Of a stretch of DNA of 64,000 bases, positions 1 to 64,000 are shown piece after piece. Below the pieces are notes generated by a model. That model worked only from the letters and a program-made list of their open reading frames with translations, was not told where the DNA came from and searched no databases. Each line of letters opens with the position of its first letter. Position 1 is the first letter of the stretch. The stretch spans positions 1,426,001 through 1,490,000 of the forward strand of contig NZ_JAZDDH010000001.1 in the NCBI RefSeq assembly GCF_037081715.1, in the 5' to 3' direction. Made by a program: the position numbers and the translations under genes. Origin of the DNA: Halalkalicoccus sp. CG83. Lineage in GTDB: Archaea; Halobacteriota; Halobacteria; Halobacteriales; Halalkalicoccaceae.

Positions 1-1
1 C

Positions 2-220
2 GGCCTGCTCGGGTTCGATCGCTCGTGGACCGAGCGGGGCGTGATCTCCTTCTTCGGCATCCGCGGGATCGGCACGTTCTACTACCTCGCCTACGGCCTG
101 AACGAGGCGGCGTTCGCCGACGCCGACCTGATCTGGGCGCTCGCGGGAGCGGTCGTCCTCGTCTCGATCGTCGTCCACGGGATCACTGCGACGCCGGTCA
201 TCTCGCGGATCCTGGATTAG
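2..220 (+). CDS. Cation/proton antiporter, C-terminal end (partial)
   Basis: Only the last 72 residues are in the window; the gene begins upstream. The reading frame ends at TAG 218-220. It contains a glycine-rich membrane segment (FGIRGIGTFYYLAYGL) and a final hydrophobic helix, a pattern typical of the last two transmembrane helices of CPA1/NhaP-type sodium/proton antiporters. Such proteins export Na+ in exchange for H+ at the cell membrane, a common need in halophiles. It is convergent with the archease gene, and their stop codons overlap by four bases. Family assignment rests on a short C-terminal piece. Confidence 0.7.
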   Translation, partial: GLLGFDRSWTERGVISFFGIRGIGTFYYLAYGLNEAAFADADLIWALAGAVVLVSIVVHGITATPVISRILD

Positions 221-642
221 ACGTCGAGGACGACGTAGGCGTACCACTCGTCCTCGCGCTCCTCGATGCGCATCTCGGAGTAGGTGACCGCCTTCACCTC
301 GCGGGCCTCGACCCGGTCGAGGGGGACCCCGCGAACGCTCCCCGAGAGCGTCCACCCCGCCCCGTCCGAACCCCCCTCGATGGCCTCGACGCGGTTCTCG
401 ACCGGGAGGACGCTCCGGACGTCGCGCTCGTAGATCAGTTCGTCGAGGTAGTCGAACAACAGCGCCTCGCGGCTCTCGGCGTCGACGTCGATCGAGAACC
501 GTTCGCCGGAGTCGGGGATCGCGTCACACTGGGCGGCCGCCAGTCCGTCGGCGGCGGCCGAGAAGACGGCCTCGAGGGTCGGGCCGCGGGCCTCGACGGC
601 CACGTCCGCCGTGTGATCGCGGAGCTCGAAATCGGCGCCCAT
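217..642 (-). CDS. Archease
   Basis: A 141-residue protein beginning MGADFELRDHTADVAVEARG. The DHTAD motif near residues 9-13, the internal ALLFDYLDELIY segment and the C-terminal VKAVTYSEMRIEE stretch are hallmarks of archease. Archease activates the RNA ligase RtcB and so supports tRNA splicing and RNA repair. The start at 642 is chosen because the family begins just before the DHTAD motif; an upstream in-frame ATG at 738 would add 32 arginine-rich residues unlike the family. RtcB itself is not in the window. Confidence 0.93.
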   Translation of the reverse strand: MGADFELRDHTADVAVEARGPTLEAVFSAAADGLAAAQCDAIPDSGERFSIDVDAESREALLFDYLDELIYERDVRSVLPVENRVEAIEGGSDGAGWTLSGSVRGVPLDRVEAREVKAVTYSEMRIEEREDEWYAYVVLDV

Positions 643-950
643 CGCTCGTCCCGCAGTCCATCGGGTACGGGAATAGGCGTGTCGGTTCGATCGTCCCCGA
701 TTCCGTGGCCGTCGATCGGCGGTTCGCTCGCCGCACACCTTAGCTATCGGGCTCCCGCTTGATGAGCTTATATGGGGTTAGACGGTGGGTGGATCGAACG
801 GCGTGCAGATCGAACGGAGCAGCGACGTCCGCACGAACCACTGGGCGGCCGTCGCGGACACGGTGGCGTCGGTGTACGGGTCGAAACTCTGAGTACATCG
901 AACGACGAACGGGCGGTGGTATTATTACGACGTGCCCCCTACTAGTGGCA

Positions 951-1427
951 GTGAGTGTCAACGTCGATCTACAGGTCGTCGGACCCGGCGACGACGCCTA
1001 CCTCGAGGAGGCGTGGCGGCTGAAGGAGGACATTCGAATCCGCGAGGACGTCCTCAAGCAGCGCCGCGGCTTCTTCACCGACGCCTATCGGAGATCGACC
1101 GTCCACGTCCTGCTCGTCGAGGACGACCTCGCCGGCTTCGCGGCCGTCAGACGCGACGGTTACATCCTCTTTCTCGCCGTCGGCTCCGAGTACCGCGGTC
1201 AGGGGTTCGGCGAGCGCCTCGTCGAGGCCGTCGCGGACGAACACGACACCGTGACGTGTCACGCCCGTACGACCAACGAGGACGCCCTGGCGTTCTACGA
1301 ACACCTCGGCTTCGATATCGATCGACGCATCGACAGCTACTACGAGGACGCCGGCGATTCCTTCTATCTCAAACGCGGCGACCGGGAGGGGATCGGCGAA
1401 CGCCTCTCGGAGTTCCTCCACCGCTGA
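951..1427 (+). CDS. GNAT-family N-acetyltransferase
   Basis: A 158-residue protein starting at GTG 951. The GNAT acetyl-CoA loop is seen as VGSEYRGQGFGERLV (about residues 77-91), followed by the ALAFYEHLGF motif typical of RimI-like enzymes. It probably transfers an acetyl group from acetyl-CoA to a protein or small molecule; the substrate cannot be told. A TATA-like stretch (tattatta) near 919-926 lies about 27 bases upstream, suggesting a leaderless transcript starting at or near the GTG. An ATG at 759 would add 64 non-conserved residues and was rejected. Confidence 0.85.
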   Translation: MSVNVDLQVVGPGDDAYLEEAWRLKEDIRIREDVLKQRRGFFTDAYRRSTVHVLLVEDDLAGFAAVRRDGYILFLAVGSEYRGQGFGERLVEAVADEHDTVTCHARTTNEDALAFYEHLGFDIDRRIDSYYEDAGDSFYLKRGDREGIGERLSEFLHR

Positions 1428-1477
1428 GCGTCCGCATCGCCACCCCTATATCGACGGTGCGCGAAGGGGGGTGACGA

Positions 1478-2653
1478 ATGGAGGATCGAACGCGCGCGTA
1501 CCTGCGGGGGCGGTTTCGCGATCACTACCGCCGGAGCGACGTCTCCCTGCCGCCGGCCGCCGACGAGCGCGAGTGGGGCTACATCCCCTGGACCGCGAGC
1601 CCGGGGACGACGATGGTCAGACATCGCTCCCTGCTGGATCTCGGCGAGATCGACGACTTCCTCGAGCGCGAGCGCCCCCGACACGTTTACTTCTCCGCCG
1701 GCCGGTACGACGATCCGAGCGCGAACTCGATGAAGGAGAAGGGCTGGCGCGGCTCGGACTTGATCTTCGACCTCGACGCCGACCACCTCCCCGGCGTGGT
1801 GCCCGGCGAGGACACCTATCGGGAGATGCTCGAAGCCTGTAAGGACGCGCTGTTCCGGCTGCTCTCCTTTCTCGACGACGACTTCGGTTTCTCCGACCTG
1901 ACGATCGTCTTCTCGGGGGGGCGGGGCTATCACGTCCACGTTCGCGATCTCGGCGTCCAGAAGCTCGAGAGCGAGGGGCGGCGCGAGATCGTCGACTACG
2001 TCCGCGGGATCGGCCTCGACTTCGAGGCGCTGATCCGCCGCGAGACCGTCGCCGGACTCGGCCGGCGCACGCCCGCCGAGAAGCGCACCCTCGACACGCG
2101 CGGGGGCTGGTCACGCCGCGCCCACCGCCACGTCCTCGATCTGGTCGAGGAGCTCGAGAACATGGAGGAGGAGGCGGCGCTCTCTCGTCTCCGGGAGTTC
2201 GAGGGGATCGGCGAGGGGAAGGCCCGCGCCGCCCTCCGGGCGATCGAGGAGAACCGCGAGGGGATCGAGGCGGGCAACGTCGACGTCCACTCGGCCTTTT
2301 TCGGTCTCGCTCGCACGCTCGTCGCCGAGAGCGTCGCCCGGGACAACGCCCCGATCGACGAACCGGTTACCACGGACACGAACCGACTGATCCGACTGCC
2401 GGGTAGCCTCCACGGCGGCAGCGGTCTCGCGGTGATGCGCCTCGACCGCGCGGACCTCGAGGCGTTCGACCCCCTCGAGGACGCGATCCCCGCGACGTTT
2501 CGGAACCACGAGATCACGGTCGACCTCCCCGAGGAGCGCCGCGTCGAACTCGGAGAGCTCTCGCGGACGCTCGAGGCGGGGACGCACGCCGTCCCCGAGT
2601 ACGTCGGTGTGTTCCTGATGGCGCGCGGCTGGGCGGAGAAGGGTCGGGAGTGA
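1478..2653 (+). CDS. priS: DNA primase small (catalytic) subunit PriS
   Basis: A 391-residue archaeal/eukaryal-type primase catalytic subunit. The active-site acidic motif is visible as DLIFDLDAD (residues 94-102) and the downstream SGGRGYHVHVRD motif (146-157) matches the nucleotide-binding region of the PriS family. It makes RNA/DNA primers for replication together with PriL, which is not in this window. It is immediately followed by a GINS-family gene in the same direction, a pairing in which both partners work at the replication fork. Length fits the family. Confidence 0.97.
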   Translation: MEDRTRAYLRGRFRDHYRRSDVSLPPAADEREWGYIPWTASPGTTMVRHRSLLDLGEIDDFLERERPRHVYFSAGRYDDPSANSMKEKGWRGSDLIFDLDADHLPGVVPGEDTYREMLEACKDALFRLLSFLDDDFGFSDLTIVFSGGRGYHVHVRDLGVQKLESEGRREIVDYVRGIGLDFEALIRRETVAGLGRRTPAEKRTLDTRGGWSRRAHRHVLDLVEELENMEEEAALSRLREFEGIGEGKARAALRAIEENREGIEAGNVDVHSAFFGLARTLVAESVARDNAPIDEPVTTDTNRLIRLPGSLHGGSGLAVMRLDRADLEAFDPLEDAIPATFRNHEITVDLPEERRVELGELSRTLEAGTHAVPEYVGVFLMARGWAEKGRE

Positions 2654-2673
2654 AACAGTTAAGAGGATCGACG

Positions 2674-2724
2674 ATGTCGGAACAGGGTATGCATCGAGAG
2701 TTCGTCGAGGAGGTGCGTCGGTAG
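2674..2724 (+). other. Mini open frame carrying the ribosome binding site of the GINS gene
   Basis: ATG codons at 2674 and 2689 open the same frame, giving a 16- or 11-residue peptide (MSEQGMHREFVEEVRR) that ends at TAG 2722-2724, directly abutting the GTG start of the GINS gene. A strong Shine-Dalgarno sequence GGAGGTG lies inside it at 2709-2715, nine bases before the GTG. This could be a leader peptide giving translational coupling, or just the leader carrying the ribosome binding site. Confidence 0.35.
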
Positions 2725-3600
2725 GTGGATCTCGACGAACTCCAGGCGGTCCGGGACACGGAACGGAGCAAGGACAGCCTTCAGGGTCTCGAGGAGTCGT
2801 TCTACGCGGACGTCGCGGATCACATCGCCGATCTGAAGGAACGGCGCAAGCAGGCCGCGGAGGAGGCCGACGATCCCTTCGGCGACCCCGAAGTCCAGCA
2901 GCTGACCGGCGAGATCGACGCCACCGAGCAGGTCGTCGAGTCGATCTACGAGCGGCGGGTGGGGAAGCTCGTGAAGCTCGCGAGCTTCGCCGCCGCCGAC
3001 ATGCCCGCCGACGAGGACGGGCTCACCCGCGAGGAACGTAACCTCTTTACTGACCTCGTCTCGCGGATCAAGGAGAACCGCGCGCACGTCCTCGACGTGC
3101 TCGCCGGCGAGCAGGTACCGAAGTCGACGGAGACGGACGCCGAGCCCGATCAGATCGACGGGCACCAGGAGACTACGGAGTCCGCCGAGCCATCGTCACC
3201 CGCGATGGCGCCGGCCGAACCGGGGACGAACGACGGGTCGAAGGCGGGGACGGACGAGTCGCGGATCAGCGCCGCCGACCTCATGGGAGAGGGTCCGAGC
3301 GAACCCACGTCGGAGGAACCTCCGGCGGAGCCCGAACGACGGGCCCACGACGCAGATTCGGAGCCGAACGCCGAGCCGGACCCAGAGGTCGACGCCGAGA
3401 GTCCGCCGTCGGCCGAGGCGAGCGAGGAGACCGTCCAGGACGAGGTCGAGCGGGTCACCCTCCGGATCACCCGCGACGTCGGGGAGATCGTCGGCGTCGA
3501 CGACCGCGAGTACGACCTTGCGAGCGAGGACGTCGTGACGCTCCCGGAGGCGAACGCCGGAGCGCTCCTCCAACGCGACGCCGCCGAACGGCTGGACTGA
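2725..3600 (+). CDS. GINS complex protein, Gins51-type
   Basis: A 291-residue protein starting at GTG 2725, forced by an in-frame TAG directly upstream and supported by a Shine-Dalgarno GGAGGTG nine bases before it. The first ~135 residues are helical and charged (A-domain-like), residues about 135-235 are an acidic, Pro/Ser-rich linker, and the last ~55 (VERVTLRITRDVGEIVGVDD onward) look like the small beta B-domain. This A-then-B order is that of archaeal Gins51. GINS joins MCM and GAN/RecJ in the replicative helicase. It follows priS by 71 bases. The linker is long compared with other archaea. Confidence 0.85.
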   Translation: MDLDELQAVRDTERSKDSLQGLEESFYADVADHIADLKERRKQAAEEADDPFGDPEVQQLTGEIDATEQVVESIYERRVGKLVKLASFAAADMPADEDGLTREERNLFTDLVSRIKENRAHVLDVLAGEQVPKSTETDAEPDQIDGHQETTESAEPSSPAMAPAEPGTNDGSKAGTDESRISAADLMGEGPSEPTSEEPPAEPERRAHDADSEPNAEPDPEVDAESPPSAEASEETVQDEVERVTLRITRDVGEIVGVDDREYDLASEDVVTLPEANAGALLQRDAAERLD

Positions 3601-3631
3601 GGTTTATCTTTCGAGCCGCCCAACCGCCGAC

Positions 3632-4960
3632 ATGGTAGCGAGCCGTCCGCCCGGACCCAACGGTCTGCCCCTTCTCGGAAACACCCTGCAGTTCGTTCGC
3701 GGACAGGAGAAGTTCTACGAGGACGCCGCAACCCACGGGGACGTCGCCTCGCTCGACCTCCTCGGAATCGGCGAGCACTACCTAGTGAGCGAGCCGACGC
3801 TCGTCGAGCGGATGCTCGTCTCCGACCGCGAGCGGTTCGCGAAGCCGTCGCACACCAAAGCGCAGTTGGGTGAACTGCTCGGACAGGGGCTCGTCCTAAG
3901 CGAGGGTGAGCTTTGGCGGCGCCAGCGCGGCGCGACCCAGCCCGCCTTCTATCGCGATCGGATCGCGACCTACGCGGAGTCGATGACCGCCCACGCGGAG
4001 CGAACGATCGAGCGGTGGGACCACGGCGCGATGTACGACATCGAGGGCGAGATGAAGGACCTCACCCTGCGGATCCTCGTTGAGTCGATGTTTGGCGGCG
4101 AGATCGACTACGAAAAGCGGGGGATTCGCGAGATGGCCCGCCGGCTACAAGTGCCCGGCCGGCCGGCGATGCAGCCGATCGCCAACGTCGTTCCCAAGTC
4201 GGTGCCGATCCCCATGTGGCAGCGGTATCACGAGGCGATCGATGAGTTCGACTCGATCGTCTACGAGCTAATCGAACGCCGTCAGAAGGACGAAAGGGAC
4301 CGCGACGACCTGCTCTCGATGCTGCTGGGGGTGGGAATGGACGAGAAACAGCTCCGCGACGAGATGATGACGCTGCTCTTCGCCGGTCACGAGACCACGG
4401 CACTCGCGCTCACCTACGTCTGGTACCTGCTCGCTCGCCATCCCGCGGTCGGCGAGCGGCTGCGAGCGGAGCTCGACGACGTCCTCGACGGCCGAGTGCC
4501 GACGATGGCCGACCTGCCGGATCTCGAGTACACCGAACGGGTCGTCAAGGAGGCGATGCGCCTCTACCCGCCGGTTCCCGCCATTCCGCGCGAGACGACC
4601 TCCGAGATCGACCTCGGCGGCTACTCGCTTCCCGAAGGGGCGCTCGTCATCGCCTCCCAGTGGGTGATTCACCACGATGAACGCTTCTACGACGATCCGT
4701 ACGCCTTCAGACCCGAGCGGTGGAGCGAGGGGTTCGAGGAACGGCTTCCGGAGTTCGCCTACTTCCCGTTCGGCGGCGGCCCGCGCCGGTGTATTGGTGC
4801 GGGGTTCGCGATGATCGAAGCCCAGCTCATCCTGGCGACGATCGCCCGGGAGTACGAACTGCAGTTGGTCGGCGACGACTCGCTCGATCTCGCGGTCGGG
4901 ATCACCCTGTTCCCGATGACGGAGCTAGAGCTACGCGTCGTCGATCGCGAGAAGAGATGA
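3632..4960 (+). CDS. Cytochrome P450
   Basis: A 442-residue P450. Visible motifs are the proline-rich N-terminus (RPPGPNGLPLLGN), the I-helix oxygen-binding AGHETT near residue 250, the K-helix EAMR near 307, and the heme loop FPFGGGPRRCIG with the iron-ligand cysteine at residue 387. There is no N-terminal membrane anchor, so it is probably soluble and needs separate ferredoxin/reductase partners. The substrate is unknown; related haloarchaeal enzymes resemble CYP174-like and fatty-acid-type bacterial P450s, but I cannot assign a subfamily. It stands alone between GINS and CDC48. Confidence 0.95.
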   Translation: MVASRPPGPNGLPLLGNTLQFVRGQEKFYEDAATHGDVASLDLLGIGEHYLVSEPTLVERMLVSDRERFAKPSHTKAQLGELLGQGLVLSEGELWRRQRGATQPAFYRDRIATYAESMTAHAERTIERWDHGAMYDIEGEMKDLTLRILVESMFGGEIDYEKRGIREMARRLQVPGRPAMQPIANVVPKSVPIPMWQRYHEAIDEFDSIVYELIERRQKDERDRDDLLSMLLGVGMDEKQLRDEMMTLLFAGHETTALALTYVWYLLARHPAVGERLRAELDDVLDGRVPTMADLPDLEYTERVVKEAMRLYPPVPAIPRETTSEIDLGGYSLPEGALVIASQWVIHHDERFYDDPYAFRPERWSEGFEERLPEFAYFPFGGGPRRCIGAGFAMIEAQLILATIAREYELQLVGDDSLDLAVGITLFPMTELELRVVDREKR

Positions 4961-5029
4961 GAGGCCGGGGTGTCCGTGAAAGGCCGATGCGTCAACGATC
5001 GAGGAGCCGTAGCGCGACCGCCCGTGGCT

Positions 5030-7297
5030 CTACTGGAAGGTCCGGCTGACTTCCTGGTCGCGGGCGTCGGGCTCGGCCTGATCGAAGCGCTCCTCGATCT
5101 CGTCGTACTGCTCTCTGACCTCGGGGGTGACGCTCGGCTTCACCTCGTCGAGCGCCTGTTCGAAGTGTTCGCGGCTGACCCGAACGTTTCCGACGCTGTC
5201 GATCGCGTCCTCGGGACCGACGCTGTGGATGAACTCGCGGGTCGCGGACATCGAGGCCTCGCGACAGACCGCCTCGATGTCGGCGCCGACGTAGCCTTCC
5301 GTTTCGGCTGCGAGCCAGTCGAGGTCCACGTCGTCCGCGATCGGCTTGTTCTGGGTGTGGACCTCGAAGATCGCCCGGCGGGCGTCCTCGTCGGGGACCG
5401 GCACGTGGACGTGCCGGTCGAGGCGACCCGGACGCAGGAGCGCGGAGTCGATCAGGTCCGGCCGGTTGGTCGTCGCGATCACGACGACGTCCTCGAGCTC
5501 CTCGAGCCCGTCGAGCTCGGTCAACAGCTGGGAGACCATGCGCTCACCGACGCCCGAGTCGCCCGAGCGCTGGCCGCGCTCGCCGGCGATCGAGTCGATC
5601 TCGTCGAAGAAGATCACCGTCGGGGCGTTCTCGCGAGCCTTGCTGAACACCTCGCGGACTCCCTTCTCCGACTCGCCAACGAACTTGTTGAGCAGTTCGG
5701 GGCCCTTGATCGAGATGAAGTTCGACTCGGCCTCGTTGGCGACGGCCTTCGCGAGCAGGGTCTTACCCGTGCCCGGCGGGCCGTAGAGCAACACGCCCTT
5801 CGCCGCCTCGAGGTCCATCGCCTCGAACACCTCGGGGTAGTCGAGCGGCCACTGGATCGTCTCACGCAGGCGCTCCTTGGTATCGGCTAAGCCGCCGACC
5901 CGGTCCCAGGAGACGTCGGGCACCTCGACGAACACCTCGCGCAGTGCGGAGGGTTCGATCCCCTTTCGTGCCTGCTTGAAGTCGTCCTCCGTGACCTGGA
6001 GTGCCTCAAGCACGTCGGCGTCGATCTCCTCGGCCTCGAGGTCGAGTTCGGGGCGGATCCGCCGCAGCGCGTTCATCGCGGCCTCGCGCGTGAGCGTCGC
6101 GATGTCGGCGCCGACGAAGCCGTGAGTGCTCTCGGCGTACTGTTCGAGGTCGATCCCCTCGGCCAGCGGCATTCCGCGGGTGTGGACCTGCAGGATCTCG
6201 CGACGTCCCTCCTTGTCGGGGACGCCGATCTCGATCTCCCGATCGAACCGGCCGCCCCGTCGGAGCGCGGGGTCGATCGCATCGACGCGGTTGGTCGCCC
6301 CGATGACGATCACCTGGCCGCGCTCCTCGAGGCCGTCCATCAGGCTGAGCAGCTGGGCGACCACCCGACGCTCGACGTCGCCGCTGGTCTCGCCGCGTTT
6401 GGGCGCGATCGAGTCGATCTCGTCGATGAAGACGATCGCGGGCGCGTTCTCCTCGGCCTCGTCGAAGATCTCGCGGAGCTGCTCCTCGCTCTCGCCGTAG
6501 TACTTCGACATGATCTCCGGTCCGCTGATCGTATGGAAGCTCGCGTCGACCTCGCTGGCGACGGCCTTGGCCATCAGCGTCTTACCCGTTCCGGGCGGAC
6601 CGTGGAGCAGAACTCCTTTGGGCGGCTCGATGCCGAGCTGCTGGAACAGCTCGGGGTGGCGCATCGGCAGCTCGATCATCTCCCGAACTTGCTCGAGCTC
6701 GCGGTCCAGGCCGCCGATGTCCTCGTAGGTGACGCTCGGCGTTCCCTGGGCGTCGCCCGTCTCCCCACGGATCTGTTCGGCGGGCTTCTCGCTGATGGAG
6801 ATCTCCGTCCCGTCCGTGACGACCACCGTGCCGGAGGGCGAGGTGTCGGCGATCTTCAGGGGAATCTCCCGGCCGCCGCCGGACATCGGGCCGATCCCGA
6901 AGCCGACGCGAACGGTCTGGCCCTGCGTGATCGCCTGTCCGCTGAGGCGATCGCGAACCAGAGGACCGATGTTGCCCTGGATTCGGAGGTTCTGGGGCGT
7001 GGCGATCGTGATCTTCGTCGCGGGCTTGACCTCGGCCTTCTCGACGCTCACGCGGTCGTCGATCCCGACGTTCGACTCCTGTCGCAGCCGACCGTCGATA
7101 CGGATCACGCCGCGGCCGTCGTCCTCCGGGTAGCCCGGCCAGACTCGCGCGACCGCGCGGTCGCCGTCCTTTCCCTCGATGAGGATGTAATCACCGTTCT
7201 CGAGCTCTAGCTCCTCCATGGAGACGCGATCGACCGCGGCCAACCCGCGGCCTGCGTCCTTCTGCTTCAGTGGTTTGACGGTGAGTTTCGTGCTCAT
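5030..7297 (-). CDS. CDC48/p97-family AAA ATPase
   Basis: A 755-residue VCP-like ATPase. The N-terminal double-psi barrel region (about 1-190) is followed by two AAA modules: D1 with Walker A GPPGTGKT at 233-240 and Walker B FIDEID at about 290-295, and D2 with Walker A at 506-513 and Walker B FFDEID at about 563-568. CDC48 unfolds proteins for the proteasome. The start ATG overlaps the stop of the small Hsp20-like gene upstream by four bases, so the two are probably one transcript driven from the promoter near 7571-7580. No sign of damage. Confidence 0.97.
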
Positions 7298-7542
7298 GGA
7301 CTCACCTCGATGGTGAGGACGCCGTTTCTGATAAACGCTCGTGCTTCCTCAGTAGGGAGGTCGAACTCCTCCTGACGTTCGCCTTCCGGAGTCTCGATGA
7401 CGACGATCGCCGTTCCGTCGGCGACGTCGACGCTCGCCTCGCCTCCCGTGATACCGAGATCGACGGCGATCACCGTCTCGTCGTCGTACTCGTACCGACG
7501 GGCGAAGACGTCGCGTCCGTCCGCGATGTGTTGTGGGTTCAT
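7294..7542 (-). CDS. Small Hsp20/alpha-crystallin-like protein
   Basis: An 82-residue protein. Its C-terminal half ([25 protein letters not shown]) resembles the end of the alpha-crystallin domain of small heat-shock proteins, including the NGVLTIEV strand. It is shorter than a complete Hsp20 and has no long N-terminal arm. It overlaps the CDC48 gene by four bases, which points to a joint role in handling misfolded proteins, perhaps as an adaptor. The family assignment is by motif only; it could be a separate haloarchaeal family with the same fold. Confidence 0.6.
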
Positions 7543-7548
7543 GGTTTC

Positions 7549-7580
7549 ACTAACTCCAGGTTAGTCGTTTTAGTATTTAA
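7549..7580 (-). promoter_or_regulatory. Promoter with inverted repeat upstream of hsp20-like/CDC48 operon
   Basis: On the minus strand a TATA-like ttaaatact lies at about 7571-7580, roughly 30 bases before ATG 7542. Between it and the start is a perfect inverted repeat ACTAAC-N5-GTTAGT at 7549-7565. A further half-site (gttag) lies upstream of the TATA box near 7591-7596. The position over the transcription start fits a repressor operator; the regulator is unknown. Confidence 0.5.
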
Positions 7581-7683
7581 GTCTTTCTCTAGTTAGGAGG
7601 GCCCAGGGTAACGGTTCGGGAGTAGCGGTAGTGTTGCAGTTCCGGTACAGAGGTTTATACCATGTGCGCGCCAATCGGTATCG

Positions 7684-8466
7684 ATGCGAACGGTCTCACA
7701 CCAGGGTCGGGAGACGGCCTACGAGCGCCACGACCGCGGCGGCGACGGCGAACCGCTGCTCTGCGTACACGGCAGCGGCGGGAGCCACGCGGTCTGGAAG
7801 TCGCAGGCTCGGCTCGCCGACGAACGACCCGTCGTCGCGGTGGACCTCAGCGGCCACGGCGTGAGCGAGGACGTCGACGCCGAGGCGGGCTTCGGTGCGC
7901 TCTCTGCGTACGCCGACGACGTGATCGCGGTCGCCGAGGAGACCGGCGCGCGAGTCCTCGTGGGCAGTTCGCTCGGCGGCGCCGTCGCGCTCCACATCGC
8001 GCTCTACCGGGAGTTCGAGCCCGACGGACTGGTGCTCGCCGGCACGGGTGCGAGGCTCGCGGTGCTCGACGACCTGCTCGCGTGGCTCGCCGAGGACTTC
8101 GACCGCGCGGTCGAGTTCCTCCACGAACCCGGCCACCTGTTCTACGACGCCGACGACCGGCTCGTCGAACTCTCCCGGGAGGCGGTGTACGACTGCGGGC
8201 GCGCGGTGGTCGAGCGCGACTTCCGGACCTGCCACGCGTTCGACGTCCGCGACGAGCTCGACGGGGTGAGCGTCCCCGCTCTGGCGGTCGTCGGCGAACA
8301 CGATCGACTCACGCCCCCTCGCTACCACGAGTACCTGCACGAGGAGCTCCCCGACTGCGGGCTTGCGACCGTCGAGGACGCCGCGCATCTGGCGATGCTC
8401 GAACGGCCCGGGGCGTTCAACGAGGCCGTCTCGGCGTTTCTCGACGGGCTCGGCGCCGCTCAGTAG
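7684..8466 (+). CDS. Alpha/beta-hydrolase
   Basis: A 260-residue single-domain alpha/beta-hydrolase. The oxyanion-hole motif HGSGG is at 29-33, the nucleophile elbow GSSLG at 94-98 (serine 96), with a likely acid in VVGEHDRL and histidine in DAAHLAML near the C-terminus, so the triad is complete. The substrate (ester, epoxide, lactone or other) cannot be told. A TATA box (tttatac) near 7651-7657 lies about 30 bases before the ATG, consistent with a leaderless transcript. It is convergent with panB and their 3' ends overlap by seven bases. Confidence 0.88.
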   Translation: MRTVSHQGRETAYERHDRGGDGEPLLCVHGSGGSHAVWKSQARLADERPVVAVDLSGHGVSEDVDAEAGFGALSAYADDVIAVAEETGARVLVGSSLGGAVALHIALYREFEPDGLVLAGTGARLAVLDDLLAWLAEDFDRAVEFLHEPGHLFYDADDRLVELSREAVYDCGRAVVERDFRTCHAFDVRDELDGVSVPALAVVGEHDRLTPPRYHEYLHEELPDCGLATVEDAAHLAMLERPGAFNEAVSAFLDGLGAAQ

Positions 8467-9266
8467 ACGTCGTCGAGTCCCTCGACGACCTCGGCGTGTT
8501 CCTCGGCGGGGAACTCGCCGCTCTCGACGGCCTTCCGGTACTCGCGGACGGCGCGTTCGATCTCAGAGCGGACGTCCGCGAACTGCTTCGAGAACGGGGG
8601 CGACCACTCGCCCAGTCCGATCACGTCCGTGATCACGAGCACCTGGCCGTCACAGTCGGGGCCCGCGCCGATCCCGATCGTGGGAATCGAGAGCGCCTCG
8701 CTCACGCCGGCTGCGAGGTTCGCGGGGATGTGTTCGAGCACGAGCGAGAACGCGCCGGCCTCCTCGTGGGCATGTGCAAGCTCGAGCAGCTCCCGGGCGG
8801 CCTCCTCGGTGGTGGCCTGCTGGCCGTAGCCGCCCAGCTGGTTGACGTGCTGGGGGGTGAGTCCGAGGTGTGCCATCACGGGGATGCCGAGGTCGACGAG
8901 CCGCCCGGTCAGCTCGACGGTGTGGGGTCCGCTCTCGAGCTTGACGGCGTCGGCGCCCGCCTCCTTCACCAAACGTCCGGCGTTCTCGATGCCCTCGGCA
9001 TCGCTCACACCGAAGGAGAGAAACGGCATGTCCGCGACGACCAGCGTCTCGTCGGTTGCGCGCGAGACGGCGGCCGTGCGGCTCTGTACCTCCTCGAGCG
9101 TGACCGGAAGCGTCGAGTCGTGGCCGAGGACGGCGTTGCCCATACTGTCGCCGACGAGGATCACGTCGATGCCCGCCCGCTCGACGAGTTCGGCGGTGGG
9201 CGCGTCGTAGGCGGTGAGCATCGTGATCGGCTCCTCGGCGGTGCGGACGTCGGCGACCGTGGTCAT
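8460..9266 (-). CDS. panB: 3-methyl-2-oxobutanoate hydroxymethyltransferase (PanB)
   Basis: A 268-residue TIM-barrel enzyme that transfers a hydroxymethyl group from methylene-tetrahydropterin to alpha-ketoisovalerate, the first step toward pantoate and coenzyme A. Family motifs are LTAYDAPTA near the start, VGDSMGN, MAHLGLTPQ and GIGAGPDCDGQVLV. The start at 9266 (MTTVADVRT) fits the family length; an in-frame ATG at 9380 would add 38 arginine-rich residues. Its coenzyme A pathway partners are not nearby. Confidence 0.95.
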   Translation of the reverse strand: MTTVADVRTAEEPITMLTAYDAPTAELVERAGIDVILVGDSMGNAVLGHDSTLPVTLEEVQSRTAAVSRATDETLVVADMPFLSFGVSDAEGIENAGRLVKEAGADAVKLESGPHTVELTGRLVDLGIPVMAHLGLTPQHVNQLGGYGQQATTEEAARELLELAHAHEEAGAFSLVLEHIPANLAAGVSEALSIPTIGIGAGPDCDGQVLVITDVIGLGEWSPPFSKQFADVRSEIERAVREYRKAVESGEFPAEEHAEVVEGLDDVY

Positions 9267-9356
9267 GGCGGTGATTGCCGGCCTGCGGGATAAACGGTGT
9301 CGGTCCCGGCGGGGAGGGACGACAGGCTTACGACCCGTGCACGCCCACTCGCGCCC

Positions 9357-9587
9357 GTGCCGAACCCCGTCGAGCGCCACGATCCCGAGGGGATCGACTA
9401 CGGCTGGATCATGCAGGTTACCTTCGTCGTCACGATCGTCGTCGGCGCGCCCCTCGTCGCCGTGCTCTCGACGGGCACGACACTGCCGACGTGGAACGCC
9501 CGGGTCGAGTTCGCGATCCGCGTCGGCGCGGTCGTCTGGGTGCTGGTCGCGCTCTCGACGTACCTCTACGCGCGTCGGCGCGTCTAG
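9357..9587 (+). CDS. Small two-helix membrane protein (DUF5822-like)
   Basis: A 76-residue protein from GTG 9357 (VPNPVERHDPEGIDYGWIMQ...). It has a short polar N-terminus then two hydrophobic helices separated by a loop with LPTWNARVEF. I recall a conserved haloarchaeal family with the same DPEG-DYGW opening, annotated DUF5822; function unknown. A TATA-like gcttacga near 9325-9333 fits a leaderless transcript beginning at the GTG. It is convergent with the HAD gene, overlapping it by four bases. Confidence 0.75.
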   Translation: MPNPVERHDPEGIDYGWIMQVTFVVTIVVGAPLVAVLSTGTTLPTWNARVEFAIRVGAVVWVLVALSTYLYARRRV

Positions 9588-10138
9588 TCGATCAGGTCGC
9601 GAACGTAGACGAAGCCCGTCCCCGCGCGCTCGGCGGTGATCGCGTCGCGGTCGGTGTCGCCGACGAACATCGTGGTCTCGGGGGTCGCGCCGAGCCGTTC
9701 GACGGTGGTCAACAGCGGTTCGGGGTGCGGTTTGTGCCTTCCCACCGAGCGCCGCCCGACAACGGCGTCGACGTACGGGTCGAGCCCGTGTTTCTCGAGG
9801 GCGATCCGGCAGGCCTCCTCGCAGTTGAGAGAACAGACGCCGACCGGCCGCGACTCACCCGCGAGCCCGTCGGCGAGCGCCAGCCGCGAGGAGTCGCGTG
9901 CCCCCTCCCGCTCGTGCTCGCAGATCACCTCCTCGATCCGCCCGCGGAGGTCGACCCGGTTCGCCCGCTCGAGCAGGTCCCAGAGGCCGCCGTCGGCGTC
10001 GATTCCTCGATCGGCGAACGCCGCGACGGCGGCGGCCGTGACCTCGTTCCAGTCCACGGCGAGATCGACGAGCGTGCCGTCGAGGTCGTAGACGATCGCC
10101 GCCCAGTCGTCGTCGACGCGACGCGCCTCGGCTGTCAT
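9584..10138 (-). CDS. HAD-superfamily hydrolase
   Basis: A 184-residue phosphatase-like protein. HAD motif I is DLDGTLVDL (nucleophile Asp near residue 18), motif II is seen as SLNCEEACR, and motif III/IV as FVGDTDRDAITAERAG. A small cap sits between motifs I and II, as in phosphoglycolate-phosphatase-like proteins. Haloarchaeal relatives are often labelled phosphoglycolate phosphatase, but the true substrate cannot be read from sequence. The start at 10138 puts motif I at the usual distance. Confidence 0.88.
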   Translation of the reverse strand: MTAEARRVDDDWAAIVYDLDGTLVDLAVDWNEVTAAAVAAFADRGIDADGGLWDLLERANRVDLRGRIEEVICEHEREGARDSSRLALADGLAGESRPVGVCSLNCEEACRIALEKHGLDPYVDAVVGRRSVGRHKPHPEPLLTTVERLGATPETTMFVGDTDRDAITAERAGTGFVYVRDLID

Positions 10139-10192
10139 GCCCCCCCGTTCGAAGCCGTCGATGAAAAGCACCGCGTTCGACCTCCGACGGCG

Positions 10193-10822
10193 TTAGCGGC
10201 CGCGACGGCCCTTCGTCTGTCGGTAGTCCCGACCCAGCAGCTCCGAGAACGACTCGAGGAACGTCTCGCGCTCCTCCTCGCTCGCCTCGGCGGGGTCGAC
10301 CATCGGCACGATCTCGAAGCCCCGACCGCGGATCTCCTCGCCGTGGTGGGTATCGACATCGAACTCCTCCGGGGAGGAGGTGGTGTACTCGGCGGCGACC
10401 TCACGGAGCGCGCGCTCTCCGACGGGGACGATGATCTCGGGGTTGATCATCCGGACCTCCGAGCTCAGGTACGCCTCGCAGTTCTCGATCTCCCGGTCGA
10501 TCGGCGGCCGCTCGGGGTGGCGACACCGCGTCAGCAGCGTGAGGTAGGCGTTCTCGATCTCGGGCTCCTCGCCGGGCTCCTGCGTGGCGAAGCCCAGCGC
10601 ACGGAGCACGTCCTGGAGCGCCTCCCCGCGCTCGTCGCCGGAGAAGGGGATTCCGGTCTCGTCGGCGCCCTCCGTCGGGTGCTCGCCGACGAAGAGGAAC
10701 TCCGCGGCCACGTCGCCGTAGCCGTGTACGATCTCCTCGCGCGTCTCGCAGAGTTCGGGGCAGTTCGTACACTGCTCGTCCATCCCGAACGGGTTCCGGC
10801 GGGAGCGCTGGTTCGCGTCCAT
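10193..10822 (-). CDS. Uracil-DNA glycosylase superfamily protein
   Basis: A 209-residue protein with an N-terminal CTNCPELC pair of cysteines and further cysteines in LTRCRHPERPP and ENCEAYL, consistent with a 4Fe-4S cluster as in family 4/5 uracil-DNA glycosylases. The motif LFVGEHPTEGADETGIPFSGDE occupies the place of the GEAPG catalytic motif, and VPVGERALREV matches the later conserved block. It probably removes uracil or a related lesion from DNA. The divergent motif I means activity should not be assumed. Confidence 0.8.
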   Translation of the reverse strand: MDANQRSRRNPFGMDEQCTNCPELCETREEIVHGYGDVAAEFLFVGEHPTEGADETGIPFSGDERGEALQDVLRALGFATQEPGEEPEIENAYLTLLTRCRHPERPPIDREIENCEAYLSSEVRMINPEIIVPVGERALREVAAEYTTSSPEEFDVDTHHGEEIRGRGFEIVPMVDPAEASEEERETFLESFSELLGRDYRQTKGRRGR

Positions 10823-10862
10823 GCCGGCGTCTAGAACCCGCGCGCAAAACGTCTTGCCCGTC

Positions 10863-11081
10863 TCATCGCTCCAGTCCGCCGCGTTCCTTCACGTTCAGGA
10901 TGTTGCGGACGGCGATGGTGATCTCCTGGGGAGAGGTCTCCTCCTCCTCGTCGTAGAGGTCGCTCACCCGATAGAGGATCGCCGCGAGCTGCTCGCTCTC
11001 GTCGCCCGCTCCTCGAATCTCGTCGGCGGTCTCCCTGAGCAGCCGGACCCGTTCGGGGTCGGGATCGAACCGGTCGTTCAT
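10863..11081 (-). CDS. Small conserved haloarchaeal protein of unknown function
   Basis: A 72-residue acidic, helical protein (MNDRFDPDPERVRLLRETAD...). Its ATG overlaps the stop codon of the ApbC gene by four bases (ATGA), so it is translated from the same message. I do not recognise a domain. The tight coupling to an Fe-S carrier suggests, but does not show, a related role. It is shorter than 80 codons and easily missed because it sits at the end of a much longer shadow frame. Confidence 0.7.
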   Translation of the reverse strand: MNDRFDPDPERVRLLRETADEIRGAGDESEQLAAILYRVSDLYDEEEETSPQEITIAVRNILNVKERGGLER

Positions 11082-12124
11082 CCTCGGCGCTGGCTCTGTT
11101 TCTGGCGCTTCGTGACCCCGACGTTGTTCGCGACGTTGGCGGTGACGGTTCGGAACGCCTCGCCGGTGGGACTCTCCTCGTCGAGGACGATCGGCCTGCC
11201 CTCGTCGCCGCCCGTCCGGACCGAGGGGTCGAGCGGGATCCCGCCGAGGTAGGGTAGTTCGTTCTCGTCGGCGAACGCCTCGCCGCCGCCCTTCCCGAAG
11301 ACGTCGTGTGTCGAACCGCAGTCCGGACAGGTGAAGCCGCTCATGTTCTCCGCGATGCCGAGCACGACGGTGTCGTGGCGTCCGAACATCCGCAGTCCCT
11401 TGCGGGCGTCGTCGATGGCGACCTCCTGGGGCGTGGTGACGATCACCGCTCCGGTGACGGGGACGCTCTGGAGCAGCGTGAGCTGTGCGTCGCCCGTGCC
11501 CGGCGGGAGATCGACCACCATGTAGTCGAGCTGGCCCCACTCGACGTCCTCCCAGAGCTGCGTGAGCACCTTGTGGACCATCGGGCCTCGCCAGATGATG
11601 GGGTCGTCTTTTCCTACTAAAAAGTCCATGCTCATCAGCTTCATCCCGTACTTCTCGGGAGGGATGATCCGTTCCTCCTCGGTGGCCTGCGGGCGCTGGT
11701 CGGCGTCGACCATCCGCGGGACGTTCGGCCCGTAGATGTCGGCGTCGAACAGCCCGACGCGCGCGCCGAGCTGCGACAGCCCCGCCGCGAGGTTGACCGC
11801 GACGGTCGACTTTCCGACCCCGCCCTTGCCCGACGCGACGGCGATGACGTTCTCGACGCCGGGCAGCACCTGCTCGTCGGGCGAGACGTCGGAGGCGACC
11901 TCCGCCGAGAGGTCGAGTTCGCGATCCAGGTCCGAGAGCGCCTCGCGTACCGCCGAGGCGATCGCGGTCTCGTTCGGCGAGTAGGGCGCGCCGAGCGCGA
12001 GCGAGATCGAGACGCGCTCGTCGGTGATCGAGACGTCGTTGACGAGGCCGAGCGAGACGACGTCGTCGCCCAGATCCGGGTCCTCGACCGATCGCAGCCG
12101 GTCGAGAACGGTTTCTTCGTCCAT
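11078..12124 (-). CDS. apbC: Mrp/ApbC-family Fe-S cluster carrier ATPase
   Basis: A 348-residue P-loop protein. The N-terminal MIP18/DUF59-like domain (VEDPDLGDDVVSLGLV, about residues 10-27) precedes the deviant Walker A GKGGVGKS near 101-108. The C-terminal pair of cysteines is in FTCPDCGST. Mrp proteins bind and pass on 4Fe-4S clusters to target enzymes. The next gene on the other strand is MoaA, an Fe-S enzyme. The start at 12124 is set by the first in-frame ATG before the MIP18-like domain; a longer frame to 12274 is arginine-rich and unlike the family. Confidence 0.93.
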   Translation of the reverse strand: MDEETVLDRLRSVEDPDLGDDVVSLGLVNDVSITDERVSISLALGAPYSPNETAIASAVREALSDLDRELDLSAEVASDVSPDEQVLPGVENVIAVASGKGGVGKSTVAVNLAAGLSQLGARVGLFDADIYGPNVPRMVDADQRPQATEEERIIPPEKYGMKLMSMDFLVGKDDPIIWRGPMVHKVLTQLWEDVEWGQLDYMVVDLPPGTGDAQLTLLQSVPVTGAVIVTTPQEVAIDDARKGLRMFGRHDTVVLGIAENMSGFTCPDCGSTHDVFGKGGGEAFADENELPYLGGIPLDPSVRTGGDEGRPIVLDEESPTGEAFRTVTANVANNVGVTKRQKQSQRRG

Positions 12125-12337
12125 GCCCGTGGGTAGGTCGGCGCCGGCCGATAAGGGTTCTGCACCGACCGAACCGGGCGGCTCGTTCGACCACCGACCA
12201 CGGCGGGCCGCCGCCGCGTCGATCCGGCGCTCGCTCGCGACTCTCGGACCCGGTCGGTCGTCCGATGTAACCACGAGTCATTACGTTCCGGCGCGATTCG
12301 ACCGCCAGTTTAAGACGATCGAACCGAATGAAGTGGT

Positions 12338-13321
12338 ATGAACTCGCTTGCCGATGACCACGGACGAGAGGTCACCGGGGTCCGCGTCTCGTTGACCGAC
12401 CGATGTAACTTCGACTGCGTCTACTGCCACAACGAGGGGCTGGGCGACACCAGAGGCCCGATGGACCCCCAGGACGACGAGATGAGCGCCGACGAGGTGG
12501 TTCGCTTCCTCGAGGTCGCCGCCGAGTTCGGCGTCGGGAAGGTGAAGTTCACGGGCGGCGAGCCGATGCTCCGGGACGACCTCGAGGAGATCATCCGGCG
12601 GACGCCCGACCACATGGAGGTTTCGCTGACCACTAACGGCACGTTCCTCCCCGGACGCGCCGAGGGGCTCGTCGAGGCCGGCCTCGATCGCGTCAACGTC
12701 TCGCAGGACGCCCTCGATCCCGAGGCGTTCGCCGAGATCACGAAGAGCGGCGCCTACGACAAGGTGATCGAAGGAGTCCACGCGGCGCTCGACGCCGGTC
12801 TCGATCCGGTGAAGCTCAACATGGTCGTCTTCGAGCACACCGCGGGCTACGTCCCCGAGATGGTCGACCACGTTGCCGAGAACGACGGGCTCCAGCTCCA
12901 GCTCATCCAGTACATGCCCGAACTGACCGGCAAGCCCGAGTGGAACATCGACATCGAGCGGGTCCACGGCTGGCTCGAGGAGCAGGCCGTCCGGGTTGAG
13001 CGCCGCGAGATGCACCACCGCGCGCGCTACTGGATCGAGAGCGACGACGGCGAGGGCGAGGGGATGGTCGAGATCGTCGACCCCGTCGAGAACCCCGAGT
13101 TCTGCGCGAACTGCCACCGGGTACGGGTGACCCACGAGGGGTATCTGAAGGGCTGTCTCAACCGCAACGACGACCTCCGCTCGATGGGCGAGATGACCAA
13201 GGAGGAGATCCGCGAGACCTACCGCGAGACGGTCGAGAACCGCGTCCCCTTCTACGGTGAGTACATGGTCCGCGACGGCGACGGCGGCTGGGAGATGAAC
13301 GACGAGTACGTCAACGCCTGA
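12338..13321 (+). CDS. moaA: GTP 3',8-cyclase MoaA
   Basis: A 327-residue radical SAM enzyme for the first step of molybdenum cofactor synthesis. The radical SAM cluster motif is CNFDCVYC near residues 24-31, [10 protein letters not shown] follows, and the C-terminal second cluster ligands are in [11 protein letters not shown] and LKGCL. The usual C-terminal Gly-Gly is replaced by an extension ending in EYVNA. A TATA-like tttaaga lies near 12310-12316, about 25 bases before the ATG, so the transcript is probably leaderless. It diverges from apbC. Confidence 0.95.
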
Positions 13322-13466
13322 ACGTGCCTCTCCGGTCATCACGACCGGCGCCAAGCCCACAGGAGTCCTCGGTATCGCTGAACGAACCGTCGGGTAACCC
13401 GCCCCGCTCACCCGAGGGTTCGCTGAACTACTCGTACCGGCTCGGACTGGAGTCGGACGAGAACCC

Positions 13467-14171
13467 GTGTCGATCACTCACGCGCCGCCCGCGTCCCTTC
13501 CGAACCGCCAGTACGTCCGAACGCTTCCCGGCGTGACGCTCGTCGGCGTCGTCCACGACCACCCCGCGAGCGTCGCCCGCGTCCGATCCGTGATCGAGAC
13601 CACCGATCACGCGACGCTCGCGCTCGAACTCCCGCCGCTCGCGATCGGACTCTTCGAGGAGTACGCCGCCGACCCCCGCGAGACGCCGGCCTTCGGCGGC
13701 GAGATGAGCGCGGCGATCGCCGCGAGCGACGCGCGCGTCGTCGGCATCGACGGCCCGAGCCGGCGATTTCTCCGGGCGCTCGTCCGCCACGTCGCCCATG
13801 ATCGCCCCCGGAGAGGGGAGCTCTCGCGGCTGCTCTCCGCAACGACGCGGGCGGTCCGACACGCCCTCTCCTGCCGGCTCGCGGGCTCGCTCGCCCGACG
13901 GACGGGGATCCGCGTCGAGGTCGGTTCGCCACGGACGTACGACTGTACGCCCGCTGGCTCCCTCGCGGAGCAGGCCGACCACGAGCGAACGCAGGTCTCG
14001 CGGGCACGCTCGGTGCTACGGGCGTTCCCGTCGCCGGAACTCGCTCGGCGGGACGCGGTCCGCGAGGACTGCATGGCGACGTCGATCGCGAACGCGCGCG
14101 AGGCGGGACCCGTCGTCGCCGTCGTCGGCATCGACCACCTCGACGGGCTGGCGGCCCGGTTGAGAAGCTAA
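13467..14171 (+). CDS. TraB-like protein
   Basis: A 234-residue protein from GTG 13467. The motifs VTLVGVVHDHPASVARV, LALELPP, the central FGGEMSAAI and the closing VVGIDHLDG match the TraB/GumN fold, in which the GxxH and late IxxxH motifs are conserved. Archaeal TraB proteins usually carry extra membrane helices at the C-terminus; this one ends right after the last motif, so it is a short, soluble version. Function is unknown. Its 3' end overlaps the flavin oxidoreductase gene by four bases. Confidence 0.7.
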   Translation: MSITHAPPASLPNRQYVRTLPGVTLVGVVHDHPASVARVRSVIETTDHATLALELPPLAIGLFEEYAADPRETPAFGGEMSAAIAASDARVVGIDGPSRRFLRALVRHVAHDRPRRGELSRLLSATTRAVRHALSCRLAGSLARRTGIRVEVGSPRTYDCTPAGSLAEQADHERTQVSRARSVLRAFPSPELARRDAVREDCMATSIANAREAGPVVAVVGIDHLDGLAARLRS

Positions 14172-15184
14172 TCGCACAGCCGTCGCCCGACCTCGCGGCC
14201 GTTCTCGAAGGCGGCGGCGACCCGACCTTCGCCAGCGACCCAGTCGCCCGCGAGATACAGCGAGCGTTCCTCCGCCCGGGCGAGCACGCCGTCGTCGATC
14301 CCCGCGTCGGGCAGGGCGTGGCGCCAGCCCTGACGGTCCGTCCAGTCCGGAGTCTCGAGGCGGGGCTCGTCGAGCAGGTCGGCGACCAGCTCCGCGGCCG
14401 TCCCCGCCATCGTCTCCTCGGGCTCCCCGTAGCGCTCGAGCGACCAGGCGGGGGCCATCTGGGCGATCAGGAGGCTCTCGCCGGCGGGAACGTGCCCGGG
14501 CTTGCACTCCTCACGAGAGAGCCAGCCGATCTCGTGGTCCTTGTCGACGTTGACGAGCGCGTAGTAGGGCCGGTCGATCTCGAAGGGGTAGTGCAGGACG
14601 GCGGTGAGGATCGTCCGGTAGGGGACCGCCTCGACGGCGTCGACCAGCTCCCCACGGAGGGGATCGTCCCAGCCGGCGTCGGCGAGGAGCGCGGCGGTCT
14701 GCGGGGCCGGCGGCGTCATCACGAGCGCGTCGAAGGCGTACTCCCGGCCCTCGCTCCCGATTCGCCAGCCGCCGGCACGGCGACCGATCGACTCGACCCT
14801 GGTCTCCGTCTCGAGGGTCGCGTCGGCCCGCGAGAGGACGTCCTTCGTGAAGCGCGTGATCCCGTCCTCGTAGGTGAGCGCGGGTCGATCGCGGTCCTCC
14901 CCCGGCTCGATCGTTCCCGTCGAGTCGAACGTCCAGACCGGCTCCTCGATCTCGACCGGCTCCCCGCTCCCGATCTCGCGCATGAACGTTTCGAGTGCCT
15001 CGTCGGGCGTGACGTAGTTCGCCCCGTGATCGTAGACGCAGTCGTTCCTCCGGCGGGTCGCGGCGCGACCGCCGACGCCGCGGCTCTTCTCGAGGAGCGT
15101 CACCTCGGCGTCGGCCTCCCGTAGCTCGTACGCCGCGCCGACCCCGGCCACCCCCGCGCCGACGATCCCGATCTCGAGCGTCAT
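14168..15184 (-). CDS. FAD-dependent amine oxidase-like oxidoreductase
   Basis: A 338-residue flavoprotein beginning with the dinucleotide-binding motif IGIVGAGVAGVGAAYELREA, then the LEKSRGVGGRAATRR motif typical of renalase-like and protoporphyrinogen-oxidase-like flavin enzymes, and ending with the FAD-contacting LYLAGDWVAGEGRVAAAFENG. Substrate unknown. The start at 15184 places the Rossmann motif at residue 4. A much longer in-frame stretch upstream overlaps the tRNA-Ser gene and was rejected. Confidence 0.88.
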   Translation of the reverse strand: MTLEIGIVGAGVAGVGAAYELREADAEVTLLEKSRGVGGRAATRRRNDCVYDHGANYVTPDEALETFMREIGSGEPVEIEEPVWTFDSTGTIEPGEDRDRPALTYEDGITRFTKDVLSRADATLETETRVESIGRRAGGWRIGSEGREYAFDALVMTPPAPQTAALLADAGWDDPLRGELVDAVEAVPYRTILTAVLHYPFEIDRPYYALVNVDKDHEIGWLSREECKPGHVPAGESLLIAQMAPAWSLERYGEPEETMAGTAAELVADLLDEPRLETPDWTDRQGWRHALPDAGIDDGVLARAEERSLYLAGDWVAGEGRVAAAFENGREVGRRLCD

Positions 15185-15417
15185 GCGGTCGCGTTGGGAC
15201 CCCGGGCGTTTAGCTTCCCGCGCCGCGTCGGCGACGACGGGGTCTCGGGCGTCCTCGAGTGTCGTTCCCGTACCACCGGTAGCGGAACCCGAGAACCGTC
15301 GGTAGGACGGCCCGCGGGATCCGGTGGGCTTAAGTAGTCGAGCGGGGTAGTTTCGCCCGCCTACACTGCAGGGGCGCGGCGTCCCGAGTCCGGAAGGGCG
15401 ACGATAGAGACCGACGT

Positions 15418-15502
15418 GTCGTGGTAGCCAAGCCTGGCCCAAGGCGCAGGGTTGCTAACTCTGTGGCGTACAGCCTCCGGGGTTCGAATCCCCGCCACGA
15501 CG
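15418..15502 (+). tRNA. tRNA-Ser (anticodon GCT)
   Basis: An 85-base cloverleaf: acceptor GTCGTGG pairs with CCACGAC (15495-15501), discriminator G 15502, anticodon stem CAGGG/CTCTG around loop TTGCTAA giving anticodon GCT (codons AGC/AGU). A class II long variable arm and T-loop TTCGAAT are present. No intron and no encoded CCA. It lies about 65 bases upstream of rps13, as the first element of the ribosomal cluster. Confidence 0.97.
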
Positions 15503-15567
15503 CTGATCACACCGCGAGCGCTCGCGGACGTGTGCGACGCCGATCACAGACAGCAACGATACCACAC

Positions 15568-16074
15568 ATGAGTGCAGAAGAACCACAGGACGGACCGGAG
15601 GACGACGAGGAGCTCCGGTACTTCGTTCGCATCGGACAGACCGACCTCGATGGGACGAAGACCGTCGAACGATCACTCAGCGAGATGAACGGCATCGGCC
15701 GACGAACGGCCCGAATCATCGCCCAGAAAGCCGAAATCGACCGCACGGCGACGTTCGGTCGCCTCGATGACGAGGAGATCGACGCGATCATCGAGCAGGT
15801 CGAGGGGTTCGCGGAGAACAACCCCGAGTGGCTCACCAACCACCAGAACGGCTACTACAACGGCGAGACCACCCACGAGACGGGCAACGACCTCGAGATG
15901 AGTCGCCGCCAGGACATCAACCGCCTCCAGATGATCAACGCCTACCGCGGCGTGCGCCACAAGCGCGGCCAGAAGGTCCGCGGCCAGCGCACCCGTTCGA
16001 CGGGTCGCTCGGAGGGGACCATCGGCGTGAACGTCGAGGCGATCCAGGAAGAAGCCGAAGCGGAGGACGAATAG
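15568..16074 (+). CDS. rps13: 30S ribosomal protein S13
   Basis: A 168-residue S13 (uS13). The core motif MNGIGRRTARIIAQKAEID is the helix-turn-helix-like segment and the C-terminal GVRHKRGQKVRGQRTRSTGR binds 16S rRNA at the subunit head. Acidic N- and C-terminal extensions are haloarchaeal features. It heads the run S13-S4-S11-RpoD, the archaeal alpha operon, and stops one base before S4 starts. Confidence 0.98.
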   Translation: MSAEEPQDGPEDDEELRYFVRIGQTDLDGTKTVERSLSEMNGIGRRTARIIAQKAEIDRTATFGRLDDEEIDAIIEQVEGFAENNPEWLTNHQNGYYNGETTHETGNDLEMSRRQDINRLQMINAYRGVRHKRGQKVRGQRTRSTGRSEGTIGVNVEAIQEEAEAEDE

Positions 16075-16602
16075 ATGGCACTCGGAAGCAACACCAAACT
16101 CTACGAGACGCCGAACCACCCCTATCAGGGCGAGCGCATCTCGAGCGAACACTCGCTGATGGGCCGCTACGGGCTGAAGAACAAGGAGGAGCTCTGGCGC
16201 GCGCAGTCGGAACTGCGCTCGTTCCGCCGCGAGGCCCGGGACCTGCTCGGTCAGGCTCGGGGCGACACCGAGACGGAGGCCGCCGAGGCCGGCGAGGAGT
16301 TCCTCGCCCGCCTCAAGCGCATCGGCATCCTCGCCGATCAGGAGGGGCTCGACGACGTGCTGTCGCTCGAGGTGACCGACCTGCTCGAGCGTCGCCTCCA
16401 GACGGTCGCCTACCGGAAGGGGCTGGGCAACACGCCCAAGCAGGCCCGGCAGTTCATCAGCCACGGTCACGTCACCGTCGGCGATCGCCGAGTGACCGTC
16501 CCCTCGTACAAGGTCGCGGCCGACGAGGAGGGGATCGTCGCCTTCGACGAGAACAGCCCGTTGGCCGACGAACTCCACCCCGAGCGCGCGGAGGAACAAT
16601 AA
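16075..16602 (+). CDS. rps4: 30S ribosomal protein S4
   Basis: A 175-residue uS4. The S4 RNA-binding domain is visible as [34 protein letters not shown] (about residues 103-136). It begins directly after the S13 stop codon with no gap. Acts in early 30S assembly. No zinc-binding cysteines at the N-terminus, as in other haloarchaea. Confidence 0.98.
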
Positions 16603-16603
16603 C

Positions 16604-16993
16604 ATGAGCGAATCGGAAGACAGCAAGTGGGGCGTCGCACACGTCCACGCGTCGTTCAACAACACGATCATCACCGTGACCGATCAGACCGGCGCCGAGA
16701 CGATCGCCAAATCGTCGGGCGGCACGGTCGTGAAACAGAACCGCGACGAGGCGTCGCCGTACGCGGCGATGCAGATGGCCGAGACGGTCGCACAGGAAGT
16801 GCTCGACGCGGGCATCGAAGGCGTCCACGTTCGTGTGCGCGGCCCGGGCGGTAACCGCCAGCAGAACCCCGGTCCCGGCGCACAGGCGACGATCCGGGCG
16901 CTCGCGCGCGCGGGCCTCGAGATCGGCCGCATCGAGGACGTCACGCCGATCCCGCACGACGGCGCTCGCGCACCCAAGAGCAGCGGGTTCTAA
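16604..16993 (+). CDS. rps11: 30S ribosomal protein S11
   Basis: A 129-residue uS11 starting one base after the S4 stop codon. The motif [18 protein letters not shown] near the N-terminus and the C-terminal [20 protein letters not shown] are diagnostic. It sits at the 30S platform near the E site. The basic C-terminus contrasts with the acidic tails of its neighbours. Confidence 0.98.
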
Positions 16994-16995
16994 CG

Positions 16996-17751
16996 ATGGA
17001 GCCCGAGTTCGACGTAACGATCATCGAGCGGGACGACGACGAGCGCTCGCTGCGCTTTCTCGTCCGGAACGTGACGCCCGCGTTCGCCAACGGGGTCCGC
17101 AGGGCGATGATCGCGGACGTGCCGACGCTCGCGATCGACACCGTCCGGTTCATCGAGAACTCGTCGGTGATGTTCAACGAGCAACTCGCGCTCCGACTGG
17201 GGCTCGTCCCGCTGACGACGCCGCCCGACGAGTTCGAGACCGGCGACTCGGTGACGCTCGCGCTCGACGTCGAGGGTCCCGACACCGCCTACTCGGGCGA
17301 CCTCGTCAGTTCCGACGAGGTGGTCAGCCCGGCCGACCAGAACGTCCCGATCATCGAGCTGAAGGAGAACCAACGCCTCGAACTCGAGGCCGATGCCGTG
17401 CTCGACAGCGGCAAGGAACACGCCAAACACCAGGGCGGCGTCTCGGTCGGCTACCGACACCTCCAGCGCGTACGGGTCGTCGGCGACCGCGACGAGTTCG
17501 AGGAGGAGGAACCGAACATCCTGCGCGGCGTGATCGAGACCGAGGACGGCGAGCTCGTTCCGACGAGCGAGTTCGGCCACGACCTCACGAACCGATACCC
17601 CGGCAAGGAGCTCGAGGTCGAGGACGTCCCCGACGCGTTCGTCTTCCACGTCGAGACCGACGGCTCGATGTCGACCGACGAGCTGGTCGACCGAGCCGCC
17701 GCCTCGCTGGGCGATCGCGCGACGGAGCTCGAAGAGGCCGTCTCGCTGTAG
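16996..17751 (+). CDS. rpoD: DNA-directed RNA polymerase subunit D (Rpo3)
   Basis: A 251-residue Rpo3, the archaeal counterpart of bacterial alpha and eukaryal Rpb3. The assembly motif [24 protein letters not shown] is at about residues 24-47. The four-cysteine Fe-S cluster found in some archaeal Rpo3 proteins is absent (no cysteine cluster in the middle domain). It lies two bases after S11, its usual place in the archaeal alpha operon. Confidence 0.97.
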
Positions 17752-17899
17752 AGTAGCACAGTCATGTCCCCCCACACCCACCTCACGGCGCTCGCTCCCG
17801 CGGAGAGCGACCGCTCAGGCCAGCGGTGGGTGAACGCGACCGACGCGACCGACGCGATCGAAACTGGTTTGAAGGGGCAGAAAGTAGCGAAACATGCGC

Positions 17900-17984
17900 G
17901 CAGGGATAGCCAAGTCTGGCCAACGGCGCAGCGTTCAGGGCGCTGTCTCGTAGGAGTCCGCAGGTTCAAATCCTGCTCCCTGCA
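17900..17984 (+). tRNA. tRNA-Leu (anticodon CAG)
   Basis: An 85-base class II tRNA: acceptor GCAGGGA pairs with TCCCTGC (17977-17983), discriminator A 17984, anticodon stem CAGCG/CGCTG around loop TTCAGGG giving anticodon CAG (codon CUG). T-loop TTCAAAT, no intron, no encoded CCA. It sits between rpoD and rpl18e, interrupting the ribosomal gene run. Confidence 0.97.
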
Positions 17985-18017
17985 CTCGACTTTTCCGCAT
18001 CATCAGGAGGAACTGTA

Positions 18018-18371
18018 ATGAGCAAGACGAATCCGAGGCTCACCAGTCTCATCGCCGAATGCAAGTCGGTCGCCCGCGACTCGGGCGCCGACGTGTGGCA
18101 CGACATCGCAGACCGCCTCGAGAAACCCCGACGTACGCACGCGGAGGTCAACCTCGGTCGGATCGAACGATACGCCGACGAGGAGGAGACCGTCGTCGTT
18201 CCGGGGAAGGTTCTCGGGAGCGGTGTGCTGCAGAAGAACGTCACCGTCGCGGCCGTCGACTTCTCGAACACGGCTGCGACGAAGATCGAACAGGCCGATG
18301 GCACGGTCATCCGACTGGAGGACGCCATCGAACAGAACCCCGACGGACAGAACGTGCGGGTGATCGCATGA
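18018..18371 (+). CDS. rpl18e: 50S ribosomal protein L18e
   Basis: A 117-residue eL18, an archaeal/eukaryal-specific large-subunit protein related to L15. Motifs [12 protein letters not shown] near the start and [25 protein letters not shown] in the middle are diagnostic. It starts 33 bases after the tRNA-Leu, with a Shine-Dalgarno-like GGAGGA at 18007-18012. It overlaps the start of L13 by four bases. Confidence 0.97.
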
Positions 18372-18802
18372 GCGTCGCCGAGTTCCAGGCGGATCTGGTC
18401 GTCGACGCGCGCGATTGCATCATGGGACGGGTCGCAAGCCAGGTGGCCGACGCCGCCCTCTCGGGCGAGCGGGTCGCCGTGGTGAACGCCGAGTCCGCCG
18501 TGATCACCGGCAGCGAGGAGGACGTCATGAGCGTCTACCGGAAACGCGCCGAGCTCGGCGCCGAGAGCGGTCCGTACTACCCGAAGCGTCCCGACGGGAT
18601 CCTCAAGCGGGCGATCCGCGGGATGATCCCCTACAAGACGACGAGCGGACGCGAGGCGTTCGAGAACGTCCGCGTCTACGTGGGCAACCCCTACGACGAC
18701 GCGGAGGTCCTCGACGACACGTCGCTGGATCGGCTATCGAACATCAAGTTCGTCCATCTGGGCGAGGTAAGCGAGAACCTGGGAGCGAACGTCACATGGT
18801 AA
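18368..18802 (+). CDS. rpl13: 50S ribosomal protein L13
   Basis: A 144-residue uL13. The motif [18 protein letters not shown] near the N-terminus and [19 protein letters not shown] in the middle identify it. The start ATG overlaps the L18e stop (ATGA). The 3' end overlaps S9 by seven bases. Translational coupling along the run is likely. Confidence 0.98.
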
Positions 18803-19191
18803 CCAACACGAGTGGAAAGAAGAAGACGGCCGTCGCCCGCGCGACCGTAAGCGACGGTGAGGGCCGCGTACGTATCAACTCCCAGCCAGTCGAGCTGGTC
18901 GAACCGGAGATCGCCCGCCTCAAGATGCTCGAACCGTTCCGCATCATCGAGGGCGTGCGCGACGACGTCGACATCGATGTCGACGTCGCCGGCGGCGGCT
19001 ACAACGGTCAGGCCGACGCGGTCCGGACGGCGATCGCCCGCGGGCTCGTCGAGTTCAACAACGACGCCGAGCTGCGCGACGCCTACATGGAGTTCGACCG
19101 CTCGCTGCTGGTGAACGACGTCCGCCAGTCCGAGCCGAAGAAGTGGGGCGGGCCCGGCGCCCGCGCCCGGTACCAGAAGTCCTACCGCTGA
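18796..19191 (+). CDS. rps9: 30S ribosomal protein S9
   Basis: A 131-residue uS9. N-terminal [13 protein letters not shown] and the C-terminal [14 protein letters not shown] tail, which reaches the P-site tRNA, are both intact. The ATG lies inside the last codons of L13, overlapping by seven bases. Confidence 0.98.
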
Positions 19192-19193
19192 TC

Positions 19194-19385
19194 ATGATGG
19201 TACCAGTGCGGTGCTTCACGTGCGGGAACGTGGTGAGCGAACACTGGGAGGCCTACAAGGGCCGCGTCGAGGACGGCGAGGACCCCGCCGAGGTGCTCGA
19301 CGACCTCGGCGTCGAACGCCACTGCTGTCGCCGGATGCTCGTCTCGCACACCGACCTCGTCGACGTGGTGGCACCCTACCAGTGA
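19194..19385 (+). CDS. rpoN: DNA-directed RNA polymerase subunit N (Rpo10)
   Basis: A 63-residue zinc-bundle subunit. The zinc ligands are the pair in VRCFTCG and the adjacent cysteines in ERHCCRRML, as in eukaryal Rpb10. Two ATG codons in a row (19194 and 19197) could start it; I give the longer. Its stop overlaps the rpoK start by one base. Confidence 0.97.
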
Positions 19386-19564
19386 TGTCCGGACAGCACT
19401 TCAACCGGTACGAGAAGGCCCGCATCCTCGGCGCGCGCGCGCTGCAGGTCTCCTACGGCGCACCGGTGCTGATCGAGACGGATCAGACCGAGCCGATCCT
19501 CATCGCCGCCGAGGAGTACGACGCGGGCGCGCTGCCGTTCACGGTTCGACGGGGGAACCGATGA
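19385..19564 (+). CDS. rpoK: DNA-directed RNA polymerase subunit K (Rpo6)
   Basis: A 59-residue Rpo6 (Rpb6/omega homologue) with the diagnostic [21 protein letters not shown] segment, which clamps the largest subunit. Its start shares one base with the rpoN stop, and enolase begins one base after its own stop. Confidence 0.97.
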
Positions 19565-19565
19565 C

Positions 19566-20765
19566 ATGACACGCATAACCGACGTCAGGCTCAGACGGGT
19601 CCTCGACTCGCGGGCGAACACGACGGTCGAGGCCGACGTACTGACCGAGAGCGGCGGGTTCGGCCGAGCCGCGGCCCCGAGCGGGGCGAGCACGGGCGAG
19701 CACGAGGCGATCGAACTCGACGCCGAGGAGGCGATCGCGAACGCCCGCGAACACGCCGTTCCTCGACTCGTCGGGGAGGTCTACGCCGGCGATCAGCGAA
19801 GCGTCGACGCGGCGCTGCACGCCGCCGACGGCACCGACGACTTCTCGGGAATCGGCGCGAACAGCGCGGTCGCGATCAGCATGGCCGCCGCGAAAGCCGG
19901 CGCCGACATGCTCGGCGCACCGCTGTACCAGCATCTCGGCGGGGCCTTCCGGGGCGAGAACTTCCCCGTTCCCCTCGGAAACGTCATCGGCGGAGGCGAA
20001 CACGCCGCCGACGCGACGGACATCCAGGAGTTCCTCTCGGCGCCCGTCGGCGCACCAAGCGTCACCGACGCCGTGTTCGCGAACGCCGCCGTCCACGCCG
20101 AGGTACACGATCTCCTCGCGGATCGCGACGTTCCGGCTGGCAAGGGCGACGAGGGCGCATGGGCCCCCTCGATCGACGACGAGGAGGCCTTCGAGCTCGT
20201 GGCCGAGGCTACGGAGAACGTGAGCGAGCGCGTGGGTTTCGAGATCGGATTCGGCCTCGACGTCGCGGCCGCCGAGATGTTCGAGGACGGGGAGTACGTC
20301 TACAGCGACAGAACCCGCTCGACCGACGAGCAGATCGAGTACGTCGCCGACCTCGTCCGTGAGTACGATCTGGTCTACGTCGAGGACCCCCTCGACGAGA
20401 ACGACTTCGAAGCGTTCGCCGAGCTCACCGATCGAGTCGGCGAGCGGACGCTGATCTGTGGGGACGACCTGTTCGTCACCAACACCGAACGGCTCGCGCA
20501 GGGCATCGATGAGGGCTCCGCCAACAGCATCCTGATCAAGCCCAACCAGATCGGCACGCTGACCGACGCCTTCGACGCCGTCGAGCTCGCGACGCGAAAC
20601 GGGCTCGATCCGGTGATCTCGCATCGATCGGGCGAGACGGAGGACACGACGATCGCACACCTCGCCGTGGCGACCGACGCGCCGTTCATCAAGACGGGCG
20701 CGGCAAGCGGCGAGCGCACCGCCAAGCTGAACGAACTCATCCGCATCGCGGAGGACGCATTATGA
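19566..20765 (+). CDS. eno: Enolase
   Basis: A 399-residue phosphopyruvate hydratase converting 2-phosphoglycerate to phosphoenolpyruvate. The N-terminal [14 protein letters not shown] and [12 protein letters not shown] motifs, the metal-binding [13 protein letters not shown] region, catalytic lysine in [11 protein letters not shown] and the [11 protein letters not shown] signature are all intact. It sits between RNA polymerase subunits and S2, an arrangement common in archaea. Overlaps the S2 start by four bases. Confidence 0.98.
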
Positions 20766-21589
20766 GCAACGACCCAGACCAGGAGGGGCTCGACGCCGCC
20801 GAGGAGGAGATCGACGAGGAGCCCGACGCCGGCGGATCCGGCGCGGAGCCCGACGTAGACGTCGATCCCGACGAGGACGTCAGAGCCGAGACCGACGCAC
20901 CGACCGCCGACGCCGACAGCGAGGCCGAGGCCGAAACCGAACCCGAACTCGAGGACGAAGAGGAGGACGCGGGGCCGGCGTTCGACGAGGACGTCATGCC
21001 CGACGACGAGGCCGATCTCCTCATCCCCGTCGAGGAGTACCTCGGCGCGGGCGCACACATCGGGACCCAGCAGAAGACCAAGGACATGGAGCGGTTCATC
21101 CACCGCGTCCGGACCGACGGTCTCTACGTGCTGGACGTCTCGATGACCGACCAGCGCATCCGTACGGCCGCGGACTTCCTCTCGAACTACGACCCCGAGC
21201 AGGTGCTCGTCACCTCCTCGCGCCAGTACGGTCGGTTCCCTGCCGAGAAGTTCGCCGAGGTGATCGGCGCGCGCGCACGGACGGGCCGATTCATCCCCGG
21301 CACGCTGACGAACCCGAAGTACGACGGCTACATCGAGCCGGACGTCGTGGTCGTCACCGACCCGATCGGCGACGCCCAGGCGGTGACCGAAGCGATCACG
21401 GTGGGAATCCCCGTGATCGCGATGTGCGACTCGAACAACTCCACGAGCAACGTCGACCTCGTGATTCCGACGAACAACAAGGGCCGCAAGGCGCTGTCGG
21501 TGGTCTACTGGCTGCTCGCGAACGAGACGCTGGACCGGCGCGGCGCGGACACCGTCTACGCGCTCGAGGACTTCGAGAGCGGGATTTAA
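20762..21589 (+). CDS. rps2: 30S ribosomal protein S2
   Basis: A 275-residue uS2 with a very acidic extension covering about the first 80 residues, then the conserved core [24 protein letters not shown] and the signature [25 protein letters not shown]. Its ATG overlaps the enolase stop. It ends the ribosomal cluster; in many haloarchaea the mevalonate kinase gene follows directly, but here a sugar-metabolism islet intervenes. Confidence 0.97.
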
Positions 21590-21660
21590 CGGTTCGTTTC
21601 GCCGTTCACGCTCCCGGTATGTCGTGAACCTTTTTACCAGTTGATACGAAAGGCGAGTGC

Positions 21661-22581
21661 ATGAACGGACGGCGCATCCTCGTGACCGGCGGCGCGGGGT
21701 TCATCGGCTCGAACCTCGCGAACCACCTCGCACGGGAGAACGACGTGATCGCACTGGACGACTGCTACCTCGGTACGCCGGAGAACCTCGATGACGACGT
21801 CGAGTTCCGGAACGCAAGCGTACTCGACGAGGACCTGCCGACCGACGTCGATTGCGTGTTCCACCTCGCGGCGCTCTCCTCGTATGCGATGCACGAGGAC
21901 GATCCGACGACGGGCGTACGCGTCAACGTCGAGGGGTTCGTCAACACCGTCGAACAGGCGCGCGAGGACGGCTGTGACACCGTCGTCTACGCCTCGACCT
22001 CCTCGATCTACGGCAACCGGACCGAGCCCTCGCCGGAGGACATGGACGTGGAGGTCAACACGGGCTACGAGGCCTCGAAGCTCGCGCGCGAGCGCTACGC
22101 GGAGTACTTCGCGAACCACTACGGAATGTCGATGGCGGGGATGCGCTTCTTCTCGGTCTACCAGGGCTACGGCGGCGCCGAGGGCCACAAGGGCGAGTAC
22201 GCGAACATCATCGCGCAGTTCGCCGACGACATCGCGAACGGACGCTCACCGAAGATCTACGGCGACGGCACCCAGACGCGGGACTTCACCCACGTCGACG
22301 ACGTCGTCCGCGGGCTCGAACTCGCCGCGGAGCACGAGCTGACCGGCGTCTACAACCTCGGCACGGGCGAACCCTACGACTTCGACACCGTGGTCGAGCT
22401 ACTGAACGCCGAACTCGACGCGGACGTCGAGCCCGAGTACGTCGAGAACCCGATCCCCGACTCGGTCTACGTCCACGACACCTGCGCTGACCCCTCGAAG
22501 ATCAACGAGGCGACCGGCTGGGAGCCGCGGATCGATTTCCGGGAGGGGATCGAACGGGTCTGCGCGCCCTACACCTCGTAA
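21661..22581 (+). CDS. NAD-dependent epimerase/dehydratase (UDP-glucose 4-epimerase type)
   Basis: A 306-residue extended short-chain dehydrogenase. It has the NAD-binding motif VTGGAGFIGSNLANHL at residues 8-23, the catalytic serine region YASTSSIYG, the YEASK motif (Tyr/Lys active pair) near residue 138, and the GDGTQTRDFTHVDDVV block. It interconverts or dehydrates nucleotide sugars, probably for surface glycan synthesis. A TATA-like tttttacc near 21630-21637 is about 27 bases before the ATG. It is the only complete gene in the 21.6-25.2 kb islet. Confidence 0.9.
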   Translation: MNGRRILVTGGAGFIGSNLANHLARENDVIALDDCYLGTPENLDDDVEFRNASVLDEDLPTDVDCVFHLAALSSYAMHEDDPTTGVRVNVEGFVNTVEQAREDGCDTVVYASTSSIYGNRTEPSPEDMDVEVNTGYEASKLARERYAEYFANHYGMSMAGMRFFSVYQGYGGAEGHKGEYANIIAQFADDIANGRSPKIYGDGTQTRDFTHVDDVVRGLELAAEHELTGVYNLGTGEPYDFDTVVELLNAELDADVEPEYVENPIPDSVYVHDTCADPSKINEATGWEPRIDFREGIERVCAPYTS

Positions 22582-22873
22582 CCGGTCCGAACCCGACCGG
22601 CCACTGTCGCGGACATACCGGTTGCCGAAAGTGTCACTCTGAAATAATCATTGGTTTACCGCCAATATCTACCATCTAACTAATACTGAGAGACACGTCA
22701 GTCGCCATCGTCCGACGCGTATAGTGTAGCGTGGGGGGAGGGAACGATGGATCATGAGCATACACCGCAACTAGGCGGATCAGGGGATCGGGCCGAGAGA
22801 CGACCCGTCCGGAAGGAGGAAACGGGAGGAAAGGAGGGCAGTCGTGCCGACGAATAACGTATCCCAAAATAGC
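22582..22873. other. Intergenic region with A/T-rich stretch
   Basis: About 290 bases without a gene. 22635-22690 is clearly A/T-richer than its surroundings and may hold promoter elements; from 22800 a purine-rich run (ggaggaaacgggaggaaaggagg) precedes the start of the chimeric glycosyltransferase. No repeat or RNA recognised. Confidence 0.4.
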
Positions 22874-23918
22874 ATGGGAGAGCAGATCGGTCGGATCGAC
22901 GAGACGAGGCCGGCCATCGGGCTGGTCGCGACGGAGGAGAACGAGGCCGAGTTAGTTCGAACGGTCCTCCAGGCGACTCGGCGGGGCTACGAGGTGTTCG
23001 TGACCTACGACTCCGAGACCGAGCCCGAGGCCGTCGAGCTCGCACGGCGACCCCACCGGACTGTTCCCGCAGGTGAAGTTCTTCGTGAAACGCAATCGTC
23101 TGGACGAGCGCTACCCGTTCGTGGTAACCCACCACGAAGTGCCGATCGATCGGGTTCCTCTCTCCCGACCGCCCGAGGCACTGGAGTCGGCCATCGATGC
23201 GCTCATCCCCGATCTCCGGACGGAGCGGTTCATCGTTCACACGGAGAACCAGCGAAAGGTCCTCCAAGAGCGGGTCGGCGACTCGACGCCGGTAGAGGTC
23301 ATCCCCCACGGCGTAAACGACATGTTCCGGAACTACGATTACGACGAGCGCCCCGAAGAGGACCACACCGTGCTCTTCTTCGGCCATGTCATCCCCGCCA
23401 AGGGGATAGACACGCTTCTCGAGGCGATCCCGATCGTCCGCGAACGGGTACCGGACGTTACTCTCGTGATCGCCGGAAACGGCCGGCTCGGTACCGGCTC
23501 GAAGCGGATCATCGAACGGTATCCCGCCAACTTCGAGGTCCACGACTCCTTCATCCCGAACGATCAGGTGGGCGAGTTCTTCTCCCGGGCCGCGCTCGTC
23601 GCCCTCCCCTACCGTCAACAGAAGGGCGGGACCAAAGGTCACAGCGGCGCGCTCGCGACCGCCTTCTCGTTCGGCAAGCCGGTCGTCGCCTCGGCGGCGG
23701 GTGACTTTCCGAGTCAGGTCGGCGAGTCCGGCGCCGGAGCGATCGTACCCCCGCAGGACCCCGAGGCACTCGCCGACGCGATCGTCGACCTGCTCGAGGA
23801 TCGTGAGAAACGCGCGCGGATGGCCGAGAACAGCGAGAAGCAGGCGAAGCGTCTCTCGTGGGATTCGATCGCCGATCGACACCTCGACCTCTACGAGTCG
23901 GTCCTCGACGAACGCTGA
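22874..23918 (+). pseudogene. Chimeric, frameshifted family 4 glycosyltransferase
   Basis: Two reading frames meet near 23035-23050. From ATG 22874 one frame encodes about 55 residues (MGEQIGRIDETRPAIGLVAT... to VELARR) resembling the N-terminus of a different haloarchaeal glycosyltransferase-type protein. From about 23040 another frame encodes HGDPTGLFPQVKFF and then a good GT-B C-terminal domain: VEVIPHGVND, LFFGHVIPAKGIDTLLEA, VALPYRQQKGGTKGHSGAL and the usual C-terminal helix, ending at TGA 23916-23918. The first ~90 residues of a normal GT4 are missing. Translation from ATG 23073 would give a protein without the acceptor-binding domain. Looks like a deletion that fused two genes out of frame. 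Confidence 0.7.
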
Positions 23919-24320
23919 TCGACGGCTGAGGTTCCGGCGGTCGACGGACCGGCCGGCTCCGTCGGTTCCAGCGCAAGCCGTTCCCGCCGTCTCGACCCGG
24001 TCGTACCCCCGTCGCCAGGGGCCGGAGCTCCGCCTTCTCCGGGATAGCACCGCCTCAGATTCACCTTCGAGGACGCTCGTCGATGCTCGATGCGCTTGCC
24101 GGCCTTGACGTGGGTCCGGTCGAGCCGTCGAGTGCCTCCCGCGCGTCGTGAGATACCCCGATCGGGACGTCGAACGTGACGAACCGGTTCTCGCTCCCGA
24201 TACCGGGCGGGTCGCCGAGATCCGTCTGGACTCATCGATCGATTCGTCGTGCGGGACCGACCGACGCCGCTGCGGTCCTGATGTGGCGGATGTGGCTCGC
24301 GAGCGACCACGCACGTCGAC
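23919..24320. other. Intergenic region between convergent broken glycan genes
   Basis: About 400 bases between the ends of the chimeric glycosyltransferase and the frameshifted epimerase. The open frames here are arginine-rich, without recognisable motifs. It may be remnant DNA from the deletion that shaped this islet; I see no RNA gene, repeat or hairpin to annotate. Confidence 0.4.
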
Positions 24321-25239
24321 TCACACCGGGGACACCGTCGAGGACCCGTCGATGAGCGTCGCCAGTCCGTCCTCGAGCGCGGTCGTGGGTTCGTAGCCCA
24401 GCATCGAGCGGGCCTTCTCGATGTCGGCTCGGCTCCGCTCGATGTCTCCCGTTCGTGGCTCGGTGTAGACGATCTCGGAGTCCGAGCCGGCCGCCTCGCG
24501 GATGGCCCTCGCGAGATCCTTGATCGAGATCGCCCGTCCGGTACCGACGTTGTAGGCCTCGCCAACCCGATCGGTCTCCATCGCGAGCAGGTTCGCCCGC
24601 ACGACGTCGTCGACGTGGACGAAGTCCCGCGTCTGGCTGCCGTCGCCGTGGACGGTGATCGGTCGGCCGGCGCGGGCCTGTTCGAGAAAGACGCTGATGA
24701 CGCCGCTGTAGTCGCTCGCGGTCTGGCGTGGACCGTACGCGTTGAAGTACCGCAGCGCGATCGTCGGGAGGCCGTAGAGGTCCTCGTACACTCGCGCGTA
24801 GTGGTCGACGCTCAACTTCTCGATCCCGTAGGGCGAGGCGGGCGACTTCGGCGCGGACTCGTCGATCGGAATCCGTTCGGGGTGACCGTAGATCGCCGCG
24901 CTCGAGGCGAGGACACAACGTGCGTCCTCACGACGGGCTGCTTCCAGCGTCGCCAGCGTCGCCTCGACGTTGATCCCGTGGCTTCCCTCGGGGTCCTCGA
25001 TCGAACGATCGACGCTGACGCTGGCGGCTTCGTGGAAGATCACGTCGGCGTCCCGGGCCGCACGGTCCAGCCGCCGCTCGTCGCGGATGTCACCCTCGAC
25101 GACGGTCGCAGACGGGTGGACGTTCCCGCGGCTGCCGCTCGAGAAGTCGTCGAGAACGGTCACTTCGTGGTCGGATACGAGGGCGTCCGTCAGATGGCTG
25201 CCGATGAATCCCGCCCCCCCCGGTTACGAGAACGTTCAT
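24321..25239 (-). pseudogene. Frameshifted NAD-dependent epimerase (GalE-like)
   Basis: From ATG 25239 the minus strand reads MNVLVTGG and then shifts frame inside a run of eight G (plus-strand C 25214-25221). With seven G it would continue AGFIGSHLTDALVSDHEVTVLDDFSSG, a perfect epimerase start; with eight it goes out of frame. The rest (to 24321) is intact: LASSAAIYGHP, YGIEKLSVDHYARV with the Tyr/Lys pair, GDGSQTRDFVHVDDVV. A restart at 25163 would lack the NAD-binding glycine motif. Either a sequencing error, a recent mutation or a slippage-prone switch. A TATA-like tttttagtc lies about 27 bases before the ATG. Confidence 0.8.
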
Positions 25240-25340
25240 ACGAGGATAATGTCATCAGGGACTAAAAACGTGGCCACTGACACGTGCTCGCCGCCGAGGG
25301 AACCTGTACGTATAAACCACGCCGCGGTCCAGATAGCGCC

Positions 25341-26324
25341 ATGATCACTGCAAGCGCGCCGGGGAAGGTGTATCTCTTCGGCGAGCACGCGGTCGTCTAC
25401 GGCGAGCCTGCGGTCCCCTGTGCGATCGAGCGGCGGGCGACGGTCGCGGTCGAGGAGCGCTCCGACGGCCGGCTTCGCGTCGAGGCGGAGGATCTCTCGC
25501 TCGACGGGTTCACCGTCGAGTACGGCGAGACGGCGGGGGAATCGCCGGACGTCGACGTCTCGCCCGACCTCGTCGAGGCGGCGGTGGGTTACGTCGACGC
25601 CGCGGTCGCCCAGGCCCGCGAGGCGGCGGACGCTCCGGAGGCGGGCCTCGACATCACGATCGAGAGCGAGATCCCGCTCGGGGCTGGGCTGGGCTCGTCA
25701 GCGGCGGTGACGGTAGCGGGGATCGCCGCCGCGACCCGGGAGCTGGGCGTCGAGCTCGCCACGACGGAGGTCGCCGAACGGGCCTACCGCGCGGAGCACG
25801 AGGTCCAGGAGGGCCAGGCCTCGCGCGCCGATACGTTCTGTTCGGCCACCGGCGGCGCGGTACGCGTCGAGGGTGAGAACTGCCGGTCGATCGACGCTCC
25901 CGATCTGCCGTTCGTCATCGGGTTCGACGGCGGTGCGGGCAACACCGGACGGCTCGTCAGCGGGGTGCGCGAACTGCGAGAACGCTACCCGTTCGCCGCC
26001 GACACGGTCGGGACCGTCGGCGACCTCGTCCGCCAGGGCGAGCGCGCGCTCGTCGAGGGAAACGTCGAGGAACTGGGCACCCTGATGGACTTCAACCACG
26101 GATTGCTCTCGGCGCTCGGGGTCTCCTCGCGCTCGCTCGATCGGATGGTGTGGGCGGCCCGTGACGCCGGCGCGTACGGCGCGAAGCTCACCGGAGCGGG
26201 CGGTGGCGGCTGCATCGTCGCGCTCGATCCGACCGACGAGACCGAGACGGCGCTTCGCTTCACGCCGGGCTGCGAGGAGGGCTTTCGCGCGGCGCTCGAC
26301 GACCAGGGGGTGCGCGTCGAGTGA
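25341..26324 (+). CDS. mvk: Mevalonate kinase
   Basis: A 327-residue GHMP kinase that phosphorylates mevalonate for isoprenoid (membrane lipid) synthesis. Motifs: ASAPGKVYLFGEHAVVYGEP at residues 4-23, the ATP-binding IPLGAGLGSSAAVTVAG near 113-129, and the C-terminal GAKLTGAGGGGCIVAL. A TATA box cgtataaacc near 25309-25318 lies about 27 bases before the ATG, so probably leaderless. It overlaps the isopentenyl phosphate kinase by four bases. Confidence 0.96.
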   Translation: MITASAPGKVYLFGEHAVVYGEPAVPCAIERRATVAVEERSDGRLRVEAEDLSLDGFTVEYGETAGESPDVDVSPDLVEAAVGYVDAAVAQAREAADAPEAGLDITIESEIPLGAGLGSSAAVTVAGIAAATRELGVELATTEVAERAYRAEHEVQEGQASRADTFCSATGGAVRVEGENCRSIDAPDLPFVIGFDGGAGNTGRLVSGVRELRERYPFAADTVGTVGDLVRQGERALVEGNVEELGTLMDFNHGLLSALGVSSRSLDRMVWAARDAGAYGAKLTGAGGGGCIVALDPTDETETALRFTPGCEEGFRAALDDQGVRVE

Positions 26325-27073
26325 CCGTCGTGCTGAAGCTCGGCGGCTCGGTGATCACCGAGAAGGACGAGCCCGAGACGATCGACGACGAGCGGCTCGG
26401 AGCCGTCGCGGCGTCGGTCGCCGGAGCCGAAACCGGGCGGCTCGTCCTCGTTCACGGCGGCGGAAGCTTCGGCCACCATCACGCGAGCGCCCACGGCGTC
26501 TCGAGGACGCGAGGGACCCACGACGTAGTCGCCGTCCGTGAGATCCACGACGCGATGAAGCGACTGAACGACGCGGTGCTCGACGCGCTCTCCGGACGGG
26601 GCGTCCCGGCCGTTCCGGTCCACCCGTTCTCGGCGGCTCGGCGCGACGGTGACGGGGCGCTCGACCTGCCGACGCGGGGGGTCGGAACGATGCTCGCGGA
26701 GGGGTTCGTCCCCGTCCTCCACGGCGACGTCGTCGCCCACGTCGGCGAGGGCGCGACGATCGTCAGCGGCGACGAACTGGTGGTCTCGCTCGCCGACGGG
26801 CTGGGTGCCGACCGCGTGGGGCTGTGTTCGACGGTGCCCGGCGTGCTCGACGACGCCGGCGAGGTGATCCCCGAGATCGGGGGGTACGACGAGGTCGCCC
26901 GATACCTGGGCGAGAGCGCCTCGACGGACGTCACGGGCGGGATGGCCGCGAAGGTGCGGGCGCTGCTCGATCTCGAGGCGCCGGCGTCGGTCTTCGGGCC
27001 CGGGACCCTCGCCGACTTCCTCGCCGGCGGTTCGCCGGGGACGGAGATCGCACGCGAGGACGAACCCACGTAG
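26321..27073 (+). CDS. ipk: Isopentenyl phosphate kinase
   Basis: A 250-residue amino-acid-kinase fold enzyme starting at GTG 26321 (GTGA overlap with mvk). Motifs VVLKLGGSVITEKD at the N-terminus, VHGGGSFGHHHA with the catalytic histidine, VPVLHGDVV and TDVTGGMAAKV identify it. It makes isopentenyl diphosphate from isopentenyl phosphate in the archaeal mevalonate pathway. Its place between mvk and RNase J is the common haloarchaeal order. Confidence 0.96.
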   Translation: MTVVLKLGGSVITEKDEPETIDDERLGAVAASVAGAETGRLVLVHGGGSFGHHHASAHGVSRTRGTHDVVAVREIHDAMKRLNDAVLDALSGRGVPAVPVHPFSAARRDGDGALDLPTRGVGTMLAEGFVPVLHGDVVAHVGEGATIVSGDELVVSLADGLGADRVGLCSTVPGVLDDAGEVIPEIGGYDEVARYLGESASTDVTGGMAAKVRALLDLEAPASVFGPGTLADFLAGGSPGTEIAREDEPT

Positions 27074-27120
27074 TTTTTACCATCGGGACGCATAGCGCCA
27101 CCAACGAAACCCGCGGGTAA

Positions 27121-27203
27121 ATGCGGCATCGCCGCATGCGGGGACTCGAACCTCTCGGGACCTGTCGACTCACGGCTGTAAGACGCCGGGGCCATCCGCG
27201 GCT
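27121..27203 (-). other. tRNA-like degenerate sequence and hairpin in the RNase J leader
   Basis: On the minus strand this segment contains a T-arm-like GGTTCGAGTCC (27141-27151 region), an anticodon-arm-like CGGC-loop-GCCG with cttaca in the loop, and partly complementary ends (GCCGCGG against ATGCGGC). The T stem has mismatches and no D arm can be drawn, so it is not a working tRNA. ATGCGGC-ATC-GCCGCAT at 27121-27137 forms a perfect 7-bp hairpin. The segment lies in the probable 5' leader of the RNase J gene, antisense to the tRNA-like reading. Confidence 0.3.
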
Positions 27204-27255
27204 TTCAGTGAGCACGCTCGCCACGTACGTGGCTTTGGATGCTCGGAAACAAATC

Positions 27256-28596
27256 ATGGAAATCGAAATCGCAACCATTGGCGGATACGAGGAAGTCGGT
27301 CGGCAGATGACGGCCGTTCGCGCGGGCGACGACGTCGTCGTCTTCGACATGGGGCTCAACCTCTCGAAGGTCCTCATTCACGACAACGTCCAGACCGAGA
27401 AGATGCACAGCCTCGACCTGATCGACATGGGCGCCATCCCCGACGACCGGGTGATGAGCGACATCGAGGGCGACGTGAAGGCGATCGTGCCTACGCACGG
27501 CCACCTCGACCACATCGGCGCGATCAGCAAGCTCGCCCACCGATACGACGCGCCGATCGTCGCGACCCCCTTCACGATCGAGCTCGTCAAACAGGAGATC
27601 CAGGACGAGAACAAGTTCATGGTCGAGAACGACCTCCAGAAGATGGAGGCGGGCGGAACGATGGAGATCGGCAACGGCCTCGAGCTCGAGTTCGTCAACG
27701 TCGCCCACTCGATCATCGACGCGATCAACCCCGTGCTCCACACCCCCGAGGGCGCGATCGTCTACGGGCTGGACAAGCGCATGGACCACACGCCCGTCAT
27801 CGGCGATCCGATCGACATGGAGCGCTTCCGCGAGATCGGTCGCGAGGGCGTCCTCTGCTACATCGAGGACTGTACGAACGCGAACAAGAAGGGGCGCACT
27901 CCCAGCGAGGCGGTCGCCCGCAGACACCTCAAGGACGTCGTGACGAGCATCGAGGACTACGACGGCGGGATCGTCGCGACCACCTTCTCCAGCCACATCG
28001 CCCGCGTGAAGTCGTTGGTCGAGTTCGCCCAGGACATCGACCGCACCCCCATTCTCCTCGGAAGATCGATGGAGAAGTACTCCGGGACGGCGGAACGCCT
28101 CGGCTTCGTCGACTTCCCCGAGGAGGTGGGGATGTTCGGCCACCGCAAGTCCGTCGACCGAACGTTCAAGCGCATCATGAAGGAGGGCAAGGAGAACTTC
28201 CTGCCGATCGTGACGGGCCACCAGGGCGAGCCACGCGCGATGCTCACCCGGATGGGCCGCGGCGAGACGCCCTACCAGCTCGACGACGGCGACAAGGTGC
28301 TGTTCTCCGCTCGCGTCATCCCCGAGCCGACCAACGAGGGTCAGCGCTACCAGTCGGAGAACCTGCTGCAGATGCAGGGCGCGCGGATCTACGACGACAT
28401 CCACGTCTCGGGCCACCTCTGTCAGGAGGGCCACTACACGATGCTCGACGCACTCCAGCCCCAGAACGTCATCCCGTCCCACCAGAACATGAAGGGCTAC
28501 TCGGGCTACGTCGGTCTCGCGCAGAACCAGGGCTACAAGCTGGGTCGTGACCTCCACGTGACGCACAACGGCAACGTGATCCAACTGGTCGAGTGA
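27256..28596 (+). CDS. rnj: Ribonuclease J
   Basis: A 446-residue metallo-beta-lactamase/beta-CASP RNase. Metal-binding motif [14 protein letters not shown] (HxHxDH) lies near residues 79-92; the beta-CASP part includes [14 protein letters not shown] and [27 protein letters not shown]. It is a 5'-3' exoribonuclease in RNA decay and processing. The ATG at 27256 is chosen because [15 protein letters not shown] is the family start; the frame is open upstream to 27121, but that part encodes arginine-rich sequence in the leader. A TATA-like gtttttacc at 27073-27081 implies a leader of about 150 nt. Confidence 0.96.
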
Positions 28597-28597
28597 G

Positions 28598-29641
28598 ATG
28601 ACATCCCCAACGGCACAGACGGTGACCGACGCGGTCGAGGAGCGCCGCGAGCGGGTCAATGAGGCGATCGTCGACCGGCTGCCGATCGAGCGTCCCGAGC
28701 GGCTCTACGAGGCGTCACGGTACCTGCTCGACGCCGGCGGGAAGCGCCTACGCCCGGCGGTCCTGTTGCTGGCTGCGGAGGCGCTCTGTGACGTCGAGCC
28801 GCTCTCGACCGACTACCGCACGTTCCCGACGCTCGAGGACGGAACGGTCGACGTCATGGCTGCCGCCGTCTCGATCGAGACCATCCAGTCGTTCACGCTG
28901 ATCCACGACGACATCATGGACGACGACGACCTGCGACGGGGGGTGCCGTCGGTCCACCGCAAGTACGATCTCGAGACCGCGATCCTCGCGGGCGACACGC
29001 TCTACTCGAAGGCGTTCGAGATCATGCTCGAGAGCGGAGCCGCCCCCGAACGCAGCCTCGAGGCGGTTCGAACGCTTGCCCGTACCTGTACGCGCATCTG
29101 CGAGGGTCAGTCGCTGGACGTCGACTTCGAGTCGCGAGCCGACGTCTCACCCGAGGAGTACCTCGAGATGGTCGAGCTCAAGACCGCCGTGCTCTACGGG
29201 GCGTCGGCGAGGGTTCCGGCCGTCCTGCTGGGCGCCGACAGCGAGACCGTTGACGCGCTTTATCGCTACGGGATCAACGTCGGGACGGCGTTCCAGATCC
29301 AGGACGACGTGCTCGATCTGACCGTCCCCAGCGAGACGCTGGGCAAACAGCGCGGCAGCGACCTCGTCGAGGACAAGCGGACGCTGATCACGCTCCACGC
29401 TCGCGAGCAGGGCGTCGACGTCGACTCGCTGGTCGCGGCCGACAGCGTCGAGAGCGTCACCGAGGCCGAGATCGACGACGCCGTCGCCGAACTCGAAGCC
29501 GCGGGGAGCATCGGGTTCGCAAGAGAGAAGGCGAAGTCGCTCGTCCGCGAGGGAAAGGACGAACTCGCGCGCCTGCCGGAGAACGAGGCGCGCGAGACGC
29601 TCGAACTCCTCGCGGACTACCTGATCGAACGGGGCTACTAA
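28598..29641 (+). CDS. idsA: Short-chain isoprenyl diphosphate synthase (GGPP synthase type)
   Basis: A 347-residue trans-prenyltransferase making the C20 (or C15/C20) chain for archaeal ether lipids. The first aspartate-rich motif is HDDIMDDDDLRRG near residue 106 and the second FQIQDDVLDL near 229; LLDAGGKRLRP precedes them. It begins one base after the RNase J stop. Its neighbours mvk and ipk supply the substrate, so the block runs from mevalonate to the lipid chain. Confidence 0.95.
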   Translation: MTSPTAQTVTDAVEERRERVNEAIVDRLPIERPERLYEASRYLLDAGGKRLRPAVLLLAAEALCDVEPLSTDYRTFPTLEDGTVDVMAAAVSIETIQSFTLIHDDIMDDDDLRRGVPSVHRKYDLETAILAGDTLYSKAFEIMLESGAAPERSLEAVRTLARTCTRICEGQSLDVDFESRADVSPEEYLEMVELKTAVLYGASARVPAVLLGADSETVDALYRYGINVGTAFQIQDDVLDLTVPSETLGKQRGSDLVEDKRTLITLHAREQGVDVDSLVAADSVESVTEAEIDDAVAELEAAGSIGFAREKAKSLVREGKDELARLPENEARETLELLADYLIERGY

Positions 29642-29649
29642 CGCGCACT

Positions 29650-29684
29650 TTTTTACGGCGAGCGGTTCCCGCTCGCCGTAAAAA
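29650..29684. terminator. Perfect 15-bp hairpin, probable terminator
   Basis: TTTTTACGGCGAGCG (29650-29664), loop gttcc, then its exact reverse complement (29670-29684). It lies nine bases after the prenyl synthase stop codon. The T run on one arm and A run on the other would give a U tract to transcripts from either strand, so it could stop transcription both ways. Followed by a short A/T-rich stretch (ctaaaaaactcg). Confidence 0.6.
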
Positions 29685-29819
29685 CCTGCACTAAAAAACT
29701 CGCTCGCTCCCTTCGATCACTCGCGTCAGCCGCGACTGGCCGAGTCACACATAGCGAAGCGTATCCTGTCCCAGCGTCCGATCAGTTTTCTTTTCACCCG
29801 GTCTCACGAACTCCCTCCA

Positions 29820-31538
29820 ATGGATCAGGAGTTGCGCGAACGGATCGAACGGGAGGCGGAGAGACACGCGCTGTTCAACGCGCTCAAACACGAGGGCGAG
29901 GCCGACGTAGGCGCGATCATGGGCTCGTTGATGGGCGAGAACCCCGAGTTTCGCGACCACGGCGACGAGGTACCGGACATCGCCGCGCCCGTCGTCTCGC
30001 GGGTGAACGACCGCTCGTTCGAGGAACGCCGCGAGCGCCTCGCCGAACTCGCCCCCGAGCGCCTCGAGGAGCTCGAAGCCGAGGACGAGGAGGACGAACG
30101 CACCCTCCCCGATCTGCCGAACGCCGATGCCTACGACGAGATCAGGATGCGGTGTGCGCCTAATCCCAACGGGCCGTGGCATCTCGGCCACGCACGTATG
30201 CCCGCGGTGATCGGCACCTACAAGGAGCGCTACGACGGCTGGATGCTCTGTCGGTTCGACGACACCGACCCCGTGACCAAGCGTCCCGACCTCGAGGCGT
30301 ACGACGCGATCGTCGACTCGATCGAGTACCTGGGCTTCGAGGCCGACCGGGTGATGAAGGCCAGTGACCGCGTCGAGACCTACTACGAGCACGCTCGCGA
30401 GCTGATCGAGAAGGGAGGGGCGTACACCTGCTCGTGTCCAGGCGAGACGTTCTCCGAGCTGAAGAACGCAGGCGAGGCCTGTCCCCACCGCGAGAAGGAC
30501 GGGGAGACGGTCCGCGAGGAGTTCGAGGCGATGGTCGACGGCGAGTACGACGCCGGCGAGATGGTGCTTCGCGTGCGGACCGACATCACCCACAAGAACC
30601 CCGCGCTTCGCGACTGGGTCGCCTTCCGGATGGTCGACCGCGCCCACCCCCGCGAGGAGGCCGCCGAGTATCGCTGCTGGCCGATGCTCGACTTCCAGTC
30701 GGGCGTCGACGACCAGCTCACGGGGATCACCCACATCGTCCGCGGGATCGACCTGCAGGACTCGGCGAAGCGCCAGCGGTTCCTCTACGACTACTTCGGC
30801 TGGGAGTACCCCGAGGTGATCCACTGGGGACACGTCCAGATCGACGCCTACGACGTGAAGATGAGCACCTCGACGATCCGCAAGCTGATCGAGGAGGGCG
30901 ACCTCGACGGCTGGGACGATCCGCGTGCGCCGACGCTCGCGAGCGTCCGGCGTCGGGGCATCGAGGGTGAGGCGATCACCGAGGCGATGATCGAGCTCGG
31001 CACCTCGACCAGCGACGTCGACCTCGCGATGTCGAGCGTCTACGCCAAGAACCGCGACCGAATCGACGACGAGGCCGATCGCTACTTCCTCGTACGCGAC
31101 GGCCGGCGGATCGAACTCGAGGGCGAGGGCCCCGACGCCGCCCACCCGCCGCGCCACCCCGAACACGAGGACCGCGGTACGCGGGAGATCCCCGCCAGCG
31201 ACGCCGTTCTGGTCGAACCCGCCGATCTCCCCTCGGAGGGGGAGCGCGTCTGGCTCAAGGGACTGGGCTGCGTTCGCTACGACGGCGAGGCGCTCGCCTT
31301 CACGGGCGACGACATCGACGCCGTACGTGAGGAGGGCGTCGGCGTGATCCACTGGGTACCCGACGAGGAGAGCGTCGGCGTACGGCTGCGTACCATGGAC
31401 GGTGACGTCGAAGGGGATGCCGAACCCGAGTTCGCGGAGACGGCCGTCGATGAAGTGGTGCAGTTCGAGCGGATCGGTTTCGCGCGCGTCGATCGCCACG
31501 ACGACGTCGAGTCGGTTGCCTACTTCGCCCACCCCTGA
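29820..31538 (+). CDS. gltX: Glutamyl-tRNA synthetase
   Basis: A 572-residue class I synthetase of the archaeal/eukaryal type. The HIGH-equivalent is PNGPWHLGHAR near residues 117-127 and the KMSKS-equivalent is KMSTSTIRK near 347-355. The N-terminal ~100 residues are an archaeal helical extension. In archaea lacking GlnRS this enzyme charges both tRNA-Glu and tRNA-Gln. A TATA-like ttttctttt near 29787-29795 precedes it. It closes the mvk-ipk-rnj-ids-gltX block. Confidence 0.97.
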   Translation: MDQELRERIEREAERHALFNALKHEGEADVGAIMGSLMGENPEFRDHGDEVPDIAAPVVSRVNDRSFEERRERLAELAPERLEELEAEDEEDERTLPDLPNADAYDEIRMRCAPNPNGPWHLGHARMPAVIGTYKERYDGWMLCRFDDTDPVTKRPDLEAYDAIVDSIEYLGFEADRVMKASDRVETYYEHARELIEKGGAYTCSCPGETFSELKNAGEACPHREKDGETVREEFEAMVDGEYDAGEMVLRVRTDITHKNPALRDWVAFRMVDRAHPREEAAEYRCWPMLDFQSGVDDQLTGITHIVRGIDLQDSAKRQRFLYDYFGWEYPEVIHWGHVQIDAYDVKMSTSTIRKLIEEGDLDGWDDPRAPTLASVRRRGIEGEAITEAMIELGTSTSDVDLAMSSVYAKNRDRIDDEADRYFLVRDGRRIELEGEGPDAAHPPRHPEHEDRGTREIPASDAVLVEPADLPSEGERVWLKGLGCVRYDGEALAFTGDDIDAVREEGVGVIHWVPDEESVGVRLRTMDGDVEGDAEPEFAETAVDEVVQFERIGFARVDRHDDVESVAYFAHP

Positions 31539-31574
31539 TCCGAAGAGTGTGGCGGAACGACTAGTCGGTCAAAA

Positions 31575-31970
31575 CTAGTCGTCCGCGGCGGCTTCGTTGA
31601 GCAGCAGCAGCGCGCCGCCGAGCAGAGCGACGTTCTTCTGGAAGTTGATCTTGTTCGCCTGCCGTTCCTCCCCCTCCATCGCCCAGAAGTCGTGGATGAC
31701 CGGCGTCGTGCCCAAGAAGAACACGACGAGCGCGCCGGCGGAGACACGGGGGTACTTCCAGAGGAGGATGCCGAGGTTGGCCACGAGGAGCACCCCCGTC
31801 ACGAACGGGACCATGACCTTCGGCATCGGGACGCCGCTCTCGCGTGCGATCTCGACGCGTTTGTCGTTGTTCCGGAAACCGTCGATGGCCATGACGGCGA
31901 GGATGCCGCTGTACAGGATGCGACCGAGCGCTGACGGCGGGTCCGAGTTCGAGGCTGTCGTATCAGTCAT
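31575..31970 (-). CDS. DoxX-family membrane protein
   Basis: A 131-residue protein with about four membrane helices. ALGRILYSGILAVMAIDGFRNNDKRVEIARESGVP and the helix ending FFLGTTPVIHDFWAME are typical of DoxX/DoxD-like proteins. Family members are linked to thiosulfate:quinone oxidation and to redox stress; a specific role here cannot be given, though the operon starting at 32461 also concerns sulfur chemistry. No other gene overlaps it. Confidence 0.8.
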   Translation of the reverse strand: MTDTTASNSDPPSALGRILYSGILAVMAIDGFRNNDKRVEIARESGVPMPKVMVPFVTGVLLVANLGILLWKYPRVSAGALVVFFLGTTPVIHDFWAMEGEERQANKINFQKNVALLGGALLLLNEAAADD

Positions 31971-32006
31971 GTGGAGTAGTAGTAGTGGGGAATCGTCGGT
32001 CGCTGT

Positions 32007-32315
32007 TCAGAGGGCCTCGATGCGACTGACGTTGGCGTCGACGCGGCCCGCCGTGTGCGACAGTCCCCGTTTGATGACCTCGGTGAGGACTCTCCATACG
32101 ACCGGTTCTCCGACGGCTGGACCCGTTCTTCGTCGACGAGCACGCCCGGCGTACCCTTCCCACGTGAATCGTCATCACTGTCGATGCGCCAGACGTCCTC
32201 GTCGTTCACCCAGCCGTGTAATCCCCGTACGACGAGCGACGGGTGGTCGATGAACAACATCCATCATCGGATCGGTGCCGTCCTCGTAGTCGATGCTGAA
32301 CGTGAATTCGCGCAT
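32007..32315 (-). pseudogene. Decayed bacterio-opsin-activator-like HTH regulator
   Basis: Begins MREFTFSIDYEDGTDPMMDV, the usual opening of haloarchaeal BAT-type helix-turn-helix regulators, then shifts frame near 32256 to FIDHPSLVVRGLHGWVNDEDVWRID, the next part of the same family. After about 25 further residues similarity is lost and a short unrelated-looking tail (VLTEVIKRGLSHTAGRVDAN) leads to a stop at 32007-32009. Normal members are over 200 residues with a C-terminal HTH domain; here it is missing. Frameshift plus internal deletion. Confidence 0.6.
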
Positions 32316-32460
32316 CACGCATCCTCCGGTTCGTCACGGAGACTTGACGACGAACCATCGAACCCCGCCGGCGAGCGCAAATGGATTCCCAGCCGGAGCG
32401 GGTTGCCGTTCGATAGCTGAACCATTATCTATTACCAATAGGACCGTGTTGGTGTCTAGC

Positions 32461-33864
32461 ATGAGTACTGACGAACCCAGTGAGTCGACCGACGTACACG
32501 GCCACGAACATCACGAGGTAGAGGGACCAGGGTATCCAACGCCGGCGGCGATGCGCACCGGATCGGAACGCGAGAAGACCGCCTTCGTCATGTCACTCCG
32601 AGTCGGGATGGACGTGGACGGCCCCGACTTCGTCGGCGTCGTGGACGTCGACCCCGACTCCGACACCTACGCGGAGTTGATCGATACCGTCGAGATGCCG
32701 AACAAGGGCGACGAACTCCACCACTTCGGCTGGAACACCTGTTCGTCCTCGTGTCACGCCGAGGGACTGACCCGAGATCACCTGATCGTCCCCGGGCAAC
32801 GCTCCTCTCGAATCCACATCATCGACGCCTCCGACCCGCGGAACCCGGCGATCGAGAAGGTGATCGAACCCGAGGAGGTGTTCGAACACGACCTCTCGGC
32901 GCCACATACGGTTCACTGCGTTCCCGAGGGAAAGATCGTCATCAGCATGCTTGGCAACGCCGACGGCGAACTGCCCGGTGGCTTTCTCCAGCTCGATCAG
33001 GACGACTTCTCCATCGACGGCCACTGGGAGGCCGACCGCGGCAATATGGAGATGAACTACGACTACTGGTATCAGCCTCGCCACGGGGTGATGATCTCCA
33101 GCGAGTGGGCCGCCCCCGAGACCTACTACCCCGGCTTCGACCTGGAGGACGTGGAGGCCGGCAGGTACGGTGACAGCATCCACATCTGGGACTGGGCGAC
33201 GAAAGAACACCACCAGACCCTCTCCTTCGGCGAGGAGGGATTGATCCCGCTCGAAGTCCGGATGCCCCACAACCCCGAAGAGACGGAGGGGTACGTCGGC
33301 GCCGCACTCTCCTCGAACGTCCTCCGCTTCTGGGAGGACGGGGACGGAAACTGGGACTGGGAGAAGGTCATCGACATCGAGGACCGTGAGCACCCCGACT
33401 GGGACATGCCGGTCCCCGGCCTCGTGACGGACCTCCTCCTCTCGCTCGACGACCAGTACCTGTTCTTCTCGAACTGGCTTCACGGCGACGTGCGGATGTA
33501 CGACGTCAGCGACACGGGGAACCCCCGACTGGTGGATCAGGTGTGGGCCGGCGGCAACTTCGGCGACCGAGGGGCAGTCGGCGGTCACGAGATCCGGGGC
33601 GCCCCGCAGATGCTCCAACTCTCCCGCGACGGACGCCGCCTCTACTGGACCACCTCCCTGTTCTCCACCTGGGACAACCAGTTCTACCCCGAGATCGGCG
33701 AGCAGGGCTCGTTGATGCTGAAAGCGGACGTCTACCCCGAGGAGGGGCGGATGGAGCTCGACGAGGAGTTCGTCGTCGACTTCGGAGACGCCCCCGGCGG
33801 TCCGGCCCGCGCTCACGAGATTCGTTGGCCCGGTGGCGACTGTACCAGCGACGTCTGGCAGTAG
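32461..33864 (+). CDS. Selenium-binding protein family / methanethiol oxidase-like
   Basis: A 467-residue SBP56-family beta-propeller protein. Recognisable segments are WNTCSSSCHAEG with two cysteines, HLIVPGQRSSRIHIID, FEHDLSAPHTVHCVPEGKI, WQPRHGVMISSEW-like YWYQPRHGVMISSEW, and the closing GPARAHEIRWPGGDCTSDVW. Bacterial and human members oxidise methanethiol to formaldehyde, H2S and H2O2. The start ATG 32461 follows an A/T-rich promoter (ccattatctattacc near 32422-32436). It is followed by a ferredoxin gene six bases after its stop. Confidence 0.92.
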   Translation: MSTDEPSESTDVHGHEHHEVEGPGYPTPAAMRTGSEREKTAFVMSLRVGMDVDGPDFVGVVDVDPDSDTYAELIDTVEMPNKGDELHHFGWNTCSSSCHAEGLTRDHLIVPGQRSSRIHIIDASDPRNPAIEKVIEPEEVFEHDLSAPHTVHCVPEGKIVISMLGNADGELPGGFLQLDQDDFSIDGHWEADRGNMEMNYDYWYQPRHGVMISSEWAAPETYYPGFDLEDVEAGRYGDSIHIWDWATKEHHQTLSFGEEGLIPLEVRMPHNPEETEGYVGAALSSNVLRFWEDGDGNWDWEKVIDIEDREHPDWDMPVPGLVTDLLLSLDDQYLFFSNWLHGDVRMYDVSDTGNPRLVDQVWAGGNFGDRGAVGGHEIRGAPQMLQLSRDGRRLYWTTSLFSTWDNQFYPEIGEQGSLMLKADVYPEEGRMELDEEFVVDFGDAPGGPARAHEIRWPGGDCTSDVWQ

Positions 33865-33870
33865 CCGCCG

Positions 33871-34188
33871 ATGCCCTACGCGGTTACGCTGAAGTGGCGC
33901 GACGGTCGGGAGACGACCGTCGACGTCCGGGAGACCGAGACGGTCATCGACGCTACCGAGCGTGCAGGCCTCGGCGTCCCCTACGGCTGTCTGTACGGTG
34001 CCTGCGCCACCTGCACCGGACGCCTGCTGGAGGGCGATCTCGTCCACGTCAAACGACCGCGGGGGTTGAAACCCCGACACCGACAGGACGGTTACTTCCT
34101 GCTCTGTGTGGCCGAACCGCGCTCCGACTGTCGGATCGAGGTGGGTGCGGAGATACAGGCCGACCTCGTGCCGAACCCGTGGAAATGA
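33871..34188 (+). CDS. 2Fe-2S plant-type ferredoxin
   Basis: A 105-residue ferredoxin with the four-cysteine cluster motif GCLYGACATCTG (three Cys) and FLLCVAE (fourth). It lies six bases after the SBP56-like gene and overlaps the next gene by four bases, so it is probably the electron partner of that oxidase or of a related step. It lacks the long acidic insertion of the main haloarchaeal ferredoxin, so it is likely a specialised one. Confidence 0.93.
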   Translation: MPYAVTLKWRDGRETTVDVRETETVIDATERAGLGVPYGCLYGACATCTGRLLEGDLVHVKRPRGLKPRHRQDGYFLLCVAEPRSDCRIEVGAEIQADLVPNPWK

Positions 34189-34541
34189 GTTCGATCGCCC
34201 GACGCGCGGCCGCCGCCGTACTCGGTGTCGCCCTCCTGTCGATGCCGGCGTCCGCCCACGGCAGAACCGCCGCCGCGGTGGGTCTCTCCTTCCCGCTTGT
34301 CGTCGCTGGCATCGTCCTCGTCAGTCCGTTCGGCGGCGGTTTCGTCCTGGTCGCGTACGGCCGACTTCCGTGGTCGACGAGGCGAGCGGTCCTCCCGGCT
34401 CTCGTGTTCGTGCGCCACGTCGACGAGCACGTAGCCGATACCCATATGCGCGAGATTACCGGTGCCAGCCACCTCGGGCCAGTCCTCAAGTCGAAAGCGG
34501 TTGCCGACGAACCCCTACGGTTCTTGGAGAAAGCACGGTAA
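34185..34541 (+). CDS. Small membrane/secreted protein of unknown function
   Basis: A 118-residue protein with an N-terminal signal-like helix (ARRAAAAVLGVALLSMPASAHG), a second hydrophobic helix (VGLSFPLVVAGIVLVSPFGGGFVLVAYG) and a polar C-terminal part with several histidines (RHVDEHVADTHMREITGASHLG). The ATG overlaps the ferredoxin stop (ATGA), so it belongs to that operon. No family recognised. The change from hydrophobic to polar character could reflect a frameshift, but I see no better continuation in the other frames. Confidence 0.55.
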   Translation: MSSIARRAAAAVLGVALLSMPASAHGRTAAAVGLSFPLVVAGIVLVSPFGGGFVLVAYGRLPWSTRRAVLPALVFVRHVDEHVADTHMREITGASHLGPVLKSKAVADEPLRFLEKAR

Positions 34542-34711
34542 TGAGTTCGAGCTGGCCGCCGAATTTAGATGAGCGACATCTTCCGGATCTGAATCATTTT
34601 CGCCGTCCTGATGGACACCTCCTCTGTGTTCAGCAGACTGTTCGTATCGAACGAGAGGAATTCCAACGAAGCCCTATCGCCGAATTAGCGCCACTCCTCG
34701 ACGTCCTCTAA
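34541..34711 (+). CDS. Small hypothetical protein with atypical base composition
   Basis: A 56-residue frame (MSSSWPPNLDERHLPDLNHF...) whose ATG shares one base with the previous stop. It uses many a/t-ending codons (ttt, tta, cat, gat, cct) unlike its neighbours, hinting at foreign origin or a remnant. No motif recognised. Its end overlaps the 3' end of the zinc-ribbon gene on the other strand by 27 bases. Could be the last gene of the 32461 operon or a fragment. Confidence 0.4.
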   Translation: MSSSWPPNLDERHLPDLNHFRRPDGHLLCVQQTVRIEREEFQRSPIAELAPLLDVL

Positions 34712-34852
34712 CGGTTCGGCGACGATCCCGTCCTTCCGAGCGAGCACGCGAGCGTGGGCCGTACAGACGTCACGGTTCTCGTCCCACGGGACGTGCAGAC
34801 GGACGGCCGCGGGCCGCTCACAGCCCTCCTCATCGCAGATCCGGTCAGTCAT
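34685..34852 (-). CDS. Small zinc-ribbon-like protein
   Basis: A 55-residue protein MTDRICDEEGCERPAAVRLH... with cysteines in CDEEGC and a later DVCTAHAR that together could bind one zinc (C-x4-C...C-x2-H). The same compact layout recurs in haloarchaeal micro-proteins of unknown function. Its start overlaps the TmcA 3' end by eight bases, suggesting translation coupled to tmcA. Confidence 0.65.
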   Translation of the reverse strand: MTDRICDEEGCERPAAVRLHVPWDENRDVCTAHARVLARKDGIVAEPLEDVEEWR

Positions 34853-37124
34853 CGTCACCACCGTCGTTCTCGTCTCCCTCGTTACGACCTTCATTCTCGT
34901 CCCCGCACGCATACCGTCGCTTCTCGGCCAGCGCGGTCTCGTTTCCGTAGCGGTCGACCAGCGGCTCGAACGCCTCGCCGAGCCCGCGCATACACATGCG
35001 CGTCGAGACGAACCCGAGTTCGTCGGCGACGCCGTCCCACGCTCTGCCCTGCAGGACCTTTCGTACCAGCAGTCGCTCCCGGCGTTCGTCCAGCACGTCT
35101 CCGTCGACGAGGCCCGCGACCGCGACCGGACGGAAGCTCCCCGGCGCCGTATCGAACGTGCCGGGACCGTAGGCCGCGCTCGCGACGTGTCGCCACGCTC
35201 GATTCGAGAGGTCGGGCGACGCCTCGACGTCGGTCGCCGCGAGCGCGGCCCGCACCACGTCGGGGTCGGCGTCGTCGAGCGGGTCGGAGAGCATCCCCTC
35301 GATCCGTTCCGCGAACCACTCCGCGTGGCGGTCGTGGAGCTCGCGACCCGTTTCGCTCGTCGGCGAGAGCATGATCGCCGAGTACTCGCCGCTGGCGTCG
35401 TTCCGGGTCGTCGAGAGGTGTACCGTCGAGTAGCCGTTTCCGTCCCAGAAGGCGAGCAGCGACGGCGTCGCGCCGTAGCCGACGCCGAGCCAGTCGACCT
35501 CGTCCGCGAACTCGTCTCGAATCTCGGCGAGCAGCCGGGAGCCGAGTCCTCGCGATCGAATCGCGTCGTGAGTAGCGATGCGAAGCACTCTGTGGCCTAC
35601 CGGCACGCCCGCCTCCTCGTCTCGAAGCTGGCTCGTGAGCAGGTCCGGGATCATGTTCCCCCGGATCCGGCCGCCGTCGTAGAGATCACGACGGGTCTCG
35701 GAGGGGAGGCCGCCCTCGCGTGCGAGCAGCGCGACGCTGGCGACGTGTCCGCCGTGGATCAACGCGCGTACCGCGACGTTGGGTGCGTCGAGCAGGCGAG
35801 CCAGGTCGTCCGGTTCCGTTCGGTAGTGGGCCGCGACCAGCAGGCCGAACGCCTCACGGAGCAGCCGTTCGTCGTCCGCGAGTTCGTCACGCGTGAGCCG
35901 GCGGTACGTGACCGAGTCCGGATCGGCGTCGACGACCAGTTCGGCGACCGGCGGAGCGGCATCGAGCAGGAGGGCGCGAAACGCCCACACCTCGACGGGA
36001 TCGCCGGGGGCGTATCGGATCGGCTCGCTCAGACGACGGGTCCCCGAGCGGAGATCGCTCTCCTCGAGTCGATCCCGGAACCGAACCGAGAACCCTCTCC
36101 CGGTACCCTCGTAGCCCCGAACGGTCGTGGTGTAGGCGACCCTCCCGATCGAGAGGGTGCGTTCGAGCAGCCTGACGGGGATCGCCGCCGCCTCGTCGAC
36201 GAGGAGGACGTCGGGACGCTCGGTCCCGAGCGCCGTCGGGAGCGCGAATCGGACTCGGCCGCCCTCCGGCGTCTCGAGCAGTCGTGACTCGTCGACGGAG
36301 AGCGCGTCGAGTTCCGTGAGCAGCTCCCGTGCACGCGAGAACAGTTCGTCAGTACTGCGGGCCTCGGGGGCGGTCACGAGCACGTCATCGCCGCCGACCG
36401 CGAGGCTTCCGGCCGCGAGACCGGCGGCGCTGGACTTGCCCCGACCGCGGTCGGACTCGATCACGACCGCACGTCCGTTCTCGCGCAGGGCCTCGAGCGC
36501 CTCGAGGGCGCCGATCTGGTCGGCCGTCAGGCAGCGTTCGTAGGCCTCGCGGGGGAAGCCGGAGCCCGACGGTAGCTCCGGCGATCCGTACTCGATCCGC
36601 GGGGCGGGGTGGACGAGGCCGTCGCGCTCGAGCACGCCGGCGTCTACGTCGACGATCGCGATCCCGGGGTGAACTCGAAGCAAACCGACGAGTCGCTCGC
36701 GAAACCGGCCCGTCACGTCCTTGAGGTCGAACGGCGGGACCGCGAGTCCCTCGTCGAACCCGTCCCGCCGAGCGGGCCACGAGTCCAGGGGCGGTGCGAG
36801 CAGGACGAACAGGCCACCGCCGTCGACCGCGCCGGTGAGCCGCCCGAGGGCGTTCGGGAGCAGTGCGTCGTGGGCGTCGTAGACGATCGCCTGCCGGGTG
36901 CGTCCCAGGAGCTCGACCGTTCGCTTCGGATCGACGTGTTCGCAGCGCAGGAACGCGTCGGGGCCGATCAGCGTCGTCTCGCTCACGCCGATCGGGAGCG
37001 CCTCGAGAAGCGTCCGTGCGGCCTCCTGCGTGGTCTCATGGCCGCCGGAGAGGACGAGCAGGCGGCGCTCGTTCGTGGCTCGAGCCTCCTCGAGCAGGGA
37101 CGCGGCGACTGCCGGAAGCTCCAT
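34845..37124 (-). CDS. tmcA: tRNA(Met) cytidine acetyltransferase TmcA
   Basis: A 759-residue enzyme that makes N4-acetylcytidine in RNA using ATP and acetyl-CoA. Order: DUF1726-like N-terminus, helicase-like ATPase with Walker A SDRGRGKSSA (about residue 230) and DEAAAIP Walker B, then a GNAT domain with LRIATHDAIRSRGLGSRLL, then the tRNA-binding C-terminus. The tail ends in an acidic, Asn/Glu-rich low-complexity stretch. Starts at 37142 and 37124 are possible; the TATA-like gagtaaac near 37157-37164 favours 37124. Confidence 0.93.
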   Translation of the reverse strand: MELPAVAASLLEEARATNERRLLVLSGGHETTQEAARTLLEALPIGVSETTLIGPDAFLRCEHVDPKRTVELLGRTRQAIVYDAHDALLPNALGRLTGAVDGGGLFVLLAPPLDSWPARRDGFDEGLAVPPFDLKDVTGRFRERLVGLLRVHPGIAIVDVDAGVLERDGLVHPAPRIEYGSPELPSGSGFPREAYERCLTADQIGALEALEALRENGRAVVIESDRGRGKSSAAGLAAGSLAVGGDDVLVTAPEARSTDELFSRARELLTELDALSVDESRLLETPEGGRVRFALPTALGTERPDVLLVDEAAAIPVRLLERTLSIGRVAYTTTVRGYEGTGRGFSVRFRDRLEESDLRSGTRRLSEPIRYAPGDPVEVWAFRALLLDAAPPVAELVVDADPDSVTYRRLTRDELADDERLLREAFGLLVAAHYRTEPDDLARLLDAPNVAVRALIHGGHVASVALLAREGGLPSETRRDLYDGGRIRGNMIPDLLTSQLRDEEAGVPVGHRVLRIATHDAIRSRGLGSRLLAEIRDEFADEVDWLGVGYGATPSLLAFWDGNGYSTVHLSTTRNDASGEYSAIMLSPTSETGRELHDRHAEWFAERIEGMLSDPLDDADPDVVRAALAATDVEASPDLSNRAWRHVASAAYGPGTFDTAPGSFRPVAVAGLVDGDVLDERRERLLVRKVLQGRAWDGVADELGFVSTRMCMRGLGEAFEPLVDRYGNETALAEKRRYACGDENEGRNEGDENDGGDDD

Positions 37125-37385
37125 CAGGAAGCCGTTCTCCACAGGCGCGTAAGGGGTTTACTCTCCCCTCTCTCGGGGTGACGCTACGATCCTCGGTGAG
37201 ACCTCCCCGACGTTCTCGATTCACGTCCTCCACAATCCTCCGAGAGTGCTCCGTCGCTACCCGATGACGTCTCGAGCACTCGGTTCGTGTCGCCACCCGT
37301 GCCGTTTGACCGGAGCCGTGCGGCCATGTCTGCGTGAGCCGGCATAACAGTTATCATGATTCCAGTCGGCGTCTGGAACGGAACA

Positions 37386-37595
37386 ATGACCACCGTCAAA
37401 GTCATCGAACTTCAGGGCGAGTCGGACGAATCGTGGGAGGACGCCGCACAGAGTGCAGTGCAGGACGCAAGCGATACCCTCCAGGGGATCTCCGGGATCG
37501 AAGTCGTCTCGCAGACGGCTGACATCGATGACGACGGCCAGATCACGAGGTACAACACGACGGTAAACGTCGCGTTCACGCTCCAGCGGGACTGA
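37386..37595 (+). CDS. Dodecin (flavin-binding)
   Basis: A 69-residue dodecin. TTVKVIELQGESDESWEDAAQSAV, the flavin-stacking tryptophan in ESWEDA (W17), and the closing TTVNVAFTLQRD match the family. Twelve subunits form a hollow sphere that stores riboflavin or lumichrome in haloarchaea. The ATG at 37386 matches the family; an ATG at 37356 would add ten residues. Promoter-like A/T-rich cataacagttatcat lies at 37343-37357. Confidence 0.95.
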   Translation: MTTVKVIELQGESDESWEDAAQSAVQDASDTLQGISGIEVVSQTADIDDDGQITRYNTTVNVAFTLQRD

Positions 37596-37755
37596 GGAGC
37601 GATCCCGTAGCGCCGTTTTCATTCGCGTTCCGCGAGAGGAGCGACGGCTCCCGTTTCGATCGCTCGGGAGGCCCTAGCAAGAGCGGTTGGATCGAGAAGG
37701 AGAGCCGGTATCGAGCGGCTTCTGTACGATCACGCCACGGTAGTCCGGCTCGCCG

Positions 37756-37938
37756 TTAGACGTACTGTTCGGGGTTCGCCTCGAACTCCTCTTTGTGCTC
37801 CGAGCAACAGAACCGGTACAGTTCGCCCTCGTGTTCGGTCTGTGCGGGAGCGTACGACTCCTCGCCGTAGCCCTCGTCGGGCGTCGGTTCGCTCCCCTCG
37901 ATCTCGTTCCCGCAGGTCACACAGGTCGTCATGTCCAT
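37756..37938 (-). CDS. YHS/TRASH-domain metal-binding protein
   Basis: A 60-residue protein with TTCVTCGNEI at the start and RFCCSEHKEEFEANPEQYV at the end, the YHS/TRASH pattern of cysteines that binds a metal ion. Such proteins act as metal sensors or carriers, often beside copper ATPases or regulators, but none is adjacent here. Start either 37938 (MDMTTC) or 37932; I give the longer one. Confidence 0.75.
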   Translation of the reverse strand: MDMTTCVTCGNEIEGSEPTPDEGYGEESYAPAQTEHEGELYRFCCSEHKEEFEANPEQYV

Positions 37939-37959
37939 GTTTTCGACGTCGCCCCGCAA

Positions 37960-38580
37960 AAGTCGTTTGCCGGCCGGGGTCAGCCCGGTTCGAGTTCGCT
38001 TCGTCGCTGCCTCGGTCGACTCGGACCCTCCCGAACCGATCGTCGATCTCGGCTTTCGTCTCGTGGACCACCCGCCGATTGCGCTCCAGGACGTCGGCGA
38101 CGAGCGCCTCGTGCCGTCGCGTCGGCGTACGTTCCTCGAACGCCTCGATCGGCTCGTCGCTCTCGGCGTACTCGAGGACCCGTTGCTCGAGGCCCCGTTC
38201 GCGATGCCTAATGAGTTCGGGTTCGACAGGGACGCCGAGGGCGTTCGAACCGGTCGAGCGGGTCGAGAAGTAATAGCCCCGATACGACCCCCCGCATCGG
38301 TCGTTCGCCGATCCCGACGCCGCGGTCGGGGAGGCCTACGACCAGCCGATCCGCTTCGGCGTCGTCGGCGACCTCAGCGACCTCTTCGGACGGATGCCCG
38401 AGGTCGTGATCGTGGATCGGCGTGCCGTTCTCCGAGGATCGGTTCCGTTCACAAGGAACGGTCCACGTCCGACCGACCGGATATCGACGGACTGCTGGTC
38501 GAACTCGACGCGCTTTGAAAATCGAAGTAGTGCGTCGGGTTCGAGGCGTTCCGTGACCGTGAGGAGGACGGAGCGTCACG
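37960..38580 (-). pseudogene. Decayed coding sequence, family not recognised
   Basis: On the minus strand a frame open from about 38340 to 37960 encodes a protein-like stretch, with CGGSYRGYYF, then GVPVEPELIRHRERGLEQ and TPTRRHEALVADVLERN, but it has no start codon in its first two thirds: a TAG closes it near 38330. On the plus strand 38285-38420 reads SFADPDAAVGEAYDQPIRF and GVVGDLSDLFGRMPEVVIV, also protein-like, cut by stops on both sides. I take this as the debris of one or two genes. No function can be given. Confidence 0.4.
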
Positions 38581-38592
38581 GGAACGGTTCGA

Positions 38593-39090
38593 TTACTCGC
38601 CGGCGACGAACGCGTAGGCGAGCGCGACGGGGAGCGCGTAGACGACGTGGCCGACGAGGCTCAGCAGCGTCCCGGGGAAGCCGAGGTTGGGGAACGGGGG
38701 AGCCTGGGGGAAGCCGACCGCCGAGAGCCACAGCGGCATCACGATGACGGCCAGTCCGATCGTCGTCAGCACGCCGTAGGCGACGCCGAGCGCCACGCTT
38801 CCACCTAGGCGGCGGGCAGGACCGCGAAACGGCTGGAACTGCACCAACGCGACGTACGCCAGCCCGAGCACGACGCCGTGGAACTGGTGGATCGCCCACC
38901 CGGCCGCCAGTGCCGGCCCCTCGATCCCGTACATCGCAGGGATCACGATCTCCAACAGCGGCGGCGGCATCACGTACTGCATGATCAGCCCGAACAGCAC
39001 GCTACCGAGGAAGCCGCCGGCCGCCCCCGCCAGCCACTGGTTCGATCCGACGTTTCCGAGTCCGACGTTCGATGTAGTGTCCGTTGCCAT
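38593..39090 (-). CDS. Conserved multi-pass membrane protein
   Basis: A 165-residue protein with about four or five membrane helices (WLAGAAGGFLGSVLFGLIMQYV, ALAAGWAIHQFHGVVLGLAYVAL, SVALGVAYGVLTTIGLAVIVMP, LLSLVGHVVYALPVALAYAFV). Family not firmly recognised; it resembles haloarchaeal DUF6789-type proteins. Its promoter region holds a dense group of GGTNACC motifs, and an HxlR-type regulator is encoded just upstream, so it is probably that regulator's target. Confidence 0.7.
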   Translation of the reverse strand: MATDTTSNVGLGNVGSNQWLAGAAGGFLGSVLFGLIMQYVMPPPLLEIVIPAMYGIEGPALAAGWAIHQFHGVVLGLAYVALVQFQPFRGPARRLGGSVALGVAYGVLTTIGLAVIVMPLWLSAVGFPQAPPFPNLGFPGTLLSLVGHVVYALPVALAYAFVAGE

Positions 39091-39093
39091 CTT

Positions 39094-39176
39094 GGTTACC
39101 TTCTGTTACCCAGTACTCTCTGGTAACCAATAAGCCTAGGCTGAGCGACGGGTAACCCGGTTACGGACCGGTAACC
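39094..39176. promoter_or_regulatory. Cluster of six GGTNACC motifs (candidate operators)
   Basis: GGTTACC 39094-39100, TGTTACC 39104-39110, GGTAACC 39122-39128, GGTAACC 39151-39157, GGTTACG 39159-39165, GGTAACC 39170-39176. Four are exact 7-base odd palindromes and two have one change. A TATA-like cttatt on the minus strand sits at about 39129-39134, so sites flank and overlap the likely promoter of the membrane gene at 38593-39090. Confidence 0.65.
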
Positions 39177-39238
39177 GTCCACTGCACCCGGTCGCAGGCG
39201 GTCCTACGCGTTCGGTGCTGAGTTCGGGACCTACAGAC

Positions 39239-39613
39239 CTACACGTCGGAGGCCTCCTCGCTCTCGGCGGGAGCGAGGTGTTCGAGGCCCCAATCGCGCA
39301 TCTGGAGGATCACCGGTTCGAGCGACGTCCCGAACTCGGTCAGCGAATACTCGACACGAACCGGCTTCTCGCTCACGATCTCCCGGTTGACGAGCTGTTT
39401 CTCCTCCAAGTCGTCGAGGGAGTCCGAGAGGACTTTGCTCGATATGCCGTCGACGTCCTCCTTGAGGGCGTTGAACCCGAGCGGGCCGTTTTCGAGCAGT
39501 CGGTGGATGATCACGGTGTGCCATTTCTTGCCGATCAGCGACGCCGTCGACGTGATGGGACACCACTCCTCGCCGGCACACCAGACCTCGATGGACCTCG
39601 TGGAATCGCTCAT
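39239..39613 (-). CDS. HxlR-family winged-helix transcription regulator
   Basis: A 124-residue regulator. CPITSTASLIGKKWHTVIIHRLL, GFNALKEDVDGISSKVLSDSLDDLEEKQLVNREI and YSLTEFGTSLEPVI are the HxlR winged-helix motifs; a cysteine pair EVWCAGEEWCP precedes them and could sense redox state, as in some family members. ATG 39613 is preferred because a TATA-like ctatatg lies about 25 bases upstream. A GTTACC motif sits right behind that TATA box at 39640-39646, hinting at autoregulation. It is transcribed toward the membrane gene whose promoter carries the GGTNACC cluster. Confidence 0.9.
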   Translation of the reverse strand: MSDSTRSIEVWCAGEEWCPITSTASLIGKKWHTVIIHRLLENGPLGFNALKEDVDGISSKVLSDSLDDLEEKQLVNREIVSEKPVRVEYSLTEFGTSLEPVILQMRDWGLEHLAPAESEEASDV

Positions 39614-39639
39614 ATCGTCCATTGGAGCCGATCGCATAT

Positions 39640-39646
39640 AGTTACC
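39640..39646 (-). promoter_or_regulatory. GTTACC motif at the HxlR gene promoter
   Basis: AGTTACC at 39640-39646 matches the cluster at 39094-39176 in six of seven positions. It lies directly upstream of the TATA-like element of the HxlR gene, where a bound regulator could block or recruit transcription factor B. Confidence 0.45.
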
Positions 39647-39852
39647 TCTCCCTACCCACTAACTAATGATCACCCGAGAACGGCGTCGATCCAGCCGATC
39701 CGAGCCCCGTGTGATGGATGTCCGCGGTGGTGAGCCCCGGAAACGACTTGTGTCCGCGGAAGGACGCCACGTTCGATCGAAATCGGCAAGCCGTTAGCTC
39801 GACGCGCTCCGGAAAGCGGGGTGGGCGATCGATGGCATCGTCCAACGGGCCG

Positions 39853-41262
39853 CTACAGCGATCCGCCCATGACCTTCGCGGCGGTCAATACCGGGTCCCA
39901 CGTCGTGTTGAACGGCGGGGCGTACGCTAGATCGTACCCCTCGAGGTCCGCGATCGTCGCGCCCTCGTACAGCGCCGCGACGACGGCGTGGCTTCGATGG
40001 ACCGCGCCCTCGCCGTACTCGCTCGCGAGGCTCGCCCCCAGAAGGCGACCAGACGGCCGATCGGCGGTCAGCGTAACGATCACGGTACCGCCCTCCGGGT
40101 AGTAGCCCGCCCGCGAACGCGCCTCGATCGTCTCCGTGACCGGCTCGAAGCCGGCCTCGCTCGCCTCCTCGTCGCCGACCAGTCCGGTCCGGGCGGCCTC
40201 CATCTCGAACGCCTTGACCGCGGCGGTCCCCGCGATCGGACCGCCCTCGGTCGGCTCGCCCGCGACCGTCCGTCCGATCGCCCGACCGTGGCGGTTGGCC
40301 GTGAGCGCGAGGGGTACGTACGCCGGCTCGCCGGTGACGACGTGTTCGGCCTCGGCACAGTCGCCCGCTGCGTACACGTCGGGAACGCTCGTCTCGCGGT
40401 ACTCGTCGGTCGCGATCGCGCCGGTCGGTCCGAGTTCGACCCCCGCCTCCTCCGCTAGAGCCGTCCGCGGCCGAACGCCGGTTCCGAGGAGCACCATCCC
40501 CACCGGCACCTCCTCGTCGGCCGTGACGACCGTTTCGACCCGGTCGTCGCCGGCGACCGTCTCCACCTCGCTTTCGAGGTAGAGGGCGACGTCTCGGTCG
40601 CGCAGGTGCCCGGCGATCGTCTCGCTCGTCGCCTCACCGAACGGCGCCAGCACGTGCTCCCCTCGCTGGAAGAGGTGGACCTCGAAGTCGTTCTCCGCGA
40701 GCGCCTCGGCCATCTCGATGCCGACGTAACCGCCGCCGACGATCCCCACCGGCGCGGTACAGTCCTCGAGGAATCGGCACGCCGGACCGCTGTCGGGCTG
40801 GGCGAACGTGCCCTCCGAGCGCGACCGGCCGACGAACTCCCGGAGATCGCGTCCGTCGGTCATCGATCCGAGCGTGTAGACGCCCTCGAGGTCGGTACCC
40901 TCGATCGGCGGGACGGTCGCCGCCGCACCGGTCGCGATGAGGAGGTGGTCGTAGGGCTGAACGATCTCTCCCCCCTCGTTCTCCGCGGTCACGGTTCGCT
41001 CGTCCGGGTCGATCGAGACGACCTCGTGGCCCGTCCGGAGGTCGATGTCGCGCTCCTCGCGGAACTCCTCGGGGGTCACGGAGACCAGTTCGTCGAGCGA
41101 CTGGATCTCGCCCTTGACGTAGTACGGCAGCCCGCACGCGCCGTAGGAGACCCACTCGCCCTTCTCGAAGACGACGACCTCGAGCTCCGGGTCGTCCCGT
41201 TTGGCCTTGCTCGCGGCGGACATCCCGGCGGCGTCACCGCCCACGACGACGAAGGTTGTCAT
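39853..41262 (-). CDS. CoA-disulfide reductase / NADH oxidase-like flavoprotein
   Basis: A 469-residue pyridine-nucleotide-disulfide oxidoreductase. FAD motif VVVGGDAAGMSAASKAKR at the start, single active cysteine in SYGACGLPYYV (near residue 43), NAD-binding VGIVGGGYVGIEMAEAL in the middle, second FAD motif VYAAGDCAEAEHVV, and the dimerisation domain. One active cysteine rather than two is typical of CoA-disulfide reductases and NADH oxidases. It may keep CoA or another thiol reduced. TATA-like acttattgc lies near 41287-41295, so the ATG at 41262 is close to the transcript start. Confidence 0.92.
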   Translation of the reverse strand: MTTFVVVGGDAAGMSAASKAKRDDPELEVVVFEKGEWVSYGACGLPYYVKGEIQSLDELVSVTPEEFREERDIDLRTGHEVVSIDPDERTVTAENEGGEIVQPYDHLLIATGAAATVPPIEGTDLEGVYTLGSMTDGRDLREFVGRSRSEGTFAQPDSGPACRFLEDCTAPVGIVGGGYVGIEMAEALAENDFEVHLFQRGEHVLAPFGEATSETIAGHLRDRDVALYLESEVETVAGDDRVETVVTADEEVPVGMVLLGTGVRPRTALAEEAGVELGPTGAIATDEYRETSVPDVYAAGDCAEAEHVVTGEPAYVPLALTANRHGRAIGRTVAGEPTEGGPIAGTAAVKAFEMEAARTGLVGDEEASEAGFEPVTETIEARSRAGYYPEGGTVIVTLTADRPSGRLLGASLASEYGEGAVHRSHAVVAALYEGATIADLEGYDLAYAPPFNTTWDPVLTAAKVMGGSL

Positions 41263-41565
41263 CCCATGGGCAGTTCTCGGGAACGGCAATAAGTCGTCCT
41301 CCGACGTGCGCTCCGGTCGTCCATCCGCACGGGCGGCCATGAGTCTCGCCGGGCTGTCGAGCGGCGTCGAGGACCCCGATAGCCACGCGGCCGGACCGTC
41401 TTCGTGGGAGGTTTCCGTAGCGTCGACACGGCTACAGCCGATCCCGTCGGAACGAGACCAGCAAACGGGACGGGACGGGAGCGCTCGGCGCCGGTCGCCG
41501 CGGTTGGAACCGAGAGCGCACAACGGCCGAGCGATTATATGTCCCCTCTTCGTGGACCGAGTGCA
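41263..41565. other. Divergent intergenic region
   Basis: About 300 bases between the divergent flavoprotein and ABM genes. It holds their promoters: TATA-like acttattgc (minus) near 41287-41295 and gattatat (plus) near 41533-41540. Nothing else recognised. Confidence 0.5.
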
Positions 41566-41871
41566 ATGCTCGTAGTTCACGCGACGTTTCCGATCGATTC
41601 CGACAGCCGGGAGAGAGCGCTCGAACTGATCGAGACGCTGGCCGACCGATCCCGTCAGGAGGACGGCGTCATCGACTACCGGGTCGCGGCCGACATCGAC
41701 GATCCGAACCTGTTCCGGTTCTTCGAGCAGTACGAGAACGAGGAGGCGTTCGGAGCGCACTCGGAGACGGACCACTTTCAGGAGTTCGAGAGCGAACTCC
41801 CGGAACTCCTCGCCGGCGAACCCGAGGTGACGCGGTTCGACGGTGCCGACGCCTCCACCGTGGAGCTCTGA
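41566..41871 (+). CDS. Antibiotic-biosynthesis-monooxygenase (ABM) domain protein
   Basis: A 101-residue ferredoxin-like fold protein (MLVVHATFPIDSDSRERALE...). VIDYRVAADIDDPNLFRFFEQYENEEAFGAHSETDHFQEF is the typical ABM core. Members are small oxygenases or heme/quinone-related enzymes; most have unknown substrates. A TATA box gattatat lies about 27 bases before the ATG, so the transcript is probably leaderless. Confidence 0.88.
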   Translation: MLVVHATFPIDSDSRERALELIETLADRSRQEDGVIDYRVAADIDDPNLFRFFEQYENEEAFGAHSETDHFQEFESELPELLAGEPEVTRFDGADASTVEL

Positions 41872-42114
41872 CCGACAGCCGTCGTTCCGTGGAGAGCCTT
41901 TTCGGGTGATCGACCCGTTCAGCAAGGGAGCGGATCCGTCACCGTCGCGGTGTCGGGGTCGGTGAGCGTCAGGACGGCTGAGCCGTCTCGGGTCGGAGTT
42001 CGTCGCACCGAAGAGCGGAACGCACGGGGACGACGCTTCCGATGGGTCGCCCGAGGACGAACGTACCTGATCGCTCCCGTGCGTTCGATTCACACGCCCT
42101 CAGGCGTTTGAACA
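41872..42114. other. Intergenic region
   Basis: About 240 bases after the ABM gene with no recognisable gene, hairpin or repeat. The open frames here are short and low in acidic residues. Confidence 0.4.
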
Positions 42115-42234
42115 CGCTTTTATGGAGGGCTGCGCTATCCCGTTGTACAGCCTGCACGGGGTCATGAGGCTCCTAGCCGCTTAGGATCTACATCGGCAGG
42201 GGGGCGCGAGCCCGCGTGCAGGAGGAGAAACACC
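42115..42234 (+). promoter_or_regulatory. Promoter and long leader of rpl7ae operon
   Basis: A TATA-like cttttat at 42116-42122 predicts a transcript start near 42145, giving a leader of about 90 nt, unusual in a genome with many leaderless messages. The leader contains a hairpin GGCT-cct-AGCC (42168-42178) flanked by TGA and GGA, and a purine-rich ribosome binding site (ggaggag) at 42221-42227. L7Ae binds kink-turn RNA, so an autoregulatory site is conceivable, but the motif is not a clear kink-turn. Confidence 0.35.
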
Positions 42235-42597
42235 ATGCCAGTATACGTCAACTTCGATGTACCGGCCGACCTCCAGGACGACGCCATCGAGGCGCTCGAG
42301 GTCGCCCGCGACACGGGTACCGTCAAGAAAGGAACCAACGAGACGACCAAGGCGATCGAGCGCGGCAACGCGAAGCTCGTCTACATCGCCGAGGACGTCC
42401 AGCCCGAGGAGATCGTCCTCCACCTGCCCGAACTCGCCGACGAGAAGGGGATCCCCTTCGTCTACGTCGACACGCAGGACGACGTCGGCCACGCCGCCGG
42501 CCTCGAGGTCGGTTCGGCCGCCGCGGCGATCGTCGACGCCGGCGACGCCGAGGACGACGTCGAGGACATCGGGGACAAGCTCGAGGAGCTTCGCTGA
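42235..42597 (+). CDS. rpl7ae: 50S ribosomal protein L7Ae
   Basis: A 120-residue eL8/L7Ae. The kink-turn RNA-binding motif [27 protein letters not shown] is at about residues 31-57. Besides the ribosome it is part of box C/D and H/ACA RNPs and RNase P in archaea. First gene of the operon L7Ae-S28e-L24e-Ndk. Confidence 0.98.
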
Positions 42598-42608
42598 GGT
42601 GAGTTGAG

Positions 42609-42833
42609 ATGAGCGCAGAGGACTCAAGCGGCGACTCGACGGCCGCGGAGGTCATCGAGATCGTCGGCAAGACCGGGATGCACGGCGAGGCCATGCAGGT
42701 CAAGTGCCGCATCCGAGAGGGCGAGAACCAGGGACGCATCATCACGCGAAACGTACTCGGCCCCGTCCGGGAGGGCGACGTGCTCCAGCTGCGCGAGACC
42801 GCCCGGGAGGCCGATTCGATCGGAGGCCAATAG
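42609..42833 (+). CDS. rps28e: 30S ribosomal protein S28e
   Basis: A 74-residue eS28 with the diagnostic [42 protein letters not shown] segments. It begins 11 bases after L7Ae and ends right before L24e, without a gap. Confidence 0.97.
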
Positions 42834-43283
42834 ATGGTCGAGACACGCACCTGTGACTACAGCGGCGAGGAGATCGAGCCCGGAACGGGCATCATGTACG
42901 TCCGCACCGACGGAACGGTGCTCCACTTCGTCGACTCGAAGGCGGAGAAGAACTACCGGCTCGGCCGAGAGGCCCGCGACCTCGAGTGGACCGCCGCCGG
43001 CCGCAACGAGAAGGCGGGACGCGCACGCACCCAGGAGAAGCGCGACGCCAAGGCGGAGTCCACCGCAGCGGACGCCGGCGAACCCGGTACCGAGGCCGCC
43101 GCCACCGTCGAGGAGGCGACCGTCGAGACCGACGAGGAGACGGCCGAGGAGGTCACCGCTGACGACGCCGACGTCGACAGCGACGCCGGCGCCGAGCAGG
43201 CGGAGTCCGTCGAGGAGGATGAGGACGAGCCCGAAACGATGACCGAGGCACCCGAGGACGTCGACGAGGACGACGAAGAATGA
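42834..43283 (+). CDS. rpl24e: 50S ribosomal protein L24e with acidic C-terminal extension
   Basis: A 149-residue eL24. The first ~60 residues ([41 protein letters not shown]) are the ribosomal domain. The classical zinc finger has four cysteines; here only the first remains and the others are Ser, Val-Asp and Ala, so zinc cannot bind. Residues about 75-149 are a Glu/Asp/Ala-rich tail absent from the usual ~60-65-residue protein. It overlaps ndk by four bases. Confidence 0.93.
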
Positions 43284-43741
43284 GCGAGACGGAGCGCACC
43301 TTCGTGATGGTCAAGCCCGACGGCGTCCAGCGCGGGTTGATCGGCGAGATCGTCTCGCGGTTCGAACAGCGCGGGCTGAAGCTCGTCGGCGGGAAGTTCA
43401 TGCAGATCGACGAGGAGCTCGCCCAGGAACACTACGGCGAGCACGAGGACAAGCCGTTCTTCGAGGATCTCGTAGGGTTCATCACGTCGGGACCCGTGTT
43501 CGCGATGGTCTGGGAGGGCCAGGACGCGACCCGCCAAGTGAGGAGAATGATGGGCGAAACCGACCCCGCGGACTCCGCACCCGGCACGATCCGGGGAGAC
43601 TTCGGACTCGACCTGGGTCGGAACGTCGTCCACGGCTCGGACACCGAGGAGGGTTCAGCCGAACGCGAGATCGAGCTGTTCTTCGACGACGACGAACTGC
43701 TCGAGTACGAACGCATCGACGAGACCTGGCTCTACGAGTAA
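43280..43741 (+). CDS. ndk: Nucleoside-diphosphate kinase
   Basis: A 153-residue NDK that balances nucleoside triphosphates. N-terminal [19 protein letters not shown] and the catalytic-histidine motif [21 protein letters not shown] (His near residue 117) are intact. It is the last gene of the L7Ae-S28e-L24e operon, a conserved archaeal arrangement. Confidence 0.98.
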
Positions 43742-43898
43742 CCGACCGTTCTCTTCGTCTCTCCTTCGGTCGCTCACCGACGAGCGACGCGTCGAACCCC
43801 CCGGCGAATCGTGACGGGTAATCGTCTTCTGGGGAGGGGAAACCGACGCTTCGGCGATCACGATCGACGACGAGAGGCGTCTCCGCCCTCGGATCCCT

Positions 43899-44528
43899 CT
43901 ATCGGCCGCCCGCGGTACGCCCGAGCGCCGTGGTCAGTCCGTCTTCCTCGGGGATCTCGTGTCCCGCCGCGTGCGCGTTCAGCTTCGCCGCCGTCGGCGA
44001 CTCTCGGATCTCCTCGTCGTCGTAGCCCGCTTCCTCGAACGCCCCCAGTAGCGACGGCTTCGATCGGAGGCTGTACTTCTGGTGGTAGTCCTCGGCGGGA
44101 TGGAACCGATCGAGGTGCTCGATCCTCGTTTCGATCGAGTCGGGGGAGCGGCCGTCGGCCTCGAGATACGTCTCGATCGCCTCGCGCTGTCCCTCCGTCT
44201 CCCGGAACACGGCGTTCTGGTACTGCTTCTTCCGTGTCTGGCGGTTCGGATCGTGGCGTTCGAAGACGACGTCGAGGAGATCCGCGTAGGAGAGCCTCCC
44301 GGGGTCGTAGTCGACCTGGAACGCCTCGGTGTGGTCGCCGAGGGCGTGGTACGTCGGATCGGGCTTCGTCCCGCCGGCGTAGCCGACTCGCGTTCGAACG
44401 ACGCCCTCGATCGCGCCGAAGCGCGCGTCCGGCCCCCAGAAACAGCCGAGCGCGAACGTCGCGGTCTCAGTCTCCTCTCGATCCGGTGTCGCCCGATCGA
44501 ACTCGCGTATCGTGGTCGGTGTCAACAT
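43899..44528 (-). CDS. msrA: Peptide methionine sulfoxide reductase MsrA
   Basis: A 209-residue MsrA. The catalytic cysteine is in FALGCFWGPDARF (near residue 29), followed by GVVRTRVGYAGGTKPDPTY and HTEAFQVDYDPGRLSY. It reduces the S-epimer of methionine sulfoxide in proteins or free. About 50 bases downstream of msrB on the same strand, so the two repair enzymes probably work together. Confidence 0.96.
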   Translation of the reverse strand: MLTPTTIREFDRATPDREETETATFALGCFWGPDARFGAIEGVVRTRVGYAGGTKPDPTYHALGDHTEAFQVDYDPGRLSYADLLDVVFERHDPNRQTRKKQYQNAVFRETEGQREAIETYLEADGRSPDSIETRIEHLDRFHPAEDYHQKYSLRSKPSLLGAFEEAGYDDEEIRESPTAAKLNAHAAGHEIPEEDGLTTALGRTAGGR

Positions 44529-44577
44529 GAGGCGTGTCCGTCGGAGAGGGTCGCCGCGTCGCGGTGCGGTTCGTTCC

Positions 44578-44991
44578 TCACTCCTCGTCCTCGAACTGCA
44601 GGGCGATGCCGTTGATACAGTAGCGTTTCCCGGTCGGCTCGGGCCCGTCGTCGAACACGTGGCCGAGGTGGCCGTCACAGTCGCTGCAGACGACCTCGGT
44701 CCGCGTCATGCCGTGGCTGTGGTCCGGTCGCGTCTCCACCGCGTCGTTGTCGGCCGGGTCCCAGAAGCTCGGCCACCCGGTTCCGGAGCCGAACTTCTCG
44801 TCGGTCGTGAACAGCACCTGGCCGCAGCCGGCACAACGGAAGACGCCGTCGCCCTCGATGTCGAGTAGCTCCGAGGAGTTCCGCGGCTCGGTCCCGCACT
44901 CGCGGAGGATGAGGTACTCGTCATTAGAGAGCATCTCCTGCCACTCCTCGTTCGTTCGTGGTCGTTCCGTGGTGGACTCGTGTTCGCTCAT
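44578..44991 (-). CDS. msrB: Peptide methionine-R-sulfoxide reductase MsrB
   Basis: A 137-residue MsrB. Zinc-binding pairs CAGCG and CSDCDGHLGHVF, the GSGTGWPSFWDP substrate motif and the catalytic cysteine in KRYCINGIALQF are present. It reduces the R-epimer of methionine sulfoxide and complements MsrA just downstream. The start at 44991 (MSEHEST) avoids three extra residues. Confidence 0.96.
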   Translation of the reverse strand: MSEHESTTERPRTNEEWQEMLSNDEYLILRECGTEPRNSSELLDIEGDGVFRCAGCGQVLFTTDEKFGSGTGWPSFWDPADNDAVETRPDHSHGMTRTEVVCSDCDGHLGHVFDDGPEPTGKRYCINGIALQFEDEE

Positions 44992-45000
44992 ACCGACCAT

Positions 45001-45414
45001 AACGGGACGAAGCTATTTCAACTCCCGCGTGGGTGGCGATCGGTGTGGCTCGTCGATCCGGAGGGAAATCCGGAGATCCTCCGACGCAACTGAGCCGCCT
45101 GAAACGGGCGTATCGGCGAGACTCGGGTCTATGAGCGATTCCGGCTACTGCTCGTTGCTGACCGCGAACGAGCGAAGCGAGGCAGGTTTTTTGTCGCCGG
45201 AAATCGAAGATTTCCGGCTGCTAACCAGAACGCTCCGCGTTCTGGTGATGCGGTCAGAGCCTTACTCTGACTGCCTGCCGGACGCAGTCCGGCAATGGAG
45301 GAGATTTTTGCGCCGAGGGGTTCGCGCGAAGCGCGAACCCGAGGTCGACGGAAATCCGAAGATTTCTGGGATGCGAAGACAGCAGAGCTGTCTTCTATCA
45401 CGTAAAAAGGTCCG
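45001..45414. repeat. Intergenic array of seven short perfect hairpins
   Basis: A 414-base gap between two minus-strand genes. Seven different inverted repeats follow one another at 45196-45218 (10-bp stem, loop gaa), 45224-45246 (10 bp, tcc), 45253-45271 (7 bp, cctta), 45276-45294 (8 bp, gca), 45318-45340 (10 bp, gaa), 45351-45366 (6 bp, cgaa) and 45375-45395 (9 bp, aga). Stem sequences differ from one another. The array ends in gtaaaaagg next to the stop codon of the gene at 45415. A long plus-strand frame runs through it but is an effect of composition. Confidence 0.85.
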
Positions 45415-45897
45415 TTAGAAGTGTTCATGCCAGCGCTCGGTGCCCGCGAGGAGGTCCTTGATCGCCGTACACTGTGCCTCGGCGGTCCGCTCGCCGAGTT
45501 CGTTCTCCCGGTCGGCAACGCAGGCCTTCCAGGAGCCGACCGACGCCCAGTACTCGAGCGCCTCGCGACGACCCATCCCCTCGGGGAGGTCGCCCTCCGA
45601 ACCGATCTCCTCGTCGACGACGTCCGTGAGACGTTCGTCCGGCACCTCCGGAAGCTGGGTCTCGCCGAACGTGGTGGTCTCGAGCGCCTTCTCGCGGTAG
45701 ACCGCGGAGCCGCCCTCCTCGAGCGCGATCACGAAGGCAGGTAGCTCCGGGCTCGCCTCGACGTCCGCGTGCTGATCACCCCCCTCGGCCTCTTGGGGAA
45801 ACGAGAACTCCTCGACCTTCGTTGCGAGCACGACGCCACGGCCGTCGGCCGTCGCGACGACGTCTCCCGTCTCGTACGGTGTCGCCGTCCGTGACAT
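45415..45897 (-). CDS. Acidic protein of unknown function, paralog A
   Basis: A 160-residue acidic protein. Layout: a small N-terminal strand-rich part (YETGDVVATADGRGVVLATKVEEFSFP), a middle ending PAFVIALEEGGSAVYREKALETTTF, and a C-terminal helical motif with SWKACVADRENELGERTAEAQCTAIKDLLAGTERW. About half the residues match the next gene upstream (45952-46428), with cysteines and tryptophans in the C-terminal motif conserved. Function unknown; no signal peptide. The 3' end abuts the hairpin array. Confidence 0.8.
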   Translation of the reverse strand: MSRTATPYETGDVVATADGRGVVLATKVEEFSFPQEAEGGDQHADVEASPELPAFVIALEEGGSAVYREKALETTTFGETQLPEVPDERLTDVVDEEIGSEGDLPEGMGRREALEYWASVGSWKACVADRENELGERTAEAQCTAIKDLLAGTERWHEHF

Positions 45898-45951
45898 GGT
45901 CGGTGATACCGGTTTCTCCTCAGTAGTGGTTTCGCCTTCTTTTGCAACCGA

Positions 45952-46428
45952 TCAGAATCGGTTTCGCCAGCGCTCGGTTCGCAGAACCTCGTCCTTCATC
46001 GCCGAGCAGTGTTGTTTCGCGCGCTCCTCGCCGAACTCGTCGGTCATGTCCTCGACACAGTCCTCCCAGGAGCCGCCGATCCCCTCCCAGTACTCGAGGA
46101 CGCTCTCACGGTCCCAGCCCTCCGGCAGTGAGTCGAGGCCGTCCACCTCCTCGTTCACGACGCTCGCGAGACGCTTGCCCTCGACGTCGGCCGTGTCGTC
46201 CTCGTCCTCGAAGCTGGTAGTCTCGAGCGCCGAGGCGCGGTAGGGTGCCGAACCTACGCTCTCGAGGCCGACCACGTAGGCGGGCTGGTCGGAGGTGGCC
46301 GATACCTGTTCGTACTCGTCCTCACCGCCCTCCAGAGGGAAGTAGAACCCTTCGGTGAGGACGTCGGCGACGACGCCGCGACCGTCCGGAGTCGCTACCA
46401 CGTCACCTTCCTCGTACCGGGTCGCCAT
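45952..46428 (-). CDS. Acidic protein of unknown function, paralog B
   Basis: A 158-residue protein homologous to its downstream neighbour: YEEGDVVATPDGRGVVADVL..., PAYVVGLESVGSAPYRASALETTSF, LPEGWDRESVLEYWEGIGGSW, CVEDMTDEFGEERAKQHCSAMKDEVLRTERW. The start at 46428 is set by alignment with the paralog. Tandem duplication is clear. I do not recognise a named domain. Confidence 0.8.
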   Translation of the reverse strand: MATRYEEGDVVATPDGRGVVADVLTEGFYFPLEGGEDEYEQVSATSDQPAYVVGLESVGSAPYRASALETTSFEDEDDTADVEGKRLASVVNEEVDGLDSLPEGWDRESVLEYWEGIGGSWEDCVEDMTDEFGEERAKQHCSAMKDEVLRTERWRNRF

Positions 46429-46486
46429 GTTCGCGTTTCTGACCTCGCCGCCCGAATCGGTTTCGCCTGAAGCCGCAAGCGCGACC

Positions 46487-47491
46487 TCACTCCAGCCAGG
46501 ATCGGAGCGCCTCTCGGTCGGCGGTTCCGGCGGTCTCGACGGCGTAGGACGCACAGGCGTTTCCGAGCGCGAGTGCGGTCTCCAAGCCCCAGTCACGGCC
46601 GAGTGCGTGTACGAGCCCGGCGTCGAATCGATCGCCCGCGCCGGTCTCCCGGACGGGCTCCTCGACGGTGAGGTTCTCAACGCTCACGTTCCGGCCACGG
46701 ATCGCCGCGGTCGCTTCCGATTCGGCGTGGAGCACCAGGGCTGTGAGCCCGGCTTCGGCTCGCAGTTCGGCCAGCCGTTCACGGTCGTCCGCCTCGTCGA
46801 CCCCAATCGCTCTCGTGATGGCCTCCAGCTCCGAGGGGTCGAGACTGAGGACGACGTTGTACGCCGATTCGAGCGCCGAGAGCGCTTCGAGGAGCTCCTG
46901 GATCGATCCGTCCGAGCGCGTCGTGATCGGGCCCGGGTCCAGCAGGAAGAGTCCGCCGTCGATCGACGCGTCGGCGAGTTCACGAAACGCCTCGGTCAGG
47001 CCGGGGGCCGACGCCCAGTTGCCCCAGCAGATCGCGGCGGCGGCGAGTCGCTCGGCGGGGTCGTCGGCGACAGCCTGGAACCGCTCGAGCGTCCAGTCGG
47101 CGATGTCGGGCGAGACCTCCGTGAACAGTACGTCCTCGTCGAGCGAATGGATCTCGATTCGAGAGGGAGCACCCATCGAAACGCGTTCGACGTCGAGTTC
47201 GTCGAAGACGGGATCGTCGAGGTGGCCGTACAGCCGGACTCGGTTTCCGAGCGCGTCGGCCTGCCGAGCCATGTTGACCGCTTGGCCGCCGGGCTCGGTC
47301 GACTCGCGTTCGACGGGGAACGAGGGCTTGCCCTCCGTGAGCCGTTCGGCGAACGTCTCGCGGTCCTCGATGCGTTCGCCGTTCGCATCGTAGAGCGCGT
47401 GGTAGACGTCGACGCTGCCGTCCGGGAGCGCGGTGACCGTTCGCTCCTCGGGCTCGTCGGCGAGGCGCTCGACCAAGTCCTCGTAGGCCAT
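46487..47491 (-). CDS. PfkB-family carbohydrate kinase
   Basis: A 334-residue ribokinase-like enzyme. PfkB signature 1 is seen as STEPGGQAVNMARQADALGN and signature 2 as VRETGAGDRFDAGLVHALG with the catalytic Asp. It phosphorylates a sugar or nucleoside; substrate unknown. ATG 47491 is preferred over 47518 because a TATA-like cttttttg lies at 47516-47523, about 27 bases upstream. Confidence 0.9.
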   Translation of the reverse strand: MAYEDLVERLADEPEERTVTALPDGSVDVYHALYDANGERIEDRETFAERLTEGKPSFPVERESTEPGGQAVNMARQADALGNRVRLYGHLDDPVFDELDVERVSMGAPSRIEIHSLDEDVLFTEVSPDIADWTLERFQAVADDPAERLAAAAICWGNWASAPGLTEAFRELADASIDGGLFLLDPGPITTRSDGSIQELLEALSALESAYNVVLSLDPSELEAITRAIGVDEADDRERLAELRAEAGLTALVLHAESEATAAIRGRNVSVENLTVEEPVRETGAGDRFDAGLVHALGRDWGLETALALGNACASYAVETAGTADREALRSWLE

Positions 47492-47949
47492 GCTCGTCAC
47501 GACGGCGAACGGAGTCAAAAAAGCGGGCTTCGGGCTCGGAATCGGAGTCTCCGGACGAGGATCTCATCGGGTAGGTAACAGGAGCCGCCACGCCGGGCGA
47601 TGGTAGGAAAGCCAGCAGTAGGGTGATCGGAGCTCTCGTCGAGTCGAAGCCCATCGCTTATCTCGACGTAGAGGGCGGGCAATGCCGGGAGAAACGAGCC
47701 AAGCGAAGGAACAGTCCCTCTTTTCCGGGGAGTCATCCGATGTAGATCAGACGTCAGACCATTGTGATGTGGATCGCAGAACCGAAATCGTCCGTGATGA
47801 GGACGAGTTCCGTCCGGTCAGCGAGCAGCTCTCGCCCGTAAACCAACACGTTCCCGATCACGCTATCGTGGTTCGCCGCCCTCCGTGCGTCTTCCAGTGG
47901 AGAGGCGAGGTATCTCTTCCGAGGATATGGAGACGTAGTGATGGCAGTC
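47492..47949. other. Intergenic region with a possible remnant of a third fet-operon gene
   Basis: About 460 bases. On the minus strand, an ATG overlaps the FetB-like stop codon (ATGA) and opens 31 residues (MRLPSLRLHILGRDTSP...). In a neighbouring frame a protein-like stretch without its own start, RYLASPLEDARRAANHD through VLITDDFGSAIHITMV, runs to TGA near 47758. A single frameshift would join them. The remainder (47492-47755) shows nothing beyond the PfkB promoter. Confidence 0.35.
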
Positions 47950-48774
47950 TCATGCCTCGATCGTGTCGATGATGGTGTCGTCCAACTGCTTCGCCTCGGT
48001 GAACACGCGGCGACTGATGAGCATCGTGTTCACCACGACCGTCAGCCCACCAGCCGCGAAGATCATCAGCATGATCACGAACTGGTATTGGGCAGCGTAG
48101 ATCGGATTCGCGCCCGCGATGATCATCCCGGCCATCAGCCCCGGGATCTGGACGATACCCAGGCTCTTAATGCTGTCGAGGATCGGAATGATCGAAGCGT
48201 AGACGCTGGTCGAGACGTACTCACGGATCGCCTGTTCGGGTGTCCCGCCGACGCTCAACATTGCTTCGATCTCCGACCGATTCGCCGCCAGTTCGCCCGT
48301 GAACCGATCGAGTACCAGCGAGTTCGTTTTCATCGCATTCGCGATGATCATGCTCCCGATGACGATGAGATCGCGCATCGTCGTCTCGATAGCTCCCGCG
48401 ACCGTCATCATCACGATCACGAGTCCCGCACCGAACCCGATCGATATCACGGACGCGCGGAATACCCCTGGAATTACGTCACCACGTTCGTGTGAGATCC
48501 AGCCTGCGACGACGATCATGGACGCGAGGACGACCGTTGCCCATGCGAGGTGCGCTGTCAGCAGAACTCCGATCACCGCCCCTGCCGCGACTACCTGAAC
48601 CAACCCGCGCCCGGACGTCGTGAGGACTTCACGCTCGAAACCTAGATCGCGAACGTAGACGACACCCAACACGAGCGCTGCGAGCACGACCGCCGTGATG
48701 ATCTGGATAAACCCGGTGAAGACGACGGGATCAGTCGCGTGATCGAGAAACGTCTCGAATGCGGTCTCGGTCAT
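47950..48774 (-). CDS. fetB: FetB/UPF0014-family ABC transporter permease
   Basis: A 274-residue integral membrane protein with about seven helices. The motif DLIVIGSMIIANAMKTNSLVLDRF, GGTPEQAIREYVSTSVYASIIPILDSIKSLGIVQIPGLMAGMIIAGANP is diagnostic of the FetB (YbbM) family. With FetA it forms an exporter linked to iron homeostasis and oxidative-stress resistance in bacteria. Overlaps fetA by four bases. Confidence 0.92.
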   Translation of the reverse strand: MTETAFETFLDHATDPVVFTGFIQIITAVVLAALVLGVVYVRDLGFEREVLTTSGRGLVQVVAAGAVIGVLLTAHLAWATVVLASMIVVAGWISHERGDVIPGVFRASVISIGFGAGLVIVMMTVAGAIETTMRDLIVIGSMIIANAMKTNSLVLDRFTGELAANRSEIEAMLSVGGTPEQAIREYVSTSVYASIIPILDSIKSLGIVQIPGLMAGMIIAGANPIYAAQYQFVIMLMIFAAGGLTVVVNTMLISRRVFTEAKQLDDTIIDTIEA

Positions 48775-49445
48775 TTGACCACCTCCGGTGGCGTGCCCTC
48801 GGCGATGATACGTCCATCCTCGAACTCGACGATTCGGTCGCCGAGCCGTTTTGCCTGCGTGATGTCGTGTGTGACGAGCACACAGGTCAGATCATCGTCT
48901 CGGATCAGCTCGGTGAGCAGTTCCTCGATCTGCGCTTCGCTCGCCGTATCGAGGTGAGATGTGGGTTCATCGAGGAGCAGTATCTCAGGGTCGACGTACA
49001 GCGTGCGGGCGATGGAAACCCGTTGGCGTTCGCCGCCGGAGAGATCCTCGACGTTTCGTTCCCCGTATCCTGCGAGCCCCATTCGGTCGAGGAGCGCTCT
49101 AACTCTCCCATCATCGATCGGCTCGCCGCGCAGTCGGGCCGCGAGGGCGACGTTTTCGGCGACGAGACCTCGGCTGAGGGCCGGATCCTGTGGTATGAGA
49201 CCGATGCGTCGACGCAACGTCTCCGGATCGAGCTCCCGGTAATCGGTTCCCTCGAGGTAGACCGTTCCCTCCGTGGGCTCATCCAACCGGTTGAGCAGCC
49301 GGAGGAACGAGGATTTTCCGGCGCCTGAGGAGCCGATGACGGCGACGACCTCGGACTGCTGAACGCGTAGAGATACCGAGTCGACGATCGCTTCACCGTC
49401 GATGATCCTGGTGAGGGACTCCGTTTCGAGTTTTGGCTCCATCAT
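48771..49445 (-). CDS. fetA: FetA-type ABC transporter ATP-binding protein
   Basis: A 224-residue ATPase with Walker A IGSSGAGKSS (residues 38-47 region), signature LSGGERQRVSIARTL, Walker B ILLLDEPTSHLD and the switch histidine in VLVTHD. It partners the FetB-like permease, whose start overlaps its stop. Start at 49445 is preferred because a TATA-like cttttgttt at 49466-49474 lies about 25 bases upstream; 49460 and 49442 are alternatives. Confidence 0.92.
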   Translation of the reverse strand: MMEPKLETESLTRIIDGEAIVDSVSLRVQQSEVVAVIGSSGAGKSSFLRLLNRLDEPTEGTVYLEGTDYRELDPETLRRRIGLIPQDPALSRGLVAENVALAARLRGEPIDDGRVRALLDRMGLAGYGERNVEDLSGGERQRVSIARTLYVDPEILLLDEPTSHLDTASEAQIEELLTELIRDDDLTCVLVTHDITQAKRLGDRIVEFEDGRIIAEGTPPEVVK

Positions 49446-49625
49446 ATCGAAACGATGCATTCAACCAAACAAAAGCCATGGCGTTCGTGACCTCGAGTCG
49501 GTCACATGGACGCTAAGCGAACCTTGCCAACGAGTGTATCCCGAGGCTCGACGTTCCGCGTGAACGCCTGAGGTACTTCCGTTCATCCCCCAGAACGGTC
49601 AAAAACCGCGAGGCCGCGTTCCGTC

Positions 49626-50696
49626 TCAGTCCGCGCTCGCGGGCGTACGCGCGATCTCGATCTCGCCGCGGTCGATCTCGGCTTCGACCTCGCGGGCGGC
49701 CTGTACCATGTTCTCCATCTTCCCGTAGGCGACGTCGCGGGGAAGCAGCTTCAGCCCGCAGTCCGGCGAGACCGTCAGTCGGTCGGCCGGGACGACCTCG
49801 AGGCCCTTCTTGATGTTCTCCTTGATCTCGGCGACGCTCTCGACCTCGGCGACGTGGACGTCGGTGACGCCGAGCGCGAGGTTGCCGGTGAACTCGTGTT
49901 CGGTGAACACGTCGAGCTGTTCGTAGTCGCCGTTCGCGAGCTCGAGGTCGTACTCGTCGACCGGATAATCGAGGATCTCGGGGTAAATTCTGGAATAGTC
50001 GCCGTAACAGACGTGCAGTCCCAGATAGACGTCCTCGTGGATCTCCTCGGCGATGCGTTCGAGCGCCTCGCCGACGATGGCGTGGTCGTCGGGCGTCGTC
50101 GCGAGCGCGGGCTCGTCGATCTGGATGTAGCGGGCGCCGGCGTCGACCAGCTTCTCGATCTCCTCGTTGACCAGATCCGCGAGGTCGTAGGTCAGCTCCT
50201 CCTCGGTGTCGTAGGCCTCGTTGAACGACCAGTTCGCGAGCGTATAGGGGCCCGTGATCGGCACCTTCACCGGTCGGTCGGTGAGGGCGGCGGCGAACTC
50301 GTACTCCTCGACCAGCCAGTTCTCGCCGTACTCGACCTGGCGGGTGACCGAGGGCTTGTCGAAGTAGTTGTGTCCCCAGACCTTCACGGGGCCGTTGAAC
50401 TCGTAGCCGTCGATCCGGTGGGCGAAGAACTCGACCATCTCGTTCCGCCGGACCTCGCCGTCGACCAGCACGTCGAGTCCCGCGCGCTCGTGCTCCTCGG
50501 TGATGACGCGGGCGGCGTCGTCGGTCGCCTCCTTCCAGTCCTCGTCGTCGAAGCTGTTCTCCTCGTCCTCCCAGAGCTCCCGGACCCGGTGGAGCCACTT
50601 GGGCTTGGGGTAGCTCCCGACGACGGTGGTCATGATGAACGTCTCGTTCGCGTGGTCCGGGCGGCGGAACTGATCGCGGTTCGACTGCGGGCTCAT
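49626..50696 (-). CDS. metE: Methionine synthase, MetE core type (zinc-ligand-bearing)
   Basis: A 356-residue protein equal to the C-terminal catalytic half of cobalamin-independent methionine synthase. Zinc ligands expected from MetE are visible: His and Cys in GLHVCYGDYS and the late Cys in VSPDCGLKLLPRD; YIQIDEPALATTP is the substrate-loop motif. It transfers a methyl group to homocysteine. Archaeal core enzymes of this kind lack the folate-binding N-terminal half, so the methyl donor may be unusual. Its ATG overlaps the stop of the MetE-like gene upstream by four bases. Confidence 0.92.
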   Translation of the reverse strand: MSPQSNRDQFRRPDHANETFIMTTVVGSYPKPKWLHRVRELWEDEENSFDDEDWKEATDDAARVITEEHERAGLDVLVDGEVRRNEMVEFFAHRIDGYEFNGPVKVWGHNYFDKPSVTRQVEYGENWLVEEYEFAAALTDRPVKVPITGPYTLANWSFNEAYDTEEELTYDLADLVNEEIEKLVDAGARYIQIDEPALATTPDDHAIVGEALERIAEEIHEDVYLGLHVCYGDYSRIYPEILDYPVDEYDLELANGDYEQLDVFTEHEFTGNLALGVTDVHVAEVESVAEIKENIKKGLEVVPADRLTVSPDCGLKLLPRDVAYGKMENMVQAAREVEAEIDRGEIEIARTPASAD

Positions 50697-51727
50697 GCCG
50701 TCACCTCCCGGGGCGCGACGACCGCACCGAGGGTCTCGAGCTTCTCCTTGTACTTGTTCTCGGGCAGGTAGAACAGCTCCGTGTTCGTCGTCAGGTAGGT
50801 GGTCTCGAACTCCTGGGAGGGGACGCGCTCGTCGATCCACTCGATCCGTTCGGCGACCGTCTCGGGCGACTCGACCAGCGTGTTCTGGCCGTCGAGCAGT
50901 CCCAGCGCGATCGAGTCCTTGGTGCCGTACTCGGTGATGTTGTAGAGGTTGTCGTCGACCTCGTTCACGAAGTCGTAGCCGATGGCGTCGACGTCGGCGT
51001 CGAGCAGGTGGGCGTGGACCTTCTCCTCGAGGGCGCCCCAGTAGGTGTGGACGACGACCTCGGCGTCGGTCGCGCTCGCGACACGGTCGATCGCCTCGCT
51101 CGCGTGCTCGTCGACGCCGTCGCCGGGCGGCTCCTCGACCAGCGAGGGCTCGAGCAGGAACAGCGTCTCGTGGTCGGGAAACAGCGCCACCTCGCCGGCG
51201 AGAAACTCGGTGATCGCGTCGAGGAACTCGCCCTCGTCGCCGTAGTGTTCGTCGCTCGCGAGGTCCGTAAGCGAGTACGGCCCCGGCAGCACCGCCTGTA
51301 GGGGAGCAGCGTCCTCGGACTCCTCGGCGTTCGGGTCGTCCGGCGAACGCAGGTCGGCGACGGCCTCGAGTTCGCGGGCGACGTCGCCGCTCTCGGTCAG
51401 ATCGCCGGTGACGACGGGATCGCGGTAGAAGTTGTTGTTGTCGTAGTAGCGGACGATCCCGCGGGTCTCGACGTTCTCGTGGACCGCGAGCGGGTGGGCG
51501 AGCATGTCGTCCCAGCGGGCCTGTCCCTCGACGACCCGGTCGAGACCGGCGCCCGTCTGGTCCTCGACCAGTTCCTCGCGGACCTCGGTGTAGGCCGCGG
51601 TGGTCTCCTCGTCCTCGTCGCCGCCGATGAGGTCGTGTTTCTGATGCCCCTTGAGATCCGAGAGCGTATCCTTGGCCCAGTCGGGCAGCGGATACAGCCC
51701 CGGCGTGGTCGCGACTAGCTCCGTCAT
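50693..51727 (-). CDS. MetE-like protein without zinc ligands
   Basis: A 344-residue paralog of the next gene, with the same barrel layout (VVEGQARWDDMLAHPLAV, VLPGPYSLTDLAS, LFLLEPSLVEEPP). Where the partner has His-x-Cys it reads VVVHTYWGAL, keeping the His but with Tyr for Cys, and it has no PDCG motif at the end, so a catalytic zinc is unlikely. It probably acts as a methyl-donor-binding or structural partner of the downstream enzyme. TATA-like aatattaaag at 51752-51761 lies about 28 bases before the ATG. Confidence 0.8.
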   Translation of the reverse strand: MTELVATTPGLYPLPDWAKDTLSDLKGHQKHDLIGGDEDEETTAAYTEVREELVEDQTGAGLDRVVEGQARWDDMLAHPLAVHENVETRGIVRYYDNNNFYRDPVVTGDLTESGDVARELEAVADLRSPDDPNAEESEDAAPLQAVLPGPYSLTDLASDEHYGDEGEFLDAITEFLAGEVALFPDHETLFLLEPSLVEEPPGDGVDEHASEAIDRVASATDAEVVVHTYWGALEEKVHAHLLDADVDAIGYDFVNEVDDNLYNITEYGTKDSIALGLLDGQNTLVESPETVAERIEWIDERVPSQEFETTYLTTNTELFYLPENKYKEKLETLGAVVAPREVTA

Positions 51728-51847
51728 GCGTACGACACCGTATGAAATGCGGGGCTTTAATATTTCCTGTTGCGATCTATTCTTCATAGTAATACACGTG
51801 GGTGGTACGACTTCGAGTCACGGATCTCTCGTTAGAACTTACGGACG

Positions 51848-52400
51848 ATGGTAGTCGTCCTGGTACTGGAGCATCCGCTGGCCGGCTTCGTGATCGGCCT
51901 GGTCGTCATCGTCGTGCCACTGGTTTGATTGCGGGTACCTGCGTTCATCGGGCTGGTCATCGCCGGGCTGACCGTCGGCGTCGCGACGGTCGAGGTCCCG
52001 TTCGGAGCGGTGCCCGAGGAGTTCACGGCCGCCCTCGGCGAGACGTTCATCGACATCGGCGACTACATCGCGCGAGCGTTCGCGGACGTCGACATCCCGT
52101 TGCTGGTGGCTGGATGGATCATCGCCGCGACCATCCGTATCGCGCAGGGCTCGGCGACGGTCGCGGTGCTCACCACCGCCGGGATCGTAGTGGCGCTGGT
52201 ACCCGGGCTCACGGTCCACCCGGTCTACCTCGTGCTGATCAGCGGCGTCGGCGGGAACGTCCTCTCGTGGTCCACCGACAGCGGCTTCTGGATCGTCGAG
52301 GAGATCGGCGGCCTCACCCGGACCGAGACGCTCTAGATCCGGACCGCGTTGACGACGATCATCTCGGTGACGGACTTCCTCGTCCATGTCCTCTCGACCT
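51848..52400 (+). pseudogene. Remnant of a GntP-family gluconate/carboxylate permease
   Basis: From ATG 51848 the frame reads a hydrophobic start (LEHPLAGFVIGLVVIVVPLV), hits an in-frame TGA at 51926-51928, resumes in the same frame with RVPAFIGLVIAGLTVGVAT, then jumps to the C-terminal part of GntP permeases (RIAQGSATVAVLTTAGIVVA, STDSGFWIVEEIGGLT), meets TAG at 52334-52336 and continues TALTTIISVTDFL. A complete GntP has about 450 residues; roughly 280 are missing. In-frame stops plus an internal deletion make this a pseudogene. Confidence 0.75.
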
Positions 52401-52430
52401 CTCGACGATCCTCCCGATGGTCTGAGAGCC

Positions 52431-53009
52431 TCAACGGCACAGCTTCAGGACCGTCAGCGTCTCGAAGGGGAACGACTCCTCGGCGACGACCGCCGGGTCG
52501 AACCCCCGCTTCTCCGCCCGTTCGACCACGCTCTCGAACCCGGCGAGGCTGCTCACCAATAGAAGGACGACGCCGCCGGGCGCGAGCACCCGCTCGACGC
52601 CGTCGAGGAACGGATCGATCACCGCGCGTCCCGACTCGCCGCCCGAGAGCGCGACCTCCATCCAGTCGTCCCACTCGTTCTCGGGATCCGTCGGCAGGTA
52701 CGGCGGATTGAAGCAGACGGCGTCGAAGACGTCGGATCGGAAGGGGGCGATCAGGTCCGCACGGGCGGTCTCGAGCCCGCGTTCACGGGCCCGCCGACAG
52801 GCGTGGGGGTTGAGGTCCGAGGCGACGACCCGCGCGCCCGTCTCGCTCGCGACGTGTTCGCCGACGTAGCCCGAGCCGGTGCCGCAGTCGAGTACGACCC
52901 ACTCGGGTTCGATCGGCTCGATCGCCGCCTCGGCCAGTAACCGGGAGTCCTCGGCAGCCCCGTAAACGTCGGTCTCCAGCCCTCGGCGCTCCGCGAGGTC
53001 GCGGCTCAC
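52431..53009 (-). CDS. HemK2/PrmC-type methyltransferase
   Basis: A 192-residue class I SAM-dependent methyltransferase. SAM motif VVLDCGTGSGYVGEHVA near residues 38-54 and the glutamine-binding NPPYLP at about 119-124. This short single-domain layout is that of archaeal HemK2/Mtq2-like enzymes, which methylate the GGQ glutamine of release factor aRF1. The GTG start overlaps the MscS-like stop by four bases. Confidence 0.88.
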   Translation of the reverse strand: MSRDLAERRGLETDVYGAAEDSRLLAEAAIEPIEPEWVVLDCGTGSGYVGEHVASETGARVVASDLNPHACRRARERGLETARADLIAPFRSDVFDAVCFNPPYLPTDPENEWDDWMEVALSGGESGRAVIDPFLDGVERVLAPGGVVLLLVSSLAGFESVVERAEKRGFDPAVVAEESFPFETLTVLKLCR

Positions 53010-54244
53010 CGTTCCCCCCTCTCGGATCGGTCCGTGGACCGAGATCCGTCGGCTGCGTCGGAGCGGTCGTCCGTCGGATCTCGCTGAACGTCGGTCCGGC
53101 CGCTGCCGTTAGCCTGTGGGGCCGGCTCGGACGCCCGGTGCTCGTCCGCGATCCTGAACCCGCCGGTCTCGGTCCGGCCGGAGAGCTCGCGCTGAGGGAA
53201 GGGGATCTTGATTCCCTCGCGGTCGAAGGCGTCGTTGATCGCCTTGATCACGGCGTGTTTCGCGCGCCAGCGCCTCCGCGAACTCGGCTTGTTGATCCAG
53301 AAGCGGATCTCCAGGACGATCGCCGATTCGGCGAACTCGGTGACGACGACCTGGGGCGTGGGAACGCGCATGATCTCCTCGAGGCTGCGGATCGTCTCTC
53401 TGACCGTCGCCTGGGCGCGATCGAGGTCGGTGCCGTAGTCGACGCCGACCGACACCGACAGTCGGAGCCGCCCCTTCCGGGAGTAATTGATGAGCATCCG
53501 GCTGCTCACCTCGTCGTTCGGGAGGATCGCGTACTCGCCGTCGGCCGTCTGGATGCGGGTGCTGATGATCGTGATGTCGCTCACGATCCCCTCGATGCCG
53601 GTCGATTCGTCCTCGCCGATCCGCACCCAGTCGCCGATCTCGAACGGGCGCGAGAACATCAACACGAACCCCGCGAAGATCGACGCGAGCGTCTGCTGGG
53701 CGGCCATTCCGAGGACGATCCCTAGCACGCCGGCCCCGATGAGCAGCCCGCTCAGGTCGACCTGCCAGAACCCCAGCACGATCAGCCCCGCGAGCAGGTA
53801 GACCGCGACCTGCGTGATCCGGTAGGTGACCTCGAGCTGGTGTTCGCTCACGGCATCGTGGCCTGAGAGGAGGTCACGGATCAGGTGGCGAACGAACCGG
53901 ACGAAGACGAAGGTACCCGCGATCAGTCCGACGGTGAGGAGGACCCGACCGAGCGTCCTGACGTCGACGTTCGCCTGTTCGAGCGCGACCGCGACCGTTC
54001 GTGTCTGTCCCCAGACGCCGATGAGGATCGCCGTGAGGACGAGCAGTCCGCCCGCCACGACGAGCGAGGCGACCAGATCCGTGATCGCCCCCCGGAGCTC
54101 GCCGTTCGAGCTCCTGCGGAACCGGTTGGCCACCCAGCTGAGCAGCGCGAACCCGGCGAACGCCACCAGACTGACCAGGAGTCGTGCGGGGACGGTCGGG
54201 TACTGCTCGGCGAGCGCTTCGAGCCCGGCGGTCAGCTCACTCAT
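53006..54244 (-). CDS. MscS-family mechanosensitive channel
   Basis: A 412-residue channel protein. About four or five membrane helices in the first ~190 residues; the pore helix and beta domain are seen in GIVLGMAAQQTLASIFAGFVLMFSRPFEIGDWVRIG, followed by GIVSDITIISTRIQTADGEYAILPN. The last ~70 residues are a disordered acidic/Ser-rich tail. It protects against osmotic downshock. Its ATG overlaps the end of rsmA by eight bases; ATG 54268 would lie inside rsmA and add eight residues. Confidence 0.93.
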   Translation of the reverse strand: MSELTAGLEALAEQYPTVPARLLVSLVAFAGFALLSWVANRFRRSSNGELRGAITDLVASLVVAGGLLVLTAILIGVWGQTRTVAVALEQANVDVRTLGRVLLTVGLIAGTFVFVRFVRHLIRDLLSGHDAVSEHQLEVTYRITQVAVYLLAGLIVLGFWQVDLSGLLIGAGVLGIVLGMAAQQTLASIFAGFVLMFSRPFEIGDWVRIGEDESTGIEGIVSDITIISTRIQTADGEYAILPNDEVSSRMLINYSRKGRLRLSVSVGVDYGTDLDRAQATVRETIRSLEEIMRVPTPQVVVTEFAESAIVLEIRFWINKPSSRRRWRAKHAVIKAINDAFDREGIKIPFPQRELSGRTETGGFRIADEHRASEPAPQANGSGRTDVQRDPTDDRSDAADGSRSTDRSERGER

Positions 54245-55073
54245 CGGGCTCGCCTCGCGCTCTGGCAAGCTCCGCGAGGGCGGCGAACTCCGCAGGGGCG
54301 AGCGTGCCCGCCCGCCGACTCATCAGCTTCTCGTCGGCTGCCTCGACGACGGACTCGGGGTCGTCGAGCCCGGAGATGTGGGCCGTGTTCCGTACCGCGT
54401 TGCGAAGCGTCTTTCGACGCTGGGTGAACAGCGCCTTCACGAACCGCAGGAAGAACGCCTCGTCGCCCACCTCGTATTCCGGGTCGCGCGGACGGGCCCG
54501 GACGACCGCGCTCTCGACGGCCGGCGGGGGCGAGAACGCCTCCCGGGGGACCTCCTCGACGATCTCGCAGTCGGCGTAGTGCTGTGCCGAGACGGAGAGT
54601 CGGCCGTACTCGGGAGTATCGGGGTCGGCGACCATCCGTTCGGCGAACTCGAGCTGGAACATTAGCACCAGCGGCCGCTTTCGGGGAAGGAGCTGGAAGG
54701 CGATCTCGCTGGAGACGCCGTAAGGGAGGTTCGAGACGCACGCGGAGAACTCGGGAAGCTCGACGTCGAGAGCGTCGCCCTCGATCACCGTCAGTCGATC
54801 GTCGCCGATCTCGTCGGCGAACTCCTCGCGGAGGAAGCGGACGAGCGCGGGATCGCGCTCGATCGCGGTGACCCGATCGGCGATCCCACAGAGCCGGTCA
54901 GTGAGGGCACCGGTGCCGGCGCCGACCTCGAGGACGTGGTCGAGGTTCGCGTCGATCCCGGTCGCGTAGCCCGGAAGCCGGTCGAGCACGCGGTCGTCGA
55001 TCAGGAAGTGCTGATCGACGTCGGGATCGCCACGCACGCCCGCCCGCGCGAGCAGGCCGTCGGGATCTCTCAT
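54237..55073 (-). CDS. rsmA: 16S rRNA dimethyladenosine transferase RsmA (KsgA)
   Basis: A 278-residue KsgA/Dim1 enzyme that dimethylates two adjacent adenosines near the 3' end of 16S rRNA. The SAM motif LEVGAGTGALTDRL, the NLPYGVSSEIAFQLL catalytic motif and KALFTQRRKTLRNAV near the C-terminus are diagnostic. It lies downstream of the DUF655 gene in an order common to archaea (L21e-RpoF-DUF655-KsgA). Confidence 0.96.
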   Translation of the reverse strand: MRDPDGLLARAGVRGDPDVDQHFLIDDRVLDRLPGYATGIDANLDHVLEVGAGTGALTDRLCGIADRVTAIERDPALVRFLREEFADEIGDDRLTVIEGDALDVELPEFSACVSNLPYGVSSEIAFQLLPRKRPLVLMFQLEFAERMVADPDTPEYGRLSVSAQHYADCEIVEEVPREAFSPPPAVESAVVRARPRDPEYEVGDEAFFLRFVKALFTQRRKTLRNAVRNTAHISGLDDPESVVEAADEKLMSRRAGTLAPAEFAALAELARARGEPDE

Positions 55074-55130
55074 TTCACGGCCGTAGACCGCCGTCGGTCG
55101 TAAACCCCTCGTTCCCTGACCGATCCTCGC

Positions 55131-55694
55131 TCACTCCTCGCCGGTCGCGAACAGGCGGTACTTCAGTTCGTCCTCGCGGATCTCCTCGAGGATTCGATCG
55201 ACCAGTACGCCCTTGGGGTCGTGCAGCCCGGAGACCCGCTCCTCGAGGTCCTCGAAGCCCTCGAACGGCCTTCGCTTTCGCTCGTCGAGAATGGTGTTTC
55301 GGAGTTTCTTGCCGATTCCCGGGAGCAGGTTCAGCTGGTGCAGTCGGAGCGTGATCGGCTGGGCGTCGTTGTAGAACGAGACGAACCGCTCCTCCTCCTC
55401 GTCGATGAGGTCCGCGACGACGTACTCGAGTTCCGAACGTGCCCCGCTCGAGAGGTCGTCGTGTTCGATACGTTCGATCCGGTCGACGCCCTCCGGCTCG
55501 TTCTCGGGATCGATCCGGTCGGCGATCCTGACGTCGGCGTCCTCCCCGAGCGTCAGTTCGTAGAGCCGAAAGTCCTCGGCGTCGACCGCGAAGGCGATCG
55601 GCGGCTTCTGGTAGCTCGGCCGATCGTCATCAGCGCGACCGTGAGGGAGATAATCGAGGACGATCGCGGATCCCTGTGGCTCGGCGTCGCTCAT
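55131..55694 (-). CDS. DUF655 family protein
   Basis: A 187-residue archaeal protein with an N-terminal beta part (AIVLDYLPHGRADDDRPSYQ) and a helix-hairpin-helix motif LHQLNLLPGIGKKLRNTILDERKRRPF, suggesting nucleic-acid binding. It is a conserved archaeal neighbour of KsgA and RpoF. TATA-like acttaaag at 55716-55723 (minus strand ctttaagt) lies about 25 bases before the ATG, so it probably starts its own leaderless transcript. Confidence 0.88.
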   Translation of the reverse strand: MSDAEPQGSAIVLDYLPHGRADDDRPSYQKPPIAFAVDAEDFRLYELTLGEDADVRIADRIDPENEPEGVDRIERIEHDDLSSGARSELEYVVADLIDEEEERFVSFYNDAQPITLRLHQLNLLPGIGKKLRNTILDERKRRPFEGFEDLEERVSGLHDPKGVLVDRILEEIREDELKYRLFATGEE

Positions 55695-55735
55695 GGCGAC
55701 AGTACGCGAAGGGTCCACTTAAAGAGTCGGCCGCC

Positions 55736-56092
55736 TCAGACGTACTGCGCGACGACGTTCAGGATGTCGTCGAGCTCGTCGCCCGAGAGCGAGTAGCGTT
55801 GCTGGGCGTACACCGCTCTGAGTTCGTCGCGGTCGCGCGGCAGGAGATCCGTGATCTTGTACGCGGTCTCCTCGTCGACCTTCTCGAGGTCACGAAGCTC
55901 CTCGGCGAGCGCGCGGGATTCCTCGGGAGCGAGAACCGCGAACCGATTCGCGTGTTCGATCGCCCGGGCGAGTTCGTAGCGCATCTCCCGGTCCGGGTCG
56001 GCGGCTCGTTCGGCCTCGACGTCGGCGAGCAGTTCCTTGGTCTCCGAGACGGTGAGGTGCTCCTCGCCCAAGACCTCCTTGAAGATCGTCAT
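55736..56092 (-). CDS. rpoF: DNA-directed RNA polymerase subunit F (Rpo4)
   Basis: A 118-residue Rpo4, which with Rpo7 forms the polymerase stalk. It begins [22 protein letters not shown] and its helical C-terminus [28 protein letters not shown] is the HRDC-like domain. The ATG overlaps the L21e stop by four bases, the standard archaeal rpl21e-rpoF pairing. Confidence 0.95.
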
Positions 56093-56379
56093 TCCTGGGC
56101 GCGCAGGTGTGCGGGCTTCGCGATGATCGTCTTTCGCTTGCCGCCGTCGGTGATCTCGATCTTGTAGGCGGCGCCCTGCTCGCCGACGACGGTGCCGGTG
56201 TGACCGTTGAAGCGGGGGTGGAACCGGCCCTTCGGGATGCTCGGGTCGATGGTGAGGTGGACGCGCTGGCCCTCCTCGAACTGCTCGACGGCGCGCTGTG
56301 GCGGGGAGGTACCCCGGTTGCGGGGGTCGTTCGACAGTTTCTTGCGGGTGCTGTTGAGGGGTCCGTTGGAGCTCGGCAT
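56089..56379 (-). CDS. rpl21e: 50S ribosomal protein L21e
   Basis: A 96-residue eL21 ([20 protein letters not shown]...). [45 protein letters not shown] is diagnostic. A TATA-like cttttatc on the minus strand near 56410-56418 suggests the operon promoter and a leader of about ten bases. Overlaps rpoF by four bases. Confidence 0.97.
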
Positions 56380-56570
56380 AGTCGTACGGACCCCTTGCCC
56401 GGTGACGGTGATAAAAGGCACGTTTCGGCCCCATCGGTCCTCCTCCGGCCGTCGGCGGGGCGGCTCGATCGTCCGTCCTTCGAGACCATCGGCTCGACCC
56501 TCCCCGTCGTTCGAAGATGGCGGTCGCCGCCAACACAAGAGTAATCCGGCCGCGTCACGCGGAGTGACGC

Positions 56571-57734
56571 ATGACCTCCGACGACCACCGAATCGAGACC
56601 CGTGCGATCCACGCGGGCCAGGAGCCCGACGAGGAGACCGGCGCGCTCATGACGCCGATCCACGCCAACTCGACGTACGTCCAGGACGGCCCCGGCGAGC
56701 ACCGGGGCTACGAGTACTCCCGAACCGGCAATCCCACGCGGACGGATCTCGAGGAGAATCTCGCGAACCTCGAGGGCGGCGAACACGGCCGCGCGTTCTC
56801 CTCGGGCATGGGTGCGATCAACACCGTGCTGAACCTGCTCTCGGCCGGCGATCACGTCGTCACCGGCGAGGACGTTTACGGCGGCACCCACCGCATCTTC
56901 ACGCAGGTCTACGAGGAGTACGATCTCGAGTTCTCGTTCGTCGACATGACCGATCTCGATGAGATCGAGGCCGCCATGCGCGAGGAGACCGAACTGCTGT
57001 GGCTCGAGACGCCCACCAACCCGCTGATGAGCATCGTCGACGTCGAGGGTGCGGCGGGAATCGCCCACGAACACGACGTGCTCTGTGCGATCGACAACAC
57101 CTTCGCCTCTCCGTACCTCCAGCGTCCGCTCGAACTCGGCGCGGACGTGGTCTGTCACTCGCTGACGAAGTACATCGGCGGGCACTCCGACCTGGTCGCG
57201 GGCGCGTTGATCACCGATAGCGATGAACTCGACGAGCGCTTCGGCTTCTATCAGAACTCCGTCGGCGCGACGCCGGGCCCGTTCGACTGTTTCCTCGCGC
57301 TTCGGGGGACGAAGACCCTCCCCGTTCGGATGGACCGTCACTGCGAGAACGCCCGCCGGATCGCGACGTGGCTCGACGATCACGCCGGCGTGGATCGGGT
57401 GTTCTACCCGGGCCTGGAGGCGCATCCGGGTCACGAGATCGCGGCCGAACAGATGGACGACTTCGGCGGGATGCTCAGCTTCGAACTCGACGGCACTCTC
57501 GAGGAGGCGAGCACGCTCGTCTCCGAGACCGAGGTGTTCACGCTCGCGGAGAGCCTCGGCGGCGTCGAGAGCCTGATCGAACAGCCCGCGCCGATGACCC
57601 ACGCGGCGATCCCCCGCGAGGAGCGGGTCGCTGCCGGTCTGACGGACAGCCTCATCCGGGTGAGCGTCGGCATCGAGCACGTCGACGATCAGATCGCCGA
57701 CCTCGAACAGGCGATCGAGGCGGCGGTGGAGTGA
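56571..57734 (+). CDS. Trans-sulfuration PLP enzyme (cystathionine gamma-synthase/lyase type)
   Basis: A 387-residue Cys/Met-metabolism PLP enzyme. [36 protein letters not shown], the EWLETPTNP-like [19 protein letters not shown] block and the PLP lysine in [18 protein letters not shown] are intact. It could make or cleave cystathionine or form homocysteine from O-acylhomoserine; the sequence alone does not decide. TATA-like agagtaatcc near 56537-56546. Confidence 0.93.
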
Positions 57735-57981
57735 TCGCGACATACGTCCCTCACGACGGCGGCATCGAGATGTCGGCCGAACGATATACGAGCCGCTCGT
57801 CGAATGACGGAGTGGCGAGATGGAAGCGTAGGTGCAGCCACTGCGGGTGAGGGCTTCGTCCAAACGAGCGGGTTGACGAACGGACGGAGTCGCCGCTCGC
57901 GGCGACGAAGTAAACGAGGAGTGTTTTTGTCCAGCTTTTGCCAGCGAGGCGGCGAAGCCGCCGAGCGCAGTAAAAGGTGGG
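57735..57981. repeat. Intergenic region with short hairpins
   Basis: Between convergent genes. GTCGCCGC-tc-GCGGCGAC at 57889-57906 and GGCGGC-gaa-GCCGCC at 57948-57962 are perfect inverted repeats, with a T-rich gtgtttttgtccagcttttg between them and cagtaaaagg before the EF-1beta stop. The style (trinucleotide or very short loops, GAA loop, taaaa next to a stop codon) is that of the array at 45001-45414. May act as a two-way terminator. Confidence 0.6.
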
Positions 57982-58248
57982 TTAGATGCGACCGACGTTC
58001 TCGACCTCGACGCTCTCGACGTCATCGACGCTCGAGAAGCTCTCCTCGACGGCCTCGGTGCCGCCGGCGTCGTCGGGGACGATCACGGTCGGCAGCAGCG
58101 CGACCAGCCCGAACGCGACGTCGTCACGTTCGAAGCCGTTGATCTTCGCGCCCTCCGGGAGCGACTGTTCGAGACGCTCCTGGAGGTCGTCGAGGTCGAT
58201 CTCGGGGCTCTGCGGCATGACCTTGAGTTTCGCGGCGACCTTCCCCAT
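57982..58248 (-). CDS. ef1b: Translation elongation factor 1-beta
   Basis: An 88-residue archaeal EF-1beta, the nucleotide-exchange factor for EF-1alpha. [22 protein letters not shown] and the closing [15 protein letters not shown] match the family. Its ATG lies two bases after the zinc-finger gene stop, so the two share a transcript. Confidence 0.94.
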
Positions 58249-58250
58249 CG

Positions 58251-58436
58251 TTACGGACCCGTGAAACCGCAGTCGGGACACTCGTAGAGGTTGCTCTGCT
58301 TGCGGCACTTCGCACAGCGGTAGATCTGCTCGCCGCACTCCGGGCACTTGAACTTCGCGGCGTTCGTGCCCGAGATGTTGATTCCACACGAGACACACCG
58401 TCGCGTCCCCTGTCGTTCCGATCGGGATTCGCTCAT
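58251..58436 (-). CDS. Zinc-finger micro-protein, HVO_2753 family
   Basis: A 61-residue protein with four CxxC pairs: CVSCG, CPECG, CAKCR and CPDCGFTGP. This is the layout of the haloarchaeal two-zinc-finger protein family named after Haloferax volcanii HVO_2753, which is co-transcribed with EF-1beta there as here. The family has been linked to swarming/biofilm behaviour in Haloferax; its binding partner is not clear from sequence. Confidence 0.9.
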
Positions 58437-58570
58437 GTTCCGTCCTTGCTCCCGGTCGCCTTTAACCGTTGTCTTCCCGGTCGATGCCGAACCCGGACGT
58501 CGCCACACCGGGTGTCGCCCCGTCCACCGCTCGTCTCACCCTCGAACCCCAGCGGTTCTCCGTAGCCGGC

Positions 58571-59812
58571 TCAGTAGTACCAGAGCGCGATCGGCCCGAT
58601 CAGCACGCCCATCAGATGGACACGCGCCGCACCCAGCCGAACCGGCACGAAACCGACTAGCGTACTGACCAGGAAGACCGCCACGCCCGTCGCTCCGGCG
58701 AAGACGTACGAGAGGACGACCAGCGCGCCGAGGATCACGAGACAGAGCCGGGCGTAGTCGACGCGGCCGATGGCCCGGAGGTACCGGTCGCCGACGACGA
58801 GCACGAGCACGAACCCGATCGCCGCCGCGACGGCGACGCTACAGAGGAGCACCGGGAGATGGAGTGGGATGCTCGCGCGTTCGAGCGCGACCAACACGCC
58901 CGTCCGCGGCGTCCCGAGCGCGATCAGCGCGAACAGCGCGAAGACGGTGTTCGCCGTGTTGACGCCGCTGGTCGCGATCACGAACCCTCGATCGCCGCTG
59001 CCGCCGGGGAGCACGAGCAGCGCGATCACTGCGGCGATCGCACTGGAGACCCCGGGAAGGTAGCCGACGACCGCGCCCGCGAGCGTGCCGGCCGCAGCGG
59101 GCAGCAGTACCAGCCGTCGGGGGATCAGGACCCGCGAGTCGTTCTGGCGGGGGACGCCCGCGCCGCCCATCGCGTCGATCAGAATCGGCGCGCCGAACAA
59201 CCCCGCGAAGAGCGGCGCGAGCACGTCGCCCTGTAGCGGTGCCGTCGGCGAGAGATCCAGCGTCGCGAACCCGAGCAACGCGCTGATCGAGAAGGCGAGC
59301 AGACCGCCGACTCGCGCCCGCCAGGAGCGCTCGGTCAGCAGCATGATCGTCACCACACCGAGGAGAACCAGCGCCATGTTCGCCGCGAGCGTCGGCCAGA
59401 GCCACACCATCAGGTAGGTGATCGGAACCGCGAGCGGAACCGCGAACACGACCGCGAGCGCGCTTCCGAGCGCGGAGAGCCGAAGCGCCTCGTGACCCCG
59501 ACCCTCGATCACGAGCCGGTGGCCGGGCAGCGCCATCATCGCCATATCCGCATCGGGAACCCCGAGCGCGAGCGCGGGCACCACGTCGAGAAAGGTGTGG
59601 ACGACGCCCGCCGAGAGCATCGCGGCCCCCACCAGAAGCGGCGGTCCCGGTATGGTCGGCGCGGCCGCGGCGAGCAGCAGCGCGAAGTTGTTCGCGTGCA
59701 GTCCCGGCGTCAGCCCGCTGATCGTACCTAAGAGAGCGCCCCCGAGGACGAACGCGAGCGCGGTGAGCGCGAACGGTGGATCGAACGTGACGCTCACGGC
59801 GGCGGGGTCCAT
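58571..59812 (-). CDS. TctA/DUF112-type tripartite tricarboxylate transporter permease-like protein
   Basis: A 413-residue protein with about ten or more membrane helices. GALLGTISGLTPGLHANNFALLLAA and the repeat-like GAVVGYLPGVSSAIAAVIAL are the two conserved G-x-x-PG motifs of TctA-like permeases; archaeal versions are shorter than bacterial ~500-residue TctA. Substrate unknown. A TATA-like ttcatatacg near 59833-59842 points to a leaderless transcript from the ATG at 59812. A broken copy of its 5' end lies at 60483-60646. Confidence 0.85.
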   Translation of the reverse strand: MDPAAVSVTFDPPFALTALAFVLGGALLGTISGLTPGLHANNFALLLAAAAPTIPGPPLLVGAAMLSAGVVHTFLDVVPALALGVPDADMAMMALPGHRLVIEGRGHEALRLSALGSALAVVFAVPLAVPITYLMVWLWPTLAANMALVLLGVVTIMLLTERSWRARVGGLLAFSISALLGFATLDLSPTAPLQGDVLAPLFAGLFGAPILIDAMGGAGVPRQNDSRVLIPRRLVLLPAAAGTLAGAVVGYLPGVSSAIAAVIALLVLPGGSGDRGFVIATSGVNTANTVFALFALIALGTPRTGVLVALERASIPLHLPVLLCSVAVAAAIGFVLVLVVGDRYLRAIGRVDYARLCLVILGALVVLSYVFAGATGVAVFLVSTLVGFVPVRLGAARVHLMGVLIGPIALWYY

Positions 59813-60076
59813 CGGCCTCTCTGGATCCCCGATCGTATATGAACCGTTACACCTGATGCGGCGTGTCTCGACGCTCGTTTCGTACCTGAGACCGTTCGTC
59901 CGGGACGTCCTCGCCTGGACGGTATTCGGTTCGTAGCTGACGGTAGTCACGAGCGCCGGGAGTACGGCACCGATGGGAGCGACCCACGTAGACTGCACCG
60001 TCAGAGTCCGGTCCGGACGCGAGAGCGGTTCGGAGACCGTTCTCGGCCGGGATCGACGAAACGATCGAGTGTGATC

Positions 60077-60265
60077 TCAGTAGCCGCCTTCGTCCTCTTC
60101 CTCCTCTTCCTCCTCTTCTTCGTCGCCGCCTTCTCCTCCTCCCCCTCCTTCGCCGTCTTCTTCTTCTCCTTCGCCTTCGCCCTGGTCGCCACATCCCGCG
60201 AGCCCAGTGATGGTCGCTGCGCCCGCCATCGCGACGAATCGTCGTCGATTGAATCTCCCTTGCAT
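60077..60265 (-). CDS. Tat-signal lipoprotein fragment with poly-Glu/Gly tail
   Basis: A 62-residue frame. It starts with a twin-arginine signal NRRRFVAMAGAATITGLAGC ending in a lipobox (LAGC), then becomes pure Gly/Glu/Asp low complexity to the stop. Haloarchaeal solute-binding lipoproteins begin just like this, with a short acidic linker before the folded domain, which is missing here. Probably the truncated start of a substrate-binding protein (perhaps a TctC partner of the nearby permease) rather than a working protein. Confidence 0.5.
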   Translation of the reverse strand: MQGRFNRRRFVAMAGAATITGLAGCGDQGEGEGEEEDGEGGGGGEGGDEEEEEEEEEDEGGY

Positions 60266-60482
60266 GGTAGTCGCCTCGATCGGTCCAACGGGTTCCCACG
60301 TGATTACTGTTGACGTCGAATCGACCGAAACCTAGCTTGCGCTACTGACGGGAGAATAAACGGGAAAACGCGTGTTGACATCGTTTAGCCGAACGGCTGG
60401 CTAGCAGTCAAGAGGTAGCGGCTTCGAGAGATCCACTCCGCTCATACGAACCGATCATCGAAACGAGTGCACTTATCGACAG

Positions 60483-60646
60483 AAAGCATCGCGGCCCCGC
60501 CAAAAGCGGCGGTCGCCAGCAGCAGCACGAAGTCGTTCGCGCAGTCCCGGCGTCAGCCCGCTGATCACATCTACGAGAGCGCCCCGGAAACCGACCGTAA
60601 ACGTCAACGAGGGATCGAACGTGACGCTCACGGCAGCGGGATCCAT
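60483..60646 (-). pseudogene. Truncated copy of the TctA-like permease 5' end
   Basis: From ATG 60646 the minus strand reads MDPAAVSVTFDPSLTFTVGF... VISGLTPGLRE, clearly homologous to the start of the intact permease (MDPAAVSVTFDPPFALTALA... TISGLTPGLHA), and then decays with small deletions over the stretch homologous to 59625-59700. DNA similarity covers about 160-180 bases. It is a partial duplication that has lost function. Confidence 0.75.
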
Positions 60647-60792
60647 CGCCCTCGCTGGGACCGCGATCGTCTGTGAGTCGTCGGCTGATCGAACAGTCAG
60701 CCCTTCTATTCGTATCCTACTCTGATCCAATAAGAGACAGCAACGTCTAATATCTGAGCGATCTATTATGTTAAATTGGGGACGTAGACGAG

Positions 60793-61374
60793 ATGAAGAT
60801 AGTAGTAGGAAAGGTAACGAGCTTCGCGATGATACTCTGTTTGGTTCTGACAGCGATGGTAGGACCAGGAAGCGCGACTGGCTGGGTAGAGGACGAATGG
60901 AACGTTCCGAACGACGGATTCGAATCCGCCGGTGTCATCTATTCGGGTGACACCGTAAGCGGACAGATGTCCGACTACGACCAGGACTTCTACGCGATTG
61001 AAGTCACCGATCAACAATCGCTGATCGTCGAAACGAGGGTCGGTACGGGAGCGGACGTTCAACTCGCAGTCTACGATCCCCACAGGAACCAGGTGAAACA
61101 CTGGATTCAGGCACAGGGAACTGAGGGAACGGTGACCGTCCCCACGCCGGAGAACGGCACCTATTACATTCACGTCTATACGGGTCAGTACGCGAATCTG
61201 GTGACCAATTACTCGGTTGCCGTGTCCGTAACTCCATACGCTATCGATTGGGGTTTCGTTAGCGTTTTACTCACCGTTGGGGGGATCGCTTTCGCCGCGT
61301 TCGGCGGAGCGTACGGAGTCATCCGACGACGGAGGGGCAAACCGATCGTCGGGGCAGTCGCAGGCAACCCCTGA
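60793..61374 (+). CDS. Secreted, membrane-anchored PPC-like domain protein
   Basis: A 193-residue protein: signal peptide (TSFAMILCLVLTAMVGPGSATG), a beta-rich domain of about 110 residues (SGDTVSGQMSDYDQDFYAIEV, TVTVPTPENGTYYIHVYTG) like bacterial pre-peptidase C-terminal (PPC) domains, one membrane helix (WGFVSVLLTVGGIAFAAFGGAYGVI) and a basic tail RRRRGK. Likely cell-surface exposed. Codon use is less g/c-rich than its neighbours. A/T-rich promoter ttatgttaaatt at 60765-60776. Confidence 0.7.
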   Translation: MKIVVGKVTSFAMILCLVLTAMVGPGSATGWVEDEWNVPNDGFESAGVIYSGDTVSGQMSDYDQDFYAIEVTDQQSLIVETRVGTGADVQLAVYDPHRNQVKHWIQAQGTEGTVTVPTPENGTYYIHVYTGQYANLVTNYSVAVSVTPYAIDWGFVSVLLTVGGIAFAAFGGAYGVIRRRRGKPIVGAVAGNP

Positions 61375-61507
61375 ACCGTGAAGACGGCTCACGCCTGCTA
61401 CTAGCTCTGAATCAGTAACGATCTCGCTACCCGATGGGATGCTCGCCTCGCTGCGGTTAGCTACTACGTTCCAGAAAATGAAGCGAAGAACCGCGTGTCG
61501 GGGGCGT

Positions 61508-61849
61508 CTAACCGAACAGCTGGCCGAGGCCCTCGCCGCCGTCGCCCTCGTCCTCGTCCTCGTCTTCCTCTTCTGCTTCGGCCTCTTCGGCCTCCTCCTC
61601 GCCGCCTTCGTCGGCCTCCTCGGCCTCGCCGCCCGCGGCGGCGCCGCCGGCCGAACCGCCCGCCGCGGGGACCGCGGCGGCCTGCTCGACGGCCTCGTTG
61701 ATGTCGACGTCCTCGAGGGCGGCGACGAGCGCCTTCACTCGGGACTCCTCGACGTCGGCGCCGGCCGACTCGAGCACGTCCGTCAGGTTCTCTTCGTTGA
61801 TCTCTGCGCCGGTCTCGTTCAGGATGAGTGCTGCGTAAACGTATTCCAT
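61508..61849 (-). CDS. rpl12: 50S ribosomal protein L12 (P1)
   Basis: A 113-residue archaeal stalk protein. [22 protein letters not shown] is the dimerisation part, [17 protein letters not shown] continues it, an Ala/Gly-rich hinge follows, then an acidic stretch and the conserved factor-binding end GEGLGQLFG. Last gene of L1-L10-L12. Confidence 0.97.
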
Positions 61850-61870
61850 TGTTGTTGTCTCGTTGTGTCG

Positions 61871-62920
61871 TTATCCGAACATCGCTCCGAGCCCTTCGCC
61901 GCCGTCGTCGCCGTCGTCATCGTCCTCGTCGTCTTCGGCGTCGGCCTCGGTCTCCTCTTCGTCAGGCTGTTCCTCCTCCGCGTCGGCCTCGGTCTCCTCT
62001 TCGTCGGGCTCGGGCGCTTCGACGCCGCGGAGCTCCTCGGGGAGCGCCTCCTCGTCGTCGATCTGGGCCGCGAGCGCGCGCATCTGTGCGTCGGCCTTGC
62101 TCACGAGGTCGGGCATGAGCGCCTCGTCCTCGATCGCGGCGAACAGGCCGAGGCTCTTGGCCTCGCCCGTGGCCTTCGAGAGCAGCGCGGGCGCGGTCTG
62201 GGCCGTCGGGTAGACGGCGTTGATCGAGAGGTTCCGCGCGCCGGCCGCCGCGGCCTCGAAGTCCGCGCGGTACTCGTCGACGTCGATCGCGAGGTCCTCG
62301 GGATCGAAGAGGATGCCCTCGCTGTAGACCGAGCGCAGATCGAGACCGACCTCCTTGGGCTCGATGCCCAGTTCCGAGAGGACGTTCGCGAGGTCCTGGG
62401 AGACCTCCTCGCCCGCCTCGAGGACCTTGCTGTCCTCGGTGACCTTGATCGAGCCGTCCTGGATCCGCGCCGCGGCGCCGACCGTCTGGAGCTCCCCGAC
62501 GAACGGTCCCGGGTCGACGCCGGTGTCGCCCTCGGGGATCACGATGTCGTTGGGAGCGACCTCGCCGGCACCGATCGGTGCGGGCGTCTTCGACTCCTCG
62601 AGCTGCTTGTAGAGCCCGAACGGGTTGTCGTCGGTTCCGATGATCCCGACCTGTCCCGCGACGTGTTCGGTCAGCTGCTCGGCCCCGTCGTTGACGTCCT
62701 CGAGGGCACGAACGAGCAGCGTGTTGCGGCTGACGCGAAGCTCCGCGCTGCCGTGGAGATCACGGCGCATGTTCTGGAGCTGCCGGCTCGGAATGCCGGC
62801 GATGTTGACGATGCCGACGCTCGAGTACGACTCGAGCACGTCGACGAGCTCCGCGACCTCCTCGCGCTTCCATTCGGGCAGGTTCTCGGTCTTGCGTTCG
62901 CCTTCGGTCGTTGCGGACAT
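61871..62920 (-). CDS. rpl10: 50S ribosomal protein L10 (P0)
   Basis: A 349-residue archaeal L10/P0. The rRNA-binding N-terminus includes [22 protein letters not shown], and the C-terminus has the acidic hinge and the closing [10 protein letters not shown] that matches the L12 end. It forms the base of the stalk and carries several L12 dimers. One base separates it from L1 and 21 bases from L12. Confidence 0.97.
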
Positions 62921-62921
62921 C

Positions 62922-63560
62922 TCACGCCACCTCCACTGCGGGTCCCATCGTGGTCTTGACGTACACCGTGTCGATGTTGAGCGGCCCCTTCTCGAGGTCC
63001 GCGTGGAGCCGGCGGAGGATCACGTCGATGTTGTCCGCGATCTCCTCGGCGGACATCTCCTGGGTGCCGACGAGCGTGTGGAAGGTACGCCGATCACGGC
63101 TCCGGACCTGAACGGTGTTCTTCATGCGGTTGACGGTCTCGACGACGTCCTCGTCGGGCTGGAGCGGGGTCGGCATCTTCCCGCGGGGACCGAGTACGGT
63201 CCCCAGATACCGCCCGATGTCGGGCATCATCGAGGCCTCGGCGATGAAGAAGTCGGTCTCCCCGGCGAGGTCCTTCGCCTCGTCGTCGTCGTCGCCTAGC
63301 TCCTCGAGGTCGTCACCCGAGAGCACCTCGTCGGCGACCTCCTCGGCCCTGATCGCCGTCTCGCCTTCGGCGAAGACGACGATCTTGGTGTCCTGGCCCG
63401 TCCCGGACGGGAGGACCACGCTTTCGTCCACTCGGTTCGACGGATCGTTGAGATCGAGATCGCGCAGATTGATCGCGAGGTCGACCGTCTCGCGGAAGTT
63501 CCGCGGCGGTGCGTCCTCGAGTGCGCGAGAAACTGCTTGTTCTATGTCCTGATCTGCCAT
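62922..63560 (-). CDS. rpl1: 50S ribosomal protein L1
   Basis: A 212-residue uL1. [53 protein letters not shown] is the rRNA-binding signature. It forms the L1 stalk at the E site and in archaea represses its own message. A perfect ribosome binding site GGAGGTGA lies just before the ATG. Rpl11, often encoded upstream in archaea, is not next to it here. Confidence 0.97.
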
Positions 63561-63650
63561 CGTTCACCTCCGTAGTACGACGAGCGTCTCCTACGGTGTG
63601 AAACAGGCGTTCGCCTGTCTCTACCGAGAAGAGTGGAATGGGCGACTTAA
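63561..63650 (-). promoter_or_regulatory. Structured leader of the L1-L10-L12 operon
   Basis: On the minus strand a TATA-like gtttaagt (63642-63650) predicts a start near 63622 and a ~60-nt leader. It contains ACAGGCG-based hairpin (63603-63618, 6-bp stem) and CCGTAG...CTACGG (63570-63596) with inner GACG/CGTC pairs and an uneven internal loop (GA opposite GTA), followed at once by GGAGGTGA. An uneven loop of this kind recalls the L1-binding site of 23S rRNA and of archaeal L1 messages. Confidence 0.5.
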
Positions 63651-63713
63651 ACCCGTCGAAGCGGCGATGATTCGGATGGGAACACCGATACGATCCCGGT
63701 TCCTACGCCCGGC

Positions 63714-64000
63714 GTGATCGCCCTCTCCGCGCTCTTCGCACTCGGACTGGCCGTCGTCCACCTGTTCGCCGGCCGCCTCGCGTTCCTCGGTCACGTTCCC
63801 CGCAGCCGATGGCTCTCGTTCGGCGGCGGCGTCTCCGTCGCGTACGTGTTCGTCCACCTGCTGCCCGAACTCGGCGAACACCAGGAGGCGTTCGAGGGCG
63901 TCGGTCCGGTCGCCGCCTTCGTCGATCGGCACGTCTACCTCATCGCGCTCGTCGGGTTCGGGACGTTCTACGGCCTCGAACGTCTCGCCCACCGATCGCG
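63714..64000 (+). CDS. Membrane protein, N-terminal part (partial)
   Basis: Starts at GTG 63714 and runs off the window end, 95 residues seen. Hydrophobic helices: ALSALFALGLAVVHLFAG, WLSFGGGVSVAYVFVHLLPEL and YLIALVGFGTFYGLERLAH, with a conserved-looking histidine in each. The YVFVHLLPEL segment resembles ZIP-type metal transporters and haloarchaeal relatives, but the piece is too short to be sure. Divergent from rpl1. Confidence 0.6.
   Translation, partial: MIALSALFALGLAVVHLFAGRLAFLGHVPRSRWLSFGGGVSVAYVFVHLLPELGEHQEAFEGVGPVAAFVDRHVYLIALVGFGTFYGLERLAHRS

Follow-up and report, generated by a model that had tools for sequence, protein, structure and literature searches.

A hairpin array in Halalkalicoccus that is very probably a terminator repeat interrupted by miniature double-hairpin units

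Related repeats in haloarchaea and bacteria

The SMR-A repeats of Haloquadratum walsbyi (HqIRS42, HqIRS43 and HqIRS55) are approximately 110 bp long, contain inverted repeats, cause no duplications and are found in IS605-type elements; their mobilisation is enigmatic (PMC3119063). Haloquadratum also carries PATEs, palindromic elements with IS605-like ends that lack inverted terminal repeats, generate no duplications and include very short mobilisable forms of 52 bp (PMC3119063). The REP, BIME and REPIN sequences of bacteria, which are associated with TnpAREP (RAYT), are short extragenic palindromes that are dispersed, paired in inverse orientation and often arranged in tandem, their stems show compensatory changes, and in one REP type the stems are perfect apart from 3-nt interruptions (PMC3733652, PMC8266576). 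In the open-access literature we found no further work on such haloarchaeal repeats beyond the Haloquadratum SMR paper, and any earlier report of them would be limited to the SMR repeats of a single species. Two adjacent hairpins also form the small mobile unit of the mitochondrial double-hairpin elements, which are organellar, have no known sequence relation to the repeats described here and are alike in form only.

The window analyzed here is a stretch of 64,000 nucleotides from Halalkalicoccus sp. CG83. It contains an array of seven hairpins at 45196-45395, which very probably represents a genus-wide terminator repeat, located at the 3' end of a minus-strand gene (45415-45897) and broken up by three double-hairpin (DH) units of a miniature mobile kind. 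A DH unit is 47-60 bp long and consists of two near-perfect hairpins with short loops, separated by a linker of 4-6 bases, its halves being approximately inverted copies of each other. The nearest described kinds, with the likeness judged by description, are the Haloquadratum SMR-A repeats and the bacterial REP/BIME.

The DH units share with SMR-A a haloarchaeal host, freedom from a transposase and many copies. SMR-A repeats have prominent inverted terminal repeats; those of the DH units are imperfect (unit 1 starts with TCGCCGGAA and its reverse complement has TCACCAGAA; the 60-bp type has TGGTTCGAGAGA and TCGTTCGAAAGA). SMR-A repeats prefer IS605-type elements and PATEs, near the ends of which they are inserted, and DH units are likewise enriched at tnpB loci (9/30 loci versus 9/400 three-kb bins). 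The DH units are only half as long (the three in the window measure 47, 56 and 57 bp and those at tnpB sites 54-60 bp, versus ~110 bp) and are class-wide, occurring in nearly all haloarchaeal genera rather than in one species. The main text on SMR-A describes no internal double hairpins, the two kinds being compared here by description. With REP/BIME/REPIN the DH units have in common that they are short, extragenic, dispersed palindromes in inverse-orientation pairs, often in tandem and with compensatory stem changes, and they resemble the REP type with perfect stems. They differ in their archaeal host and in having no GTAG tag at the foot of the hairpin, where the 5' side reads ..TGTC and the other strand CATC. 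Like PATEs, DH units are palindromic, very short and generally without duplications, but they have imperfect inverted terminal repeats and interrupt IS605-type elements. No target duplication is seen at the unit-1 type or the 60-bp type, while 5-6 base repeats flank the ACCAGAACGC/ACGAATCGC type, so that DH families may differ in mechanism.

Composition of the array

All seven inverted repeats reported by the first-pass annotation were found at their positions, with the stems and loops described, and its view that chance would not yield such an array was borne out. As DNA, the 291 bases of 45125-45415 fold with -82.4 kcal/mol, compared to -50.3 +/- 3.5 for 200 dinucleotide shuffles, none of which was as good (z -9.2); the minus strand folded as RNA gives a z of -7.0. 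A strict DH census of 1.2 Mb of the strain's own chromosome (C1) found 10 strict adjacent hairpin pairs, versus 0, 0, 2, 1 and 0 in five third-order Markov simulations. Clusters of at least three hairpins occur once in the window and six times in the same 1.2 Mb, one of the six being a five-hairpin cluster at a tnpB element.

A DNA search with 45125-45415 returned nine places in the strain's own genome and matches in seven of seven genomes of the genus, pieces of the array recurring at approximately 72-97% identity in its own genome and in each of the other six. A YCRGA core is common to most stems and the linkers are conserved, contrary to the initial reading of the stems as unrelated and not part of a repeat family. 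Aligned copies have a fixed architecture, GTC-hairpin-TGCTA-hairpin-GATG, in which the stems covary by compensatory changes, the linkers are kept and the loops are free; the form is thus conserved, as first proposed.

Reading along the plus strand, the left part of the terminator repeat (45160-45193) is a degenerate GC-rich inverted repeat followed by TTTTTTG; it is the insertion point of units 1 and 2 and aligns with unfilled copies in the strain's own genome (C1:915002) and in genome G004. DH unit 1 (45194-45250, 57 bp) has the form TC-hairpin-TGCTA-hairpin-GATG and comprises hairpin 1 (45196-45218; 10 bp stem, loop GAA) and hairpin 2 (45224-45246; 10 bp stem, loop TCC). It matches R1, a covariance model built from 20 units with unit 1 itself in the seed, with 84.9 bits (E 7e-24). 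Its type is dispersed in all seven genomes of the genus, where unfilled sites with exactly its ends occur. DH unit 2 (45251-45297, 47 bp; CG-hairpin-TGCC-hairpin-AATG) comprises hairpin 3 (45253-45271; 7 bp stem, loop CCTTA) and hairpin 4 (45276-45294; 8 bp stem, loop GCA) and matches R1 weakly (E 0.006). It recurs behind relatives of unit 1 at loci L069-L078, stands in a different order at L091 and is missing at the single-unit sites L081 and L083.

The middle part of the terminator repeat (45298-45344) consists of GAGGAGATTTTTGCGCCGAG, hairpin 5 (45318-45340; 10 bp stem, loop GAA) and GAGG, and runs on into the left and right parts in unfilled copies. DH unit 3 (45345-45400, 56 bp; TCGA-hairpin-GGATGC-hairpin-TATCA) comprises hairpin 6 (45349-45368; perfect core of 6 bp, or 8 counting one G-T pair, loop CGAA) and hairpin 7 (45375-45395; 9 bp stem, loop AGA). 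It separates CCCGAGG from CGTAAAAAGG, a motif that is unbroken at C1:915002 (L233); its first hairpin is common to a DH at C1:152049, and its match to R1 is weak (E 0.03). At the right end (45401-45414), the minus strand reads CGGACCTTTTTACG, a T-run directly past the stop codon of the gene at 45415-45897, in agreement with the earlier placement of the array end beside a stop codon. The base repeat, with this T-run and a hairpin, has the makeup of an intrinsic-type archaeal terminator and is predicted to act as one. Six hairpins belong to the three DH units and one (45318-45340) to the terminator repeat.

Excision in silico of 45194-45250, 45251-45297 and 45345-45400 leaves a sequence approximately 82-83% identical to unfilled copies of the repeat. 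The excised window is identical at 86/105 positions to an unfilled copy in G004 (L236), the local score rising from 33 to 63.5, and at 83/100 positions to the own-genome copy at C1:915002 (39 to 62.5).

The gene with the array at its 3' end (45415-45897, minus strand) is an open reading frame of 160 amino acids that matches no Pfam family. On the other side of the array lies msrB (44578-45000, minus strand), with a SelR domain. A homologue in G006 is 79% identical to the 160-residue product and lacks the array, but its neighbour is different and its gene end thus cannot serve as an unfilled site; among the genomes of the genus no strictly orthologous unfilled site was found for the window. The gene is adjacent to a paralogue (45955-46428, approximately 49% identical, likewise without a Pfam family); the pair lies downstream of a PfkB-type kinase and is present in only four of seven genomes of the genus.

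Filled and unfilled sites in terminator repeats and tnpB loci

The unfilled site TTTTTGGAGGAGATTTTTG has 30 matches in the seven Halalkalicoccus genomes when one mismatch is allowed, and its backward control has none. One locus has TTTTTGGAGGAGATTTTTGC unbroken; at others TTTTTG is followed by the unit, from TC to GATG, and then by GAGGAGATTTTTGC. In another family, the unfilled site predicted from filled ones, CTTTTGGTCGAGCTTTTGC, has 36 matches in seven of seven genomes of a genus taken as Halolamina, with a control of 0. The Halalkalicoccus terminator repeat has a convergent frame ending within 45 nt at 20 of its 34 copies.

The terminator repeat itself may duplicate together with gene ends. 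At L069, L242, L254 and L260 (G004 and G006), the 3' end of the preceding gene recurs as a further copy flanking the repeat (64/71, 36/41, 31/38 and 29/30 identical, with far lower values at other loci). At L245 (G003:C187, near 1554), the hairpin of a terminator repeat contains a DH of the CGAGAG/CGAAAG type; inserts therefore also enter the loops of other hairpins.

Insertion is not restricted to terminators, and tnpB 3' ends harbour many DH units across the class. Filled and unfilled homologues were taken from a PF07282 search of the genus. L169 and L177 are identical at 466 of 471 aligned positions, save an exact 57-bp double hairpin, and further pairs differ by exact inserts of 57, 55, 54, 60 and 60 bp. 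Several sequence families therefore share one form. One Halalkalicoccus tnpB 3' end lacks a 57-bp unit that is present at the same point in three other haloarchaeal genomes. The tnpB element at C1:780689 of the strain's own genome (L167, G000:C1:779189-782386) carries a DH unit before the gene and, after it, two more of 60 bp in opposite orientation, three in all.

From these filled and unfilled sites we infer that the DH units are mobile. Some of the unfilled sites could be precise losses rather than gains; insertion is favoured because the surroundings of the filled sites are unrelated. The units in the window probably persist as near-neutral passengers, tolerated for their position outside genes and next to a terminator. 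In tandem or nested, DH units build arrays of up to 13 hairpins, with ten at L073. At L091:285-666 (G003:C291) the 13 hairpins occupy 380 bases, the longest array seen, and several unit types stand in mixed order.

Pairing, transfer and taxonomic range

The 64 distinct cores of 51 nt contain 1280 pairs, of which 1250 are Watson-Crick, 18 G-T, 9 A-C and 3 other; the Watson-Crick percentage is somewhat inflated, since cores were chosen for at least 8/10 pairs per stem. Stem covariation is 0.318 versus 0.127 in shuffles, and the 20 units show 40 doubly changed cells versus 11, although the copies share ancestry and the P-value of the test hence overstates the case. The 3-base loops are GNA or its complement TNC in 76/128 cases, compared to 16/115 for other hairpins of the chromosome, and their orientations are balanced (GAA 19, TTC 18, GGA 17, TCC 18). 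In DNA, GNA triloops with a closing C-G pair have unusual stability. Covariation as Watson-Crick pairs, together with GNA loops and their complements in equal numbers, favours hairpins that are kept at the DNA level, with pairing on either strand.

Since dispersed DH repeats, inserted here three times, supply six of the seven hairpins, the array is neither one multi-part terminator nor a landing strip for proteins, and neither a single structured RNA nor an in-place product of template switching, all of which had initially been proposed. Of the multi-part terminator there survives a terminator-like repeat, composed of the T-runs and one hairpin and ending at the stop codon. That all hairpins jointly stop transcription from both sides appears improbable. 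T-runs lie at 45187-45192, 45307-45311 and, on the minus strand, 45403-45407, and in Haloferax volcanii T stretches as well as a hairpin act as terminators (PMC7237163). Yet the 30 genus copies of the repeat lack the six DH hairpins, which have no T-runs of their own and also occur within tnpB loci. Strong covariation, and the many units in the tnpB 3' region, where omegaRNA is produced in Halobacterium (PMC12558985), would suit a structured regulatory RNA, or part of the TnpB omegaRNA, kept by compensatory change. We consider this very improbable: the units are exactly missing from close tnpB homologues and have copies away from tnpB, wobble pairs are scarce (G-T only twice as frequent as A-C) and loops are equally often sense or complement. 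An Rfam search of the region returned no family, only a chance match to SraB (E 0.23, 19 bits where the gathering score is 130). The unfilled sites, once found, led us to drop a covarying RNA gene as a candidate. Covarying hairpin arrays in haloarchaeal genomes need not be RNA genes or terminators.

The enrichment at tnpB loci, along with the 52-bp terminal-only PATEs of Haloquadratum, which may be mobilised (PMC3119063), would also fit IS605-type remnants in which the two hairpins are the left and right ends and the core has been lost. Such an origin is unlikely, as in the examined tnpB elements it is the 3' region that the units interrupt, and close homologues lack them, which makes them guests rather than element ends; the inverted terminal repeats, imperfect in DH units and described as lacking in PATEs, also speak against it. 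Hairpin making in place, by template switching or palindrome correction and with no mobile unit, would account for perfect stems and freely varying, orientation-symmetric loops, both of which fit hairpin-templated repair. It cannot explain how one unit recurs with identical ends at sites that are unrelated and in more than one family, and as an origin of the hairpins it is scarcely credible; hairpin copying may still act on existing units and keep their stems perfect.

If the DH units are mobile, as we prefer, they may move as single-stranded DNA hairpins in a peel-and-paste reaction resembling that of IS200/IS605 or REP, with the enzyme supplied in trans. We regard a single-strand mechanism with an enzyme in trans as a serious candidate, at slightly less than even odds. 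The commonest DH type nearly always follows ..TG, ends in GATG, has a single orientation relative to the site and leaves no clear target duplication. In this fixed orientation behind a TG-ended target, in the target-like GATG end and in the usual absence of a duplication, insertion recalls IS200/IS605 and REP reactions by analogy; the left end, only two bases from the hairpin, speaks against the likeness. A further difference from REP/BIME concerns the Y1 (TnpAREP) gene. Y1 transposase (PF01797) has no match in the strain's own genome (G000), G003, G004 or G006, and strict DH units lie near none of the nine Y1 loci of the genus. A Y1 transposase was rejected as resident partner, having no hit in the own genome and counts that do not parallel those of R1 in the genus.

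R1 matched 7/7 Halalkalicoccus genomes and, across Halobacteria, 245 of 292 genomes in 75 of 77 genera, although at class level the weakest of these may be double hairpins arisen by chance. Of the genomes drawn across the phylum, 27 of the 33 belonging to the order had a match, compared to 6 of the remaining 164, all of them weak (best E 1.6e-5), the 33/164 split being our own tally. A degenerate DNA pattern found 37 stretches among 84,980 GTDB species, 35 in haloarchaea-named records and 2 in MAG contigs taken as G003 (Halalkalicoccus). Phage records and viral contigs gave no match, strict DH units were not found in PL47, and one fragment matched among plasmid records.

With relatives scattered through nearly all haloarchaeal genera, the DH units have the appearance of a class of miniature mobile DNA that is widespread and largely undescribed. 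It is a tentative and rather doubtful extension that they constitute a class-wide family of elements without a transposase, existing as single-stranded DNA hairpins and mobilised by an enzyme yet to be connected with them. Under this view, each would enter behind a TG-ended target in one fixed orientation, and hairpin-templated repair would account for stems that stay perfect with GNA/TNC loops that flip. If mobile, they would rank with the smallest mobile DNAs and represent, in haloarchaea, an abundant equivalent of bacterial REP/BIME. The abundance of filled and unfilled sites makes it possible to test mobility, the choice of target and the enzyme in culturable, genetically tractable hosts.

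Elsewhere in the window, the minus strand of 49278-49325 matches R1 weakly (E 0.005) within an ABC-transporter-like open reading frame, probably by chance. A perfect 16-bp stem with a TTC loop at 29650-29684 (TTTTTACGGCGAGCGG-TTC-CCGCTCGCCGTAAAAA) resembles a bidirectional terminator.
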